Shown here: one piece after another, positions 1 to 56,315 of the stretch
How positions within the stretch are numbered: position 1 is the stretch's first letter
How the letters are laid out: the number at the start of each line of letters is the position of its first letter
Program-made: the position numbers and the translations under genes
IMG/VR virus record: IMGVR_UViG_3300029309_000019
Location: 1-56,315 of that record
Length of the DNA: 56,315 bases
DNA from: a virus
Reading direction: 5' to 3' (one strand)
Notes under the pieces: model-generated
Databases searched by the model: none
Seen by the model: only the letters and a program-made list of their open reading frames with translations
Told to the model about the DNA's origin: nothing

Positions 1-295
1 CATCTGCACACTTGATGATAGTGAGATGTTGCTTACCATACCTTCTAGTGTACTCCTCACCCAAAGCCATCATGTGTAGCCAAAGCCACGTGTAGTGTTG
101 GGTACTCTCTCTAGTCCATATAGTAGAGGGGTGGTTGTAGTGCGCCTTTTTGTAAGGCACATGTTCCCCTCTACCATAGTGGTGGTGTGCAGTGCATAAC
201 ATCTGCGCACACTCTAGTATCATCTTGACTTTATGTTTGTCATAGAAGTATGATGCACACACCTCTGGGTCTTCGTGTAAATAAAATATGTTCAT
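1..295 (-). CDS. Conserved phage protein, N-terminal part (cut by window edge)
   Basis: The reading frame begins at the ATG at 295-293 and runs off the left edge, so only about 98 residues are visible. It opens MNIFYLHEDPEVCASYFYDK and continues with HKVKMILECAQMLCTAHHHY. I recognise this opening (an acidic DP step, then DKH-VKM-LE-AQ-L-TAH) as a family of unknown function common in marine phages. The window gives no catalytic assignment. It is the last visible gene of the minus-strand small-gene block: its start lies one base after the stop of the upstream gene (297-299), so it is probably translated from the same message. Confidence 0.75.
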   Translation of the reverse strand, partial: MNIFYLHEDPEVCASYFYDKHKVKMILECAQMLCTAHHHYGRGEHVPYKKAHYNHPSTIWTRESTQHYTWLWLHMMALGEEYTRRYGKQHLTIIKCAD

Positions 296-296
296 G

Positions 297-689
297 TTAA
301 TATAATTCTAGTTTACTGATATGTTCTACATGTTCATACCAATCGCCTTGTTCTGAATGTATTGCGCCATCTTCTCCCATGCAAACCATAAATGTTTTAG
401 AGTTTTCTCCCTGTCCTATTCCTTCGTTTAATTCAGAATAGTCAGATATAATTCTGTTCACTGCACTAACATCACGGTAAACATCATTCCATTTTAGGTG
501 GTCTCCAATCCATACAATCCAGTATTCTGTATTCTTTACTTTCATTCCAGAATCACTATACTCGATATACTCGTATGTCTTCTCATACCACTTAAAGCTA
601 TCTGTTAAATCGTGTTCCTCTAGAACTTTATCTATTACTTCTCGGTGGTCTTTTCTGACACCGAATATAACTTGACTTCTGTATCCCAT
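297..689 (-). CDS. Conserved hypothetical phage protein, 130 aa
   Basis: Acidic, soluble 130-residue protein starting MGYRSQVIFGV, an opening I have seen in small phage proteins of unknown role. It is rich in Tyr, Trp and Glu, and has no signal peptide, membrane segment or recognisable motif. It lies one base upstream of the partial gene at 1-295 and 3 bp downstream of the gene at 693-1010, so it belongs to the same minus-strand transcription unit. No function can be assigned. Confidence 0.7.
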   Translation of the reverse strand: MGYRSQVIFGVRKDHREVIDKVLEEHDLTDSFKWYEKTYEYIEYSDSGMKVKNTEYWIVWIGDHLKWNDVYRDVSAVNRIISDYSELNEGIGQGENSKTFMVCMGEDGAIHSEQGDWYEHVEHISKLELY

Positions 690-692
690 TGT

Positions 693-1010
693 TTAAAATA
701 TTTCCATCTTGGTTAATAATTCTTTTGTGTATTTAGCTACAAGTTTTTCTTTGTAGTTTTTAGCTAGGTCTTTTTGGTACTTAAGCTCCATTGATGAAGG
801 AGAACTAGAGGTAAAGTATTTACCTCTGTTTGCGACTAAATCTTTACTATAATCGCTAAAGTCATTGATGTAGTATATACGATTAGTACCATTTTCACCT
901 AAGTAGTTAGCTATTTCCTCGTGTATGAGAAACATTTCTTGTGCTTTTTGTTCAATGTAAGCATCAGCTTTTAGTTGTAATTGCTTGTCAATCTCGTTAG
1001 TTGTTTTCAT
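693..1010 (-). CDS. Hypothetical protein, 105 aa, helical
   Basis: Charged, probably largely helical protein (MKTTNEIDKQLQLKADAYIE at the N-terminus, Lys/Glu/Leu-rich C-terminus ending LTKMEIF). It has no membrane segment, cysteine cluster or recognised domain. It sits in the packed minus-strand block between the genes at 1029-1337 and 297-689. Coding assignment rests on length, compact spacing and lack of a competing frame. Function unknown. Confidence 0.65.
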   Translation of the reverse strand: MKTTNEIDKQLQLKADAYIEQKAQEMFLIHEEIANYLGENGTNRIYYINDFSDYSKDLVANRGKYFTSSSPSSMELKYQKDLAKNYKEKLVAKYTKELLTKMEIF

Positions 1011-1028
1011 TGTTATATTGTTTTTAGT

Positions 1029-1337
1029 TTATTGTCCATCATCTTCGTATTCTCCTAGCGCTATGTACTCTTTTCTTAGTTGCTCTAGTTGTTCGGATAC
1101 CTTTTCTTTGTTACCCTTGAGTCCAAAGTATTTCTTTGTATCGTTAAACTTCCAATGTCTATGTGGTTTCATTCCTGCTATAAATAGCTTGACATCTCTG
1201 ATAGATACCACTAGGTTATAGAAACCCTTGTGCATAGGGTTGCCATTCATAGATAGTATCGTATCATCTGAACAATCTGCAATGTATCTAGAGTTTTGCA
1301 CTGCATCTGTGTATGTTAATATCTTTTCTGTGTACAT
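1029..1337 (-). CDS. Hypothetical protein, 102 aa
   Basis: Soluble protein with a basic centre (AGMKPHRHWKFNDTKKYFGL, about residues 55-74) and an acidic tail ending GEYEDDGQ. The basic aromatic patch could contact nucleic acid, but no known fold is evident. It starts 2 bp downstream of the stop of the gene at 1340-1540, as expected for coupled translation. Function unknown. Confidence 0.65.
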   Translation of the reverse strand: MYTEKILTYTDAVQNSRYIADCSDDTILSMNGNPMHKGFYNLVVSIRDVKLFIAGMKPHRHWKFNDTKKYFGLKGNKEKVSEQLEQLRKEYIALGEYEDDGQ

Positions 1338-1339
1338 AG

Positions 1340-1540
1340 TTACGCTGATTTAATTGTTGTTAATAGGTTATCAATTCTTTTCTCTCTCTCTTCCATAGGC
1401 AAAGTATCCCAATCTTGTGGCTTGATTATGCCGTGCGTTGCGAATACAATACGCTCTCTGTTAGCTAGTTTCTGTTCTCTAGTTTCGCTAGCCATATCTG
1501 ACATAGCCATAAACATTTTCATAAAGTTAATCTGTTCCAT
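1340..1540 (-). CDS. Hypothetical small protein, 66 aa
   Basis: Small charged protein starting MEQINFMKMFMAMSDMASET and containing a GIIKPQDWDTLPMEEREKRI stretch followed by a short C-terminal helix. No membrane segment or motif allows a function call. Part of the minus-strand small-gene block, 26 bp downstream of the gene at 1567-1761. Confidence 0.6.
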   Translation of the reverse strand: MEQINFMKMFMAMSDMASETREQKLANRERIVFATHGIIKPQDWDTLPMEEREKRIDNLLTTIKSA

Positions 1541-1566
1541 TTTAGTTTAGTTTTAGTTGTTTATAA

Positions 1567-1761
1567 TTAAAGAGGTCTTACCTCTAGTTGTATTCTTATG
1601 TATTCATTTCCATTCTCATCTGTATCTACATCTGCTAGTGAGCAGTTCCATTGTCGTATGATGACAGGCATACTATCTAGCCACCTTGTATCTTTCTCAT
1701 ACGCAGGTACTTCAAAGCTACATAAATCATTTCCGTTGTAATCTTCTATAACTATCTTCAT
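1567..1761 (-). CDS. Hypothetical small acidic protein, 64 aa
   Basis: Acidic beta-rich-looking protein (MKIVIEDYNGNDLCSFEVPA at the start, EYIRIQLEVRPL at the end). Its ATG overlaps the TGA of the upstream gene (1758-1982) in an ATGA arrangement, which supports both genes and translational coupling. Function unknown. Confidence 0.65.
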   Translation of the reverse strand: MKIVIEDYNGNDLCSFEVPAYEKDTRWLDSMPVIIRQWNCSLADVDTDENGNEYIRIQLEVRPL

Positions 1762-1982
1762 AATTCCATTGCGTAATCCATTATTCTATCGTGCATTATA
1801 TCTGTATCAAAGAAGGCAAAATAGAAATCTGTTATATCTCTTCCATTAGCCAAGGCTTTGGTAATTGTTACGATAGTTTCTGATGGTTGCTCCCAAGTAG
1901 AAGGAGCGTAATAAAAGTCATACTCTATCTCTAGTATGTTATCGTTTATCTCTTCCGAGTATGTTCCTGTATGTGTTCTCAT
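1758..1982 (-). CDS. Hypothetical small acidic protein, 74 aa
   Basis: Acidic protein with several aromatic residues (EIEYDFYYAPSTWEQPSETI in the first half). No cysteines, no membrane segment and no recognised domain. Its stop overlaps the next start by 4 bp (ATGA at 1758-1761), and its start lies 1 bp from the stop of the upstream gene at 1984. Function unknown. Confidence 0.65.
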   Translation of the reverse strand: MRTHTGTYSEEINDNILEIEYDFYYAPSTWEQPSETIVTITKALANGRDITDFYFAFFDTDIMHDRIMDYAMEL

Positions 1983-1983
1983 G

Positions 1984-2250
1984 TCAGTCGTTGTATTGAT
2001 TGTAATAGTTAGTAAAATGTTCTACGATTGCTCTGCCTTCTCTAGTATGAAAGCCGTAGCTATGTGTGTACATACCATCTATGCTTTCGTTACCTAGTAC
2101 AAACCTCATCAGTGCATCAGCACTAGGTAGGTCGTCCCATAGGTAATCTAGTTCGTTACACGCTTCTGCTATCGCTTGTGTGTTGTGTCTAGGTTCTTCT
2201 CCTAGTTCTTTGATGTAGTCCTCTACATCATACTTTGTTAACTCGTTCAT
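1984..2250 (-). CDS. Hypothetical acidic protein, 88 aa (start revised to 2250)
   Basis: The frame is open upstream to an ATG at 2322, but the internal ATG at 2250 (MNELTKYDVEDYIKELGEEP) is the better start. The upstream 24 codons are covered in another frame by a small membrane-protein gene (2253-2363) whose TAG ends just 2 bp before this ATG. The 88-aa product is acidic and helical, with an aromatic C-terminus (HFTNYYNQYND). No domain recognised. Function unknown. Confidence 0.6.
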   Translation of the reverse strand: MNELTKYDVEDYIKELGEEPRHNTQAIAEACNELDYLWDDLPSADALMRFVLGNESIDGMYTHSYGFHTREGRAIVEHFTNYYNQYND

Positions 2251-2252
2251 AT

Positions 2253-2363
2253 CTAGTTGTTTATCAAGTTGAAAATTATCATTGTTATCATTACGAGAAA
2301 CCCTAGGTACATCACTGCGCACTCTAGGATTTCTATTCTTGCTCTCTTCTTACTCTTCTTCAT
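2253..2363 (-). CDS. Small membrane protein, 36 aa
   Basis: A 36-residue frame with a basic N-terminus (MKKSKKRARIE) followed by one hydrophobic span (AVMYLGFLVMITMIIFNLI). This gives a classic positive-inside, single-pass inner-membrane topology. Its ATG overlaps the TGA of the gene at 2360-2596 (ATGA, 2360-2363), and its TAG ends 2 bp before the next start at 2250. That double coupling is the main reason to call it over the alternative N-terminal extension of the downstream gene. Possible roles for such peptides include holin-like or host-envelope effects. None is shown here. Confidence 0.65.
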   Translation of the reverse strand: MKKSKKRARIEILECAVMYLGFLVMITMIIFNLINN

Positions 2364-2596
2364 AATACATATTCTTTAAAGAATCTATCTACTATTACCA
2401 TAGCATTCATTCTAGCGTAATACTCTTGTTGCGTTAGAGTACCCGTTCTTTGTGGGCTAGGTAGTGCTATCTCCTTCTCAAGTAGTTGCTTTGTACTACC
2501 CTCTAGGTGTTCGTACTTTATGGTATACTCATCATATCCCATTAGTATTCTTCTAGTAATTGTCTCAATCAATTCATTCTTTTTATTCCAATCCAT
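2360..2596 (-). CDS. Hypothetical protein, 78 aa
   Basis: Charged helical protein starting MDWNKKNELIETITRRILMG. No recognised domain. It ends in an ATGA overlap with the small membrane-protein gene at 2253-2363 and follows the 27-aa membrane peptide gene at 2601-2684 by 4 bp. Function unknown. Confidence 0.65.
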   Translation of the reverse strand: MDWNKKNELIETITRRILMGYDEYTIKYEHLEGSTKQLLEKEIALPSPQRTGTLTQQEYYARMNAMVIVDRFFKEYVL

Positions 2597-2600
2597 AATT

Positions 2601-2684
2601 CTATTTATCTTGGTTAATATATCTTAATAAAAATACTACGAAGTAGTATATGATTAGGTAAACTGCTAGGTCTATCGGTGTCAT
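2601..2684 (-). CDS. Tiny single-pass membrane peptide, 27 aa
   Basis: A 27-codon frame, MTPIDLAVYLIIYYFVVFLL then RYINQDK: a single hydrophobic span of about 18 residues with a positively charged C-terminal end. It fills the otherwise unexplained gap between the genes at 2688-3041 and 2360-2596, with 3 and 4 bp spacing, which matches the packing of the block. No start-site signal beyond the ATG is visible. Function unknown. Confidence 0.5.
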   Translation of the reverse strand: MTPIDLAVYLIIYYFVVFLLRYINQDK

Positions 2685-2687
2685 ATC

Positions 2688-3041
2688 TTAGAAATTTATC
2701 CATTCGGCACCTACCTTTACTACCTTTACTTCCTCTTCAGTATACATCACTTCTTCTTGGTGAAAGTTTTTCTTGATGTAGTTGCATAAGCTAGATAGTT
2801 TATCGGGCTTTACACCATCTGTGATTAGTGTTAGTCGGTAGCTATCTTCTTCTACCATTACCCAAGCGTTTGGATGGATTTTATTACCCGTATCAGGATG
2901 TTTCCACCCACCTTGTATCTTTTGTAGTGAGTAGCCACCGAAGGTATCGCATACTAATTCTAGTACATTCTCTAGATGTACTTGTTCTGCATTGTCTGTG
3001 TGTTTGCCACTTATGGCAAAATAAATTTCATATCTTATCAT
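2688..3041 (-). CDS. Conserved hypothetical protein, 117 aa
   Basis: Soluble alpha/beta protein starting MIRYEIYFAISGKHTDNAEQ. The central FGGYS...GGWKHPDTG segment resembles small proteins with an FGG(Y/F)T...G.W signature seen in phages and bacteria. I give that as a resemblance only. No membrane segment. It begins 12 bp after the gene at 3053-3355 and is followed by the 27-aa membrane peptide. Confidence 0.65.
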   Translation of the reverse strand: MIRYEIYFAISGKHTDNAEQVHLENVLELVCDTFGGYSLQKIQGGWKHPDTGNKIHPNAWVMVEEDSYRLTLITDGVKPDKLSSLCNYIKKNFHQEEVMYTEEEVKVVKVGAEWINF

Positions 3042-3052
3042 ATCTAGTTTTT

Positions 3053-3355
3053 TTAGTGTACAACAATATTTACTTCGTACCAGTTATCGCTATCGTATTG
3101 TATCTTGAATGTTATGTCAAACCAATGGTGTTCTTTATCCCATTCACAAGAGTACTCCTCTATGTAGGAAAATTTACTTATGGCATCTATCTTTTGCATT
3201 AGTTCTGAGAATGTAAGAGTCTTCCTTCTACTTGACCATTGAAGTCGTATGTCTTTATTAATGGAGGTATGGAAGAAGTCATCTAGCGTTAGGCGTAGTT
3301 CATCTTGTAGCATTCCATCGAGGTGTACTAATTTGTTCAGTATTGTCGGTTTCAT
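3053..3355 (-). CDS. Hypothetical protein, 100 aa
   Basis: Soluble protein starting MKPTILNKLVHLDGMLQDEL, with an RRKTLTFSEL centre and a beta-rich aromatic end (WFDITFKIQYDSDNWYEVNI). No recognised domain. Tightly spaced with both neighbours in the minus-strand block. Function unknown. Confidence 0.65.
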   Translation of the reverse strand: MKPTILNKLVHLDGMLQDELRLTLDDFFHTSINKDIRLQWSSRRKTLTFSELMQKIDAISKFSYIEEYSCEWDKEHHWFDITFKIQYDSDNWYEVNIVVH

Positions 3356-3357
3356 AT

Positions 3358-3447
3358 CTAGTATTTTTTCTTGTTAATTACTCGGTAGGCATTAGCTTTT
3401 GCTCTAGCTACCTCTCTCTTTACTTTAATAGTTCTAAATGTACTCAT
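3358..3447 (-). CDS. Tiny basic peptide, 29 aa
   Basis: MSTFRTIKVKREVARAKANA then YRVINKKKY: a very basic (9 Lys/Arg) helical peptide in the gap between two genes, 2 bp from the downstream start at 3355. It is preceded by an AT-rich leader. Its basic character resembles the mini-proteins encoded at 5051-6792. Function unknown. The coding call rests on spacing and composition. Confidence 0.5.
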   Translation of the reverse strand: MSTFRTIKVKREVARAKANAYRVINKKKY

Positions 3448-3466
3448 GATATAATTTTTTTAAGTT

Positions 3467-3598
3467 TTATTTAACTAATGTTATTTTATTGTCCTCAAAT
3501 TCTCTATATAGTATATCTGCAACACGATAAACCATATCTAAATCGCTACCTACTATATCTATTGCTAAATTATAGCAATACTTTTCTAATTCATTCAT
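3467..3598 (-). CDS. Small acidic protein, 43 aa
   Basis: MNELEKYCYNLAIDIVGSDL and a further 23 residues ending DNKITLVK. Acidic and helical, one cysteine, no motif. Its ATG overlaps the TGA of the gene at 3595-3699 (ATGA). Two ATGs lie close together at the 5' end (3598 and 3594 in other frames), but only the 3598 start gives a long frame. Function unknown. Confidence 0.5.
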   Translation of the reverse strand: MNELEKYCYNLAIDIVGSDLDMVYRVADILYREFEDNKITLVK

Positions 3599-3699
3599 AG
3601 TTTTATTAGTTTTAAGTTACAGACTAGGGGAATGTTACCTGTGTAGCTCTTATGTCTACCATATTCGTTATCCCCTAGTTTCGACCTATTAGGTCTCAT
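3595..3699 (-). CDS. Tiny basic protein, 34 aa
   Basis: MRPNRSKLGDNEYGRHKSYT followed by 14 residues ending LKLIKL. Basic peptide filling the gap between the genes at 3710-3922 and 3467-3598, with a 4-bp ATGA overlap to the latter. No motif. Called on position and composition only. Confidence 0.4.
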   Translation of the reverse strand: MRPNRSKLGDNEYGRHKSYTGNIPLVCNLKLIKL

Positions 3700-3709
3700 C
3701 AGTATAACT

Positions 3710-3922
3710 CTAGCAAGACACTTCTGTCTTCTCTACGGCAAACCTAGAGATGCTATAAGCATAAGCTAGGGAGTACTTGTGTTCCTCGATAGCTTCTTCT
3801 AGTTCCATAGCTTCTTGAAACTCTGGGTTTACTCGGTAGTTGTTGATTACTCTCTTGTTAACACCTAGTTGAATAGCTTCGTTTACTAGGTCTAAGTCGA
3901 ATGATAATACTGCATTTGTCAT
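3710..3922 (-). CDS. Hypothetical protein, 70 aa; first gene of the left block
   Basis: Acidic helical protein, MTNAVLSFDLDLVNEAIQLG at the N-terminus, with an ELEEAIEEHKYSLAYAYS stretch. It is the 5'-most gene of the minus-strand block that runs off the left edge. The leader (3923-3950) is AT-rich, and I found no convincing Bacteroidota promoter directly upstream. The nearest TAnnTTTG on this strand is TAGGTTTG at 4251-4244, without a -33 match. Function unknown. Confidence 0.65.
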   Translation of the reverse strand: MTNAVLSFDLDLVNEAIQLGVNKRVINNYRVNPEFQEAMELEEAIEEHKYSLAYAYSISRFAVEKTEVSC

Positions 3923-3951
3923 GATTGAAAAATTTAAAGTTAGTGGTGGAC

Positions 3952-4406
3952 AAGGGTATCGCTCCCTTCGGATATGCTAGTACGACATCTCTAGTAGAGA
4001 CCTAGCAACGGACAAGTTATCCGTAGTCATTCTAGTCCACCTAGAATACCTAGTCGATTTTTGGAGTGCTACCTTTGGCTAACCTAGTAGGAGCGTAGTT
4101 TGTCTGACCTAGCAGAACACCTAGAGGATACCCTCTAGTTACTTGCTGACAAGTCGCTCGTTCCTAGTGATACGGCCATTGGCATTTCACACAATGTATC
4201 GTTAATCGAGAACGCATTCGTATTTCTATCTAGTGTAGGTGGTCAAACCTAGTGTTATCTAGTAATACTCAGACGCTAATCTACATGCTCTCTAGTCGTT
4301 ATCTAGCCGATTGTCTCTCAACCTCGAGTGGTAACCTAGTAGCTAGGAGGTGGCACTCTTGATATGGTTCTAGCATATCTCTAGAGGTGGCTAGGGGTAT
4401 CCCTAG
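3952..4406. repeat. Cluster of short hairpins with CTAG in the stems
   Basis: Perfect stems read directly from the sequence: AAGGG/CCCTT (3953-3957, 3965-3969, approximate ends), GCTAG/CTAGC (3976-3980, 4002-4006), ACGGA/TCCGT (4008-4012, 4020-4024), ATTCTAG/CTAGAAT (4029-4035, 4041-4047), CTAGAGG/CCTCTAG with a 4-base loop (4121-4138), TAGGT/ACCTA (4236-4240, 4247-4251), CCTAG/CTAGG (4335-4347), TCTAG/CTAGA (4369-4373, 4381-4385) and CTAGGG/CCCTAG with loop GTAT (4391-4406). CTAG is self-complementary, so some 4-bp pairings are expected by chance. The 6-7 bp stems go beyond that. Confidence 0.6.
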
Positions 4407-4932
4407 GGGTAATCAAGGTCTTCTAGATAGGACAGGAGGTACACTTGATTAGCGTGTTTTCAGTATGTCAGGTGCTAGTGTTAGTAGCTTGTCGGTTGCT
4501 CGTTTGCTGTCGACACCTCAAACACACAAAAACAAATCGTAATTACCAAATTACTAGAGAAGAAAGGGGGGTACACAAAACGATTTGAGGGGGTGGCCTA
4601 GGTTAAACTTTGTAATATACTAGATGGGGTGTAGGGGTTAGCACACAACAAAACACTTGCGCAAACCATCAGAAACCTATCGAGAGCCACAGATAGTTCA
4701 CTAGAACGCACTAGATGGGGGCTAGAGAGGGGGGAGGGGGTGGCCACGGAGCGCACGAGTTACCACTAGAGAAAGATAACTAGCGCTGACTAGATAAGAC
4801 CCCACCCCGTTGGGACATTCGGTTTGGGTATTGTAATGTAGGTGTACACACGCATGCATAAACCCCCACCCCAGAACTGTGTGCGCCAATACAGCAAGAC
4901 ACCACATACAGTAGTTAGGTATATATAGGCAT

Positions 4933-4972
4933 AAAAAAAGGCTAACTCACTGTGTTATAGTCAGTTAACCTT
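4933..4972 (-). terminator. Rho-independent terminator ending the minus-strand mini-protein operon
   Basis: On the minus strand a stem of AAGGTTAACT pairing with AGTTAGCCTT (one mismatch) is followed by a run of seven T residues (plus-strand A tract 4933-4939). It lies downstream of the last mini-protein gene (5051-5299) and the triple 22-bp repeat, so it plausibly closes the 8300-to-5051 transcription unit. Confidence 0.65.
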
Positions 4973-4988
4973 ATTATTTAGTATTATT

Positions 4989-5054
4989 AGTGTAATGTGG
5001 TTACACTTGTAGTGTAATGAGAGTACGCTTGTAGTGTAATGTGGTTACACTTAT
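4989..5054. repeat. Three tandem 22-bp repeats containing an inverted repeat
   Basis: Units at 4989-5010, 5011-5032 and 5033-5054. Units 1 and 3 read AGTGTAATGTGGTTACACTT plus two bases (GT or AT), so they differ at one position, and each contains the dyad GTGTAA-TGTGG-TTACAC. Unit 2 keeps the frame but its dyad is degraded (TGAGAGTACGC in place of TGTGGTTACAC). The array overlaps the last codons of the gene at 5051-5299 and precedes its terminator. Tandem dyads of this size are typical of protein-binding sites (repressor operators or replication iterons). The role here is inference. Confidence 0.7.
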
Positions 5055-5299
5055 GACTTCTTAGAACGTACTTTAGCTTTCTTTGTGTTAGCAACGAATT
5101 GTTTACCCTTGCTACCGCCTGCTTTTTTCTTTCTGGCAGTCTTAGCACGCTCTGCTTTTGACAAGCTCCTTGCTTTTGATAATGGCAAACATCGGTCAGG
5201 ATTCTTTTTGTTCTTGCTTGTACCGCACTCACCTTTGATTGAGCCGTCTGTACCTATTCTAACCCACCTTTGTTTGAGCCATTTCTTTAATTCACCCAT
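5051..5299 (-). CDS. Basic phage protein, DUF5872-like, 82 aa
   Basis: Starts MGELKKWLKQRWVRIGTDGS and continues with a KGECGTSKNKKNPDRCLPLSK-type core followed by an Ala/Lys/Arg-rich tail ending VRSKKS. The K(W/F)..KWV.IG...CG.S.....P.C.P..KA..(M/L)SK..R..A pattern is the one I know from small basic proteins of marine phages and giant viruses (DUF5872-like, from memory). Two cysteines in the core could bind metal. Last gene of the mini-protein operon. Its ATG overlaps the previous stop by one base (TAATG). The function of the family is unknown. Confidence 0.75.
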   Translation of the reverse strand: MGELKKWLKQRWVRIGTDGSIKGECGTSKNKKNPDRCLPLSKARSLSKAERAKTARKKKAGGSKGKQFVANTKKAKVRSKKS

Positions 5300-5427
5300 T
5301 ATTTTCTACCCTTTTTCTTTTTACCACCGTTTCTCTTTAGTGCTCTAAAGTCTGCAGCTGTTATCTTATTAAATGGTGGTGCTGCTTTTGCGATGCGCAT
5401 CTGCGCTGGTGTCATTTTTTTTGCCAT
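5299..5427 (-). CDS. Basic mini-protein, 42 aa
   Basis: MAKKMTPAQMRIAKAAPPFN, then a KITAADFRALKRN segment and a GGKKKKGRK tail. A small helical body carries a lysine/glycine tail. It starts 2 bp after the stop of the gene at 5430-5501 and overlaps the next start by 1 bp (TAATG). I recognise this 'KMTPAQM.IAK.A.P...IT..DF..L' type from marine phage genomes but know no function. Confidence 0.65.
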   Translation of the reverse strand: MAKKMTPAQMRIAKAAPPFNKITAADFRALKRNGGKKKKGRK

Positions 5428-5429
5428 AA

Positions 5430-5501
5430 TTATTTTCTACCTTTCATACCCTTACTAATTCTAGTAGAGGTTTTTTTCTTTTTAAGTTTCTTTTTCATCA
5501 T
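5430..5501 (-). CDS. Poly-basic mini-protein, 23 aa
   Basis: MMKKKLKKKKTSTRISKGMK followed by GRK: 12 of 23 residues are Lys or Arg. Two consecutive in-frame ATGs (5501 and 5498). The first overlaps the upstream TGA in ATGATG. Called because it sits exactly in register with the coupled chain of mini-genes on both sides. Function unknown. Confidence 0.5.
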   Translation of the reverse strand: MMKKKLKKKKTSTRISKGMKGRK

Positions 5502-5623
5502 TTCTTTTTCTTTTTAGGTGTCATTGATTTTAACATTTTGTCAATACGCACTGCTTGTGATTTATGCATTGCAGATGCTTTTCTTAACTCTCCTGCAATT
5601 TTTCTTAGTTTAGATTTGTCCAT
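5498..5623 (-). CDS. Basic mini-protein, 41 aa
   Basis: MDKSKLRKIAGELRKASAMH followed by KSQAVRIDKMLKSM and a TPKKKKK tail. A predicted amphipathic helix carries a poly-lysine tail, the same body-plus-tail plan as its neighbours. It overlaps the next gene by 4 bp (ATGA) and the previous stop by 1 bp (TAATG). Function unknown. Confidence 0.6.
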   Translation of the reverse strand: MDKSKLRKIAGELRKASAMHKSQAVRIDKMLKSMTPKKKKK

Positions 5624-5781
5624 TACTTTTTCTTTCTTTTAGAGCCCTTTGCATAGTTTGGGTCTTTGCAATACTTAGAAGCTGCCAAATTTGCATATGC
5701 GCTTGGATACTTATCAAACGTACGCTTAGCCCATGCTATACCAGCAGGACAGATTTTATTTGATTTCTTTTTCTTTGCCAT
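5623..5781 (-). CDS. Basic mini-protein of a conserved phage family, 52 aa
   Basis: MAKKKKSNKICPAGIAWAKR, then a TFDKYPSAYANLAASKYCKD core and a KGSKRKKK tail. The CP.GI.WAK..F..YPSAYAN..ASK.CKDP.YAK pattern is widespread in marine phages, with no known function to my knowledge. Two conserved cysteines. One-base overlaps (TAATG) with both neighbours indicate coupled translation. Confidence 0.7.
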   Translation of the reverse strand: MAKKKKSNKICPAGIAWAKRTFDKYPSAYANLAASKYCKDPNYAKGSKRKKK

Positions 5782-5969
5782 TATTTTTTCTTTTTAGCTT
5801 TTGGCTTAGCCTTAGCTTTCGCTGTCTTAGATAATTCATTAAAGTGATACAGTCTTACACTAGTTGCTGTATGTGATTTGTTAGTATGTAAAGTACCATT
5901 AGGCATTTTATGCATATTACCTTTCCACTCTTTACCATTTCTAGTGTAATGTTTTACTCCTTTTCCCAT
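5781..5969 (-). CDS. Basic mini-protein, 62 aa
   Basis: MGKGVKHYTRNGKEWKGNMH, a middle part with MPNGTLHTNKSHTATS, and a C-terminal KAKAKPKAKKKK tail. The 'VKHYT.dGk.wkG..HKM.nG.lHt...HT..S..L.H..eL' pattern recurs in phage genomes. Function unknown. The lysine/alanine tail resembles histone H1-like tails in composition only. Coupled to the gene at 5623-5781 by a one-base overlap. Confidence 0.7.
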   Translation of the reverse strand: MGKGVKHYTRNGKEWKGNMHKMPNGTLHTNKSHTATSVRLYHFNELSKTAKAKAKPKAKKKK

Positions 5970-5984
5970 GATTATTTTTTTTTA

Positions 5985-6257
5985 TTAATATTTACCTTTA
6001 CGTCCTTTCGGAGATGATTTCTTAGAACCTCCAGAACCAGCCCATAAATTTTTACAAGCCCAATATCTAGCAGATAATTTATTCTTGGCAGAACCACATC
6101 GGTGTCTTGCTTTGAAAGATTTACGTGCAGCAGCGGAATAATTATGCCCGTATCCAGTAGCTCCGTAGTGAATAATTTTTTCTTGGCCATTAGCACAAGC
6201 CTTAACAACTCTCTTCTTCTTAGGATTAGGAGAGCGTCTTGGCTTGTTGCAGGCCAT
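5985..6257 (-). CDS. Basic Cys-containing phage protein, 90 aa
   Basis: The best start is the ATG at 6257 (MACNKPRRSPNPKKKRVVKA), not the longer frame from 6350, because the upstream gene ends at 6277. The core KIIHYGATGYGHNYSAAARK, with FKARHRCG and ARYWACKNLW following, matches a family I know from phages and giant viruses (basic start, (K/R)IIHFG, RRKSFRARH.C, ARYW.C). The family has four or more conserved cysteines, suggesting a zinc site, and unknown function. The tail is Lys/Gly/Ser-rich (SPKGRKGKY). Confidence 0.7.
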   Translation of the reverse strand: MACNKPRRSPNPKKKRVVKACANGQEKIIHYGATGYGHNYSAAARKSFKARHRCGSAKNKLSARYWACKNLWAGSGGSKKSSPKGRKGKY

Positions 6258-6276
6258 TTTACTTTTGTCTAACTTC

Positions 6277-6474
6277 TTAGCCACAACCACAGTCCCCTCC
6301 GCCAGGGTTAGTTTTTTTATTAAAAACTTGTTGGTTGCCATGCATAACATTAATGTTGCGCATCATGTTAGTAGGTCTCGGTCTGTTACCTTGACCCATT
6401 TCACCTGGGCTAACCTTTACCATTCTTGGAGACGAAACAGTTCTTTTAGGAAGATTTTTATTTACAAATCCCAT
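6277..6474 (-). CDS. Small basic protein with CGCG end, 65 aa
   Basis: MGFVNKNLPKRTVSSPRMVK followed by a Gly/Arg/Asn-rich middle and a terminal GGGDCGCG. The final Cys-Gly-Cys could coordinate metal or be a disulfide site. Basic but less lysine-rich than its neighbours. It ends 20 bp before the start at 6257. Function unknown. Confidence 0.6.
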   Translation of the reverse strand: MGFVNKNLPKRTVSSPRMVKVSPGEMGQGNRPRPTNMMRNINVMHGNQQVFNKKTNPGGGDCGCG

Positions 6475-6476
6475 AA

Positions 6477-6542
6477 CTATTTCTTTTTCTTTTTCTTCTT
6501 CATAGGCTTTGCTTTCTTACCCATTTTCTTTTTACCGTACAT
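6477..6542 (-). CDS. Poly-lysine peptide, 21 aa
   Basis: MYGKKKMGKKAKPMKKKKKK plus a final K: 13 of 21 residues are lysine. It has its own ATG at 6542, ending TAG at 6477, 2 bp before the next start. The longer in-frame extension to 6674 overlaps the well-supported gene at 6547-6792 and is rejected. Similar MYGKKK-type peptides occur in other marine phage genomes. No function is known to me. Confidence 0.55.
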   Translation of the reverse strand: MYGKKKMGKKAKPMKKKKKKK

Positions 6543-6546
6543 AATT

Positions 6547-6792
6547 TTATTTTTTAGTAGTTCTACGTTTGGAACCTTTCTTTCTAGACTTTTCTCGTCT
6601 ACTACGATTCTTGCTAGCTTTTTCAAAACCAACAATCTTTCCGCCTCTATGAGAGGCATCAAGTCCATCGCCATTACCGTACGTTCCTTTCTTACGGTTA
6701 TATTTATTTAGAGCAGCTCTTCTTTTCTTTGCTCTATCTGAGGCTTGGAATTTTTTATATTCCTTTTTATAATCTCTTTTTTTTTGTGGCAT
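6547..6792 (-). CDS. Highly basic conserved phage protein, 81 aa
   Basis: MPQKKRDYKKEYKKFQASDR, then an AALNKYNRKKGTYGNGDGLD segment, SHRGGKIVGFEKASKNR and an Arg/Lys-rich tail. This DYKKEY.KF....K..RA..N..NRK.GTYGNGDG.D..H..GKI.G...SKNR.RR pattern is a common marine-phage family. The H/N/R-rich centre looks like a compact nucleic-acid-binding fold, but the function is unknown. Its ATG overlaps the stop of the 502-aa gene (TAATG at 6792). Confidence 0.75.
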   Translation of the reverse strand: MPQKKRDYKKEYKKFQASDRAKKRRAALNKYNRKKGTYGNGDGLDASHRGGKIVGFEKASKNRSRREKSRKKGSKRRTTKK

Positions 6793-8300
6793 TATATATT
6801 CAAGTATCTTGATTTTTTACCGTGGTATACACTATTAAATGAAAACCTACAGTCTCCACACGCTTTTAAAGCCTCTTCATGAGAATCATACCATCCTATA
6901 AATTTTTTGTTATCTATTCGTGCGATATTTTTATCAACTAAATAACTAGGCAATCCTTGTTCAATTCCAGAAAATGTTTTACTTACACCTTCTAAATGAG
7001 CTGTAGGCCAAGAACTTTTTTTAACTTTAGATTCAGACAAGGGGTATCCGCATGAAAAATCAGGCACTGTTTTTGATAATGTTTTCTCTATAAAATTTAT
7101 ATCTGTATCCAAGATTGATGACTTTTTACTAATACCTTTAATCCATGAATTTGGAACTAAAACCTCAAATACACCATTTACAAATCCTATAATATGTAAG
7201 GTTTCTCCAAATGTCAAATACTGAGTCTTTAATATATCTCTTCCATGATGAACTAATGTTTTACCATCTAAAGAATTAAAATTCATTATATGCTCATTGT
7301 CGCAATAATTGAAATAAGCACCGTTAGCAAAATTAGAATTGTTTACGGTAGATGATACAATTCCAGAGTTTATTTTTTTAAAGTCTCCATCTGTGTTTTT
7401 AAAAGATGCCTGACTAAATGTAAAAATATTTTTAGCTTGATTTCTTGATAAAGGCTGAGGAGTTCCATCATATACAGTTCCAGTACCAGTTATTAATCCC
7501 AACCTGTTAGATTGCTCTTTTAAATTTTTATGAGATTTTGTTGAAAAATCATAACTATATAAAGTTGTAGCATGCAAATTACAAAACTGTGTTTTTTCTC
7601 CAAATGTAGCTCCAGACTCTATGTTAGATGAATATCCTTCATTGGCAAACATTGCACCATATACTCTTTCATTAGGAGCACCTTTCCATCCTATGGAGTT
7701 CCAACCACTACCGTTATCATCATATATACCAGGTGCAGAACCATATTTTGGAACAGAATCAGGTGGTATACAATAATCTGGTGCAGGGGCAAATAATCTA
7801 GAGTGTATGTCTTTATCTCCAACTTTATTTCCCCAAAGAGGAGGAACAATAGTTGTATTATCATATATAAAGAATCCTGTTTTCCCAGGATTAGTTTGCA
7901 TAGTACCAGTTACAGTTTCAACTCCAGAAACATTTCTACCAACACCTTGCATTTCATGTCTATAATTAAAAGACTTTGTGTCTGGTACTCTTAAACCAAA
8001 ACCTTCTGGAAAATCTCTAGTTTCAACAAAACCAGGTATATCTTGTATATTAGGACATCTGCCTTCAGATAAACCAGCCCAATAGTCAGCTAGTACATCT
8101 TCAAATGTTTTGGCTCCAAAATCAGAAGTAAAAAGTTCAGACTCTAAATAAACATGAGGAAGAACAGTTTTTAATAAAAGCTGTAAAGCTTTACTATTCT
8201 TTTTAGAACATATATACCATTTTTTAGATAACCCTACACGAGGAAAACCTTGCTTGCCATTTGGTTTTAGGCCTGGGTTAAAATTTTTATTATTTGCCAT
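6792..8300 (-). CDS. Protein of unknown function, 502 aa; first gene of the mini-protein operon
   Basis: Starts MANNKNFNPGLKPNGKQGFP. It is a soluble, Gly/Ser/Asn/aromatic-rich protein with no signal peptide or membrane span, and has scattered cysteines (for example KACGDCRFSF near the C-terminus, where CGDC forms a CxxC). The composition resembles an extracellular or virion protein more than an enzyme. I recognise no family. A near-perfect promoter (TTTG-N20-TATATTTG, 8336-8305) ends only 4 bp before the ATG, so the message may be leaderless. Ten small basic genes follow on the same strand, which suggests joint regulation but not necessarily joint function. Confidence 0.7.
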   Translation of the reverse strand: MANNKNFNPGLKPNGKQGFPRVGLSKKWYICSKKNSKALQLLLKTVLPHVYLESELFTSDFGAKTFEDVLADYWAGLSEGRCPNIQDIPGFVETRDFPEGFGLRVPDTKSFNYRHEMQGVGRNVSGVETVTGTMQTNPGKTGFFIYDNTTIVPPLWGNKVGDKDIHSRLFAPAPDYCIPPDSVPKYGSAPGIYDDNGSGWNSIGWKGAPNERVYGAMFANEGYSSNIESGATFGEKTQFCNLHATTLYSYDFSTKSHKNLKEQSNRLGLITGTGTVYDGTPQPLSRNQAKNIFTFSQASFKNTDGDFKKINSGIVSSTVNNSNFANGAYFNYCDNEHIMNFNSLDGKTLVHHGRDILKTQYLTFGETLHIIGFVNGVFEVLVPNSWIKGISKKSSILDTDINFIEKTLSKTVPDFSCGYPLSESKVKKSSWPTAHLEGVSKTFSGIEQGLPSYLVDKNIARIDNKKFIGWYDSHEEALKACGDCRFSFNSVYHGKKSRYLNI

Positions 8301-8304
8301 AATA

Positions 8305-8336
8305 CAAATATACTAAAATAAATGGTTTCTAACAAA
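8305..8336 (-). promoter_or_regulatory. Bacteroidota-type promoter for the 8300-to-5051 operon
   Basis: On the minus strand: TTTG (8336-8333), 20 bp, TATATTTG (8312-8305). This is the TTTG-N19/20-TAnnTTTG consensus of the Bacteroidota housekeeping sigma factor. The -7 element ends 4 bp before the start codon, so initiation would fall at or next to the A of the ATG. Confidence 0.8.
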
Positions 8337-8343
8337 GATATAG

Positions 8344-8363
8344 CATAGACATAATAGTCTATG
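8344..8363. promoter_or_regulatory. Dyad between divergent promoters, possible operator
   Basis: CATAGAC-ATAATA-GTCTATG is a perfect 7-bp inverted repeat between the two divergent promoters (8305-8336 minus and 8407-8438 plus). A shorter dyad, GACA-TTTT-TGTC, follows at about 8369-8380. The position is typical of an operator for a shared regulator. There is no direct evidence of binding. Confidence 0.4.
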
Positions 8364-8406
8364 TTGATAGACATTTTTGTCCTACAATAAAATAAATAAA
8401 AAAAAA

Positions 8407-8438
8407 TTTGTTTTTAAGTGTAATAATTATTACATTTG
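8407..8438 (+). promoter_or_regulatory. Bacteroidota-type promoter for the 8454-10867 gene set
   Basis: TTTG (8407-8410), 20 bp, TACATTTG (8431-8438). A full match to TTTG-N20-TAnnTTTG, 15 bp upstream of the ATG at 8454. Divergent from the promoter at 8305-8336. Confidence 0.8.
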
Positions 8439-8453
8439 TAAAAATTTAATTTT

Positions 8454-8657
8454 ATGAAAACACCAAACGAAATCACAAACCCAAGTCTTATTGACATAAA
8501 CGACAAGCAAAGAAAACAAGAGCAAAAAGCAGTAAGAGTAACTGCTATGCAAATGGCTCTTCAAGTTACACCAGACCCACAAACTGTTTGTGTAATGGCT
8601 AATAATATTTATCAATTTTTAGAATATGGGACAGCAACAAAAAAAGCTACCGAGTAA
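8454..8657 (+). CDS. Hypothetical protein, 67 aa
   Basis: MKTPNEITNPSLIDINDKQR, then a Lys/Gln-rich helix and a hydrophobic-polar C-terminal helix (CVMANNIYQFLEYG). No recognised domain. First gene behind the promoter at 8407-8438. It overlaps the zinc-ribbon gene by 32 bp in another frame. Function unknown. Confidence 0.65.
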   Translation: MKTPNEITNPSLIDINDKQRKQEQKAVRVTAMQMALQVTPDPQTVCVMANNIYQFLEYGTATKKATE

Positions 8658-8865
8658 TTGGAAAATGTTTTTAAACTTTGTAAAAGCTGTTTTTAAACAC
8701 GCTTCTACAGGTGCTAAAAAAGTAAGTAAAGGAGAGTATGCAGAAAGATTATCTACATGCTATACTTGTAAACATAGGATAGTAAATAGATGTGGAGCTT
8801 GCGGATGTTTTATAGAAACAAAAGCAGCTTGGAAAACATCTAGTTGTCCTCATAAGTATTGGTAA
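8626..8865 (+). CDS. Small zinc-ribbon protein, 79 aa
   Basis: The C-terminal half carries CYTC (Cys45, Cys48), CGACGC (Cys56, Cys59, Cys61) and a final CPH (Cys74, His76), ending SSCPHKYW. This CxxC...CxxCxC...CP..(K/R/E)W arrangement is a zinc-ribbon family frequent in phages and normally follows an aromatic/basic helix, as here (NWKMFLNFVKAVFKHA). It probably binds zinc and may mediate nucleic-acid or protein contacts. The exact role is unknown. The stop overlaps the next ATG (TAATG at 8865). Confidence 0.75.
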   Translation: MGQQQKKLPSNWKMFLNFVKAVFKHASTGAKKVSKGEYAERLSTCYTCKHRIVNRCGACGCFIETKAAWKTSSCPHKYW

Positions 8866-9161
8866 TGAGCATTGAGCAAGAAATAGCAAACGCAATAGCT
8901 TTTTTAAACAGCTTATCAAAAGATTATAAAGACTTTGATTTTATATTTTCATTTAACTACAAAGATAAAGATTCAGAAAATAGAGGCGGAACTCTTATGA
9001 CTGAAATGGAAATAGAAATTTTTGAAAATGTTAGAGATGAACAATTAGATGTTTATGCTGACATCAAGCATGGTATAGACTTAAATGAGACTGTTGAAAG
9101 AGTCAAAAAAATATTGAATGAAAAAAATTCTGATAAAGACGGGGGAAAAAAGACTGACTGA
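8865..9161 (+). CDS. Hypothetical protein, 98 aa
   Basis: Start taken as the ATG at 8865 (MSIEQEIANAIAFLNSLSKD), which overlaps the previous stop as TAATG. A frame extension to a TTG at 8859 adds only two residues. Acidic, mixed alpha/beta protein, no motif. It ends 4 bp before the start of the winged-helix gene. Function unknown. Confidence 0.65.
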   Translation: MSIEQEIANAIAFLNSLSKDYKDFDFIFSFNYKDKDSENRGGTLMTEMEIEIFENVRDEQLDVYADIKHGIDLNETVERVKKILNEKNSDKDGGKKTD

Positions 9162-9165
9162 AAAA

Positions 9166-9567
9166 ATGTCTCCCATCTATATGGAGAGTTTATTTGTTCA
9201 AAGATATGTTAGCGCAACAGACGTGATATTTAAAATTCACAGTCCATGTGCTATGCATTTATTAGAATGGATTCTTAATGAAATGAATGAATGGAATCTA
9301 TTTACAATGACAAGAGCAGATAAAAAAAGATTTGCCGTTGAGTGTGCAATAAAAGGCGGTAAAGATTATAGTGTATCATCTGTTGATAAAGGATTAAAAG
9401 CATTAAAAGACGCTGAAATAATAATATCAACTAATGAACATATAGACTCTGTAAAAACTAGAACGAGCACTTACTATGTAAACCCTCACTATTATTGGAA
9501 AAGCGCAAGCAAAGTTAAAAGAGAGGAGCTTGTAAGAGCAATGGAATCTGAGCGTTATGAAAGTTGA
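9166..9567 (+). CDS. Winged-helix protein, RepL-like replication/regulatory candidate
   Basis: Start taken at the ATG at 9166 (MSPIYMESLFVQRYVSATDV), just after the upstream stop. The longer frame from 9118 overlaps the upstream gene. The central part (about residues 20-115) reads as a helix-turn-helix with wing: a hydrophobic helix (MHLLEWILNEMN), a recognition-helix-like SVSSVDKGLKALKDAEII, then a beta hairpin ending YYVNPHYYWKSA. That last segment resembles the 'Y.vNP..(F/Y)W' end of RepL-type plasmid/phage initiators. The DNA-binding fold is fairly clear. A replication role is inference, and a transcription regulator is equally possible. Confidence 0.6.
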   Translation: MSPIYMESLFVQRYVSATDVIFKIHSPCAMHLLEWILNEMNEWNLFTMTRADKKRFAVECAIKGGKDYSVSSVDKGLKALKDAEIIISTNEHIDSVKTRTSTYYVNPHYYWKSASKVKREELVRAMESERYES

Positions 9568-9769
9568 AGTAGATAATACGTCATATAAAGCTCAAGAAGT
9601 AAAAGAGCACCACTTAGAAATAGCTGCTCATATAAAAGCTTTATCATCTATGTTAAAAATAAAACATGATGAAGAAATAGTAAGTGTAGAGTTTCATAGT
9701 GAAGATACAATATATATAATTATAGATAATGGAATTAAACGGAATAATAAGAAAAATAACCCTGGGTGA
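9557..9769 (+). CDS. Hypothetical protein, 70 aa
   Basis: MKVEVDNTSYKAQEVKEHHL followed by a short helix and a beta-like EIVSVEFHSEDTIYIIID segment. No motif. It overlaps the upstream gene by 11 bp and the downstream gene by 41 bp. The long downstream overlap makes one of the two boundaries uncertain. Confidence 0.6.
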   Translation: MKVEVDNTSYKAQEVKEHHLEIAAHIKALSSMLKIKHDEEIVSVEFHSEDTIYIIIDNGIKRNNKKNNPG

Positions 9770-10010
9770 TATAAAAGAGGGTATAACATACAAAAAAGGA
9801 CAAAAAATGAGAGTCCCAAATTCAAACGCATATTTAGAAATAATAGATATTACTAGGGATGATGAGTATTTTAATTATTACAACAAAACAAGATTTAATG
9901 TTTTTGTAAAACCTAGTAATGAAGATTATACAAGGCTATGGAAATCTTTTATAGACACGCCTGTATCAATAGAGTATGATATTAAAATTGAAGATTATGA
10001 GACCTATTAG
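9729..10010 (+). CDS. Hypothetical protein, 93 aa
   Basis: MELNGIIRKITLGDIKEGIT, then KKGQKMRVPNSNAYLEIIDI and an acidic beta-rich end. It could be a small beta-barrel. The start at 9729 gives a 41-bp overlap with the previous gene. A later ATG (MRVPNSN, codon 27) would avoid it but loses a good-looking N-terminus. It overlaps the GroES-like gene by 14 bp. Function unknown. Confidence 0.6.
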   Translation: MELNGIIRKITLGDIKEGITYKKGQKMRVPNSNAYLEIIDITRDDEYFNYYNKTRFNVFVKPSNEDYTRLWKSFIDTPVSIEYDIKIEDYETY

Positions 10011-10581
10011 AAATGTAGTATTTACAAAAAGAGAAAAAAAAGAAAATGATGAAATTAAAATTGGAGAAGAAACATTACGTGTTGACACGTCTTGGTCTCC
10101 AATGCATTGGGTGAATCAAAGGGCCGAAGTATATTCTGTACCAGAAGTTTTAGATTCTTGGATGAATACAGAAGTTGAAGTTCAACCAGGAGACTTTGTT
10201 TACACTCATCATTTTATAAATGACGCAAACAATGCTATAGAGTTTGAAGATTTAGAAATTGCATACATGCCTTATAACCAGCTATATGCTAGAGTAAGAG
10301 ACGGTGAGGTATATATGTTAAATGATTTTGTTTTAGTGGAGCCTGTAAGAGAAACTGAAGATGAAATAAAAACTGAATCTGGACTATATTTAAAAACCAA
10401 TACTGAAATAAAAAGAAACATAGGAATATTAAAATATGTAAATTCTAATACAAAACATATAGGGGCTAAAGTTGGCGATAAGGTTTGTTTTGAAAAAGAC
10501 GCTGATTATGAAATGGATATAGAGGGAGAAAAGTTGTTTAGAATGAAAAATAGTAACTTAATATATGTCATCGAAGAGTAA
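9997..10581 (+). CDS. GroES-like co-chaperonin with two GroES-type halves, 194 aa
   Basis: Start taken at the ATG at 9997 (MRPIRNVVFTKREKK). A start at 9976 is possible but overlaps the previous gene more. The C-terminal half (about residues 105-194) follows the GroES pattern: LNDFVLVEPV, a mobile-loop-like ESGLYLKTN, then KVGDKVCFEKDA and a closing FRMKNSNLIYVIEE strand. The N-terminal half shows the same order in looser form: VVFTKR, a loop, QRAEVYSVP, VQPGDFVYTHH and EIAYMPYNQLYARV. GroES caps GroEL, and phage versions (T4 gp31) adapt the host chaperonin for capsid folding. Lying upstream of the capsid genes, it may do the same. The double-domain reading is my inference. Confidence 0.7.
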   Translation: MRPIRNVVFTKREKKENDEIKIGEETLRVDTSWSPMHWVNQRAEVYSVPEVLDSWMNTEVEVQPGDFVYTHHFINDANNAIEFEDLEIAYMPYNQLYARVRDGEVYMLNDFVLVEPVRETEDEIKTESGLYLKTNTEIKRNIGILKYVNSNTKHIGAKVGDKVCFEKDADYEMDIEGEKLFRMKNSNLIYVIEE

Positions 10582-10867
10582 ACATGAGGATAAACTGCAG
10601 AAGTTAATTAATGCAGGTAAAGAAGCTTTTGAATTATTATTGGCAGAAGTAAAAAAACCACTAGACCCTGAGCTACAAGATGACAGGGCTAGAAATGCAA
10701 TGAAAGCTAAGAAAGAATGTTTTATGGATGCTAAAGAAATAATTACAGAAGTAGAAAAACTTGAAGCATATCTCAATGGAGAAGAGGCTCCCCCAGACAC
10801 GGAGGAATCAGAAGCTGCATTTAAAAAAGGGTATGCAGAAAAGTTTGCAAAAAAAAGAGGAGCATAG
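10565..10867 (+). CDS. Small helical protein upstream of the packaging genes, possible small terminase
   Basis: 100-residue, highly charged, helical protein (MSSKSKHEDKLQKLINAGKE; then KPLDPELQDDRARNAMKAKK) with an acidic Pro-containing linker and a basic tail. Its position before the large terminase and its all-helical character fit a small terminase subunit, but a separate minus-strand gene intervenes and no helix-turn-helix is obvious. Its TAG stop lies in the loop of the bidirectional terminator. The small-terminase role is a guess. Confidence 0.6.
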   Translation: MSSKSKHEDKLQKLINAGKEAFELLLAEVKKPLDPELQDDRARNAMKAKKECFMDAKEIITEVEKLEAYLNGEEAPPDTEESEAAFKKGYAEKFAKKRGA

Positions 10868-10877
10868 CTCCTCTTTT
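10853..10877. terminator. Bidirectional terminator between convergent genes
   Basis: AAAA-GAGGAGC-ATA-GCTCCTC-TTTT: a perfect 7-bp GC-rich stem (10857-10863 with 10867-10873) flanked by A and T tracts, so it can stop transcripts from both directions. It separates the plus-strand genes ending at 10867 from the minus-strand gene ending at 10897. The stop codon of the plus-strand gene (10865-10867) lies inside it. Confidence 0.85.
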
Positions 10878-10896
10878 AATTTATACACATAAATTA

Positions 10897-11982
10897 TTAT
10901 GTAGTAAGCGCTATTTCAGTTAAAGCACCAAGTTCAGCAGCAGTGTGGTTAACAACTAAATAGTCATCTCCACCTTTTCCTAATCCACGCTTAAGTTTGA
11001 TAACTGTATCGTTAGCCTGAACAGTACCCCAACCAAAAGTAGTTGTGGCAGCCATTTCATCAGCGCTAGCAATATTTTTAAGTCTAACTATAGCAGATGC
11101 ACTTTGGTCAGGGAAAGCAACAAGTTGTCCATTAACACATAAAGATAATGCATTTACTAAAGCACCCTTACTACCAACATGGTTAGTAAAAGATGTCATA
11201 AGACCATCTAAAGATGTTTCTACTTCTAATACATCAACAAATGGAGAGTCAAGTCCCGCAAAGTTTGTATTTGAAGCATCATACCATACAGCCCAGTCAT
11301 CAGCAGAAGCGATTGATGAGCCAGATGGAACAGCTAAACCTTCATAAGTTAAGATAACTCTATCCAAGTTAATCATTAAATTTACTTCAGATATAGTTGT
11401 AGCATCATATAAAACACCATTTTTTCTGTTTACCTCAACAGCTCTTAATTGACCAGAAGCTGAAGAGAATCCAAAACCGTCAGCAACGTTTACACATGGC
11501 TCAACAGTAATTATTTCAATAGGTGTTCCGCTTCCTAAGCTTGGGTCATGATAAAGAAGTTTACCTTGAACTCTTACTAAGTCTAAAGTTAAACCAGCTC
11601 CATTAGTAGTAATATCTTGATTAGTAGGAGTAGAAAAGTCAGCTTCTGAATCATGTAAAAACAAACCAGTTGCACCTGTTGCTCTAACTTTAAATATTTT
11701 ACCAGGAGTATAATCAGCTCCTGCAATATCAAAGTCTCCAACAGCGTCTCCAACTTTACCAATTCTTACATACTCACCACTAGTTATTCCATGTGCTGAA
11801 CCAGTAGTTACAGCATCAGTAGCAGCAGTAGCTGTAGTAACATCTATGCCAGTATCAGTTTCTTTGTTAGTACCGTAAATTATGTGCTCGGTACTTAGCA
11901 CCATTGGTTGTGATTCGGCTAATGTAGTACCGAACTCTTGATTTCCGTACCTTAACACATTGGCCACAATTAAATTTGCCAT
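10897..11982 (-). CDS. Virion-like protein of unknown function on the opposite strand, 361 aa
   Basis: Starts MANLIVANVLRYGNQEFGTT and is rich in Thr, Ala, Gly, Ser and Asp with few cysteines, with repeated beta-strand-like stretches (ITSGEYVRIGKVGD, ATGLFLHDSEADF). This is the composition of a phage capsid decoration or tail-associated protein. No family is recognised. It is the only minus-strand gene between 8454 and the right end. It has its own TATATTTG element upstream (12024-12017) and a strong terminator downstream, so it is a self-contained unit between the small gene at 10565 and the large terminase. It may be an inserted 'moron'-type gene or a separately controlled virion protein. 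Confidence 0.7.
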   Translation of the reverse strand: MANLIVANVLRYGNQEFGTTLAESQPMVLSTEHIIYGTNKETDTGIDVTTATAATDAVTTGSAHGITSGEYVRIGKVGDAVGDFDIAGADYTPGKIFKVRATGATGLFLHDSEADFSTPTNQDITTNGAGLTLDLVRVQGKLLYHDPSLGSGTPIEIITVEPCVNVADGFGFSSASGQLRAVEVNRKNGVLYDATTISEVNLMINLDRVILTYEGLAVPSGSSIASADDWAVWYDASNTNFAGLDSPFVDVLEVETSLDGLMTSFTNHVGSKGALVNALSLCVNGQLVAFPDQSASAIVRLKNIASADEMAATTTFGWGTVQANDTVIKLKRGLGKGGDDYLVVNHTAAELGALTEIALTT

Positions 11983-12012
11983 TTTTTTTAGTATTGGTTA
12001 ATAAATAGATAA

Positions 12013-12044
12013 GTTGCAAATATACAATAAATTTTGTATTTTTG
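12013..12044 (+). promoter_or_regulatory. Bacteroidota-type promoter for the terminase/portal genes
   Basis: GTTG (12013-12016), 20 bp, TATTTTTG (12037-12044), matching TTTG-N20-TAnnTTTG with one mismatch in the -33 box. It lies 27 bp upstream of the TTG start of the large terminase and overlaps the minus-strand -7 element, so the two promoters share DNA. Confidence 0.7.
12017..12024 (-). promoter_or_regulatory. -7 element for the minus-strand gene at 10897-11982
   Basis: TATATTTG on the minus strand (12024-12017), 34 bp upstream of the ATG at 11982. No good TTTG is found at the expected -33 distance, so it is a partial match. Overlaps the divergent promoter at 12013-12044. Confidence 0.5.
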
Positions 12045-12071
12045 CTAGTTGACAAGTAATTATTATTAGAT

Positions 12072-14087
12072 TTGAGCAAAACAATCTGGCTTAACGCTTC
12101 CAGTAAGGGAAAGGACATTAATATATCTGGCATTAGCATAGGTATACCAAAAAAACCTACGTCAGGCATTGGAGGAATAAAAAAATCTAAAAAAAATCAA
12201 AAGTGGACTAGAACCCCATTACCTGACAACTGGGATGTCTTAGAATCTAGCAAGAAAGAAAAATTTATAGAGCAAGAGTTTACAAGAAGAAGAGATGGCT
12301 ATTGGTTCATGAATAATGGTGAGCCTACATACATTACTGGAGCTCATTATTATTATTTAAACTGGTGCAAGATTGATATAGGTTATCCAGATTATAGAGA
12401 TAGAGACAGAAGATTCTTTTTGTTTTGGGATGCATGCGTAAAAGATGATGACTCATATGGTATGGTAATGGTAAAACATAGACGAGAAGGAGCTTCTTGG
12501 AAAGGCGCATCTTTAGCTTTAAACATGATAACATCAAACTATAACTCTCACGGTGGTCTTTTATCTAAAACAGGTGCTGATGCTAAGGATTTATTTTTTA
12601 AAGTTGTAGATATGTTTAGAGGTCTACCAGATTTTTTCCAACCAATAATTGATGGTACAGATAATCCAAAATCAGTTTTATCTTTTAAAAAGCCAGGAGA
12701 AAGAATTACAAAGAAAAATCAAGGAGTACAAAAATCTGAAGCTTTAAACTCTAGAATAGACTGGAGAAATACAAAAAATAACTCATATGACTCTGCTAAA
12801 TTAAAATACTTTATGTCAGATGAGGCAGGTAAGTGGGAGGAAGCAGATGTTTGGAAAAACTGGCAAATTGTAAAACCATGTTTATCTTTAGGTAGGAAGG
12901 TTGTAGGTAAATGTTTTATGCCTTCTACAGTAAATGAAATGTCAAAGTCTGGAGGAGAAAACTTTAAACGCATATGGGATATGTCTAATCCTGAAGATAG
13001 AGATTCTACAGGTAAAACTCGCTCTGGATTATATAGATATTTTACTCCAGTGTACGATGGACTAGAAGGTTTTATAGATGAGTATGGCATTTCACAAATA
13101 GATGATGCTAAAGAGTACATGGACAGTATACGAGATGGGTTAAAAGATGATACAAACGCTTTAGCTGAGCAAAAAAGACAGTATCCATACAATCCAGATG
13201 AAGCATTTAGACATGATGCAAAAAAATGTTTATTTGATGCCGAAAGAATATATCAACAATTAGAATATAACGAAGTTGCAGGCTCAAAATTAGTAACACC
13301 TGGTAATTTTATGTGGAGAAATGGTGTAAAAGACACTGAAGTGTTATGGTATCCAGATTTTCATGGCAAATGGACTATAACTTGGGTTCCAAACAACCCA
13401 AATTCTAAATCAGACAGAAAAAAGAATCATCCTGGCAACAGTCAAAGCATAGTAGCTGGATGTGACCCTTATGACCACAGCACTACAACCGATGGTAGAC
13501 GTTCAGATGCTGCAGCTTATGTATTTAGAAAGTATAATCCTGCAGAACAAGACGCAACACATTGTTTTGTAGCTGAATATTTAAATAGACCTCCTAAAGT
13601 TGAGGTTTTTTATGAGGATATACTAATGATGTGTGTTTTTTACGGATGCCAAATACTAGTAGAAAACAACAAAGTAGGTTTAATAAATTATTTTAGAATG
13701 AGAGGCTATGAAAATTATTTAATGAATAGACCAGAAACAACTCATACTAAATATAGTCAAAATCAAACAACTCCAGGAATACCCACTTCAGGAGCTGTGG
13801 TGATTAATGCAATAGCAGATTCAATACAAGCTTACATATATGATAATGTAGGATTTAATCATTCTACAGGACAAGTGGGTAATTGTTATTTTGATAAATT
13901 ACTAAAAGATTGGTTAGAATTTGAAATAGATAACAGAACAAAATATGATGCCTCTATGGCTTCTGGTATAGCTCTTCTTGCAGCACAAAAATTTGTAAGA
14001 CCTGAACCTAAAAAAAGAGAATACATACCATTTATAAGAAAGTATAATATAAAAGGAAAAAAATCTAAATTATTAAGAAATGTCTAA
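12072..14087 (+). CDS. terL: Terminase large subunit (DNA-packaging ATPase/nuclease), 671 aa
   Basis: The motor that packages phage DNA into the prohead and cuts the concatemer. The ATPase part has a Walker A-like segment, KHRREGASWKGAS (residues about 135-147), and a Walker B-like YFMSDEAGKWEE (residues about 246-257, with D250 and E251). The RNase-H-like nuclease part starts with VAGCDPYDHS (D465) and continues with ILVENNKVG and a C-terminal KYDASMASG acidic motif. The Walker A departs from GxxxxGK(S/T), as in some other Bacteroidota phages. Translation probably starts at TTG 12072: an in-frame TAA (12057-12059) lies just upstream and no ATG is available. It overlaps the portal gene by 8 bp. 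Confidence 0.92.
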   Translation: MSKTIWLNASSKGKDINISGISIGIPKKPTSGIGGIKKSKKNQKWTRTPLPDNWDVLESSKKEKFIEQEFTRRRDGYWFMNNGEPTYITGAHYYYLNWCKIDIGYPDYRDRDRRFFLFWDACVKDDDSYGMVMVKHRREGASWKGASLALNMITSNYNSHGGLLSKTGADAKDLFFKVVDMFRGLPDFFQPIIDGTDNPKSVLSFKKPGERITKKNQGVQKSEALNSRIDWRNTKNNSYDSAKLKYFMSDEAGKWEEADVWKNWQIVKPCLSLGRKVVGKCFMPSTVNEMSKSGGENFKRIWDMSNPEDRDSTGKTRSGLYRYFTPVYDGLEGFIDEYGISQIDDAKEYMDSIRDGLKDDTNALAEQKRQYPYNPDEAFRHDAKKCLFDAERIYQQLEYNEVAGSKLVTPGNFMWRNGVKDTEVLWYPDFHGKWTITWVPNNPNSKSDRKKNHPGNSQSIVAGCDPYDHSTTTDGRRSDAAAYVFRKYNPAEQDATHCFVAEYLNRPPKVEVFYEDILMMCVFYGCQILVENNKVGLINYFRMRGYENYLMNRPETTHTKYSQNQTTPGIPTSGAVVINAIADSIQAYIYDNVGFNHSTGQVGNCYFDKLLKDWLEFEIDNRTKYDASMASGIALLAAQKFVRPEPKKREYIPFIRKYNIKGKKSKLLRNV

Positions 14088-16371
14088 TAAAAAACAAAGC
14101 AATTACGGATACCCTAGTCCTTTTGCTTCAGATGAAACAAAATTAAATAAGCAATATGGATTGACTTATTTTTCAAGAATGTATAGAGAGTGGGCTGGAA
14201 AAGATTCTGTTATTCTTCATCAAAAAAGAAGAAGACTTACAGAGCAAAGAGCTTATGCTGAAGGACTTCAATCTACTACTAAGTATAAAGATTTAATGAA
14301 CAAAAGCGGAGATGATTCTTATCTTAATTTAGATTGGAGCATAGTACCTATAGTGCCTAAGTTTGTAGATATTATAGTAGGAAGCATGACTAATCAAGAT
14401 TATAAAGTTTCTTGTACAGCAATAGACCCTATATCTACTCAAAAAAGAAAAGATGATAAGTTAGACCTTCTAGTTCAAATGATGACTAAAGATTTTACAG
14501 AAGAGCTTTCTGATATAACTGGTTTACCATTAGGTCCTCAAGAAGATGTGCCAGAAACTAAAGAAGAATTAGAGCTTTTTATGGAGCTTAATTATAAGCA
14601 GGCTACTGAAATAGCTATGGAACAAGGTATAGATTTAGCTTTTACATTAAATGATTTTAAGGAAATATCTAGAAGAATTATTAGGGATTTAGTTGTTGTT
14701 GGTACTGCCGCATGTAAAACATTTTTAAATCATGATGGTATAAATATAAGATATGTAGACCCAGAGTATTTAGTAACATCGTATTCAAGTCGACCAGATT
14801 ATAAAGATATTGTTCATGCTGGAGAAATAATAAAAGTCTCATTGCTTGATTTAAAAAGAATGGCTGGAGATGAATTCACAGAAGATGAATATAGACAGAT
14901 AGCAGAAGCTTATTTAGGAAGGAATAACAATCCTTCTAAACTTAGTAAGGCTTCATACTATGTTGATGGAATGGAAATGTATGACTATGATAAATATCTT
15001 ATAGATATTATGGACGCAGAATTTAAGTCTATATCAGATATTCATTTCGAGAAAAAACAAACACAGTATGGTACAAGCACTGTAAATAAAAAGAAAAAAG
15101 GGTATAAGCCACCTAAAAATTCTAAATTTAAAAGACAGCAAATAAAGCCTGAGTTTGAAGTTTGGTATACTGGTAAATATATTATAGGAACAGATTATAT
15201 ATTTGACTATGGTGTAAAACAAAATATGTTAAGACCAAAAAGTAATTTAACACGTTCTATGTGTGCATATAATGTTTATACACCACACATGTATAACATG
15301 AATAACAAATCTTTAGTTGAAAGAATGATGCCTTTTGCAGACCAAATTCAGCTTATACATCTAAAAATGCAACAACTTATAGCCAAAACAAGACCAAAAG
15401 GTATGGCTATAGAGTTAGGCTCTATAGAAGGTGTTACAAAAGGTGATGGCAATACTTTTACTCCTTTAGAAATACAGGATGTTTATGAACAAACTGGTAA
15501 CCTTTATTTTAGAACGTTAGATGATGGTGGTACTGCTACAGGTAGCCCTAGACCAGTTCAAGAACTTTCAGGTGGTATTGGTGGCGCTTTGCAAGAGTTA
15601 ATACTTTCATACAGGTATAATGTTGAAAGACTTAGAGAAGTCACTGGTATTAATGAAGTAAGAGAGGGTTCTGCTCCAAACAAAGAATCTTTAGTAGGTG
15701 TTCAAAAAATGGCTTTACTAGCTTCTAATAATGCAACTAGATTTATAAACGATGCGTATGTTAATATAATGGAAAGAACTGCGTTTTCATCATCTTTAGC
15801 TTTACAAGATTTAGTTCAATACAAAGGCCCTTACACTGGTTATATTGATGCTTTAGGTGAAACAACTTTAAAAGTAGTAGATATAGGTAAAGATATTACA
15901 TTGCATGATTTTGGCATAAAAGTACAAGCTTTACCAGATGAAGAAGAAAAAGCTATGTTAGAGCAAAATATTCAACAGTCTTTAGCTCAAAAAGAATTAA
16001 GACTTGAAGATGCTATAATGGTTAGAAATATAAATAATATAAAACTTGCCAATCAGTTATTAATTTTAAGGAGAAAAAAGTACGCTCAAGAGCAATCAGA
16101 AAAAGCTCAAAGAGAAATGCAAATGAACTCTCAGGTTCAACAAGAATCTGCTATGGCTGCAGCTCAATCACAAGCTCAAATAGAGCAAATGAAACAACAA
16201 GCTGAAGCACAAAAATTAGAAATAGAGTATAGGTTGAAAGAAGAGTTTGCTCAAGCTGAGCACCAAAGAAAAATAGAAGAAATAAAATTGCAAGGTGATA
16301 TTAAAACTGAACATATAGAAACTGCATCAAGTGATATAGATTCAGATTTAACAAGAATTAGGAAAAGATAA
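14080..16371 (+). CDS. Portal protein, 763 aa
   Basis: Dodecameric portal at the unique capsid vertex, through which DNA enters and leaves. It directly follows the terminase (8-bp overlap) and precedes the scaffold and capsid genes, the standard order. The body includes LDWSIVPIVPKFVDIIVGSM and, near the C-terminal third, LREVTGINEVREGSAPNKES, a segment typical of long podovirus portals. The last 100 residues form a long Gln/Glu/Ala-rich coiled coil (EQSEKAQREMQMNSQVQQES onward), as in P22-like and crAss-like portals with a barrel. No sign of truncation. Confidence 0.88.
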   Translation: MSNKKQSNYGYPSPFASDETKLNKQYGLTYFSRMYREWAGKDSVILHQKRRRLTEQRAYAEGLQSTTKYKDLMNKSGDDSYLNLDWSIVPIVPKFVDIIVGSMTNQDYKVSCTAIDPISTQKRKDDKLDLLVQMMTKDFTEELSDITGLPLGPQEDVPETKEELELFMELNYKQATEIAMEQGIDLAFTLNDFKEISRRIIRDLVVVGTAACKTFLNHDGINIRYVDPEYLVTSYSSRPDYKDIVHAGEIIKVSLLDLKRMAGDEFTEDEYRQIAEAYLGRNNNPSKLSKASYYVDGMEMYDYDKYLIDIMDAEFKSISDIHFEKKQTQYGTSTVNKKKKGYKPPKNSKFKRQQIKPEFEVWYTGKYIIGTDYIFDYGVKQNMLRPKSNLTRSMCAYNVYTPHMYNMNNKSLVERMMPFADQIQLIHLKMQQLIAKTRPKGMAIELGSIEGVTKGDGNTFTPLEIQDVYEQTGNLYFRTLDDGGTATGSPRPVQELSGGIGGALQELILSYRYNVERLREVTGINEVREGSAPNKESLVGVQKMALLASNNATRFINDAYVNIMERTAFSSSLALQDLVQYKGPYTGYIDALGETTLKVVDIGKDITLHDFGIKVQALPDEEEKAMLEQNIQQSLAQKELRLEDAIMVRNINNIKLANQLLILRRKKYAQEQSEKAQREMQMNSQVQQESAMAAAQSQAQIEQMKQQAEAQKLEIEYRLKEEFAQAEHQRKIEEIKLQGDIKTEHIETASSDIDSDLTRIRKR

Positions 16372-16381
16372 TTTTTTTTAA

Positions 16382-16389
16382 TACATTTG
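16382..16389 (+). promoter_or_regulatory. -7 promoter element before the scaffold gene
   Basis: TACATTTG, matching TAnnTTTG, 26 bp upstream of the ATG at 16416. At 20 bp further upstream the sequence is TTAG rather than TTTG, so the -33 box is weak. It may give separate, strong expression of the scaffold and capsid genes. Confidence 0.5.
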
Positions 16390-16415
16390 CAATTAGGTTT
16401 AATTTAATTTAAGAT

Positions 16416-17534
16416 ATGGAAAATAAAGACATTGCAGCATCTTTAGGATACAAGCTGGCTAATTCAGAAGAAAAAACAGAAGAAAAAGTTAGTGAAGTAA
16501 AAGAAGAGGCTGTCGAGGAAAAAAAAGAAACTCCTTCTGCTGAGGAGACGAAAGAACCAGCAGAAAGTTCTTTAGATATTAAAGAAGAGGATAATACTTC
16601 TACAGAAGAAACTACTGAAGAGGTTGTATCACAGGATTTTGATACCATGTTAAGCGAAAGGTTTGAGGGTAAATATAAATCTATTGAGGAACTGAAAGAT
16701 GCATTGGAAGCTAAGCCTGAGACTAAGGAAGAGCAAAAGTATGAAGACGAAAGGTTAAATACTTTACTTGAATTTATGAATAAGGGTGGACGTATGGAAG
16801 ATTTTCTTTCAACTCAACTCACTAACTATGATGAAATGTCTGATGTAGACCTAATTAAAGCTGAATTAAAAGCTTTAGATAGTGATTTAACAGATGAAGA
16901 CATTAATTTATTATTTAGTGATAGATACAAACTTGACGAAGAAGAATTTGAAGAAGACCAAATAAAGTTGTCCAAGCTTAAGTTAAGACGTGATGCAAAA
17001 GAAGCTAAGCGTAAACTTGTTGAAGAGCAAAAAAAGTATTTAGTGCCTGAACAAAAAGAGGAAGTGAAGCAAGAAGCTCCAAAAGAGGAGCCTAAAGTGG
17101 AAGATGAAATGCTATCAAAACAGGAACTGGAAAAAAGAAACCAGCAATGGATTCAAACAGTTAATGAAGCAACCTCTAAATCAGAGCCTATCAAGTTTAA
17201 CTTAAATGATAATGGCCAATCATTTGACTACACAGTTAATGAAGAGTCTATGTCAAAGGTTAAGGTAGATATGTCTGATTTATCAAAGTTCTGGAATAGA
17301 TACATAAAAGAAGATGGAACTAATGATATTGAAAAGCTTAAAAAAGATTTTATAATACTAAATAATTATGAAAACATTTTGAAAGCAGCTTATTCACAGT
17401 TTCGTTCAGATGGAAGAGAAGATGTTTTAAAAGACATTAAAAATCCATCATTTGACCCATCTTCAAAAAGTACCGCTGAAAATAAAAAATCTTTATATTC
17501 ACAAATTTATGATGCTTGGAGTAAAGGAAATTAA
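16416..17534 (+). CDS. Acidic scaffold-like protein, 372 aa
   Basis: Glu/Lys-rich protein with long charged, coiled-coil-like stretches (SEVKEEAVEEKKETPSAEET; EEFEEDQIKLSKLKLRRDAK) between the portal and major capsid genes, the usual place for the capsid scaffold. The C-terminal part is more balanced (WNRYIKEDGTNDIEKLKKDF), as expected for the capsid-binding end. No protease motif seen. The scaffold role is inferred from position and composition. Confidence 0.7.
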   Translation: MENKDIAASLGYKLANSEEKTEEKVSEVKEEAVEEKKETPSAEETKEPAESSLDIKEEDNTSTEETTEEVVSQDFDTMLSERFEGKYKSIEELKDALEAKPETKEEQKYEDERLNTLLEFMNKGGRMEDFLSTQLTNYDEMSDVDLIKAELKALDSDLTDEDINLLFSDRYKLDEEEFEEDQIKLSKLKLRRDAKEAKRKLVEEQKKYLVPEQKEEVKQEAPKEEPKVEDEMLSKQELEKRNQQWIQTVNEATSKSEPIKFNLNDNGQSFDYTVNEESMSKVKVDMSDLSKFWNRYIKEDGTNDIEKLKKDFIILNNYENILKAAYSQFRSDGREDVLKDIKNPSFDPSSKSTAENKKSLYSQIYDAWSKGN

Positions 17535-17556
17535 TAATATTTTAAATTTATAAAAA

Positions 17557-19044
17557 ATGCCAACATTTACAGGTGGTGGTATACCTAGCGCATTGCAGGT
17601 AGCCACACTACAAAACTATGTATCTTCAACAAACTTCCACGCTGGTTTGTCTATTCACGAGCCAGACGTATCTGAAGACTTTGTTAAAAGATATGGAAAT
17701 CAAGGTATCACTGGATTCCTTGATATGATTAGCGCAAAAGCGCCAGTCGCACAAAAAGAGTACTATCACTATGAAGAGGACTTTATTCACCAGAACGTAA
17801 CAGTTACTGCTGAAAACACTGGTTTAGCTTCAACTGATGGACGAGAGTATGCTTTAAATGTCGCTTCTGATGAAGTTATTGGAGCTATTGATGGCGGTGA
17901 TAACGCTGCTGACGTATCTTGCCCATTACGTATTGGTAATATTGTACAAAATCACTATGGCGAAACAGGTGTTGTTGTTGCTATCTTTGGTGGTAAGTAC
18001 GGTAACGCTGGTACATTTATGGACGGATATGCTACTGGTGTAACTGGTGGTACGGCTGCTGCTAACGACCAAATCGTGTTCCACGTATTAAGCTATGACG
18101 GTACAATCATGACTGCTCCAGCTAACGGTGACACTCTTATCATTATTGGTATGGAGTTTGCTGAAGCTACAGGACAGCCAAGTGGATTGACTCCTCAAGT
18201 TATCGAGTACAAAAATAACACAATGATTATGAAAGAATCATACCGTGTTTCTGGTTCTGAAGCTACAAACAAAATTTGGTTTGAGGTTGAAGACGAGTCA
18301 ACAGGTCAGCGTGGTTATTTATGGTACCTAAAAGGTGAAGGAGATACTTACAAAAGATTTATGGATTATTGTGAAATGCAAATGTTATTGGGTAACCAAG
18401 CTGATGCAGCCGCAGAAATTTCAACTTCTACAAATCTTAAAGGTAGCGAAGGTCTTATTCCTTTTATCCGTAACAACGGTAACACTCATAACTACAACCA
18501 ACTAGGCGGTTTCAACTTAGGTGACTTTGATGCTATGATTCGTACATTAGACAGATTTAGAGGTTCTCGTGAGAACACTATTTTTGCTGGTATTGATTTA
18601 TCATTAGCTATTGATGATGCTGTTGCAGCTATGTTTGCAGGTGGTGGTATTTCTTACGGTGCTTTCAACGGTGCTGAAGAAATCGCTGTAGCAATGGGCT
18701 TCAAATCATTCATGAGAGGTGGATATGTATTCCACAAGAAAACTTATGAAGCGCTTTCTCACTTCCCAATGTTGGGTGCTGCTAATTTTGAGTATCCAGG
18801 AATGGGTATTGTAATCCCAGGTGATAATGGAAAAGACGCTCGTACAGGTGATAACATTCCTTCTTTACGTATTCGATACAAAGAAGCTGGAGGTTATTCT
18901 CGTGAGATGGAGCACTGGTTAACTGGTTCTGCTGGTTTAGAGCAAGCTACATCAGAGGTTGACGAATTACGTTGCCACTATAGAACTGAAAGAGGATTTG
19001 AAGGATTCGCTCCTAACAGATTCTTCTTGATAGAAAGAGTATAA
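17557..19044 (+). CDS. Major capsid protein, 495 aa
   Basis: Follows the scaffold-like gene by 22 bp. It is a 495-residue Gly/Ala-rich alpha/beta protein that uses more GC-rich codons (AAC, GGT, CGT, TAC) than its neighbours, a common mark of a very highly expressed capsid gene. It starts MPTFTGGGIPSALQVATLQN and contains LNLGDFDAMIRTLDRFRG-like and HWLTGSAGLEQATSEVDEL segments of the kind seen in crAss-like and Bacteroidota podovirus capsids. A strong terminator directly follows, isolating the capsid transcript. The fold (HK97 type) is assumed from context. Confidence 0.85.
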   Translation: MPTFTGGGIPSALQVATLQNYVSSTNFHAGLSIHEPDVSEDFVKRYGNQGITGFLDMISAKAPVAQKEYYHYEEDFIHQNVTVTAENTGLASTDGREYALNVASDEVIGAIDGGDNAADVSCPLRIGNIVQNHYGETGVVVAIFGGKYGNAGTFMDGYATGVTGGTAAANDQIVFHVLSYDGTIMTAPANGDTLIIIGMEFAEATGQPSGLTPQVIEYKNNTMIMKESYRVSGSEATNKIWFEVEDESTGQRGYLWYLKGEGDTYKRFMDYCEMQMLLGNQADAAAEISTSTNLKGSEGLIPFIRNNGNTHNYNQLGGFNLGDFDAMIRTLDRFRGSRENTIFAGIDLSLAIDDAVAAMFAGGGISYGAFNGAEEIAVAMGFKSFMRGGYVFHKKTYEALSHFPMLGAANFEYPGMGIVIPGDNGKDARTGDNIPSLRIRYKEAGGYSREMEHWLTGSAGLEQATSEVDELRCHYRTERGFEGFAPNRFFLIERV

Positions 19045-19059
19045 TTACTCAATATATTT

Positions 19060-19088
19060 GGAGGGGGTTTATCCCCCCTCCTTTTTTT
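19060..19088 (+). terminator. Rho-independent terminator after the capsid gene
   Basis: GGAGGGGG (19060-19067), short AT loop, CCCCCTCC (19074-19081), then seven T residues. A perfect 8-bp GC stem 15 bp after the capsid stop codon. A TATATTTG at 19053-19060 abuts it but has no -33 partner and is probably coincidental. Confidence 0.9.
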
Positions 19089-19109
19089 ATTTAATTTAAT
19101 TTTAGAAAG

Positions 19110-19967
19110 ATGAAAAGAACAAGAAAGCCTAATACTTACAGGCTAACAAGCGTAAGTAAATCGTCCTCGTATGCAGGACAAAGAAATACAGTAACATACC
19201 GTGTTCCATCAATAGATGAAATATACGACCCTGAAACTAATAAAAATAGACTTATTAGATATGTTGCTGGAGAATCATCCATATTTGCTGATGAGCAAAC
19301 AACTGAAAAGCCTTTACTACAAGATATTGTTTTTCAAGGAGGCGTTCTTAGTGTCAGGCCTGAATCTGCAACATTAATAACTTATTTAGAAACATGCAAT
19401 TATAATCAAGATAACCCTAATAGAAGAAGTGGTAAAAAAATGTTATTCTATAAGGTTGATATTGAGTCAAATGCTGAAGAAAGAGTTTATGATGAAGAGA
19501 CATCAATCCATGCATCATATATGGCATCTACTATGGACCCTCAAAAACTTGTAGGATATGCAAGAGCTATAGGTATTAATATAGATAGAAGTATGTATGA
19601 GATAAAGTGGGATATGATTAATTATGCTAAAACTGACCCTCAGTCATTTATAGAGGGTATGGATGACCCTAAAACAGAAAGAATGCAAGTTATTATGGAT
19701 GCTGAAGAATCAAACATAATAACATTTTCTGGCAGAAGAAATGAAGTTAACTGGATTTTAGGAAGCACAAAGCCTACTATTATTCATACACCAGTAGGTG
19801 TAGATAAGCGTCAGTTCTTTGTTGACTGGACATTTGAAAATGAAGGAGAGGTTGTTTATCAAGAGTTGCTAAGAAAACTTGGAGTTCTTGACAGTGATGA
19901 AGAACCAGAAGATGAAGCTTTAGCAATATCTAAACCCAAAGCTAAAAGCAAAGCAAAAAAGAAGTAA
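19110..19967 (+). CDS. Head-region protein of unknown function, 285 aa
   Basis: Starts MKRTRKPNTYRLTSVSKSSS (basic N-terminus) and ends in a Lys/Ala/Ser tail (KPKAKSKAKKK) after an acidic stretch (DSDEEPEDEA). The middle is mixed alpha/beta (RPESATLITYLETCNYNQDN; IIDAEES-like segments). The basic tails recall the mini-protein operon. Flanked by terminators on both sides and lying directly after the capsid gene, it is likely virion-associated. No family recognised. Confidence 0.65.
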   Translation: MKRTRKPNTYRLTSVSKSSSYAGQRNTVTYRVPSIDEIYDPETNKNRLIRYVAGESSIFADEQTTEKPLLQDIVFQGGVLSVRPESATLITYLETCNYNQDNPNRRSGKKMLFYKVDIESNAEERVYDEETSIHASYMASTMDPQKLVGYARAIGINIDRSMYEIKWDMINYAKTDPQSFIEGMDDPKTERMQVIMDAEESNIITFSGRRNEVNWILGSTKPTIIHTPVGVDKRQFFVDWTFENEGEVVYQELLRKLGVLDSDEEPEDEALAISKPKAKSKAKKK

Positions 19968-19989
19968 TTATAACTTCACATGATTAAAG

Positions 19990-20011
19990 GGCGGCCATTG
20001 GTCGCCTTTTT
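19990..20011 (+). terminator. Rho-independent terminator
   Basis: GGCGGCC (19990-19996), loop ATT, GGTCGCC (20000-20006), then five T residues: a 7-bp stem with one G-U pair, 22 bp after the gene ending at 19967 and immediately before the promoter at 20013. Confidence 0.85.
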
Positions 20012-20012
20012 A

Positions 20013-20044
20013 TTTGAATGTAATCACTATATTTAGTATATTTG
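20013..20044 (+). promoter_or_regulatory. Bacteroidota-type promoter for the head/tail gene set starting at 20064
   Basis: TTTG (20013-20016), 20 bp, TATATTTG (20037-20044): a full consensus match, 19 bp before the ATG at 20064. It begins two bases after the T tract of the preceding terminator, so the two transcription units are cleanly separated. Confidence 0.85.
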
Positions 20045-20063
20045 TATTTGATATTTATTATAG

Positions 20064-20969
20064 ATGGCTGTTAACAACGGATTAGATATACAATTTTATG
20101 ATGACCCTGTTTTTCAGGAGCAAGTTGGTTTGTTTATTAAAATGACAAACTCTACTGCTAGTGTGGCTATAACATTACCTAATGGTAATATATACACTCA
20201 GCCAGAAACAACAGATGCTTATATAGCTGTAAATATACCTGAAATTACCTTAGAAACAGGTATGCCTACTGGTATTTATACATTTTCTGTAACAGATGTT
20301 GATGGTGACACAAGTATAACAAAATTTAACTATACTGGCATCACAGTACCAACATTTAATGTTACTACTGATGTAAATTGTGTTCTATCAGAGCTTGTTG
20401 TTCAAGAAAGTACAAATTTTCAAATAACATACAGCGGTACAGATATTAATGCAACATTTGTAAATCCTTTATTGTTTGCGGTATTACATCAAAGCGGTGA
20501 TAATATAAATTGTGGTTCTACTAAATTTGAAATTGAAGACCCAATAGCTACAGATGAAACTCAAACAATAAGTCCTATATGTATAGGGGCTTATAATATT
20601 CTTGTTGACACTTATGATGCATTTTATCCTATACAAATAGAAACAGAAACAGGCTCTACTATTACAACTGCAACTGACATACAATTATATATAGGTTTAA
20701 ATACAAATATAAATCAAGTTATAGTTGATTGTAATGCTAAACTTTGTTCTTTTCTTTGTTGTATAAAGTCATTATATAAAAAATATAATCAATTTATTGA
20801 GGAGGGAAATAAAGAGCTTGTAGATGAGTTTTATGATAAATTAATGAGAGTAATGCAGATAACAAGATTAGCCAAAAGAGCATTGTTATGTGGAAAAAGT
20901 TCTGATTTTGAATCATACTCAATGCAGATAGGAGAAATAACTGAATGTATGGATTGTTTAAATTGTTAA
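20064..20969 (+). CDS. Virion protein with beta-sandwich body and Cys-rich C-terminus, 301 aa
   Basis: The N-terminal 220 residues read as beta-sandwich modules (for example VNIPEITLETGMPTGIYTFS) without signal peptide. The last 80 residues form a helical cysteine-rich module: DCNAKLCSFLCCIKSLYKKY, a middle helix with RLAKRALLCGKSS, and a final ITECMDCLNC. The genes at 20973 and 21282 end in the same type of module. Probably head- or neck-associated. The shared module may bind metal or mediate assembly. No known family identified. Confidence 0.7.
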   Translation: MAVNNGLDIQFYDDPVFQEQVGLFIKMTNSTASVAITLPNGNIYTQPETTDAYIAVNIPEITLETGMPTGIYTFSVTDVDGDTSITKFNYTGITVPTFNVTTDVNCVLSELVVQESTNFQITYSGTDINATFVNPLLFAVLHQSGDNINCGSTKFEIEDPIATDETQTISPICIGAYNILVDTYDAFYPIQIETETGSTITTATDIQLYIGLNTNINQVIVDCNAKLCSFLCCIKSLYKKYNQFIEEGNKELVDEFYDKLMRVMQITRLAKRALLCGKSSDFESYSMQIGEITECMDCLNC

Positions 20970-20972
20970 TGT

Positions 20973-21272
20973 ATGCCTAATTTATTAAGTGTAGACTGTG
21001 GATTATATGACTGTGTTCATTCTTTTTATCAAAAGTATCTTAATGTTAGAGGTACAAATAGTTTTAAAGAATCAAAATATTATGCAGAAATGATTCATGT
21101 TAATATCTTACTAGAGCTAATTGACTTAACAGTTGATTGCATGGGAGACTCTCAAGTAGATGAAGATGATGCAGATATGGTTGCAGATTTAGACACATAC
21201 ATTTCAAAAATAGAAGAAATAACTGGATGTGAACCTTGTTGTGATGAAGGAGATACTTCATCTGATGGTTAA
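20973..21272 (+). CDS. Small Cys-rich helical protein, 99 aa
   Basis: MPNLLSVDCGLYDCVHSFYQ, helices through the middle, then YISKIEEITGCEPCCDEGD. It looks like a free-standing copy of the cysteine-rich C-terminal module of its neighbours (pattern C..(L/V)..(F/L)...Y ... I..ITGC..C). It starts 3 bp after the previous stop. Function unknown. An assembly partner of the two flanking proteins is plausible. Confidence 0.65.
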   Translation: MPNLLSVDCGLYDCVHSFYQKYLNVRGTNSFKESKYYAEMIHVNILLELIDLTVDCMGDSQVDEDDADMVADLDTYISKIEEITGCEPCCDEGDTSSDG

Positions 21273-21281
21273 TAATTAATT

Positions 21282-22904
21282 ATGGGATACGGTTTAAAAA
21301 TAGAAATTCAAGGCGCTAATAATTATGTAGGCCCATTTCAAGTTCCACTTCTTGGAACTGAAGTTGATTCTATAACTTATACTGCAAAAGTTACAAAGAC
21401 TACTGATGATACAGATAGTGCGGCTCAACAAACAACTTTTGCTGATATGCCTATTTACTTAAAGCCTGTTTACGGAACTGATTATATAGCTTTTGATTTG
21501 CGAAATAATCCTCAAAATACTTTTGATGCTTTTGGAGTTGGTAATCATGCTGGACTAGGAGATGCTTTTTATAACGTTATAAATTTATCTGACGGACAAT
21601 CTTTTGTAACTATAAGTGGAGAAAACTACATTGAAGTTGCTAAGCATAGTGACTATCCAGGAATATTAGGCGCTGTACACAATGAAGACCCCGCTAATAG
21701 CAAGTTTGATATTTTAAGCGTTTCTAGTAATAATGTAGGTGTTGCAGACATTATAGGGGCACAAGCTTGGACTAATGCCGTATATATGCAAGTTTTTATA
21801 GGTGAGGTTTTAGATGAAGTTACATACTCTAGCACCAATCATTTAGGTGATTTTTTAATGGCTAATAGAGCTTATAATTGGACAAATGCACAAGGAGATG
21901 TGTTAATAGATTGTATTCAAGATACATGCACTTGGGACAGACCTTCTCTGTTAAATGCAGATATAAGTGGATTTGCGTTTCCAAATTTTGTTCAACAATC
22001 ATTAGATGCTGGATTAGACATTATGTCGTATAGAAACACTCAGTACAACCCTTCTGGAGGTTTTGATGATGATATAGGTTATAGTTTGGGTAACAATACT
22101 TCGAGTTTCTTTTCCTACGAAAGATACAACACTACTTTTCCTTCATTAGAAAATGCTGGGGGAGAAATATTGCTTCAAAATGAAATTACTGTTACACCTC
22201 CAGGAGGAAGCCCTCCAGAAGTAATAGCTGGCATAATAATACCTGATGACGGTGTTTCTAATTTATTTGCCAGCCCATTAGCTGATGGAGTTTGGACAAG
22301 TAATTTATCAAGAGAACAACCTATTTCATATAACCCTGGAAGCCAAGCAGCTGGGTCTGGTTATAGTGGTGCTGCTTTTTTTCTACCAAATGAATTAATT
22401 ATTGATAGTGTTGGAGATAATGCAGCAGCTGCCTTAAATGTAAATGGTGTGCAGTTCAATATGGACCCAGTAATAGACAACAATGAGCTTTATAATTTAT
22501 ATGATGGAAATTATTTTGATGAAATAAGTTATGTAAACAATGCAATAGACTACGATATAATGAATATTGGTCTTTTAGGAAAAAATGAAACCTTTGAAAT
22601 AAATTGTGAAATAGAGGGGACTGTTTTAACTTATGAAGCACCACTAGTAGCTGGGACTGTTTTTGGTGATATTGTTTGCGAACTTTTATGTTGCTTAAAA
22701 AAATTAGAAAGTAGATACCAAAGTAATAGATTAATAAATCCAAGAATTGCAGCTATAGATAAAAGAAAGCTAGATGAAGCAATGGTATTGGTTGGCCTTT
22801 TTGAATGGGCTATAAAATGTAATGCAAAAGAAGAAAAAATAAATAAATATTATAAAAATATCTTAAGCGTAACTGGATGCACTGATTGCGCTGGATGCGA
22901 TTAA
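21282..22904 (+). CDS. Large virion protein with Cys-rich C-terminal module, 540 aa
   Basis: Starts MGYGLKIEIQGANNYVGPFQ. The first 460 residues are Asn/Gly/Ser-rich and look beta-structured. Residues about 462-540 repeat the helical cysteine module (DIVCELLCCLKKLESRYQSN; later FEWAIKCNAKEEK) and end LSVTGCTDCAGCD. Context (between the capsid and connector genes) suggests a head fibre or decoration protein. No family recognised. Confidence 0.7.
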   Translation: MGYGLKIEIQGANNYVGPFQVPLLGTEVDSITYTAKVTKTTDDTDSAAQQTTFADMPIYLKPVYGTDYIAFDLRNNPQNTFDAFGVGNHAGLGDAFYNVINLSDGQSFVTISGENYIEVAKHSDYPGILGAVHNEDPANSKFDILSVSSNNVGVADIIGAQAWTNAVYMQVFIGEVLDEVTYSSTNHLGDFLMANRAYNWTNAQGDVLIDCIQDTCTWDRPSLLNADISGFAFPNFVQQSLDAGLDIMSYRNTQYNPSGGFDDDIGYSLGNNTSSFFSYERYNTTFPSLENAGGEILLQNEITVTPPGGSPPEVIAGIIIPDDGVSNLFASPLADGVWTSNLSREQPISYNPGSQAAGSGYSGAAFFLPNELIIDSVGDNAAAALNVNGVQFNMDPVIDNNELYNLYDGNYFDEISYVNNAIDYDIMNIGLLGKNETFEINCEIEGTVLTYEAPLVAGTVFGDIVCELLCCLKKLESRYQSNRLINPRIAAIDKRKLDEAMVLVGLFEWAIKCNAKEEKINKYYKNILSVTGCTDCAGCD

Positions 22905-22914
22905 AAATAAAATT

Positions 22915-23577
22915 ATGGCACAAGTAGTAACACCATTTAATAATGCACAAGGTCAACATGTAAAAGTTGAGCCTGGAAACGGAACGACTGTTTCTGTAAC
23001 TGGCACTGGAACTTTAAGCAATCCTTTTGTTTATAAAGTATCAATTCCTCAGAGTACAACCAAGGGGGTAGCGGCTAATACACAATCTTTTGCTAGAAAC
23101 TCAAAACTAATAGGAGAATTAAGAGCTAAAATTGAAAACTTACAAAAAGTTTCACATAGACAGGCTGCTGAAAAGTATTGTTTTTATGTAGACCTATCTG
23201 TTTCTGGAACAAGTCACACATTAACTCAGACTGAAATAGAATCAGTTACAAACCGTAGTCTTACTGGATACAAAACTCCTACAATAGCTTCTGCTGATAC
23301 TGCTGTTGGCGTAAACAATAAGTATGATGTAAGTGCTTTTATGACTAACAGTCACACTTCATATAGCGTTAATGCATATGTAAAAAATAGAACAGATACA
23401 ACTAATTACCAAAGAGAACTTAACCAATATGATGTTGAGTGCTTTGCTCAAGCATCTGGTAGTTTTAGCTTTAGAATTATAGGAGACCAAGATGGTCTAA
23501 GAGGGATACCATTAGCAAATAATCAACTAGATGGTTTATCTTTAAGAATATATATAGAAATTGAAGGAACAAGATAA
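22915..23577 (+). CDS. Probable head-fibre or fibre-like protein, 220 aa
   Basis: Starts MAQVVTPFNNAQGQHVKVEP and continues with GNGTTVSVTGTGTLSNPF, a segment like the N-terminal attachment regions of phage fibres. A short coiled coil (SKLIGELRAKIENLQKVSHR, about residues 64-83) precedes a beta-rich C-terminal domain, a fibre architecture. It starts 10 bp after the preceding gene. Role inferred from architecture. Confidence 0.6.
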   Translation: MAQVVTPFNNAQGQHVKVEPGNGTTVSVTGTGTLSNPFVYKVSIPQSTTKGVAANTQSFARNSKLIGELRAKIENLQKVSHRQAAEKYCFYVDLSVSGTSHTLTQTEIESVTNRSLTGYKTPTIASADTAVGVNNKYDVSAFMTNSHTSYSVNAYVKNRTDTTNYQRELNQYDVECFAQASGSFSFRIIGDQDGLRGIPLANNQLDGLSLRIYIEIEGTR

Positions 23578-23589
23578 TAATTATAAAAA

Positions 23590-25137
23590 ATGGCAATTAA
23601 TTTAGAAACAGATTTAGGAAGCGGCACAGGCTTATTGTACATTACTACAACTAGCGGAGCAGCAGGTTCGTCAACTGGTATAGTTACGAACTTAACAAAC
23701 GACACTCAAGGCTTGTTGGCTCTTATGCATCATGCTAATACAAATGACAAGCTTGTCGATACAGATGCTATAGCAGACATTGCTCAGCAATATAGATTCA
23801 AATACTGGGTTTATAATAATGCTGGAGCTGTAGAAGGTACAGTGCATGCGTCAGCTACTGAAATAACAAGATTTGTAACAAATTTTAGAACTGTAGGTAG
23901 AAATACTGCTAATATAACAATCGCTGATAACGTTTTAAAGTTTGAAAGAACAGGTCCTATAACAACAGTTTTAATACCAACTATAACTGAATCGGTATCG
24001 TTCATGCAAGATGTTTTGTCTACTGATGCTACTGATGATGTTTCTCAAGAAGGTGATATTGTTATTTTAAGATTAGCAAACGATAACACAGGTACTGTTA
24101 CAGTAACTCCTACGGTATTAGTTAACAAGTCATATACTAGTGCTAACGCAATATTTTTAAAGACACAAAGGTCTTTTAAATTAAATAGCCTTAGTGATGT
24201 CTTAGCTTTTCAAAAACATAATGGTGGATGGAGAGAACTGTTTAGAAGTAATGCAAGAGAGCGTATCTTTAAAGATTTGAGAGATGATGGCATACCAGTT
24301 TCTGAAGGTGGAGTAAAGGATGTAGAAATGACTACTGGAGGCACATTAGATGATTTAGTCTCTGGAACTGATTCTGGTGTTATTAATATAACAGGTACAA
24401 AAACTTTGGCATCCGCTTTTAATTTACCTTTATCTACAGCAGCTTCTAATGGAGATGTATTTGAAATATGGTATAGGGCTAATACCACTACTAATGTGGC
24501 TGGCGGAAATAAAGTTACTATAGGGGGTGTAGACCTTACAGATGAAGAAGCTTTAAATGGTTTAACAAAACCTATACTTCTTAGAGCTTATTATTTAGGA
24601 GCTACAGCTGCTTGGAAGGTTACTAAACTATTAAACTCTGATGAGACAGAAAGAGCTTTAGGAAACCCTACGGCTGACGGTCAGGTTCTAGCGTCTACAA
24701 CTGCAGGTGTTAGAAGTTGGGTTGATGCTCCTAATGGAGTAAAGATTGCTACTGCAACTTATGACTTTGCTGTTAATGGAGGTACTGCAGACACTACTTT
24801 TACGGTAGGAAGAGAACTTATACCTGCTGGTGCAATTATATTATTAGACCAGTGCATTATAGAGATGGAAACAGCTCTCACGGTTAGTTCTGGAACTCCA
24901 ACTATAGCGGTTGGTTATTCAGGAGGAGCGGCTGATGTGGACGCTATAAGTGATGAAAAAAACTTTGATAATGCTCCATTTAATAGCGCAACAGCTGTTA
25001 CTAGAACAACTCCTGCTGGGAGCGGTACAGTTATTAAAGTTAGCGCTACAGCTAAGACAAATATTACAGTAACAACAGCTAATAGTGTTGCTCTAACAGC
25101 TGGTAAATTTCATATACACGTACCTTATATTGCATAA
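23590..25137 (+). CDS. Fibre-like virion protein, 515 aa
   Basis: Thr/Ala/Gly/Asp-rich beta protein starting MAINLETDLGSGTGLLYITT. It contains the segment GNPTADGQVLASTTAGVRSW (residues about 357-376), a turn motif that recurs in phage tail and head fibres (..G.VLastt.G...W). The C-terminal 130 residues could be a receptor-binding or knob domain. Located before the connector genes, so it could be a head fibre. The assignment is by composition and motif. Confidence 0.65.
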   Translation: MAINLETDLGSGTGLLYITTTSGAAGSSTGIVTNLTNDTQGLLALMHHANTNDKLVDTDAIADIAQQYRFKYWVYNNAGAVEGTVHASATEITRFVTNFRTVGRNTANITIADNVLKFERTGPITTVLIPTITESVSFMQDVLSTDATDDVSQEGDIVILRLANDNTGTVTVTPTVLVNKSYTSANAIFLKTQRSFKLNSLSDVLAFQKHNGGWRELFRSNARERIFKDLRDDGIPVSEGGVKDVEMTTGGTLDDLVSGTDSGVINITGTKTLASAFNLPLSTAASNGDVFEIWYRANTTTNVAGGNKVTIGGVDLTDEEALNGLTKPILLRAYYLGATAAWKVTKLLNSDETERALGNPTADGQVLASTTAGVRSWVDAPNGVKIATATYDFAVNGGTADTTFTVGRELIPAGAIILLDQCIIEMETALTVSSGTPTIAVGYSGGAADVDAISDEKNFDNAPFNSATAVTRTTPAGSGTVIKVSATAKTNITVTTANSVALTAGKFHIHVPYIA

Positions 25138-25139
25138 TT

Positions 25140-25838
25140 ATGCCTATCAATGTTAATGAGTTATATCAATTTGTGCAGTTTGTTGCTAACAAGGAACAAA
25201 GCGGGTTTATAAAACCTGACGAGTTTAATTTAGCTGCAGATAGAGCTCAAATGCAGTTCTTTATGGAAAGATACAATAATCCTGCTGATTATCAGCCAGG
25301 AAGACCTGTTCCCAGAGTTGCATTTCAACAATCACAAAAAGTGTCTGATGACCTGAGAGTTTTTATGACTTCAGAAAACATTATAAGCCCTCAGTCAATA
25401 AATGGTTTAGCAAGCGAATATGTTCATCTTGTTTCGCTAAGAACTGCTGCTGGCGACCATGTTAAGCTTTTGGATGATAGTGAAGTTGGTCACATTGTCA
25501 ATAGTGCACTTACTCCTCCTACTGCATTTCAGCCAATAGCATATATAGTTGGAGATAATATTAACCTATTAGGTGTAGGTAATGCTGTTTTAACTTATCT
25601 TAGAAGACCAGTAAAACCTGAGTGGAATTATTTTACTGATGCAGATGGAAATCCTATAGATGATGTTGGAAACGTAATAACGTATCCATTTCATGACGCT
25701 GCCACTAGCATTGATTTAGAGTTTCCAGATGAAACATTTAATGAGATAGCAATAAGAATATTAAGTTTTGTAGGAATTAATCTTAGAGAGAATCAGCTTA
25801 GTCAATATACAGAATTGAAAAAGCAACAAGGAATATAA
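25140..25838 (+). CDS. Head-tail connector-region protein, 232 aa
   Basis: Starts MPINVNELYQFVQFVANKEQ, then a region rich in Phe/Arg/Gln and a C-terminal FNEIAIRILSFVGINLRENQ. This type of protein sits just before the ring/connector genes in crAss-like and other Bacteroidota podoviruses. I infer an adaptor role in head completion. No catalytic motif. It ends 3 bp before the next start. Confidence 0.6.
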   Translation: MPINVNELYQFVQFVANKEQSGFIKPDEFNLAADRAQMQFFMERYNNPADYQPGRPVPRVAFQQSQKVSDDLRVFMTSENIISPQSINGLASEYVHLVSLRTAAGDHVKLLDDSEVGHIVNSALTPPTAFQPIAYIVGDNINLLGVGNAVLTYLRRPVKPEWNYFTDADGNPIDDVGNVITYPFHDAATSIDLEFPDETFNEIAIRILSFVGINLRENQLSQYTELKKQQGI

Positions 25839-25841
25839 CAA

Positions 25842-26486
25842 ATGCCAACAACTAAAAGAATATTAGCAGAGCAGTGTATGAGAATACTTAGTGGCGGTTA
25901 TGTTACTAAGGACACTGAGTTTGACATAAGAGAGATAATGCTTGCTGTAGAGCAGTCTAGAGATAAACTTGTGAAGCAAGAGATTATGAGCACATCTTTC
26001 TCTAATACTTCTGCTTATGTAGATACTAGTGGCGTTATAGGTAGCTTTTTATCCGTATATGATAATGTGGCTATAAATTTTGATGCAAACAAAGATTTAA
26101 GATATATTGATTTACCAGCTATGCCGTTAGCTTTGCCTGATGACAAAGGAGTTTATCATGTTAGTTATCAGAGAGACCAAAGAGCTTCTTTTGTTAGAAT
26201 GCCTAACGGTTCTATTGGTTTGTATGGTAACATGCCTTCATCTAGACTTTTAGGAAAAGAGGGGTACTGGGTAGAGCAAGACAGAGTTTATTTTAATGAA
26301 AACGTAAATCCTGATTTAGGAAATGTTTTATTAAAATTAGTTGTTGTAGCAAAAGATATACTTCCTAATGCTCCATTCCCTATGCCTGGAGAGCTAGAGT
26401 CTGAAGTTGTTAGAGATGTTGTACAATTATATACCGTGATGAGAAACGCTCTTCACGATGAAGAAAATGATGATATAGATAGATAA
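25842..26486 (+). CDS. Connector/ring-type protein, 214 aa
   Basis: Starts MPTTKRILAEQCMRILSGGY and contains DFDIREIMLAVEQSRDKLVK-like helices and a beta-rich middle (NGSIGLYGNMPSSRLLGKEG). The size, position and helix-plus-beta layout match the ring proteins that extend the portal in crAss-like podoviruses. The assignment is by order, not by a diagnostic motif. It overlaps the next start by one base (TAATG). Confidence 0.6.
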   Translation: MPTTKRILAEQCMRILSGGYVTKDTEFDIREIMLAVEQSRDKLVKQEIMSTSFSNTSAYVDTSGVIGSFLSVYDNVAINFDANKDLRYIDLPAMPLALPDDKGVYHVSYQRDQRASFVRMPNGSIGLYGNMPSSRLLGKEGYWVEQDRVYFNENVNPDLGNVLLKLVVVAKDILPNAPFPMPGELESEVVRDVVQLYTVMRNALHDEENDDIDR

Positions 26487-27247
26487 TGAATAATTACGTA
26501 TCAGTAGAAGAAGTTATAAAAAGCCTTTTAATACAACAAGGCGAGTATACGGAGCATAAGTATATGCAGTACTTAGATATTGCTTTACGTGGCCTTAAAG
26601 AGCTTGCTTTTGATGTAACTCAAGAAGTAAAAGCAAAAACACTACCTGTAAATGAAAATTTAACTGTTGATTTGCCAACTGACTATGTAGACTATGTTCG
26701 TATAGGTGTTTGTAATAACGGTGTTATTAGAGACCTATCAAAGTACCTAGGTAGTTGTTTGTCAAGAGCTACAGATGAATGTGGTGCTCCTATAGCTAAA
26801 TCATCAGGAAGTGACACTAGAGACTTAGACAACATAGAAGATATATACTGGTTTTCTAACTACAGAGGTGGTGAGAATATGGGTAGAATATATGGTGTTG
26901 GTGGTGGACAAAGTGACTTTGGATATTACAGAATAGACACAGAAAGAAATCAAATATCATTAGCTTCTCCTTTTGCAGGAGGTTCTATATATTTAGAGTA
27001 TATTGGTGACGGCAGTGGTGATAATGGTCAGTATGATATTCATGTTCACGCTGAAGAAGCTCTAAGGGCTTATATATGGTGGAAGAGCATACAAAGAAAA
27101 AGAATGATACCAATGAATGAAAAGGAAATGGCTAGAAGAGATTGGTATAATGAAAAAAGATTAGCAATAGCAAGATTTAGCAACTTTACAAAACAAGAAG
27201 CGTTACAACAAGCTAGAAAAAACTTCAAGCTAACGCCTAAATTTTAA
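26486..27247 (+). CDS. Tail accessory/ring protein (P22 gp4 / T7 gp11-like), 253 aa
   Basis: Starts MNNYVSVEEVIKSLLIQQGE. A helical N-terminus (YMQYLDIALRGLKELAFDVT), a strand-turn LPVNENLTVDLPTDYVDYVR, and a C-terminal helical hairpin (HAEEALRAYIWWKSIQRKRM; EKEMARRDWYNEKRLAIARF) form the layout of connector proteins that bind the portal and open the tail tube. It is immediately followed by the tail hub gene, the expected partner. Moderately confident, from layout and neighbour. Confidence 0.7.
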   Translation: MNNYVSVEEVIKSLLIQQGEYTEHKYMQYLDIALRGLKELAFDVTQEVKAKTLPVNENLTVDLPTDYVDYVRIGVCNNGVIRDLSKYLGSCLSRATDECGAPIAKSSGSDTRDLDNIEDIYWFSNYRGGENMGRIYGVGGGQSDFGYYRIDTERNQISLASPFAGGSIYLEYIGDGSGDNGQYDIHVHAEEALRAYIWWKSIQRKRMIPMNEKEMARRDWYNEKRLAIARFSNFTKQEALQQARKNFKLTPKF

Positions 27248-27249
27248 GG

Positions 27250-30200
27250 ATGGGAGTTATAGATAAAAGAAATTTTTTAGGTGGTTTAAACAGAGACACC
27301 GAGCAAAGGCTAGTATCCCAAGGAGACTATAGGCATGCATTAAATGTACGTTCAGCTGAAAGTGAGGGAGATGATGTCGGTGCAATAGAAAACATAAAAG
27401 GTTTTGAGCACATTATTAATGATATAGCAGGAGGTGGTAGTTTAGATTTTGAGTGTATAGGAAGCTACCAAGACAAAACCATGGATAGAATCATATACTT
27501 TGTATGTGATATTAGTGGCTCTGGAAGACATAGAATATATGAGTATAGCTTAAAATCTAATGCTATTAATATTTTAGTAGAGTCTCCGTTTCTAAATTTT
27601 CAAACATCGCACTTTATTACGGGCATAAGAGTTGTTGGTCATAGAGAGCCATTTGCTCCTGAAGGTATATTATACTGGACAGACCATATAAACCCTCCTA
27701 GAAAATTAAATATATCAAGTGCTAAACTTGCTAATGGAAGTGGTTTTATTACAGCTACAGGTTATATAGCTCCTCTTACTAACTTTGTATTTAGTAATCC
27801 AGACAGCAACTTACAAGCATATACAGAGATAGATGAAAATTCATTTGATGAATACTATAATCTGATAAAAAAACCACCGACTTCTAAACCAGACATATAT
27901 TTAGACACAGACCCAGAATATAAAGACAATAAAATATATGGAAAAGTAATACAATTTGCTTATAGATATATTTACTCAGATAATGAGGTGTCTGCTTTTT
28001 CTCCTCATAGTTTAATTACAAAAGCTTATAACTATGACCCTAGTTTAAATTTTGATGGTGGTTTGCTTCAAAAGTTTAATAGAGTTAACATACTTGTTAA
28101 CACTGGCCCTTCTGATGTTAAAAGCATTCAGATAGCATCTAAGATACTTTCTCAAGACGAGGGAGATGGTTTTACATCTCAAGAGGGTTGGGCTTTAGTT
28201 GCTGATATAAGCACGTCAAAAGAAAATTTACCACCAAACTCTTCTTATACATATCAATTTTACAACAATGAAGCTACAGAAATACTAGCTGCTTCTCAAA
28301 TAGCAAAACTTTTTGACGATGTTCCTTTGAAAGCTAAAGCACTAGATGTTATTGATGGAGGTCGATTAGTTCTTGGTAACATAACCAACGGATACAATGT
28401 AAATGTGGTTCCTGATGTAAATATAGGACACTTGTATAGTGATGCAAATCTTCCTGATGGTGCAGACTTTCAAGATAATGCTAATGTTTCTATATCTTAT
28501 GATTTAACTTCAAGTTGGCATAATCAAGCCAGACAGTTTGTTCATAAAATAATATTTACATTTGATGATGTAGATGGAGAGCAAGCTGTGGTAGACTTGC
28601 ATGCAAGCGGAACGGTAAATCATGATTGGGGTTCATCATCTGGATGTTGGTTTCAAGGATGTAATAATTGTAATAATTCTTATAGCGCTAGTTATGACTA
28701 TGATATAGAGTATGCTCAAAATTATGCAGGCTTAGACAATCAGGGTGTAACAGGAGCTCAGATGGCTTTAGATTTTTTTAACAACTTTGCTCTTTCAACT
28801 GTTTCTAATATATTACCCAATATAAATAACATAAGAGGAGACGCAGCTAACTTTTGTGGTTCAGGTATTCCTATATATACTGATTTTGGAAATGGTGGTA
28901 ATAGTGGAGACTATTCTATTTCTTTTGATGGAAATGGAGGTATAGACGCTTTAAATAATGCTCCTTTAGCTCAAGGTATAATTGATGACTATACAGAAAT
29001 AGATTTTAATGGTTATTTTGTAGACAATTTTATAAATGTTCCTGGTAGTGATAGCCCTGTATGGCTTTCAATGCCTTCTTCTAATGTTGTAGTTGTAAAT
29101 ATTCATTCATGGGTATACGGACCTGCTGATTGTTGTGATTTTGATGGAGCTCCTTCATTAAGTAGAGTTGTTGAAAATCAAGATTTTAATATTACTGGAT
29201 ATTACGATTTTTTAAACGCTGAAGGTGAAAACTCTATATTTCAGTCTGGATTTAAAACAGGAGCTACACATAATTTAGGTATAGTATATTATGATAAGTT
29301 TAATAGGTCTAGTGCCGTTATGTCGGCTCAAGATAATTCTTTTGATGTTTATATACCTTCTTGGGCTGAAAGAGATATAAATCCAGGACAAGCAAACTTT
29401 TCTTCTTTTTTAACTTGGGAAATAAATCACCTTCCTCCAGAGTGGGCTACTCATTATCAATGGGTATATGCTGGTAATGATTTAATGGACAATTTTGTTC
29501 AGTGCTCTACTCTTGGTATATATGAAGCACTACAGTTTTTTACTGAAAACTCACATCCTCTAAACGGAAAATATCTAATAGATGTTTCTGAGCTATATAG
29601 ATTTGAGTTAGAAAAAGAAAGCCCAAATTTTGGGTGGAATTTTGAAAAAGGAGACAGAGTAAGATTTTTATTAGAAGAAGATGTTGATGGGCAGGTAGGT
29701 TCTTCATTTCAAAATGATACTAATCCAGGCATAATGTTAGAGTTCCAGGTTCTTGGAATTACAGGACAAGGAGAGTATAAAGATATATTTGATGATGATG
29801 TTCATCAAAATAGAGCTTCTAACAGTACAGATATAGGTAATTTTTATCCTGATGCTGGAGACCAATTACATTTAGCAGAGCAAATTACAGAATTAGATGG
29901 TTCTACTACTACAGTTAATAGATTTAAAAAACATAGTAGATTTTTAGTTGTAGAAAGTCAATGGTTAGACTTAAATGTTGCTGAAGTTAGCTCAGGAGTT
30001 AAATATGGCTTTCAAGGTCAAGCTCCATATAAAATGGGTTCTTATATAGAAGTTTATAGACCGAAAGTAAGAAGAGATAAAGAAGATGTATTTTATTATG
30101 AATTTGGCCATAGATATGGTATTTATGATATTGGTGGAGTAAAATATCATGAAGGTCAATTTAGTAATCAAGATGATTTAGGAGGTTTAGCAACTGGTGA

Positions 30201-33200
30201 GTTTAGAAATGGAGATGTTTATTTAAGACATAGAAGTCCAAATAGAAGTGAACTTAAGGCTACATTTGTAGAAGATTACAACCTATCAGATTATTTTGAC
30301 TCTAATTTTTGGGATAAGGGTAGGCCTAATAGAATAAATGAACAAGAAAGACAGGTAGACAGGTTTGCTACTATTTATTATTCAGAGCCTTTTATACCTA
30401 ATACCAACATAAATGGCCTTTCAACATTTAATAGCTCTGGTCTTGTAGATTTGCCGTATGAAGAATACAATAGAGGGTATGGAACAATACAAAAGTTATT
30501 TGCAAAAAACGAATCTTTAATAATATTTCAAGAAGACAAAGTCTCTAGAGCTGTTGTAGAAAGAAATATACTATTCAATGCAGATGGCTCTGGTCAATTA
30601 TCTTCTAGTAATAGAGTTTTATCTCAAGCAATACCTTACAATGGTGAGTATGGTATAAGTCTTCATCCAGAGTCTTTTGCAGAGTATGCTGGCAGAATAT
30701 ATTTCTTTGATTTAGACAGAGGAGCTGTTTTAAGATTATCAAACGATGGATTAACCCCTATATCTGATAATTTTATGAGAGATTATTTTGGTGATAAATC
30801 TCAAAATATAAAAATATATGACGATACAATAAAGATACATGGTGTTTATGATGTTAAAAAAGATGAGTATATTGTATCATTTGGAGGAATATATAGATTA
30901 ACTCCAGTAAATTTATGCGAGATTAGCTCATTAGGTAATTGGACTGCTCAAGAAACTGTTTACACAAGCATCTTAGATGAAGATGGTAATCCAAGTTTAG
31001 ATGAAGATGGTAACCCTATTTTTGGTAATGTTACACAAGATATTATTTATGGACTAGGAGATGTAGTAAGTTATGAAGATGTTTTTTACACTCAAACATG
31101 TCCAGATGGAGCTACAGTAAATCCTCCTACAGAGGACGAATGCTGGTCTGAATGTACCCCATCTATAGGCTGCACTGATATTGATGCTGTAAATTTTGAA
31201 CCATTGGCTATGGTTAATGATGGTAGTTGTGTATATCCATGTTTAGATATAGATATTGATGAGATAGATTTAGTAGTCGAATCAGGTTCATTAGTTGTAT
31301 CTTCTGAAACTGTATCGTATGTAAATAATGAGTATATATCAAATGCTGATGGCGGATTTTCTTTATCTATAATTGGTTCAGACGTTATGTCTGTTTTAAT
31401 TTTAAATCAATCAGGAGATATTGTTTTCTTAGACCTTAACAGTAATGGTGTAATTAATTTACCAGACTTAAATTCTGGTGTTTACACTGTTAATTTTATA
31501 GGAAATGACATATTAGAAACTGACGATTTAGTAGAGGGTATGCCGTTAAATGAAGATGGATTAACCTTATATGAAGAGTATACAGAACTTTTAGAAGCGG
31601 GAGACTATGATGAATATACAGAAGCTTTAGAGATAGCCGATAGAATGTATAACTATTTATTCTACTGTGGTATATCTATAGATGTTGAAGTTCCTTTAGT
31701 TGGTTGTACTGACCCTGCTGCTTTTAACTATGTTCCTGATTCTAGCCTTGATGATGGAGGATGTATATATGAAGTTAATGGATGTCCTGACCCTAATGCT
31801 TTAAATTACTACTGTGATGAAAATCCTGATTTATGTAATTTTTATGATGTTAATGCTCCAGGATGGGAAATAACAGACGATGGCTCTTGCTTGTTTCCTG
31901 TTCCAGGATGTACTTTTGAAGAGGCTGAAAACTATAATCCAAATGCAACTGAAGATGATGGGTCTTGTACTTTTTGTAACACCTTAGAAATATCATTAGA
32001 TTATTCTACAGATGCAACAGCTTATAATTCTACTGATGGAACTTTAGCTGTTTCAGCTAGTGGTGGTACTGGCCCTTATACCTTTTTTATAACTACTGGT
32101 GAAGCTGGTGTAGATGGTGTTTTTTCAAATTTACCAGCTGGAGATTATGAAGTTGTAGTTCAAGATTCAGCAACAGTACCTTGCCAAACATCTCTTGTTG
32201 TTACGATAGACCAACCTGAGCCTACTTCAGGATGTACAGACAACACAGCGTTAAATTATAACTCAGAAGCGCTAGTAGATGATGGGACATGTTTATTTTG
32301 CCCTGCAGATTTTGGATTTGATATAACAGTAACACAACCAATCGTGATAGGTGGTACTGGTGGTTATACTCTTCAAATTCCATTAGACACATCTTATGGT
32401 ACGACAGAGCAACAAACCTTTACTATTACTCTAGCACATGAAGGAGCAACAATTACAAGTTCTACTCAAAATGAGGCTGGTTTTGCTATATCTTCATCAA
32501 CTTTAGCTCCTGGTAATTACGAATATACATTTACAATAGATACAATAGATGTTACAGGCACACCTTCTATACTTAATGGTTGCTCCGAAACATTTAGTTT
32601 TATTATAAATGATTTTAGTTGTGTATCTGATAATCGTCCTACTTTATTTGATGTCATAGATTATGGAGCATCAGGTATTATACTGCCAATAAATACAGCT
32701 CAAATAGAGTGGAGTTTTGGCCCTTTTAATTATATAAATAATCCAAATATAGAGACAACAACAACCTATTCCCAAAATGCTTGTTTGAACAATGGATTTT
32801 TCTCTATTACTGTAGACACAGCAGAAGCTTTTGGAGATTTAGGAAACACAGATGAATTTTGGAATCAATCTGAAATTAGTTTTACATCTGGTGGTAATGA
32901 GAATGTAATTTATTCAATTTACCCATCAGACAGTACTTTATCTGATGAAAGCGGATTTGGTTATAGTTATGATACAGAAAATACAATTAATATCAATCTT
33001 GTTGATACAGTAGTGGATGGTGTTGCTAAAACTACCATAAATGTAACAAACATTCCTGTTGGCACTTTTGATTTGTTTTGGTTTATTTATGATGGCGACT
33101 CTAACCTTCAATGTGGTGAAAAAATAGAAAATATATCTTTTACTTGCAGTGGTTGTACAGATGATGGAAATCAGCCTACAGGCCTTTTATATAGCGTTTA

Positions 33201-34770
33201 TAATCCGTTAGGTATATCTATTCCAGCAGCCAACTACAACCCTAATGCTGTTGAAGACGATGGCTCTTGCCAATACGTTGTTAATGGTTGTACTGACGAA
33301 GAAAACATTCATTATGGTCAAAATTGCTCCTATATGTATTGGAGCATAGGTCAAGGTGAAAATGATGGAGCAATAGCTTGGAATATAGCAACAAATCCTA
33401 CTACAGGTGGATTATTTATAGACATGCCTAATGTAACTTTAGAGGATACTCCAGGTTGCCCTTGCTTAGTTGGAGGATGTACAGACCCTGAATCTGACAC
33501 CTATAATCCAGATGCCGACTACCTAGTTGCAGCAGATTGTGAATATTACGGATGTATGGAAGAAAATGCTTTGAACTATGATGCACAGCATACTTCTGAC
33601 CCTAATGATGAATGTCTTTTTTGTTCAGACGCTTCTACAATAAATGCTTCTGTAGATATAGATTACCTAGATAATGCTGAAGGAACCGCTCATGTTAATA
33701 TAACAGTTCAATCCGATACGTATCCATATACAGTACAATTCTATCATTCAGGCATGGAAGGTAATAATCAGTACTCTATACAATACACTGTGAATACTAA
33801 CTATGAAACAACTATACAGCTTACTGAAGATATGGGGCCAGTGCCACCTATAGAAGGTATAGGGCCTCTTATATACATTAATTATGCAGGAATTTTTGCA
33901 AACTGTCCTGTTAATATAGATTTAGACTCCAATGGAACATCTGAAGGGTTGGATTATAATGTTATAGAAGTTTTCCTTACACCAAAAATATGTCCTAGTC
34001 AAGATACTGATTTAGAGATATATAAAATTACACATCCATATATATATTTTGGTCACCCTTTAAATGGTAGTTATGCTTTTAAAACTCATAATAATGTTGG
34101 TACAGCTGCTGTTATTAAGTTTGATTTACTTGGGGCTACAGGAGACAATTATAGTCTAAATAGCTGGTGGAATAATGATGATAATTATTTACCTTATCCT
34201 AAATTAAAAAGAATTGAATTTTATGTTTTAGAAGGGCCTGTAGCGTTAAATAAATCTACCAATAATGAAGGATTAACAGATGGCAATACTTTAACTGGTT
34301 TCCCATCATTTAGCCCAGACCTTTATGGTTCAGACCCAGACATTGTTTTTGGTGGTGAAAATTATTTAGCCGACAATTCTGAAGGGTCAGGTATGCTTAG
34401 AATGATTGTGCCTTCTAAAGCTAATTCTGATGTAGATAATCCTGTTGGAATTTTAAAAGTAACTTATATTATAGAAGAAGAAGAGGGTGGAGACGAAATA
34501 GCTTGCAAGTTTTGGTACAAATTTTGGAATAGCGCTAGAAAAACTGGAACACGAACCTATACAGGTACGTATGGTTATTCCGTAGAACGTGAAGCTATTA
34601 CAGACCCTGTAATTCAAATGGAAACAGATATAGGTTCAGAATTTGGAGGTGGAGGTTTACCCCCTGTATTTACTGTAGCAAACGAATGGTTTACTGATAA
34701 TTTTTCAGAAATATCTTTAGGCAATGTTGTCGAAGAAAATCTTAATGCACTCTTAGATGAAATAGAATAA
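27250..34770 (+). CDS. Giant tail hub/stabilisation protein with SprB-like and DGSC repeats, 2506 aa
   Basis: The N-terminus (NFLGGLNRDTEQRLVSQGDY, then RHALNVRS) matches the start of P22 gp10-type tail stabilisation/hub proteins of podoviruses. The first 1200 residues look like that beta-propeller/hub part. From about residue 1307 the protein changes to surface-adhesin modules: repeats of the type GCTD..A.NY.P.A..DDGSC near residues 1307, 1485, 1511, 1553, 1661 and 1967-2100 (six to nine, some degenerate), and a SprB-like repeat at about 1577-1655 (SASGGTGPYTFFITTG, NLPAGDYEVVVQDSA, VTIDQPEP). The same DGSC repeats occur in the secreted protein at 51939-53795. The C-terminal 300 residues are unassigned. 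Probably a tail with receptor-binding extensions. Confidence 0.8.
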   Translation: MGVIDKRNFLGGLNRDTEQRLVSQGDYRHALNVRSAESEGDDVGAIENIKGFEHIINDIAGGGSLDFECIGSYQDKTMDRIIYFVCDISGSGRHRIYEYSLKSNAINILVESPFLNFQTSHFITGIRVVGHREPFAPEGILYWTDHINPPRKLNISSAKLANGSGFITATGYIAPLTNFVFSNPDSNLQAYTEIDENSFDEYYNLIKKPPTSKPDIYLDTDPEYKDNKIYGKVIQFAYRYIYSDNEVSAFSPHSLITKAYNYDPSLNFDGGLLQKFNRVNILVNTGPSDVKSIQIASKILSQDEGDGFTSQEGWALVADISTSKENLPPNSSYTYQFYNNEATEILAASQIAKLFDDVPLKAKALDVIDGGRLVLGNITNGYNVNVVPDVNIGHLYSDANLPDGADFQDNANVSISYDLTSSWHNQARQFVHKIIFTFDDVDGEQAVVDLHASGTVNHDWGSSSGCWFQGCNNCNNSYSASYDYDIEYAQNYAGLDNQGVTGAQMALDFFNNFALSTVSNILPNINNIRGDAANFCGSGIPIYTDFGNGGNSGDYSISFDGNGGIDALNNAPLAQGIIDDYTEIDFNGYFVDNFINVPGSDSPVWLSMPSSNVVVVNIHSWVYGPADCCDFDGAPSLSRVVENQDFNITGYYDFLNAEGENSIFQSGFKTGATHNLGIVYYDKFNRSSAVMSAQDNSFDVYIPSWAERDINPGQANFSSFLTWEINHLPPEWATHYQWVYAGNDLMDNFVQCSTLGIYEALQFFTENSHPLNGKYLIDVSELYRFELEKESPNFGWNFEKGDRVRFLLEEDVDGQVGSSFQNDTNPGIMLEFQVLGITGQGEYKDIFDDDVHQNRASNSTDIGNFYPDAGDQLHLAEQITELDGSTTTVNRFKKHSRFLVVESQWLDLNVAEVSSGVKYGFQGQAPYKMGSYIEVYRPKVRRDKEDVFYYEFGHRYGIYDIGGVKYHEGQFSNQDDLGGLATGEFRNGDVYLRHRSPNRSELKATFVEDYNLSDYFDSNFWDKGRPNRINEQERQVDRFATIYYSEPFIPNTNINGLSTFNSSGLVDLPYEEYNRGYGTIQKLFAKNESLIIFQEDKVSRAVVERNILFNADGSGQLSSSNRVLSQAIPYNGEYGISLHPESFAEYAGRIYFFDLDRGAVLRLSNDGLTPISDNFMRDYFGDKSQNIKIYDDTIKIHGVYDVKKDEYIVSFGGIYRLTPVNLCEISSLGNWTAQETVYTSILDEDGNPSLDEDGNPIFGNVTQDIIYGLGDVVSYEDVFYTQTCPDGATVNPPTEDECWSECTPSIGCTDIDAVNFEPLAMVNDGSCVYPCLDIDIDEIDLVVESGSLVVSSETVSYVNNEYISNADGGFSLSIIGSDVMSVLILNQSGDIVFLDLNSNGVINLPDLNSGVYTVNFIGNDILETDDLVEGMPLNEDGLTLYEEYTELLEAGDYDEYTEALEIADRMYNYLFYCGISIDVEVPLVGCTDPAAFNYVPDSSLDDGGCIYEVNGCPDPNALNYYCDENPDLCNFYDVNAPGWEITDDGSCLFPVPGCTFEEAENYNPNATEDDGSCTFCNTLEISLDYSTDATAYNSTDGTLAVSASGGTGPYTFFITTGEAGVDGVFSNLPAGDYEVVVQDSATVPCQTSLVVTIDQPEPTSGCTDNTALNYNSEALVDDGTCLFCPADFGFDITVTQPIVIGGTGGYTLQIPLDTSYGTTEQQTFTITLAHEGATITSSTQNEAGFAISSSTLAPGNYEYTFTIDTIDVTGTPSILNGCSETFSFIINDFSCVSDNRPTLFDVIDYGASGIILPINTAQIEWSFGPFNYINNPNIETTTTYSQNACLNNGFFSITVDTAEAFGDLGNTDEFWNQSEISFTSGGNENVIYSIYPSDSTLSDESGFGYSYDTENTININLVDTVVDGVAKTTINVTNIPVGTFDLFWFIYDGDSNLQCGEKIENISFTCSGCTDDGNQPTGLLYSVYNPLGISIPAANYNPNAVEDDGSCQYVVNGCTDEENIHYGQNCSYMYWSIGQGENDGAIAWNIATNPTTGGLFIDMPNVTLEDTPGCPCLVGGCTDPESDTYNPDADYLVAADCEYYGCMEENALNYDAQHTSDPNDECLFCSDASTINASVDIDYLDNAEGTAHVNITVQSDTYPYTVQFYHSGMEGNNQYSIQYTVNTNYETTIQLTEDMGPVPPIEGIGPLIYINYAGIFANCPVNIDLDSNGTSEGLDYNVIEVFLTPKICPSQDTDLEIYKITHPYIYFGHPLNGSYAFKTHNNVGTAAVIKFDLLGATGDNYSLNSWWNNDDNYLPYPKLKRIEFYVLEGPVALNKSTNNEGLTDGNTLTGFPSFSPDLYGSDPDIVFGGENYLADNSEGSGMLRMIVPSKANSDVDNPVGILKVTYIIEEEEGGDEIACKFWYKFWNSARKTGTRTYTGTYGYSVEREAITDPVIQMETDIGSEFGGGGLPPVFTVANEWFTDNFSEISLGNVVEENLNALLDEIE

Positions 34771-34773
34771 AAT

Positions 34774-35688
34774 ATGTCAAATTTTAGATTAAAAAAAGAA
34801 AGCGAAAATAAAAAAGATGGTATATGTTTGTGCGTATATGAAAATAAAAAAACATCTAAAGAAATAATTTATAGGCAAGACGGGCTATGTCCATGTCCAG
34901 AAATATATCCTGAATTTGATAATAAAAATTCAGAATCTATATCTAGCTCATTTTTAAAAGTTTCTCAAATAAAACAGTATATAAAAAGTTTTCTTATTGG
35001 ATTTAGCGCTGCGGTAGAGTTTGAGTTTGATAAGATTAAAGAAGACGTAACAAAGAAGGGAAAAGGTTTTGTTTCTGTATTTAGAAAAGACGTAGATAAT
35101 TTAATTATAAAAAGAGAAAAGAATGTAGAATCAATATCTATAACTACTAGAGGCAAAATAGATTCTTTTTACAAGAACAAAAAATTAAGAATAAAATTTT
35201 TAAAAGAAGTTACTAAAAATCAAATTAAAAGAAGTGTAGAGTCTGCAACTGAAGAAGTTGTAGAAGCCACTAAAGTACAACAAAAACAAGAAAAAAGGGT
35301 TGTTAGAAGGTCTAGAAAAAACCCTACTGCTAAATTAAAAAGGATTAATAGAGACATAAAAAAAGCTATAGAAACTCCTGTTGCAGTTGCTGTACAAGAA
35401 TCTGTTGTTCAACAACCTCAAGCAGTAACACCAACAAGACCTTCTGTTAGTAGACCTTCAAGAACTACAACTGTTAAAGGACAAACAGGTCCTAGAGGTA
35501 GAGACCCTAGAGTTGCTGAAAAATTAAAATTTGCAATCAATGAAACAATGAAAAAATTATCAGAGGCTAGAACAAAAGAAGAGTATGAAGACTTAAATCG
35601 GTCTTTTGAATTTTTAAAACAAGAATTATTTATAGAATCAGGTTCAAAACCACGCTCAACACCAGGAGGATTTAGGAGTGGTTATTAA
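34774..35688 (+). CDS. Tail/virion-associated protein of unknown function, 304 aa
   Basis: N-terminal CLCVYE and DGLCPCPEIY segments give a CxC...CxC pair. Then come charged helices and a basic Arg/Lys region (RRSRKNPTAKLKRINRDIKK), a Pro/Ser/Thr linker and a helical C-terminus. The collagen-like KGQTGPRGRD occurs once only. It lies between the tail hub and the 213-aa tail protein. No family recognised. DNA-contacting or ejection roles are possible from the basic centre. Confidence 0.6.
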   Translation: MSNFRLKKESENKKDGICLCVYENKKTSKEIIYRQDGLCPCPEIYPEFDNKNSESISSSFLKVSQIKQYIKSFLIGFSAAVEFEFDKIKEDVTKKGKGFVSVFRKDVDNLIIKREKNVESISITTRGKIDSFYKNKKLRIKFLKEVTKNQIKRSVESATEEVVEATKVQQKQEKRVVRRSRKNPTAKLKRINRDIKKAIETPVAVAVQESVVQQPQAVTPTRPSVSRPSRTTTVKGQTGPRGRDPRVAEKLKFAINETMKKLSEARTKEEYEDLNRSFEFLKQELFIESGSKPRSTPGGFRSGY

Positions 35689-35699
35689 AAATATTAGTT

Positions 35700-36341
35700 A
35701 TGCCCATAGAATTATCAGAAGACCAAAATATTGTATTTGTAGATGGTGAATTTTATATAAGAGATTATATATTGCCGCCAGAGACAGTAGCTTTTCATGA
35801 AAAAACAAATAGATGGACAACATTTTATTCTTTTTTCCCAGAAGCTTTTTGTCAAATTGGATTAGAAGTAGCTTCATTTTTGAGAGGCGAACTATTTATA
35901 CATGATAGAGATGAATTAAACTACAATAGATTTGCAGCTGAAAATCCTTTGGGTCAGCCAGTTTTTTATTATTACCCATCTGAGGTTACTGTAATAAGTA
36001 ATGCTAGCCCTTCTGAAAACAAGATATATCAATCATTATCAGAGGAATCTAGCGATATATGGGAGGTAGAATACATGGAAACTGAAAATGGTCAGATAAC
36101 AAGAATACCTGAAAATGCCTTTACAAAAGGAGCTATTTATTCTTTTCAACCAGGACACGGAACAAAAGAAAATGTACATTATGCCAACATCCCTATGGAT
36201 GAAAATAGTCCAGGAGGAATAGTTAACGGTAGTAGAATGAGAGATTATTCTTTGATAACTAAATTTAGTTATTTTAAAAATAAACTTACAAAACTTTTTG
36301 CCGTAAACTTTAACGTAACAAAGTCTTATAGAAACGATTAA
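35700..36341 (+). CDS. Tail protein, crAss-like tail-hub partner, 213 aa
   Basis: Starts MPIELSEDQNIVFVDGEFYI. The segment FHEKTNRWTTFYSFFPEAFC (about residues 32-51) resembles a conserved (V)(A)FHE.t..W.SF.SF.PE motif found at the end of stabilisation proteins in Bacteroidota podoviruses, including crAss-like ones. Here it is a separate gene after the hub. Probably part of the tail hub complex. It is the last gene before the promoter at 36342-36373. Confidence 0.6.
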   Translation: MPIELSEDQNIVFVDGEFYIRDYILPPETVAFHEKTNRWTTFYSFFPEAFCQIGLEVASFLRGELFIHDRDELNYNRFAAENPLGQPVFYYYPSEVTVISNASPSENKIYQSLSEESSDIWEVEYMETENGQITRIPENAFTKGAIYSFQPGHGTKENVHYANIPMDENSPGGIVNGSRMRDYSLITKFSYFKNKLTKLFAVNFNVTKSYRND

Positions 36342-36373
36342 TTTGTTTCACAGACTTAATTTCATTATATTTG
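36342..36373 (+). promoter_or_regulatory. Bacteroidota-type promoter for the internal virion protein genes
   Basis: TTTG (36342-36345), 20 bp, TATATTTG (36366-36373): a full consensus match, 19 bp before the ATG at 36393. Directly follows the stop codon of the 213-aa gene. Confidence 0.85.
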
Positions 36374-36392
36374 TAATTATTTAAGATAGCAG

Positions 36393-37286
36393 ATGGACCC
36401 ACTAACATTAATGACTATAGGCCAGGCTGGTTTCGGATTATACCAGACGATAAAAGGCGCAAGAGACGCAAAAAACAACGAGAGACCAGAGTATCGTACC
36501 CCTCAAGCAATGATAGATGCTATGGATACGGCAGAAAGAATGTCTTTAAGAGGGTTAAATGAACAAACTGTACAAAACTTTCAACAAGGCTTAGCCGATA
36601 CAAGAGCGGCTTCTTTTCAAGGTTTATCAAGTAGAAAAGCTGGTGTAGGTGCTGTAGCTGGTGTAGCTCAAAGGGAGATTGCTGGTCAACAGCAATTAGC
36701 TGCTATGGATGCTGAGCAAAGAATGAAAAACATTCAGTCTTTACAGCAAATGAGGGCTGCTATGGCTCAGTATGAAGATAAGGAGTTTGAATTAAATCAA
36801 ATGCAACCTTTTCAAGATAGAGCAGCAGCAGCGTCTGCTTTGCAAGGAGCTGGATTACAAAATGTTATGGGTGCAGCTCAATCTTTTGCTAAGATGGAGA
36901 TGTCTGGGTATAACCAGCAGCAAAGAGATATTAGAAGCATGAAGCGTGATTTAAAAGGTCAATTTAAAGCGCAAGCAGATTCAATGGAAGGAAGTCCTAA
37001 TTTTAGAAATATTGAAGTAGGTGGTAAAACTTTTAGAGATACGTTTCAAGAACAAAGAGCTGAAATGAATAGAAATTTTTACCAAGGATTAAATAATCCT
37101 GGTAACTTAATGGACAACTCTAGTAACAATAACTCATTTTTTTCAACTGACTCAAGTATTCAAAACGCTTTGAATAATAGTACATTCAACAATTTACCTG
37201 AAAATGTTCAAAGAATGTTAACTGACAAAGGAATAGATTTTAATGACCCTAACGTAAAAGCTCTTTTAGAGGGGATTTATAAGTAA
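36393..37286 (+). CDS. Internal virion / ejection protein, 297 aa
   Basis: Starts MDPLTLMTIGQAGFGLYQTI followed by KGARDAKNNERPEY: a hydrophobic Gly/Ala-rich N-terminus and then long Ala/Gln/Met-rich helices (QREIAGQQQLAAMDAEQRMK; SLQQMRAAMAQYED). This matches small internal core/ejection proteins of podoviruses (T7 gp14 type). It opens a three-gene set with the 462-aa and 3189-aa proteins, matching the three-component ejection sets of such phages. Role inferred from composition and order. Confidence 0.7.
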   Translation: MDPLTLMTIGQAGFGLYQTIKGARDAKNNERPEYRTPQAMIDAMDTAERMSLRGLNEQTVQNFQQGLADTRAASFQGLSSRKAGVGAVAGVAQREIAGQQQLAAMDAEQRMKNIQSLQQMRAAMAQYEDKEFELNQMQPFQDRAAAASALQGAGLQNVMGAAQSFAKMEMSGYNQQQRDIRSMKRDLKGQFKAQADSMEGSPNFRNIEVGGKTFRDTFQEQRAEMNRNFYQGLNNPGNLMDNSSNNNSFFSTDSSIQNALNNSTFNNLPENVQRMLTDKGIDFNDPNVKALLEGIYK

Positions 37287-37298
37287 ATATAAATAAAA

Positions 37299-38687
37299 AT
37301 GGCAGACGCTAAATCACAAGTATATTTAGGAAGAGAAGGCTCTGGATTAGCTCAGGTGTTTGATACATCTGGTTTAGTTGATTTTGAGCTTCAAATGAGA
37401 GATAGAAAGAAAAAGGAGTTTCAAGATAGAGAAAAAAGATTTAAAGAATCTTTAGTTGATATTGAAACATCAAAACTTTGGAGCAGAGACCTACCTCAAT
37501 TTAATGACAAATATAATCAGTACTTAGACTTTGTAAAAACAAATTCTGATGCATTGCAAACTCCTTCTAAAAATACAGATGTTTATCTTCAAAAAAGAAG
37601 ATTAGAGCAAGAATTAAAACAGTTTGCTAGTAGTTCAGCATCTTCTCAAGAATTTTACAACGGTGCTCAAACGTTAATGTTTAAGAATCCTGATAAATTT
37701 AAAGAAATATATGGTAAAGATGGCATGTCTCAATTTGATAAGTTTTCTAAAACAGCAGGAGACTTTGACAATGACTATCAAAGATTCTTTACTCCAGAAA
37801 CACAAGGTTTAGCTAGTCAGTTTAAAAATATAGTTGGTTCTGTTCCTAAAACTGGAATGGTTACTACAGAGCAGACAGGTGCAAGTGGTAGAATATTTAG
37901 AACCACGTCAGGAGGAAGTCAAAGTAGAGAAGACGTAGAATCTGCTACAAGACAAACTTATAGAACAGACCCTGCTTTTAAAAGAAGTATAGATTCTGAC
38001 TTTGAGCAAAACAATGGAACGTTTGACGGTGTTCAGTTTGAAACTGCTGAAGATTATGCTGCTGCTATGTCAGCTGGATATATTGCTGAAGGTAGCTTCA
38101 GTAGAACATCAGTTGGTGCTGGTGGAGGATTAGAGATTAATTTTGGAGGCGGTGGTAAAAGAACTGTTGATGCTATTGATAGCAGTGCACAACCTAACAA
38201 GGTAATGGGTGTTGGAGACGACAAATACGAATATACAGCTTATCAACAACAGTCTATACCTAAAGGAGAATTTAACATACAGTCTGGAGCTGATGTTCGT
38301 AAGTTTGATGGTTCAGTGGTTTCTGGAAGAGCTGACGTTATAAATCTAAAAAATGGTGTTGCTCAGATTGCCTTAATAAAACCTGATGGTTCGATAGCCT
38401 CACAGCAAGAAGAAGATGACTTTAGAGCTGGATTACCTACAGCTAAAGGATATACCTATCAGGCTATGCTTTTAGCAGAAACTAGTGCCACTATAGACAA
38501 AGTAACAGATTTACAAATATCTGATTCAGAAGGTATATATGTTCCTCTAGACCAGGTTGAATCAAGTGTAGCTGGAGCATCCAAGTATGTGGAAGGAGCT
38601 TCAGAAATGACCAGATATTATCAAAAGCTTTGGAATGAAAAACAAGAGCAACCTAAAAAGACAGATGCATTTGGAAACCCAATATAA
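37299..38687 (+). CDS. Internal virion protein, 462 aa
   Basis: Starts MADAKSQVYLGREGSGLAQV. Charged helical first half (DFELQMRDRKKKEFQDREKR; KRRLEQELKQFASSS), and a Gly-rich, beta-like second half. Between the small ejection protein and the giant polyvalent protein, the position of the middle ejection protein (T7 gp15 or P22 gp20 analogues). No enzymatic motif recognised. Assignment by position. Confidence 0.65.
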   Translation: MADAKSQVYLGREGSGLAQVFDTSGLVDFELQMRDRKKKEFQDREKRFKESLVDIETSKLWSRDLPQFNDKYNQYLDFVKTNSDALQTPSKNTDVYLQKRRLEQELKQFASSSASSQEFYNGAQTLMFKNPDKFKEIYGKDGMSQFDKFSKTAGDFDNDYQRFFTPETQGLASQFKNIVGSVPKTGMVTTEQTGASGRIFRTTSGGSQSREDVESATRQTYRTDPAFKRSIDSDFEQNNGTFDGVQFETAEDYAAAMSAGYIAEGSFSRTSVGAGGGLEINFGGGGKRTVDAIDSSAQPNKVMGVGDDKYEYTAYQQQSIPKGEFNIQSGADVRKFDGSVVSGRADVINLKNGVAQIALIKPDGSIASQQEEDDFRAGLPTAKGYTYQAMLLAETSATIDKVTDLQISDSEGIYVPLDQVESSVAGASKYVEGASEMTRYYQKLWNEKQEQPKKTDAFGNPI

Positions 38688-38693
38688 CAAACA

Positions 38694-41600
38694 ATGGAGG
38701 ATAAATTAGAACTACTTTATAATAGTTATATAGAGAACGGATTGTTAAGTTCACAAACAACACTTGAACAATTTTCTCAAGCAGACTCATCTATACAAGA
38801 AAAATTGTATCAGTCTGGTTTAGATGCTAATATAATTAGCAATCAAACAGATTTTTCAGTTTTTTCATCTGCATTTGGTAAAAAAAAAGACGATTCTGGA
38901 GCAGACTCAGAGACGCAGTCAGAAGTATCATCTGCGGATGTTCAAGAGCCTGAAACAATTTTTACACCACCTACTGAACCTACTGACAGATTTTTCAATA
39001 TTCAACAAGACCAAGAATTTCTTGAAAACAGACAAGAAACTGAAAGGATTATAGCTGAGAAAAAAGAAGATGCTTTAAATAAAATGAAGGAGTATCTTAC
39101 GAGTGATGAAAGAGGTGTAGAGCTGTCAGAATTAGATTACAGAGCTAGAAAACTTCAGAACGAACAAGTAGGTCAAAATACAGGATTAGAACCAACAACA
39201 AACCCCTCTACATTATCAACTTTAGACTTTTTAAATGACCTAGGAGGAAGAAAAGAACAAAAGGTAAGATTAGCAGAAGACTTTCAGGAACAATTTGGTC
39301 TTAGTAGAAAAGCTGCGTTAGACCTTTTTGATGAAGCTTACGATTATGCTCATGTTACAAAAACAAATGAGCTAGGTAATAGATTAGCATCAGAATCTAA
39401 TCCTGAAAATAAAGATGCTGCAGTAACAAGTATAGCTAATAGTGAAGCTAGAAATGTTCTTAAAAACTCTATTTTATTTAGTGACAAAGATGTAGAATTA
39501 TTAGACGTTACATTAAGATTAAACTCTGCTATAGAAAAAGGAGAAGACAAATCTATAATAGATAACTTAAAACAAACTAGAGCTAAGTTACTAGAGGGTA
39601 GAGATACTGATGATTTTTATAAGTTTGAATCAGGAGACTTTGAAGACCCAGAAAAGTACAAGCTTTATCAGGCAGTAATACAAGAAGAAGAAAATTTAAA
39701 ACAGCAATACGACAAATCAGGAACTCCAAAAGACTTCATGAAGAGAGCTTATAATGAGGCAGCTTTAAACTTCTATTCTTTAAAACAACAAGGCAAAAGG
39801 TATCAGCAAGAGTTATCTGAAGCTAGAAGACTTGATACTCAGGTCATAGGAGGAGGAGACAAGGCTAAAGATGTAGAGAAAAAAATAAAGGCTCTTAATG
39901 AAAAAACATACGTAGCAGAATCTAAAATGCTTGCTGCAGCTAGATTGTATGGTCTAAATGAAGACCCAGAAACATTAAAAGAAAACTTTAGATACCATAC
40001 AGACGCTGGGTTAAAAGCATTTACTAGCGGCATGAAAGGAGTGCAATCTCCTACTGTTATGGATTCTAGAAATTTTGTTACTAGTATTTTAGATGAGGCT
40101 GGCATAAAGTATGATAGTGATGTAGAGCAGGCTCTTAAGCAAACTCTTGGAGAGCAAGCTAGTCAACAGGCTGGTGGATTAAGCTCTATGCTTGTTCAAT
40201 TTGCACTTATAGATAAGACTTTGAATGTAGCAAAAGTTCCTAACCTTATACGAGGTCTTCAAGCTACAAAAAATCCTATAGTTAAATCTATGGGTTATGG
40301 ACTTAGATACTATGTAGAAGGAGAAAAGTTTCAAGCTGTTGGAGGTGACTTTTTAGGTGGTGCAGGTTTTGCAGCCTCTCAAGATGGATTAAATAAATTA
40401 GCTGATTTAGTTATTAAAAACCCTCGTGCTAAAGCCATATTTAAAGCTTTTAATTTAGGCCCTTCTTTTGTTGTAGCATCAGAAGTATCTGAAGTAATAC
40501 ATGCGGCAGAAAAAGGTTTATTTGAAGAAGGTTCTTTCAAAAGATTTGAAGAAGACATAAAGGAGTCTTACGGAGACATAGATGAAGTATCTACTAGAGT
40601 CTTACTTTCAATGGGTATGGGTTATGGTCTTGGTGGCAAAAAAATTATTAAAGACATGCGATATGGCATGTATTGGAGAAGCCCAGAAAAACTAAGACAT
40701 ACTGCAGAGGACTTAAGAAGTAAAAACAAGAATGAAAAGGGTGAGGTAAGAGAGGATGTAGAAGCTGCTGCCAAAGAACTAGAGTGGCATGCTACAGAAA
40801 TAGAAAACTATAGAAAAACAAAAGAAACTAAACAAGAAGAGTTTGAAGATATTGTCACTAAAAACGATAAATCAGAAAGCACTCTAGAAGGACAAAACGT
40901 AAAACCTACTGCAGAAAAGATAGAGGCTGAGCGCTCTGATTTAGACATAATGGAGTCTAAGATAAAAGAAGAGGTAGCTAAGAAAGAAACGAAAACTCCT
41001 GAAGTAAAACCAGAAGTAAAAGAGGTAGCAGAAACTATAGAATTGGGTGGTAGGCTTATTGATAAATCTGCATATCAAGATATTGCAGTAAGACGAGAAG
41101 CTGAATTAAATAAATTAAAGGAAGATGGAAAGGCAGACTATAGTAATGTAACTAGAGTTAATAAAAAATATGATGCAGAAATAGATGCTTTACCTACTGT
41201 AAAACAAAAATCTAAAACAGAGACCACTGAAACAGCCCCTGAAACAGTTGTTGAAACAGCACCAAAAAGATATGACTTATCTTATGGTGGAAAAGAGTAT
41301 AAGGTAGAGTTTAAGGAAGGTTCTGAAAAGTTTGACATATTTACACCTGAAGGAACAAAGCTTACATCTACAGAAGCTAGACCTATTAAGACGGCTATAT
41401 CTAGACAAGGCAAAGCTAAAGAAACTACACAGCAGTTTGAAGCTGCAAAAGCTGACTTTTTTAAAGAAGCAAAAACAAAAGAGGACATTACTAGAGAAAA
41501 GATAGAGGCTGACAGACAAGAGCAAATAAGAAAGACTCAAGAGCGTGTAGAAACAAAAACAGAAGTAGAGCCTAGACGAGAACTTGAAGATATAATTAAT

Positions 41601-44600
41601 CCTGGCAAAAAAGAAAAAACAACCTCAGAGATTGATAAAATTATAGATACATATAAAAAAGGAACTGAAACTGGAGAGCCTGTATATGTAAGAGATGTTT
41701 TTAATAGACTTAATGAAAAGTTTGATATAGTAGGTACTGGCAAAGCTAAACAGGCTCAAGACGCTCTAAGAAGAGAGCTAAACCCATACTCTAGAGAAAA
41801 GCTTGAAAAAGATGTAAAAGAAAAGTTTAAAGCTACTGAAAAAGAGTCAGATGCTATAATGAAGATAGTTGATGGTCAGGCTGGTTGGTGGAAAAAACAA
41901 ACAGGTAGAAACGAGTCAGAGTTCTTTGAGTTAGTACAAGATGTTACAACAGCAAAAGGTAGACAGGGTAGAGCTAGTGTAACACTACAAGAAAATGGTA
42001 AAAGACTTATAAAAGCTTTTGAAAAGGCTGATGTGTCTTCTATATCACATGAGTTACACCACCTTATAGAGCCATACATACCATCCTCAACTAAAAAGGT
42101 TATTGCAGAGTGGGCTGGTCAAAAAGGATACAAAGAGGGAGACGCTTGGACTCCACAGACACGTGAGATGTCCGCCAATGCTTGGGAAAGGTATTTAGCC
42201 TCTAGAGGGGAAACATTGCCTGAGAACGCTCCTAAAGACCTTAGACAGGCTTTTGATGTTATAAAAGAGGCTTTTACAAATATATATGGCAATGTAAGAG
42301 AATCTTTACAAAAAGTAGGAGTTGTTGAGCCTGGAAAGAAAACTACAGAAGTAGAAGCGGCAGAACTAACTCCAGAGATTATAGAGATATTTGACCAGAT
42401 GGCAGGCATAGACAATGTGCCTGGTCGTAGAAAATTATCTACCAATAAGCTATCGTTTAAAGAAAAGGCTGAACGGTCTGTTATGGAGGCTGGGGCCAAG
42501 AAAACACCGATAGGTGTTACTACTTCTGACGGTAGATATATAGGTGAGATTACTAAAGTAACAACACCAAGAGCTAGAGGTAAAAGTGACAAGACAGTAT
42601 TTACAATAGAAGGTGCTGACGGTCAAACTATTAGCAAGACTACACGTAAAGAAGCTGCTGATGCTCTAGTAAAAATGGATAACGCTAACACTTCTAGGAT
42701 AGAGTCTAGCGTAGAAGCTCCTGCTAAACAATATAAATTTAAGTATAATCCTAACTCAGCAAAGTCAGACAAACTTAAATCTGTTAACGAGGCTATAACA
42801 GCTTTAGAAACAAAGAAGTTAGACTTTAAGAAAGTAGAGGAAGCTATTAAAGATATTGATGGAGCTGATTATAAACAGAAGCCTTTGTTTGCTAAGTTTA
42901 TTGAGGCTAATGTTAAAAGGAATGCTGCTGAAAAACAAAAACTACAAGATGCTGAAAAGATTGAAGCTGAGATACAATTTGGTATGGAAGCGAAAGAAGC
43001 CAACAAGCAGTTTGAAAAAGACTTAGAAAAGTTTGATGGTACAATAGAGTCTGCACCTGAAGGTACTAAGGTTGTTGAATCATTCCAGCCAGAAGCTAGT
43101 TTTACGCAGCCAGAAAGAGCTAAAACTCCTGTCAAAACAAAATATAATAAAGATGTTGTAGAGCGTGTTCAAAACACTATGGAGTATCTTGATATAAAAA
43201 CTCCAGAAAGAAAAACACAACTCAAAAGAGAAGCTATCAAATCAATGGTTGAAAGACTAAAAGAGATTGGTACAAAAGCAACAGATGCTGAACTTAAAAA
43301 AATTGCAACAGATATATATAAGTTTACTAAATCAAATGTAGAAAAATTATATGAAGTTAAAACTGGTGTAAGCGAACAAGTGTTAAAAGCTATAACAAGA
43401 GGTGCCGCTAAGAATGAGCCGTGGGTAGGTAGAACAGAAGCTCTTAAAAAAGATTCAGATAAACTTATACGCTCTACTGCAGAGATGCTTGCTTTTAAAA
43501 TGACTGACGCTCAATATAAGAGGTTTTTAAAAGGTGAGGAAATAAAGAAGACAAAAGGTAATGTTTCTTCAGTTGGTACAGCTAGAGATAGAATTACATT
43601 GAAGGAAACAATAGAGTTCATTGAGGCAGAGATAATGGCTGATAGAGCTGTATTTGGAGCTATGTCTGGTGTAGAGGGAATATTTGATGCTAGAGGTGTT
43701 GGTAAAAAAATATATGCATCAATTACAGACGGTCAGTATTTATCACATGAGGCATCTGGTATAATATTTAAATGGAACAAAGCTACTCCAATGGCTGTTG
43801 TTCCTCATCACCATGTTGGAGCTACAGGTAATTTTATGGATATGCACATGAGTGTACAGGGTAAAATAAAAGATATAGCTTATGGTGATAGAAAAATGTC
43901 TTATGATGTTCACAATGGTGTAGCGTATCAAAACAACTATAGAGTAACAAATGGTAAGGGTGCTAGTGTACAAAGAACTCACATGCACATGATTGGCATG
44001 AAGAATATGTTTGAAACAGGTAGAAGTAAAACTGTTTGGAAAAAAGCATATGAAAATGGTGGTGTAGAAGGTGTTACTAAGATGATGGAGCAAATGATGG
44101 TAGAGTCTATGGTGGGCGGTGGTACACAAGGAACTGCCTCTGCATTCTTTGGTAAGAAAGCTGGATATAACTCTGTAGTTGCTAGAAATGGCAATAGAAC
44201 AGAAGCTATGATTACAGACCCTCACCCATCATATATAAAAAGTGTAGAAATAAAAGTGGGCGGTAAAAATGCCGAAGCTGAGGTTGCTAGACTAGAAAAG
44301 TTTGTTCACGAATACTTTGAAGCTAGTGGACTACGAACACCAAAAATTACATATGTAACCAAGTCATCTGAAAGAACTATATCTCCTAGAAGAGCTGAGA
44401 TAGAAGCCTTATCAGAAAGACAATATGAAATATTTCAGCCAGAATCTAAAAGAAAAGAAACTGTAGAAAACATAGAAAAACAAATACCAGGAGCATACGA
44501 GTATATTAAGACTTTAATAAGTCAAAAAAATATGATGGGTAGCTATGAAACTATTGCAAGAGCTAGAAGAGTTATACCTGAAAAACTATTAACAGACACT

Positions 44601-47600
44601 CAGTTAGAGTTTTTACATAGAAGCGGTATGGTTGAGCTTGGTATGGCTAAAAACTACAAAGAAGCTACTCAAAAAGATATAGGTCAAGAAGTAGTTGACT
44701 TTACTCAACAAGCAGAAGTAGTTATTACAAGAAAGCAAACTAAAGTGATGGAGGATAAGCTACGTGCTTACAGAGATGGTTTAAGAAGAGGTGGTATAAA
44801 TACTAGAAAACTTACAAGAGATTATAAAAGAGAGATAGAGAAGTTTATCAAAGAAGACCTTGGGATACCTCAGTCAATACTTACTAGGTCAGAAGTCAAA
44901 AGAATGACTAAGAAGATGTTTGAGGTTACAAGCCCAGAGCAAGCTCATAGAGCGTTAACAGAGATTGTAGCTATTGCAGAAAAAGCTAAAAACAGAGAAC
45001 TTCTTACACAGTTAGAAACTCTAGGTAAAAAAGGACTAAAGGTTACAAAGCAAGGCTCTATTAGAAAGGGTAAGGCAACTGCGGAAGCTCAAGCTACATT
45101 TGATAAAATGAACGAGATGATGAGGTCAGAGATGACTAAAGAGCAGGCTCAAGATAGAATGTCCGAACTTGTTGATAAAATAGAAACATTAGAACCTGGC
45201 ACAAAAGAGTATAAAGATGTGGCTAACGAAATAGAAATGCTAGGATTTGTTGGTTACAAATCTCAATCTAATCAGCAGCTGCAAGACTTACAGGCTAAAA
45301 TGAAAAGAGTTGTTGAGGATGGCAGAACTGAAAGACAACACAAAGACGCTGAAAGAAGTGCTGAGAAAGAAGCTAGAGTAGAAGAGTTTTTGAAGATTCT
45401 AACCAAAGGAGATGGAGTTGCTGTTACTACAGAGGGTAAATTAGATGCGTCTCGTATAGGTAGAACAATAGAGCAAATAAGTAATCTAGAAAACTGGATG
45501 TTAGGATGGGACGCTTTGATTGACAAAGTTTCTAAGTTTGACAAGTCTTCTGGTATGTATGAATCTGCGTTAAGTAAGTTTACTGAAAACGTACACATCT
45601 CTGAGTTTAAAGAAAACGCAAAACAAGAGCAGTATATGTCTGAGGTAGAAGTTGCACTTCAAGATATTTATAAAACATCAGGTAGAGCTCTTAATAGAAT
45701 ACTAAGACAAAACACAAAGGTTCAAGAAATAGGAACTTTTGAATTTGCAGATGGAACAACAAGAAGAGTAGTTGCTAGTCAAAATCAAGCCTATAAAAAA
45801 GTTATGGAGTGGAGAAATCCTGATGCCAAAGAAAAATTAGAGCAAAACAACGGATACACTCAAGAAGTTATAGATGCTATGGAAGCATTTTTAAAACCAG
45901 AAGTAAAGCAGTGGATGGAATGGCAGTTAGGTACTTTTTATCCTAAGACGGGTCAAGAAGGGTTAAAACAGGCTGCTGAAAGGTATGGAGTTATGCCAGA
46001 GCTTCAAACAAATTACTCTCCTTTAGTATTAAAGACAGCTGTTAGAAAAACAGGAGCTGAACTAACTCCTGAAGGAACCGTGGCCTACACAACTACAGGG
46101 ACTACTAAGTCTTTTATGAAACAAAGAACAAAGCATAAGCAAGAGGTGGACATGGTTGATGGTGACGCTATATTAATGAAACATATTACAGACATGGCTC
46201 ACTACACTTCTTGGGAAGGAACTGTAAGAGATTTGAGGTCTGTTTTTTATGATGGTAGAGTTAGACGTGCTATACAAGAAAATCACGGTGGTCAGATACT
46301 AGGTAAGATAAACGACTATATAGACACATTTGCTGCTGGTAGAAACTTAAAAGCTCAAACCATAAGCGCTATAGAAAATGCTAGAGCAAGATTCGTTCAA
46401 GCTTCTATTGGATTAAACCCAGTAGTATTTGTTAAGCAGTTAACATCTATACCTGCGTATGTTGCTGATGTTGGTGTTAAAAAGTTTATAGATGGATTTA
46501 CTGATGTATTGAATCCTACAAAAACAAAAGAGATATTTGACATACTTATGGAATCAGACTTTATGAAAGCCAGATATAAAAAAGGTTTTGATAGAGACAT
46601 GATGATTGCCATGAAGGAAATGAAGTTGAAGCCTAAAGATGGAATTACTTTAACAGATGTATCATTTGCTTTGACTAAGCTAGGGGATAAAATGGCAATT
46701 GTTGCTGGTGGATGGTCTGTATATAAATCAGCTAAGGCTGAAGCTATAGCTAAAGGTAAAAGCGAGGCAGAGGCTCATAAGATAGCTTTAAACAGATTTT
46801 CTAAAGCTAGTAAAAGAGCTCAGCAGGCTGGTGGTATAGCTGACCTTTCTATGTTCCAACAAGGTGGTACATTTGCAAGATTAATGACAATGTTTAAGAC
46901 TGCTCCAAACCAGTATTTTAGATTATGGGGTGGTTCAATTAGGTCTTTAGCGTACGGTAGAGGTAATAAGAAAAAAGCATTAAGAACATTTGCCCTTACT
47001 CAATTTGCGTTACCTATGTTTTTCCAAGCGGCTGCAAATGGATTTAATATATATGACGAAGACGCAGATTTAGAGTCAACATTTGATTATCTAGACCCAA
47101 GAAACTTAAGTAAAGAACAAAAAAGAGCAGCAGGACTTGGTGTATTTAACGGTGTATTTCTTGCTGGTGATATAATAGATAATCTATCAAGACACGTATA
47201 TTTAGGTCAAAGCTTTGATTATGGCACAACACCTTTACAGTCTACTGTTAAAGAAATGAAAAGAGTTATTGACTTTGCTGAAAAGTTAGATTACGAAAAC
47301 ATGAGCGCTGAAGAAATATCTGAAGCCATAGATTTAACGTTAAATGTTGTTGGTAAAGCAACTGGTGTGCCATATCAACCAGCTAGAAGAACATATGAAG
47401 GAGCTAAGGCATATATAGATGGTAAAACTGATGATGAAAGAAGATTGTTAGGTTGGTCTACATTTATGCTGGGTACTAGCGAAGAGAAGGAGTATGCCGA
47501 TAAAATAATTAGTGAAGGCATATTGACCAAGAAAGAAGCTATGGAATCTTACAAACAGAAGTTTGAGATAGGTGGTAGTAGAGACGATAAGAAAGCTTTA

Positions 47601-48263
47601 CAGGACTTTGAAAAGTATTATGATGCTTACTTAGCTTTTGGAGAAGAAGTTGATGGAGAGTTTGTTTTTAAGGATAGAGAAGCTATGTTCTTTTTAGATA
47701 AGTATACGCCTACCGAAAGAAAAGTAGCAAAACTTAGAGATTTACAAAAAGAGATGCCTGCTGATGAGTTTAGAAGTTTTTATCAAAAACTAGATAATAA
47801 CAAACTTTTGTCTAATGATTTAAAGAAATCGTTCAGAAACAAAAAAGGTGTTGTTGAAGATAAGTCTGCTCTTGAAAACATGGAGTATGTGTATGACGAT
47901 TTAATTTTTGGCAAGGGTGATGTTACACCTGAAAACTTTAATTCTAAATTAAAAAAATCTTTTGAGACAGCATTAAAAAATGAATCTAATCCGTTCAAAA
48001 AGAAACAGATAGCTAGCAGATATAAATCATTAATTAAGAAGGCTGCCATACTAAAAGCTGTGGGAGAAAGACCTGCATATTTCTATGATGCTCTGAGCCT
48101 TGAAGAAAACTCACAGACTAGACTTGAGATATTCAAGGAGGCTAGACAACAGCTTTCATCAGAAGAATATAAAGCTTTGTATTTTAATCTAGCAAAAGCT
48201 AAGTTCTTTAAAGACATAGAATTTGCTAGGGGTCAGAAGAATATACACTTAGGTGTTGATTAA
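38694..48263 (+). CDS. Giant polyvalent internal virion protein with zincin motif, 3189 aa
   Basis: Very long, Lys/Glu-rich, mostly helical, likely ejected into the host with the DNA. A candidate metallopeptidase lies near residues 1110-1190: SHELHHL (HExxH at H1119-E1120-H1123), with a downstream REMSANAWERYLA helix supplying a likely third ligand (E1158 or E1165). A His-rich segment follows at about residue 1705 (VVPHHHVGATGNF). The C-terminal region from about 2530 (QASIGLNPVVFVKQLTSIPA; MTMFKTAPNQYFRLWGGS) resembles C-terminal parts of large polyvalent proteins of other phages, with a hydrophobic stretch (TQFALPMFFQAAANG) near 2768. I looked for RNA polymerase motifs and saw none. It could be a multi-domain anti-host/ejection protein. 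Confidence 0.75.
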   Translation: MEDKLELLYNSYIENGLLSSQTTLEQFSQADSSIQEKLYQSGLDANIISNQTDFSVFSSAFGKKKDDSGADSETQSEVSSADVQEPETIFTPPTEPTDRFFNIQQDQEFLENRQETERIIAEKKEDALNKMKEYLTSDERGVELSELDYRARKLQNEQVGQNTGLEPTTNPSTLSTLDFLNDLGGRKEQKVRLAEDFQEQFGLSRKAALDLFDEAYDYAHVTKTNELGNRLASESNPENKDAAVTSIANSEARNVLKNSILFSDKDVELLDVTLRLNSAIEKGEDKSIIDNLKQTRAKLLEGRDTDDFYKFESGDFEDPEKYKLYQAVIQEEENLKQQYDKSGTPKDFMKRAYNEAALNFYSLKQQGKRYQQELSEARRLDTQVIGGGDKAKDVEKKIKALNEKTYVAESKMLAAARLYGLNEDPETLKENFRYHTDAGLKAFTSGMKGVQSPTVMDSRNFVTSILDEAGIKYDSDVEQALKQTLGEQASQQAGGLSSMLVQFALIDKTLNVAKVPNLIRGLQATKNPIVKSMGYGLRYYVEGEKFQAVGGDFLGGAGFAASQDGLNKLADLVIKNPRAKAIFKAFNLGPSFVVASEVSEVIHAAEKGLFEEGSFKRFEEDIKESYGDIDEVSTRVLLSMGMGYGLGGKKIIKDMRYGMYWRSPEKLRHTAEDLRSKNKNEKGEVREDVEAAAKELEWHATEIENYRKTKETKQEEFEDIVTKNDKSESTLEGQNVKPTAEKIEAERSDLDIMESKIKEEVAKKETKTPEVKPEVKEVAETIELGGRLIDKSAYQDIAVRREAELNKLKEDGKADYSNVTRVNKKYDAEIDALPTVKQKSKTETTETAPETVVETAPKRYDLSYGGKEYKVEFKEGSEKFDIFTPEGTKLTSTEARPIKTAISRQGKAKETTQQFEAAKADFFKEAKTKEDITREKIEADRQEQIRKTQERVETKTEVEPRRELEDIINPGKKEKTTSEIDKIIDTYKKGTETGEPVYVRDVFNRLNEKFDIVGTGKAKQAQDALRRELNPYSREKLEKDVKEKFKATEKESDAIMKIVDGQAGWWKKQTGRNESEFFELVQDVTTAKGRQGRASVTLQENGKRLIKAFEKADVSSISHELHHLIEPYIPSSTKKVIAEWAGQKGYKEGDAWTPQTREMSANAWERYLASRGETLPENAPKDLRQAFDVIKEAFTNIYGNVRESLQKVGVVEPGKKTTEVEAAELTPEIIEIFDQMAGIDNVPGRRKLSTNKLSFKEKAERSVMEAGAKKTPIGVTTSDGRYIGEITKVTTPRARGKSDKTVFTIEGADGQTISKTTRKEAADALVKMDNANTSRIESSVEAPAKQYKFKYNPNSAKSDKLKSVNEAITALETKKLDFKKVEEAIKDIDGADYKQKPLFAKFIEANVKRNAAEKQKLQDAEKIEAEIQFGMEAKEANKQFEKDLEKFDGTIESAPEGTKVVESFQPEASFTQPERAKTPVKTKYNKDVVERVQNTMEYLDIKTPERKTQLKREAIKSMVERLKEIGTKATDAELKKIATDIYKFTKSNVEKLYEVKTGVSEQVLKAITRGAAKNEPWVGRTEALKKDSDKLIRSTAEMLAFKMTDAQYKRFLKGEEIKKTKGNVSSVGTARDRITLKETIEFIEAEIMADRAVFGAMSGVEGIFDARGVGKKIYASITDGQYLSHEASGIIFKWNKATPMAVVPHHHVGATGNFMDMHMSVQGKIKDIAYGDRKMSYDVHNGVAYQNNYRVTNGKGASVQRTHMHMIGMKNMFETGRSKTVWKKAYENGGVEGVTKMMEQMMVESMVGGGTQGTASAFFGKKAGYNSVVARNGNRTEAMITDPHPSYIKSVEIKVGGKNAEAEVARLEKFVHEYFEASGLRTPKITYVTKSSERTISPRRAEIEALSERQYEIFQPESKRKETVENIEKQIPGAYEYIKTLISQKNMMGSYETIARARRVIPEKLLTDTQLEFLHRSGMVELGMAKNYKEATQKDIGQEVVDFTQQAEVVITRKQTKVMEDKLRAYRDGLRRGGINTRKLTRDYKREIEKFIKEDLGIPQSILTRSEVKRMTKKMFEVTSPEQAHRALTEIVAIAEKAKNRELLTQLETLGKKGLKVTKQGSIRKGKATAEAQATFDKMNEMMRSEMTKEQAQDRMSELVDKIETLEPGTKEYKDVANEIEMLGFVGYKSQSNQQLQDLQAKMKRVVEDGRTERQHKDAERSAEKEARVEEFLKILTKGDGVAVTTEGKLDASRIGRTIEQISNLENWMLGWDALIDKVSKFDKSSGMYESALSKFTENVHISEFKENAKQEQYMSEVEVALQDIYKTSGRALNRILRQNTKVQEIGTFEFADGTTRRVVASQNQAYKKVMEWRNPDAKEKLEQNNGYTQEVIDAMEAFLKPEVKQWMEWQLGTFYPKTGQEGLKQAAERYGVMPELQTNYSPLVLKTAVRKTGAELTPEGTVAYTTTGTTKSFMKQRTKHKQEVDMVDGDAILMKHITDMAHYTSWEGTVRDLRSVFYDGRVRRAIQENHGGQILGKINDYIDTFAAGRNLKAQTISAIENARARFVQASIGLNPVVFVKQLTSIPAYVADVGVKKFIDGFTDVLNPTKTKEIFDILMESDFMKARYKKGFDRDMMIAMKEMKLKPKDGITLTDVSFALTKLGDKMAIVAGGWSVYKSAKAEAIAKGKSEAEAHKIALNRFSKASKRAQQAGGIADLSMFQQGGTFARLMTMFKTAPNQYFRLWGGSIRSLAYGRGNKKKALRTFALTQFALPMFFQAAANGFNIYDEDADLESTFDYLDPRNLSKEQKRAAGLGVFNGVFLAGDIIDNLSRHVYLGQSFDYGTTPLQSTVKEMKRVIDFAEKLDYENMSAEEISEAIDLTLNVVGKATGVPYQPARRTYEGAKAYIDGKTDDERRLLGWSTFMLGTSEEKEYADKIISEGILTKKEAMESYKQKFEIGGSRDDKKALQDFEKYYDAYLAFGEEVDGEFVFKDREAMFFLDKYTPTERKVAKLRDLQKEMPADEFRSFYQKLDNNKLLSNDLKKSFRNKKGVVEDKSALENMEYVYDDLIFGKGDVTPENFNSKLKKSFETALKNESNPFKKKQIASRYKSLIKKAAILKAVGERPAYFYDALSLEENSQTRLEIFKEARQQLSSEEYKALYFNLAKAKFFKDIEFARGQKNIHLGVD

Positions 48264-48286
48264 AATCATTAAAATTCGTATATTTG
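48255..48286 (+). promoter_or_regulatory. Bacteroidota-type promoter for the right-hand gene set
   Basis: GTTG (48255-48258), 20 bp, TATATTTG (48279-48286), 18 bp upstream of the ATG at 48305. One mismatch in the -33 box. The -33 box overlaps the last codons of the giant protein gene. Confidence 0.75.
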
Positions 48287-48304
48287 TAACTTAAATTAAA
48301 AAAA

Positions 48305-49042
48305 ATGAATAAAAAATTTGATTTATCATTAGGACTTGGAGGCCCAACTCTACTAATGTCAGATGGAGATAGAGCTACTGGAATAAACGGTTATGCTCTT
48401 CAAGCGTTGGAAGATTGTGTGTTTAGTGAAATTGTACTAGACCAAACTACTACAATTCCTTTAGAAAAAAAATTAACTATTACAAAGATAACTAATGCTA
48501 GTAATGAGTTTGAATTATCAGCTGATGATATAGCATTACTATCTGTTGGTGATAAGATATATTACAATCATGGTGGAGTTGACCTTCCTGAAGGAACAGT
48601 TCAAGATGGTGAAGGACGAGCAACAGAATTAAAAGATAAAAGTATATATTTTGTAGCGTCTATTGATACTGCAACTAACGAAATAACTATTGAAGAAAGC
48701 GTAGGCATTGGAGCTATCACGTTAGATGATGATGGTACTTTGTACGGATTAGATACGTATTTTGCTAGAATACCTGAGCCTTATCAAAAAAACAATCCTC
48801 ATGGAGAGTTTTCAAGAAATGCTAGTGGTGCTAATGATAGAACTCACCACATTGTTGGAGCTACAGACGGTCGTATATTTACCACATATGATGATGGAGG
48901 TGTTCAGGTAAATATGTTTGACACAACTGGTGGAGCTAATGTTGGAGACGTAACAATACCAAGAGGTATGACTGTATATCTTCCTATTACAAGTATTTTA
49001 TTAACCACAGGAGCATGTATAGTTTATACTAAAGGTATGTAA
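48305..49042 (+). CDS. Virion structural/decoration-like protein, 245 aa
   Basis: The N-terminal GYALQALEDCVFSEIVLDQT and the C-terminal GDVTIPRGMTVYLPITSILL together form a pattern I know from marine-phage structural proteins (edtvis.i ... lpaGttiyg.ftsitLtsG.viay). Here the two parts are separated by an insertion of about 150 residues (with ISVGDKIYYNHGG-like and TLDDDGTLYGLDTY segments). No signal peptide. Probably head or tail decoration. First gene behind the promoter at 48255-48286. Confidence 0.65.
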   Translation: MNKKFDLSLGLGGPTLLMSDGDRATGINGYALQALEDCVFSEIVLDQTTTIPLEKKLTITKITNASNEFELSADDIALLSVGDKIYYNHGGVDLPEGTVQDGEGRATELKDKSIYFVASIDTATNEITIEESVGIGAITLDDDGTLYGLDTYFARIPEPYQKNNPHGEFSRNASGANDRTHHIVGATDGRIFTTYDDGGVQVNMFDTTGGANVGDVTIPRGMTVYLPITSILLTTGACIVYTKGM

Positions 49043-49044
49043 TT

Positions 49045-49296
49045 ATGGCTGGAAGTTTAGGTTTAGGAACAAATTTATTACATCAGACTCATCTTGAGTA
49101 TACAACTATTTCTGGATATTTATGGGAGTTGTCGGGTACTGACCTGATGCCTTTTCCTACTGGCTCTGTAACTGATTATAATTTAGCTTGGGATTTAGAT
49201 GGCACTGATTATATGCCTCAATCATCTTTGAGTTTTTCTGGCACTGAAGGTAACTGGGAAGAAGTAAGTGGAGAACTAGCTCCAATAGAAGTATAA
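49045..49296 (+). CDS. Small virion-like protein with internal repeat, 83 aa
   Basis: Contains two versions of one motif: LWELSGTDLMPFPTGS and AWDLDGTDYMPQSS, plus a weaker third (NWEEVSGELAP). Such W-(E/D)-(hydrophobic)-x-GT-D-(L/Y)-MP turns are common in short fibre/adhesin proteins. Starts 2 bp after the previous stop. Likely a small tail or fibre component. Confidence 0.6.
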   Translation: MAGSLGLGTNLLHQTHLEYTTISGYLWELSGTDLMPFPTGSVTDYNLAWDLDGTDYMPQSSLSFSGTEGNWEEVSGELAPIEV

Positions 49297-49315
49297 TAAA
49301 TAAAAATAAAATAAA

Positions 49316-50191
49316 ATGGCAACACCAAATATAGTACCAAGAGCAAATAACGAAGGAGAATTAGGTACAACTAGTAAAGCTTGGGCTAAAAGCACCGTTG
49401 GAACATCTGCGCAAGTAGGAACTAACGCAGCTCAAAATTTAGTTTTACAGGCAGGTAGAATTACATTTACTCCATCTACTGGTGATACTGTAACTTTAGC
49501 AGCTGCAACTAACGGAGCTTTAAGTATAGCTACAGATGATGCAGCAGCAGATAATGCCGACTTAGATTTACTTATTGATGGTAACATAACTTATAATTCT
49601 TCTTCTGGAGTTCATGAGTTTAAACACGCTTCAACTACTTTAGGAGCTATAAAAGGTAATTTTTCTCAGTTTAATACAATAGAATATGTTAGAGTTTTAG
49701 GATATACATCAGGAACAGCTAGTACAAATGTATTCGGGCCAGACATTTCTCAGGGCTCAACTTCTCACATATGGGCAGACTCTCTTTTTGCTGATGGGGG
49801 TGCGGTACAAGTATCATCACCCGATAAAGCTATACAAGCAGCTCAGTTAGTTGCTGGTAGAGGTGGATATATAAATAATATACATGGCTGGATTTCTGGT
49901 ACTAACGGTAAAACAGCTACTTTTAGAGTATTCAAAGCTACGCCTACTGATGATGGTGCAGGAACTTTAGCTATGACAGAGCTCGGTCAAGCTAACGGTG
50001 TAGATGTAGCCTTAGACGGAACAGGTGAGTCTACTAGAGTAGATTATAACTCTGTAGCAAGTTCTGACCTTGGCAGTACGGCTACGTTTTCTGCTAACGA
50101 CTTAATAGTTGTGGGTCTTCAAAGTGACAGCGCTGGAATGGTTTCCAGATTTGCTTTAACTATGGAGGTTGTATACACAGAAATAATCTAA
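49316..50191 (+). CDS. Fibre-like virion protein, 291 aa
   Basis: Starts MATPNIVPRANNEGELGTTS followed by KAWAKS: this 'VPR.n.eG.LGt..K.W...' opening is typical of phage fibre proteins that attach by their N-terminus. The remainder is a Thr/Ala/Gly-rich beta structure with TFRVFKATPTDDGAGTLAMT and a C-terminal strand-rich domain. No signal peptide, so virion rather than secreted. The C-terminus could be a carbohydrate-binding head. Confidence 0.65.
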   Translation: MATPNIVPRANNEGELGTTSKAWAKSTVGTSAQVGTNAAQNLVLQAGRITFTPSTGDTVTLAAATNGALSIATDDAAADNADLDLLIDGNITYNSSSGVHEFKHASTTLGAIKGNFSQFNTIEYVRVLGYTSGTASTNVFGPDISQGSTSHIWADSLFADGGAVQVSSPDKAIQAAQLVAGRGGYINNIHGWISGTNGKTATFRVFKATPTDDGAGTLAMTELGQANGVDVALDGTGESTRVDYNSVASSDLGSTATFSANDLIVVGLQSDSAGMVSRFALTMEVVYTEII

Positions 50192-50198
50192 TAGTAGC

Positions 50199-51233
50199 AT
50201 GAAAAAAATAGCTTACTTATTATTATTTTTTTTGTTATCGCTATCTGCGACAGCACAGTTTAAGAAAGCTATAAAATTTTCTACATTCTATGTGGCTGCT
50301 AATGGGGGTACATCTTTATCAGATAGAGAGGTGTACTCTGTTAATAGTAGCACACTATTATACGACACAATTATTACACCATACGATTACTCATTAGCTA
50401 TGGGTATACGTAAAATACAGAGGTTTCAATATGAACCTCAACTACCATTTAAAGATGGTACAGAATCCTCTTTTTCTGATGCGGCTAACATAGGCAGAAA
50501 TCCTTTTGAGTATTTATTTCAAATAGAATATAAAAGACAAGAGGGGATAGAATACTTAGACCAACATCATTTTATAAGATACATTAGACCAAAATGGTTT
50601 ACAAAAGCTGAGTATATTAAAGATGGTTTTGCAGACATAGAATACTTTGAAGGCACACATAGACTAAGATTGAATGGTAGCAAAAAGTTATCATTCAATA
50701 TAGGTGCTGTGCAAAGGCTAGCAGAACCATATGGCTATGACCCGCTAGAAGAGTGGACAATGACTACTGGTGATATACACTATACACAGCTAGCTATTGA
50801 AGAAGGATATAGTATAGATGTGTATGAATCTGAATATAGAGCGCCAAGCGGTGCTATTGTAGCAACTAGTTCTGAAGTATGGAATGAAGTTGTTATGCCA
50901 CAAGTATTAGAAGACTATGTGTCTAATAAAAGAGGACAGTTAGCTAATCAGTGGCAACACTCACTAGTTATAGGATTTGATTTCTATCACTACAAGAAAA
51001 ACTTTTGGTTACACTCCTGGGGTAACCTAATGCCTTATCACTATGATGATGATAGTGAATACTCTTATCATAATTTTAATGACGAAGAACAATGGTATGA
51101 TTACTCAGGTGGTATTATATTTGGATTGAAAGCAACTAAAAGTTTGGGTTGTTTTATAGAAGGAAAATACAATAAGTACTGGAATAAAGAATGGTACGGA
51201 TTTAAATTAGGAATTAACTACGTTATACTTTAA
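50199..51233 (+). CDS. Exported protein, probable outer-membrane barrel, 344 aa
   Basis: The N-terminus MKKIAYLLLFFLLSLSATAQ is a clear Sec signal peptide with an Ala-x-Ala type cleavage (TAQ is common in Bacteroidota). The mature part alternates aromatic and polar residues in strand-length runs and ends with SLGCFIEGKYNKYWNKEWYG followed by FKLGINYVIL, an outer-membrane-barrel-like closing strand. It would sit in the host outer membrane, not in the virion. A phage gene of this kind could alter the host surface, for example by blocking receptors, but nothing here shows it. First gene of the envelope cassette. Confidence 0.65.
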   Translation: MKKIAYLLLFFLLSLSATAQFKKAIKFSTFYVAANGGTSLSDREVYSVNSSTLLYDTIITPYDYSLAMGIRKIQRFQYEPQLPFKDGTESSFSDAANIGRNPFEYLFQIEYKRQEGIEYLDQHHFIRYIRPKWFTKAEYIKDGFADIEYFEGTHRLRLNGSKKLSFNIGAVQRLAEPYGYDPLEEWTMTTGDIHYTQLAIEEGYSIDVYESEYRAPSGAIVATSSEVWNEVVMPQVLEDYVSNKRGQLANQWQHSLVIGFDFYHYKKNFWLHSWGNLMPYHYDDDSEYSYHNFNDEEQWYDYSGGIIFGLKATKSLGCFIEGKYNKYWNKEWYGFKLGINYVIL

Positions 51234-51236
51234 AAG

Positions 51237-51323
51237 ATGAAAAAAATTTGTAACTTAATTAAAATGTTAACTTTTGGAAAAGTGTGTTTAGGACACTGCT
51301 GTTCTAGTAACTGTGAGAGATAA
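51237..51323 (+). CDS. Cysteine-rich mini-peptide, 28 aa
   Basis: MKKICNLIKMLTFGKVCLGH then CCSSNCER: five cysteines in 28 residues (positions 5, 17, 21, 22, 26), with a short hydrophobic/basic N-terminus. It starts 3 bp after the barrel gene, and its TAA overlaps the next ATG (TAATG at 51323). Too short for a standard signal peptide plus mature domain. Perhaps a membrane-associated or metal-binding peptide. Function unknown. Confidence 0.5.
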   Translation: MKKICNLIKMLTFGKVCLGHCCSSNCER

Positions 51324-51601
51324 TGGCAACTGAGATAAGCAAAGAAACAAAACTAAAATTAAGTTTAGAAACTATAATAGCTATAGGTTTTGTGTTAGTA
51401 ACAATGACTGGTATGTGGTTTACATTGAAAGCTGAAATACAAGAGGCAAAAGAATTACCTGAGCCACCACCAGCAGAAGTTACACGAATGGAGTTTGATA
51501 TGAAAGACCAGCTTGTGCGTCAAACAATAATGACTACACAAGAGGATGTGAAAGAAATCAAGGAGACACTAGAAAAAATAGAACGAAAGATTTATCAATA
51601 A
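51323..51601 (+). CDS. Single-TM protein with coiled-coil tail, holin/spanin-like candidate, 92 aa
   Basis: A short basic N-terminus, one transmembrane span (TIIAIGFVLVTMTGMWFTL, residues about 17-35), a Pro/Glu linker (KELPEPPPAEV) and a long charged helix (EDVKEIKETLEKIERKIYQ). N-terminal anchor plus periplasmic-style coiled coil is the plan of inner-membrane spanins and some holins. The stop and the next ATG overlap (TAATG at 51601). The lysis role is an inference. Confidence 0.55.
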   Translation: MATEISKETKLKLSLETIIAIGFVLVTMTGMWFTLKAEIQEAKELPEPPPAEVTRMEFDMKDQLVRQTIMTTQEDVKEIKETLEKIERKIYQ

Positions 51602-51939
51602 TGTGGAAATACTTTGGAACCTATTTATTAGTATTATTTTTCTTGGCTCTCTCGCATATTGCTTCATGTCAGGTGACAGCGATTCATTTTAACGCTGGCT
51701 TTAACGCTCATAATGATGTTGAGTGGTTTGATGAGTTAGTGGATTGTGAAAAAGAAAGCAAGACCATTGATGGTAATGACAATCAAAAAAAGTACACGAT
51801 AGCAGTTGTACCTACTATAATTGTGTTTGATGAAGGAGAAGAGGTGAAAAGATTTCAAGCAGACCTAAGTTTTAAAATGGTAGCTACTGAAAAAGATGTG
51901 CAGGATTATATTGATGAATTAATAATGAGTAAATTTTAA
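51601..51939 (+). CDS. Thioredoxin-fold lipoprotein lacking the CxxC, 112 aa
   Basis: N-terminal hydrophobic signal ending IASC (lipobox, Cys23), so probably a lipoprotein. The mature part follows the thioredoxin order: a strand VTAIHFNAGFN where Trp-Cys-x-x-Cys would normally occur, a helix, then YTIAVVPTIIVFDEGEEVKR, which matches the cis-proline 'v.(V/I)PT...f..g..v.r' region, and a final helix. The catalytic CxxC is absent (HFNAGFNAHND), so it cannot be a standard oxidoreductase. It may be a structural or protein-binding module in the periplasm or outer membrane. One-base overlaps with both neighbours. Confidence 0.65.
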   Translation: MWKYFGTYLLVLFFLALSHIASCQVTAIHFNAGFNAHNDVEWFDELVDCEKESKTIDGNDNQKKYTIAVVPTIIVFDEGEEVKRFQADLSFKMVATEKDVQDYIDELIMSKF

Positions 51940-53795
51940 TGAACAACTTTACTAAATTTTTATACGCTTTTATAATATTTATAGTATTTACTATTTCTAT
52001 TTCTTTTGGACAATGCCCTCCAAGTACATGGAGTTTAAATGTAACTATAAATCCTGACCAGTATCCAGAAGAGACATCATTTTATGTTTTGAACTTAGGT
52101 GGTGACACTATTTTTCAAGGGGGCCCTTTTGAAAATATAGTAGATTATCAACCTCAATATATTAGCTCCTGTGTACCAATAGATAGTTTTATATTAGTTT
52201 TAAAAGATGAATATGGTGATGGTATGGCTGGTAGTTTATGGGGCGGTAATGATGGCTCTGTATACATAGAACAATGTGGCGATACAATTTGGCAACTAGA
52301 CACACCAGACTTTGGTTATGAAATATACGATACAATATATACTTCTGGATGCCCTCCTCCCGCACCAATATATGGTTGCATGGATGAAAACTTTTTAGAG
52401 TTTTTACCAGTGGCAACAGTTGATACTGGTATGTGTGTTACACCAAAACTATTTGGTTGCACTGATTCACTAGCTTTTAACTACGATTCTACAGCTAATA
52501 TAGATGAATATATAGATAGCTGTGCACATGAACTAGAATTAACCGACCTAGCTGGAAATGGTTGGGCTGGTTCTACACTGAAATTATATCAAGCAACAAA
52601 CATAGTACCTCCGTTTAATTATGAAGATATTGGTACATACACATTAATAGATGGTTTTGATACGACTTTCTTTATAAACCTAGCAGCAGATTATCCTGTC
52701 AAAGCAGTATTTGAAATTACACAACAATCAGACTTCACAGCAGTACAATGTGGATTTAGCTTGTACTCTGAAGATTATGTAGCTATAGATATAGAAGGTG
52801 GATTTGTAAATCCTATACCACCATTCTTGCCAATCATGGCAGAACCATACTGTGGTAACACTTGTATAGAAAGAACATATGGCTGTATAGACAGCTTAGC
52901 AGTAAATTATAACGACACAGTAAATACAGATGATGAAACTTGCTATTATAATCCAGGGTGTACTAATCCAATTTATTTGGAGTACAATGCGCTTTATGAC
53001 TACGATGATGGTTCGTGTGCTACGTTGGTTGCATACGGATGCATGGACTCAACTGCATTTAATTACGACCCTTTGGCTAACGTGGAGCTACCTGGCTCTT
53101 GTATTGCTGTCGTAGAGGGCTGTATGGACGATGGTGCATTTAATTACAATATAAACGCTAATGTTGATGACGGAAGCTGTATACCTCTTATATTTGGCTG
53201 TATAGAGCCGTCTGCATTTAATTACTGTGATACATGTAATACAGACAATGGTAGCTGTATAGACGTTGTAAATGGCTGTATGGACAGTTTAGCACTAAAC
53301 TACAATCCTTTAGCAAATGTAGATAATGGTTCTTGTATATTACCATTGGCGGGCTGCACTGATGTAACTGCAGTTAATTATAATGTTAATGCTAACATAC
53401 CTGACAGTAGCTGTTACTATGAGTCTGGTTGTTATGCTACAGTACCGTATTACATTCCTAATGCTTGTTTTGAATGGGTTATAGATATAGACCCTTATTG
53501 TTGTGATGACAGTTGGGATAACACATGTTATGACTTATATAATTATTGCCAAGATGGATGGTCGGGGCCAGTAAGCGTTGACATGTATAAGAGAACTAAA
53601 TATATACCTTATCCAAACCCAACAAGAGACTACGTAAACTTTACTGAATTAGTAGATGTATTGGTTATAGATAATTTAGGTAAGAACCATAAGTTATATA
53701 AGAATACTAAAAGAATAAAATTAGATAAAGGAATAAACTATATAAAAGTTTCAAACAATAAATTAAGTTTTACTACTATAATAATTGTACAGTAG
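51939..53795 (+). CDS. Secreted DGSC-repeat protein with T9SS sorting domain, 618 aa
   Basis: A Sec signal peptide (LYAFIIFIVFTISISFGQ, cleaved after about residue 25) is followed by a beta domain, then nine copies (residues about 145-490) of a ~22-residue repeat like EGCMDDGAFNYNINANVDDG then SC, several containing the acidic DDGSC motif. A second beta domain lies between repeats 2 and 3. The C-terminus (about 557-618) is a type A T9SS sorting domain: PYPNPTRDYVNF, VLVIDNLGKNHKLY, IKLDKGINYIKVSNNKLSFT. T9SS exports proteins across the outer membrane of Bacteroidota and removes this domain on anchoring. A phage gene encoding a T9SS cargo is unusual. The same repeats occur in the tail hub (27250-34770). 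Possible roles: receptor decoy, superinfection exclusion, biofilm or surface change. Confidence 0.85.
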   Translation: MNNFTKFLYAFIIFIVFTISISFGQCPPSTWSLNVTINPDQYPEETSFYVLNLGGDTIFQGGPFENIVDYQPQYISSCVPIDSFILVLKDEYGDGMAGSLWGGNDGSVYIEQCGDTIWQLDTPDFGYEIYDTIYTSGCPPPAPIYGCMDENFLEFLPVATVDTGMCVTPKLFGCTDSLAFNYDSTANIDEYIDSCAHELELTDLAGNGWAGSTLKLYQATNIVPPFNYEDIGTYTLIDGFDTTFFINLAADYPVKAVFEITQQSDFTAVQCGFSLYSEDYVAIDIEGGFVNPIPPFLPIMAEPYCGNTCIERTYGCIDSLAVNYNDTVNTDDETCYYNPGCTNPIYLEYNALYDYDDGSCATLVAYGCMDSTAFNYDPLANVELPGSCIAVVEGCMDDGAFNYNINANVDDGSCIPLIFGCIEPSAFNYCDTCNTDNGSCIDVVNGCMDSLALNYNPLANVDNGSCILPLAGCTDVTAVNYNVNANIPDSSCYYESGCYATVPYYIPNACFEWVIDIDPYCCDDSWDNTCYDLYNYCQDGWSGPVSVDMYKRTKYIPYPNPTRDYVNFTELVDVLVIDNLGKNHKLYKNTKRIKLDKGINYIKVSNNKLSFTTIIIVQ

Positions 53796-53798
53796 AAG

Positions 53799-54122
53799 AT
53801 GAGTAAAAGTAAATACTATTATGATTACACAAGAAATATGAGTAACGAACAAATACAAAAAATTTGCACAGAAGAATGTGATTGTGTGGAAAATAAAAAT
53901 AAATTAATTGACATATTCAAAGATGACAATAATTATAATGAAAAATCTATTGTAGGATTTATAGCATTTGCTATCATGATTTTTGTTATATTTGTAGATG
54001 TGATTACTGGTTTCTTTGGAAAGGACTTAGTTATAAAAGAATTTGTATATAATTCATTTGTGGTTATAGTTTTAGGTTCTTTTGGAATCAGTGGAGTAGA
54101 AAAAATATTTAATAAAAAATAA
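53799..54122 (+). CDS. Two-TM protein, holin candidate, 107 aa
   Basis: A hydrophilic N-terminus with ICTEECDCVENKNK, then two hydrophobic spans (VGFIAFAIMIFVIFVDVITG, about residues 52-71, and EFVYNSFVVIVLGSFGISGV, about residues 81-100) and a basic end (EKIFNKK). Size, two spans and location near the DUF5675 gene fit a class II holin. The cysteine-bearing soluble N-terminus is unusual. No direct evidence. Confidence 0.55.
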   Translation: MSKSKYYYDYTRNMSNEQIQKICTEECDCVENKNKLIDIFKDDNNYNEKSIVGFIAFAIMIFVIFVDVITGFFGKDLVIKEFVYNSFVVIVLGSFGISGVEKIFNKK

Positions 54123-54123
54123 A

Positions 54124-54531
54124 ATGGCAAAATTAAATGTATCTTTGACATTAACTTCTACAGATATACTACCTGGAGAATTAAGCTTTACAGAGACAGA
54201 TGAAATCACTGTTACTGGTGTAACTAGTGGATTTGGTACTACTGATGCTCCTGTATCAGGTGGTTCAATAACTCACATAAACTCTGTATCTTTTGCTGGT
54301 ACGAATAAGAAAGCTTATATTTATCTAAAGCATACAGGATTAAAAGGAGATGGTACTACAACCTCAACTGACAACTTAAATGTTTATGATGATGATGATA
54401 AAGCTATCGCTATCTTAGCTCCAGGTGAGTTTTTGTTTTTACCAGTTCAGGATAATAATGACGTTGCTGTTCGTTCAGCTAGTGGTTCTAACACTATTCA
54501 GGTAGAGTTCTTTTTTGTTGAAGCAGACTAA
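54124..54531 (+). CDS. Virion structural protein, first of a tandem pair, 135 aa
   Basis: MAKLNVSLTLTSTDILPGEL, then AYIYLKHTGLKGDGTTTSTD and a closing LAPGEFLFLPVQDNNDVAVR / VEFFFVEAD. Highly similar in layout to the next gene: matching MAK start, YLKHTG motif, LAPGEF motif and FFVEA end. Such proteins recur in phage particles as tail or decoration subunits. It starts 1 bp after the preceding stop. Confidence 0.65.
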   Translation: MAKLNVSLTLTSTDILPGELSFTETDEITVTGVTSGFGTTDAPVSGGSITHINSVSFAGTNKKAYIYLKHTGLKGDGTTTSTDNLNVYDDDDKAIAILAPGEFLFLPVQDNNDVAVRSASGSNTIQVEFFFVEAD

Positions 54532-54544
54532 TTAAAATAATAAA

Positions 54545-54985
54545 ATGGCAAAATTTTCGGTAAATTTATCAATAAGAAGCACAGAGCTTTTTTCTAATCA
54601 AGATGTTGTTATATCTGAAAGCGACACTCTTACTGCTGGTGGAGACGTTGTTGGATATGGTAAACTTGTTGTACCTTCTGGTAATGCGCATGGCTCAGCA
54701 ATACCAGTAAACGTTGCAGATAGTTTTTCAGCTAAATCTTACGTATATCTAAAACACACAGGATTTGATGGTGATGGCTCTACAGCTACATCTCTTAATA
54801 TTCTTGTATTCAATAGCGCTAGTACAAAAATTCAGTTTGCTACATTAGCTCCAGGTGAGTTCATGATTCTTCCTTATATAGGAGGTGGAGACTTTACAGA
54901 CATCAATGTTTGTACATCTGACGCTTCTGGTTCAGCTACTACTGACCAAGCAACACTTGAGTACTTCTTTGTAGAAGCAGCGTAG
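54545..54985 (+). CDS. Virion structural protein, second of a tandem pair, 146 aa
   Basis: MAKFSVNLSIRSTELFSNQD, SYVYLKHTGFDGDGSTATSL, TLAPGEFMILPYIGGG and LEYFFVEAA align by eye with the 135-aa neighbour, indicating a duplicated gene pair. Divergence is greatest in the first third and near the C-terminal turn. It ends 1 bp before the DUF5675 gene. Likely virion component. Confidence 0.65.
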   Translation: MAKFSVNLSIRSTELFSNQDVVISESDTLTAGGDVVGYGKLVVPSGNAHGSAIPVNVADSFSAKSYVYLKHTGFDGDGSTATSLNILVFNSASTKIQFATLAPGEFMILPYIGGGDFTDINVCTSDASGSATTDQATLEYFFVEAA

Positions 54986-54986
54986 T

Positions 54987-55457
54987 ATGGAGCTTGAGGT
55001 ATTAAGATTTAGCTCTCAGTCAGATTGTACTAACGGTTTACTTTTTGAAGTAACAGATTTAGGTAAAAGATTTTTGTGCTATACTTTGGAGGATGAACAT
55101 AGAGCTTCCAAGGTTAAGGGAGAGACAAGAATACCAGAAGGTAGATATGAAATCAAACTTCGTAAGGAAGGTGGTTTTCATTCTCGTTACGAGAAAAAAT
55201 ATGCAGGAATGCATAAAGGTATGTTACATGTTCAGGATGTTCCAGGGTTTGAATGGATACTAATCCACACAGGTAACACTGATGAACATACCGCAGGATG
55301 TTTGCTTGTTGCTGATACACAACAAAATAACATCATTGTAAAAGATGGATTTATTGGTCAATCAGTAAATGCATACAAAAGAATATATCCTCCTATAGCT
55401 GAGGCTATAGAAAATAATGAGGATGTCTATATAACGTATATAGACTACGATTTGTAA
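54987..55457 (+). CDS. DUF5675 family protein, possible lysis-related enzyme, 156 aa
   Basis: MELEVLRFSSQSDCTNGLLF, then CYTLEDEHR, IPEGRYEIKLRKEGGFHSRY and VPGFEWILIHTGNTDEHTAG then CLLV. This is the DUF5675 pattern (YTLED, (I/T)(A)IP.G.Y, VP.f..i.iH.GN...(D/H)T.GC). The His and the GC Cys recall the catalytic His/Cys of L,D-transpeptidases, so a cell-wall role is a reasonable hypothesis, supported by its place at the end of the late genes after a holin-like gene. The family itself has no established function that I know. Confidence 0.75.
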   Translation: MELEVLRFSSQSDCTNGLLFEVTDLGKRFLCYTLEDEHRASKVKGETRIPEGRYEIKLRKEGGFHSRYEKKYAGMHKGMLHVQDVPGFEWILIHTGNTDEHTAGCLLVADTQQNNIIVKDGFIGQSVNAYKRIYPPIAEAIENNEDVYITYIDYDL

Positions 55458-55508
55458 GATAACTTTCCTCCGTGTTATTCAACATGGTTTGTTTTGTTGT
55501 TTGATGAG

Positions 55509-55540
55509 GGAGCCTCGTTTTGCGGGGCTTCTTTTTTTTT
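55509..55540 (+). terminator. Rho-independent terminator at the end of the late genes
   Basis: GGAGCCTCG (55509-55517), loop TTTTG, CGGGGCTTC (55523-55531), then nine T residues. A 9-bp stem with two G-U pairs, about 50 bp after the DUF5675 stop. The loop supplies the TTTG of the next promoter. Confidence 0.85.
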
Positions 55541-55549
55541 GTATATTTG
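55519..55549 (+). promoter_or_regulatory. Bacteroidota-type promoter overlapping the terminator
   Basis: TTTG (55519-55522, in the terminator loop), 19 bp, TATATTTG (55542-55549), 25 bp before the ATG at 55575. The -33 box lies in the loop and the T tract forms most of the spacer, so terminator and promoter share DNA. Confidence 0.75.
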
Positions 55550-55574
55550 CATTGAACAACAAATTTAATTCAAG

Positions 55575-56315
55575 ATGAAAGAGTACGGAAAAAGAATCCG
55601 ATTATCCCCTGAAGAAGTACAATTAGTTGAAAATCATAGACTTACAAAAAACGTAGGTATAATTGGAGACACACATGAACCCTTCTGTCATCCAAGGTAC
55701 AGAGATTTTTGTTACGAAGTTTTTAACAGGTTTGCCTGTGGAACTATAGTTCACATAGGAGATGAGGTAGATAATTCTGCTCTGTCATACCATGAGAAGA
55801 TGGCTGAGATGCCTAACGCAGAGAGCGAAGCAGAAAAAGCTCAGAGAGCTATGGAGAGATGGTATGCAACCTTTCCAGATGTTATGGTATGTGTGGGAAA
55901 TCATTCAGCTTTACCTTTTCGCCAGGCTACCACAGCAGGAATACCTAAAAGATTTATGAAGTCTTACGAGGAGATATGGAATGCTCCTAAAGGATGGAAG
56001 TGGGAAATGGAATGGGAGATAGATAATGTTTTATATACTCATGGTACAGGTTCTGCTGGACAAAATGGAGCTAGAAATAGAGCTATAGCTAACAGACAAT
56101 CCACTGTTATAGGACATCTACACTCTTTTGGAGGTGTATCTTACATGGCATCTAGAAATGATATTATATTCGGCCTCAATGTTGGATGCGGAATATCTGT
56201 AGACCATATGGCCTTTTCATATGGTAAGGTGTTTCCAAAGAAACCAACGTTAGGATGTGGTGTTGTTCTAGATGAAGGAAGGACGGCTATATTTATACCT
56301 ATGAATTTAGGAACA
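55575..56315 (+). CDS. Metallophosphoesterase, partial (cut by window edge)
   Basis: Frame open from the ATG at 55575 to the right edge (247 codons, no stop). All calcineurin-like phosphoesterase motifs are present in order: GIIGDTHEP (residues about 28-36), VHIGDEVDN (about 59-67), CVGNHSAL (about 106-113), YTHGTGSAG (about 154-162) and VIGHLHSFGG (about 178-187). These supply the Asp, Asn and His ligands of a two-metal site. Substrates of phage members of this family vary (nucleotides, DNA ends or phosphoproteins), and none can be deduced here. It starts a new transcription unit directly after the late-gene terminator, suggesting expression at a different time from the virion genes. Confidence 0.85.
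   Translation, partial: MKEYGKRIRLSPEEVQLVENHRLTKNVGIIGDTHEPFCHPRYRDFCYEVFNRFACGTIVHIGDEVDNSALSYHEKMAEMPNAESEAEKAQRAMERWYATFPDVMVCVGNHSALPFRQATTAGIPKRFMKSYEEIWNAPKGWKWEMEWEIDNVLYTHGTGSAGQNGARNRAIANRQSTVIGHLHSFGGVSYMASRNDIIFGLNVGCGISVDHMAFSYGKVFPKKPTLGCGVVLDEGRTAIFIPMNLGT

Follow-up and report, generated by a model that had tools for sequence, protein, structure and literature searches.

Phage genes that alter the outer surface of the host and exclude other phages are known, among them those for the Lc porin of phage PA-2 and the Llp protein of T5. Neither makes use of the type IX secretion system (T9SS), and both are unrelated in sequence to the locus described here, for which an exclusion role is conjectural. 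Closer to this locus are two reports of T9SS cargo in phages. Cryophage, described in 2020, carries three T9SS type A cargo proteins, from which the authors proposed hijacking of the host T9SS and superinfection exclusion (PMC7468147); this cargo consists of an endoglucanase, a GH39 protein and a PA14 protein, encoded by variable genes of a single phage (PMC7468147). In 2019 one crAss-BACON ORF was found to end in a sorting domain (PMC6949934); in the crAss-BACON cluster 2 phages, which are crAss-like phages of the gut with BACON repeats, T9SS sorting-domain proteins are encoded near the structural genes, and the passages concerned describe no envelope cassette (PMC6949934). Among bacterial proteins, type A substrates such as RgpB, NucA and PorZ join a Sec signal peptide to a C-terminal Ig-like domain bearing the motifs YPNP, D-x-x-G-K and G-x-Y, while type B substrates are clustered with outer-membrane partners (PMC12618676; PMC10202324), as in the linked genes of type B substrates and PorP/SprF proteins (PMC12618676).

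The DNA analysed here (the window) comprises the 56,315 nucleotides at positions 1 to 56,315 of IMG/VR record IMGVR_UViG_3300029309_000019, a 64.7-kb viral contig. Like Cryophage, a Bacteroidota phage, it encodes a type A sorting-domain protein; unlike the Cryophage cargo, the protein belongs to one conserved Cys-repeat family, placed in a fixed envelope cassette and present in many phage lineages. With the bacterial type A substrates it has in common the Sec signal peptide and the Ig-like C-terminal domain (CTD), from which it differs in being phage-encoded, in lacking the lysine of motif E and in scoring under the curated cut-offs. As with the type B pairs, the substrate gene is linked to an outer-membrane partner gene, but the phage CTD is of type A and the 344-residue partner has no detectable homology to PorP/SprF or PorV. 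The cassette was not described in the literature searched, subscription papers and preprints lying outside its coverage. What looks new is a mobile and conserved cassette whose outer-membrane-like partner is confined to phages, T9SS phage cargo as such being already known. A sequence-only reading of this DNA was silent on the earlier phage T9SS cargo (PMC7468147; PMC6949934), on the conserved cassette and on the loss of the motif-E lysine.

Phage origin of the locus

The window is the DNA of a crAss-like podovirus, probably of marine Bacteroidota. Its terminase and portal match the phage families phrog_6681 and phrog_6547; the terminase shares 36-41% identity with those of Elemovirus and an environmental podovirus, its similarity to those of Pachyviridae, Pervagoviridae and Crassvirales being more distant, and the crAss muzzle model crAss_MUZ_C is matched at position 35700 with 24.9 bits, slightly under its 27-bit cut-off. 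Homologues of the T9SS protein are encoded in 44 viral contigs, and GC content is constant across its gene. The sequence-only reading had taken this to be a phage gene, which was borne out by the 44 viral homologues and by the crAss muzzle, crAss-like terminase and crAss-like portal nearby. Host contamination, a source of doubt that it had named, was rejected on the conserved gene order among the viral homologues and the unchanged GC.

Two observations concern other parts of the record. A GroES-like domain (Cpn10, E 1.6e-11) is encoded by the phage at 9976-10581, near the terminase gene, as in phi38:1. Near position 920 of L052 (about position 56316 of the record), a short run of N lies just past the window end, and a metallophosphoesterase frame is joined there to a TM/coiled-coil frame; a fusion protein is less likely here than a join made in scaffolding.

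The 618-residue protein and its sorting domain

The gene at 51939..53795, on the plus strand, was delineated from the ORF list, profile searches and Foldseek and encodes a protein of 618 residues with a Sec signal peptide and a type A CTD. The signal peptide (residues 1-24; 51939..52010) was called from sequence reading and hydropathy, a judgement rather than a SignalP result: the N-terminus (MNNFTKFLYAFIIFIVFTISISFGQ|C) has a hydrophobic stretch of 2.95 on the Kyte-Doolittle scale and no lipobox, and a hydrophobic N-terminus ending SFG|Q is retained in relatives. It is followed by an N-terminal beta domain with 59% mean identity to relatives (residues 25-138; 52011..52352), GC-x-D repeats 1 and 2 (residues 139-195; 52353..52523), and an inserted beta domain (residues 196-304; 52524..52850) that parts repeats 2 and 3. 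Repeats 3-9, of the form GC-x-D/N/E and with a period of about 26 residues (residues 305-497; 52851..53429), lead into a Cys-rich helical domain (residues 498-545; 53430..53573), which a variable linker separates from the CTD (residues 558-618; 53610..53792). All of these features are on the plus strand. The nine GC-x-[DNE] starts fall at residues 146, 173, 315, 340, 367, 394, 420, 446 and 472; seven of the nine repeats follow a strict GCxDxxAxNY-like pattern, and a D-x-x-[ST]-C box is recognisable in only five. The Sec signal peptide and the nine repeats had both been called in the sequence-only reading, and both stood, the second with the D-x-x-[ST]-C box in those five.

Mean identity across 24 relatives was highest in the repeats (75%) and lowest in the CTD (42%), signal peptide (33%) and linker (29%), a pattern that would be expected if the ends of the protein serve as address labels and the middle is its working part. 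A fold search with the full-length protein returned only low-TM matches outside the CTD, so no function was read from the N-terminal domains, and no enzymatic or binding family was matched in searches with family models. The same GC/DGSC repeats are found in a 2506-residue protein without a signal peptide (27250..34770, plus strand) within the virion structural block, which also has a weak SprB-repeat match (E 0.001); a large repeat-bearing protein is likewise present in relatives L003, L013, L042 and L046.

The CTD of the window copy matches TIGR04183 with E 0.0073 and 16.3 bits (profile positions 2-72 of 72) and PF18962 with E 0.067 and 13.9 bits, under the curated cut-offs of 23 and 27 bits, respectively. 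A six-frame search scored the domain at 20.5 bits, and a 19.5-bit match was found inside another ORF of the same record; scores of 16-20 bits are within the reach of chance in this record, and HMM evidence from the single protein was rejected as too weak for proof. The comparison with these two models, which had been proposed along with the claim of a type A sorting domain, gave scores under the cut-offs for the window copy and matches for most of its homologues: 29 of 34 viral homologues matched each model at E<=0.1 (best 3.8e-11 for TIGR04183 and 1.7e-11 for PF18962). When the domain was sought in related viral records, the curated cut-off was exceeded at the C-terminus of the gene in 29 of 39, versus 1 of 14 control genomes. 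A profile built from the C-terminal 123 residues found the NucA CTD from a solved T9SS complex (8glk_D, 1.1e-7), 8glj_D (1.4e-6) and the RgpB CTD (about 1e-3). An AlphaFold (AF2) model of the C-terminal segment had pLDDT values of 73-90 over the domain, and Foldseek placed 8glk_D first (E 1.9e-4) and the RgpB CTD 7pq4 second, with PorZ and mirolase CTDs in the top seven. Because the homologue matches, the records above cut-off, the C-terminal profile and the fold of the model agree, the type A T9SS sorting domain claimed from sequence is confirmed as real.

Motifs A (YPNP), B (DNLGK) and D (KGINYIKVS) are present in the window CTD, and motif E is without its usual lysine. It reads TTIIIVQ in the window and in its closest relatives L005, L015 and L032, and TTKLIIE or similar in most others. 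This lysine has been reported as required for efficient secretion (PMC10202324).

Several homologues (L035, L037, L038, L039, L040, L133, L135, L138 and L146) end not in the type A CTD but in a tail of 40 residues, ITDxLGRP..KNKLLFYIYxDGTVERKxIK, which matched no Pfam or NCBIfam model. The same tail terminates several different proteins of a cassette-bearing Flavobacteriales MAG (L174, L176, L178, L182 and L183), and at least four of the tail-bearing proteins of this MAG have signal-peptide-like starts. Among 148 genomes searched, 13 match rows fell in the Flavobacteriales MAG and one in one other genome, and it may function as a short sorting tail, so far undescribed, in that group of hosts. 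The Flavobacteriales MAG with the cassette also encodes PorV and PorP, along with 44 CTD matches.

The envelope cassette and its movement among phages

Three further genes on the plus strand lead up to that of the T9SS protein. They encode a 344-residue outer-membrane-like protein (50199..51233), a 92-residue single-TM protein with a likely coiled-coil tail, judged by eye (51323..51601), and a 112-residue exported thioredoxin-fold protein without CxxC (51601..51939), whose gene overlaps the start of the T9SS gene by one base. A DUF5675 protein (54987..55457, plus strand) is a common neighbour. By hydropathy, the only strong hydrophobic starts among the listed late genes are those at 50199, 51323, 51601 and 51939, all consecutive (50199-53795), in keeping with the earlier placement of the T9SS gene among envelope genes.

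The linkage holds from either side. At the 44 loci with a T9SS gene, the outer-membrane-like gene stands beside it in 39, the TM gene in 40 and the thioredoxin-like gene in 41. The 344-residue family is present in at least 585 viral contigs, and the 79 examined contain a T9SS-protein homologue in 72 cases, the TM protein in 72, the thioredoxin-like protein in 69 and DUF5675 in 45. A home-built profile detected the CTD at 56 of these 79 loci, many of the others being cut by contig ends or differently tailed. In at least five phages the gene order is rotated, with the cassette genes still together.

The 344-residue protein is the most conserved of the cassette. It has a signal peptide and a hydrophobic/aromatic C-terminal end, and most members of the family combine a signal peptide with an aromatic end; from these features it looks like an outer-membrane protein, presumably a beta-barrel. 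Comparison by hhalign gave a probability of 26% for PorP/SprF, over the signal-peptide end, and 0.6% for PorV, against 94% for a PorP-PorV control, and so lent no support to the partner as a phage PorP/SprF or PorV. The likeness to the PorP/SprF pairs is therefore one of arrangement, not of membership. The 112-residue protein has a thioredoxin fold (best match 1.2e-6) and a very conserved RFQADLSF motif, and is present in at least 69 of the 79 cassette loci. The CxxC motif is absent throughout its family, on which ground a thiol-oxidase role was rejected and oxidoreductase activity is improbable.

Across L003-L046, the cassette proteins start with near-identical signal peptides (MNxFTKFLYAFI.., MKYLITLLLC.., MKKIAYLYIF..) that are swapped between homologues and also between different cassette genes, as if they were exchanged as modules. 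Directly 3' of the T9SS gene, 53799-54122 encodes a 107-residue protein with strong TM hydropathy, a relative of which is present at only 6 of the 44 loci. The adjacent genes 54124-54531 and 54545-54985 encode small, paralogous-looking proteins that both start with MAK and end with FFVEA; in other phages, similar small proteins are dispersed about the cassette.

The cassette moves between phage lineages, as the identity of the outer-membrane-like protein is out of step with that of the terminase. In L004 and L045, the 344-residue proteins are 85% identical to that of the window and the terminases 28-29%, with no portal match, while phages with terminases 43-45% identical to the window's have 344-residue proteins only 61-76% identical. 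On the 129-kb contig of L044, few genes are shared with the other loci, and the four of the cassette belong to these. Because it travels among phages with unrelated portals and terminases, the cassette is better read as an accessory module than as a virion structural part, in agreement with the view of the sequence-only reading that the T9SS protein is not part of the virion.

Among 296 sampled Bacteroidota genomes, the 344-residue family was found only in a MAG whose contig holds the cassette. In a bacterial/archaeal collection the gene was held by three contigs, all with the cassette; L051 from this collection, which has a terminase on the same contig, looks viral. The 3.8-kb contig L050, binned as part of a Nitrosopelagicus (archaeal) MAG, holds the phage cassette and is probably mis-binned viral DNA. 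Both the T9SS and the outer-membrane-like gene are missing from the isolated relatives (Elemovirus, Pachyviridae, Pervagoviridae and gut Crassvirales), so the cassette is dispensable in the wider group, and protein searches of deposited phages found nothing closely related to the T9SS protein or to its outer-membrane-like and thioredoxin-like neighbours.

Possible roles at the surface of the infected cell

The four genes of the cassette would be expressed late in infection. The 618-residue protein would be exported through Sec, and its type A CTD would then be recognised by the T9SS of the host. PorV/PorU is the known route for type A substrates, and crossing of the outer membrane would involve handling of this type, after which the Cys-rich repeat part would be displayed by the infected cell or set free. 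The co-inherited 344-residue protein, the obvious candidate partner of the 618-residue protein, probably resides in the outer membrane too and might retain it there or act as its receiver. A surface altered in this way could stop the adsorption of other phages or of sister virions, as superinfection exclusion or debris avoidance. That the cassette exports a T9SS protein to remodel the infected-cell surface, most likely blocking adsorption, has an about even chance of being right. Adsorption blocking is preferred for a module that is self-contained, confined to phages, passed from one phage to another and directed at the cell surface, and movement of such a self-contained unit among phages that are otherwise unrelated agrees with an accessory function there. 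Against the surface model stand the missing motif-E lysine of the window copy and its three closest relatives, the 344-residue protein without detectable relation to PorP/SprF or PorV, and the absence of the cassette from the isolated relatives. The sequence-only reading had likewise suggested an altered surface, by receptor decoy, superinfection exclusion or adhesion; nothing points specifically to exclusion over other surface roles. The repeats common to the T9SS protein and the 2506-residue protein would fit the conjecture that the former, once secreted, competes with the module by which the phage itself binds to surfaces.

The late position of the cassette also agrees with a module for breaching the outer membrane in lysis, whose envelope proteins, with the adjoining DUF5675 protein, would destabilise the membrane or open a release path. 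DUF5675 is next to the cassette at 45 of the 79 loci, a recognised spanin was not found beside it, and lysis modules are likewise swapped among phages. However, T9SS export of a long adhesin-like protein is unneeded for lysis, no cassette protein matched a lysis family, and several relatives (L004, L046) have a separate 3TM-holin-like gene away from the cassette (matches slightly under the Pfam cut-off), all of which makes a lysis function unlikely.

It is similarly improbable that the T9SS protein confers an adhesive or ecological trait on the infected cell (particle attachment, clumping, or polymer or metal binding) that aids phage spread instead of blocking phages. Its long Cys-rich repeats and beta domains are adhesin-like, and enzymes are among the T9SS cargo of Cryophage (PMC7468147), but it has no match to an enzymatic or binding family, and its phage-only outer-membrane partner suggests a role centred on the phage. 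The sub-cut-off scores and missing motif-E lysine of the window copy might instead mark a decayed C-terminus or a chance look-alike in a protein not exported by the T9SS; this is very unlikely given the intact frame, the full-length homology to relatives with strong CTDs, and a predicted CTD fold whose best matches are T9SS CTDs. A virion component, for instance one that decorates the particle or binds receptors and is like secreted proteins only in appearance, would account for the repeats in the 2506-residue protein of the structural block but is scarcely credible for a protein with both a signal peptide, which the 2506-residue protein lacks, and a CTD, each conserved, and with a cassette common to phages with unrelated portals and terminases.

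Remodelling of the infected-cell surface through the host T9SS remains the preferred reading, and it can be extended tentatively. In several unrelated lineages of marine Bacteroidota phages, the locus may be a mobile cassette for takeover of the envelope, with the phage-only outer-membrane protein as dedicated receiver or anchor for the phage T9SS substrate, both rebuilding the surface with the secretion motor of the host. Sorting tails might then be swapped to suit each host, one of them the short, undescribed tail with which unrelated secreted-looking proteins of a Flavobacteriales genome end as well.

Phage T9SS cargo, previously a matter of isolated mentions, is now part of a fixed, widespread and horizontally moving cassette in hundreds of marine viral contigs, which lets annotators name several anonymous phage gene families jointly. 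It also raises the testable question of whether phages of Bacteroidota routinely use the type IX system of the host for surface remodelling, and whether they do so as an answer to superinfection. From the sequences at hand, it is probable that many marine phages of otherwise separate lineages coat the cells they infect or change their surface.
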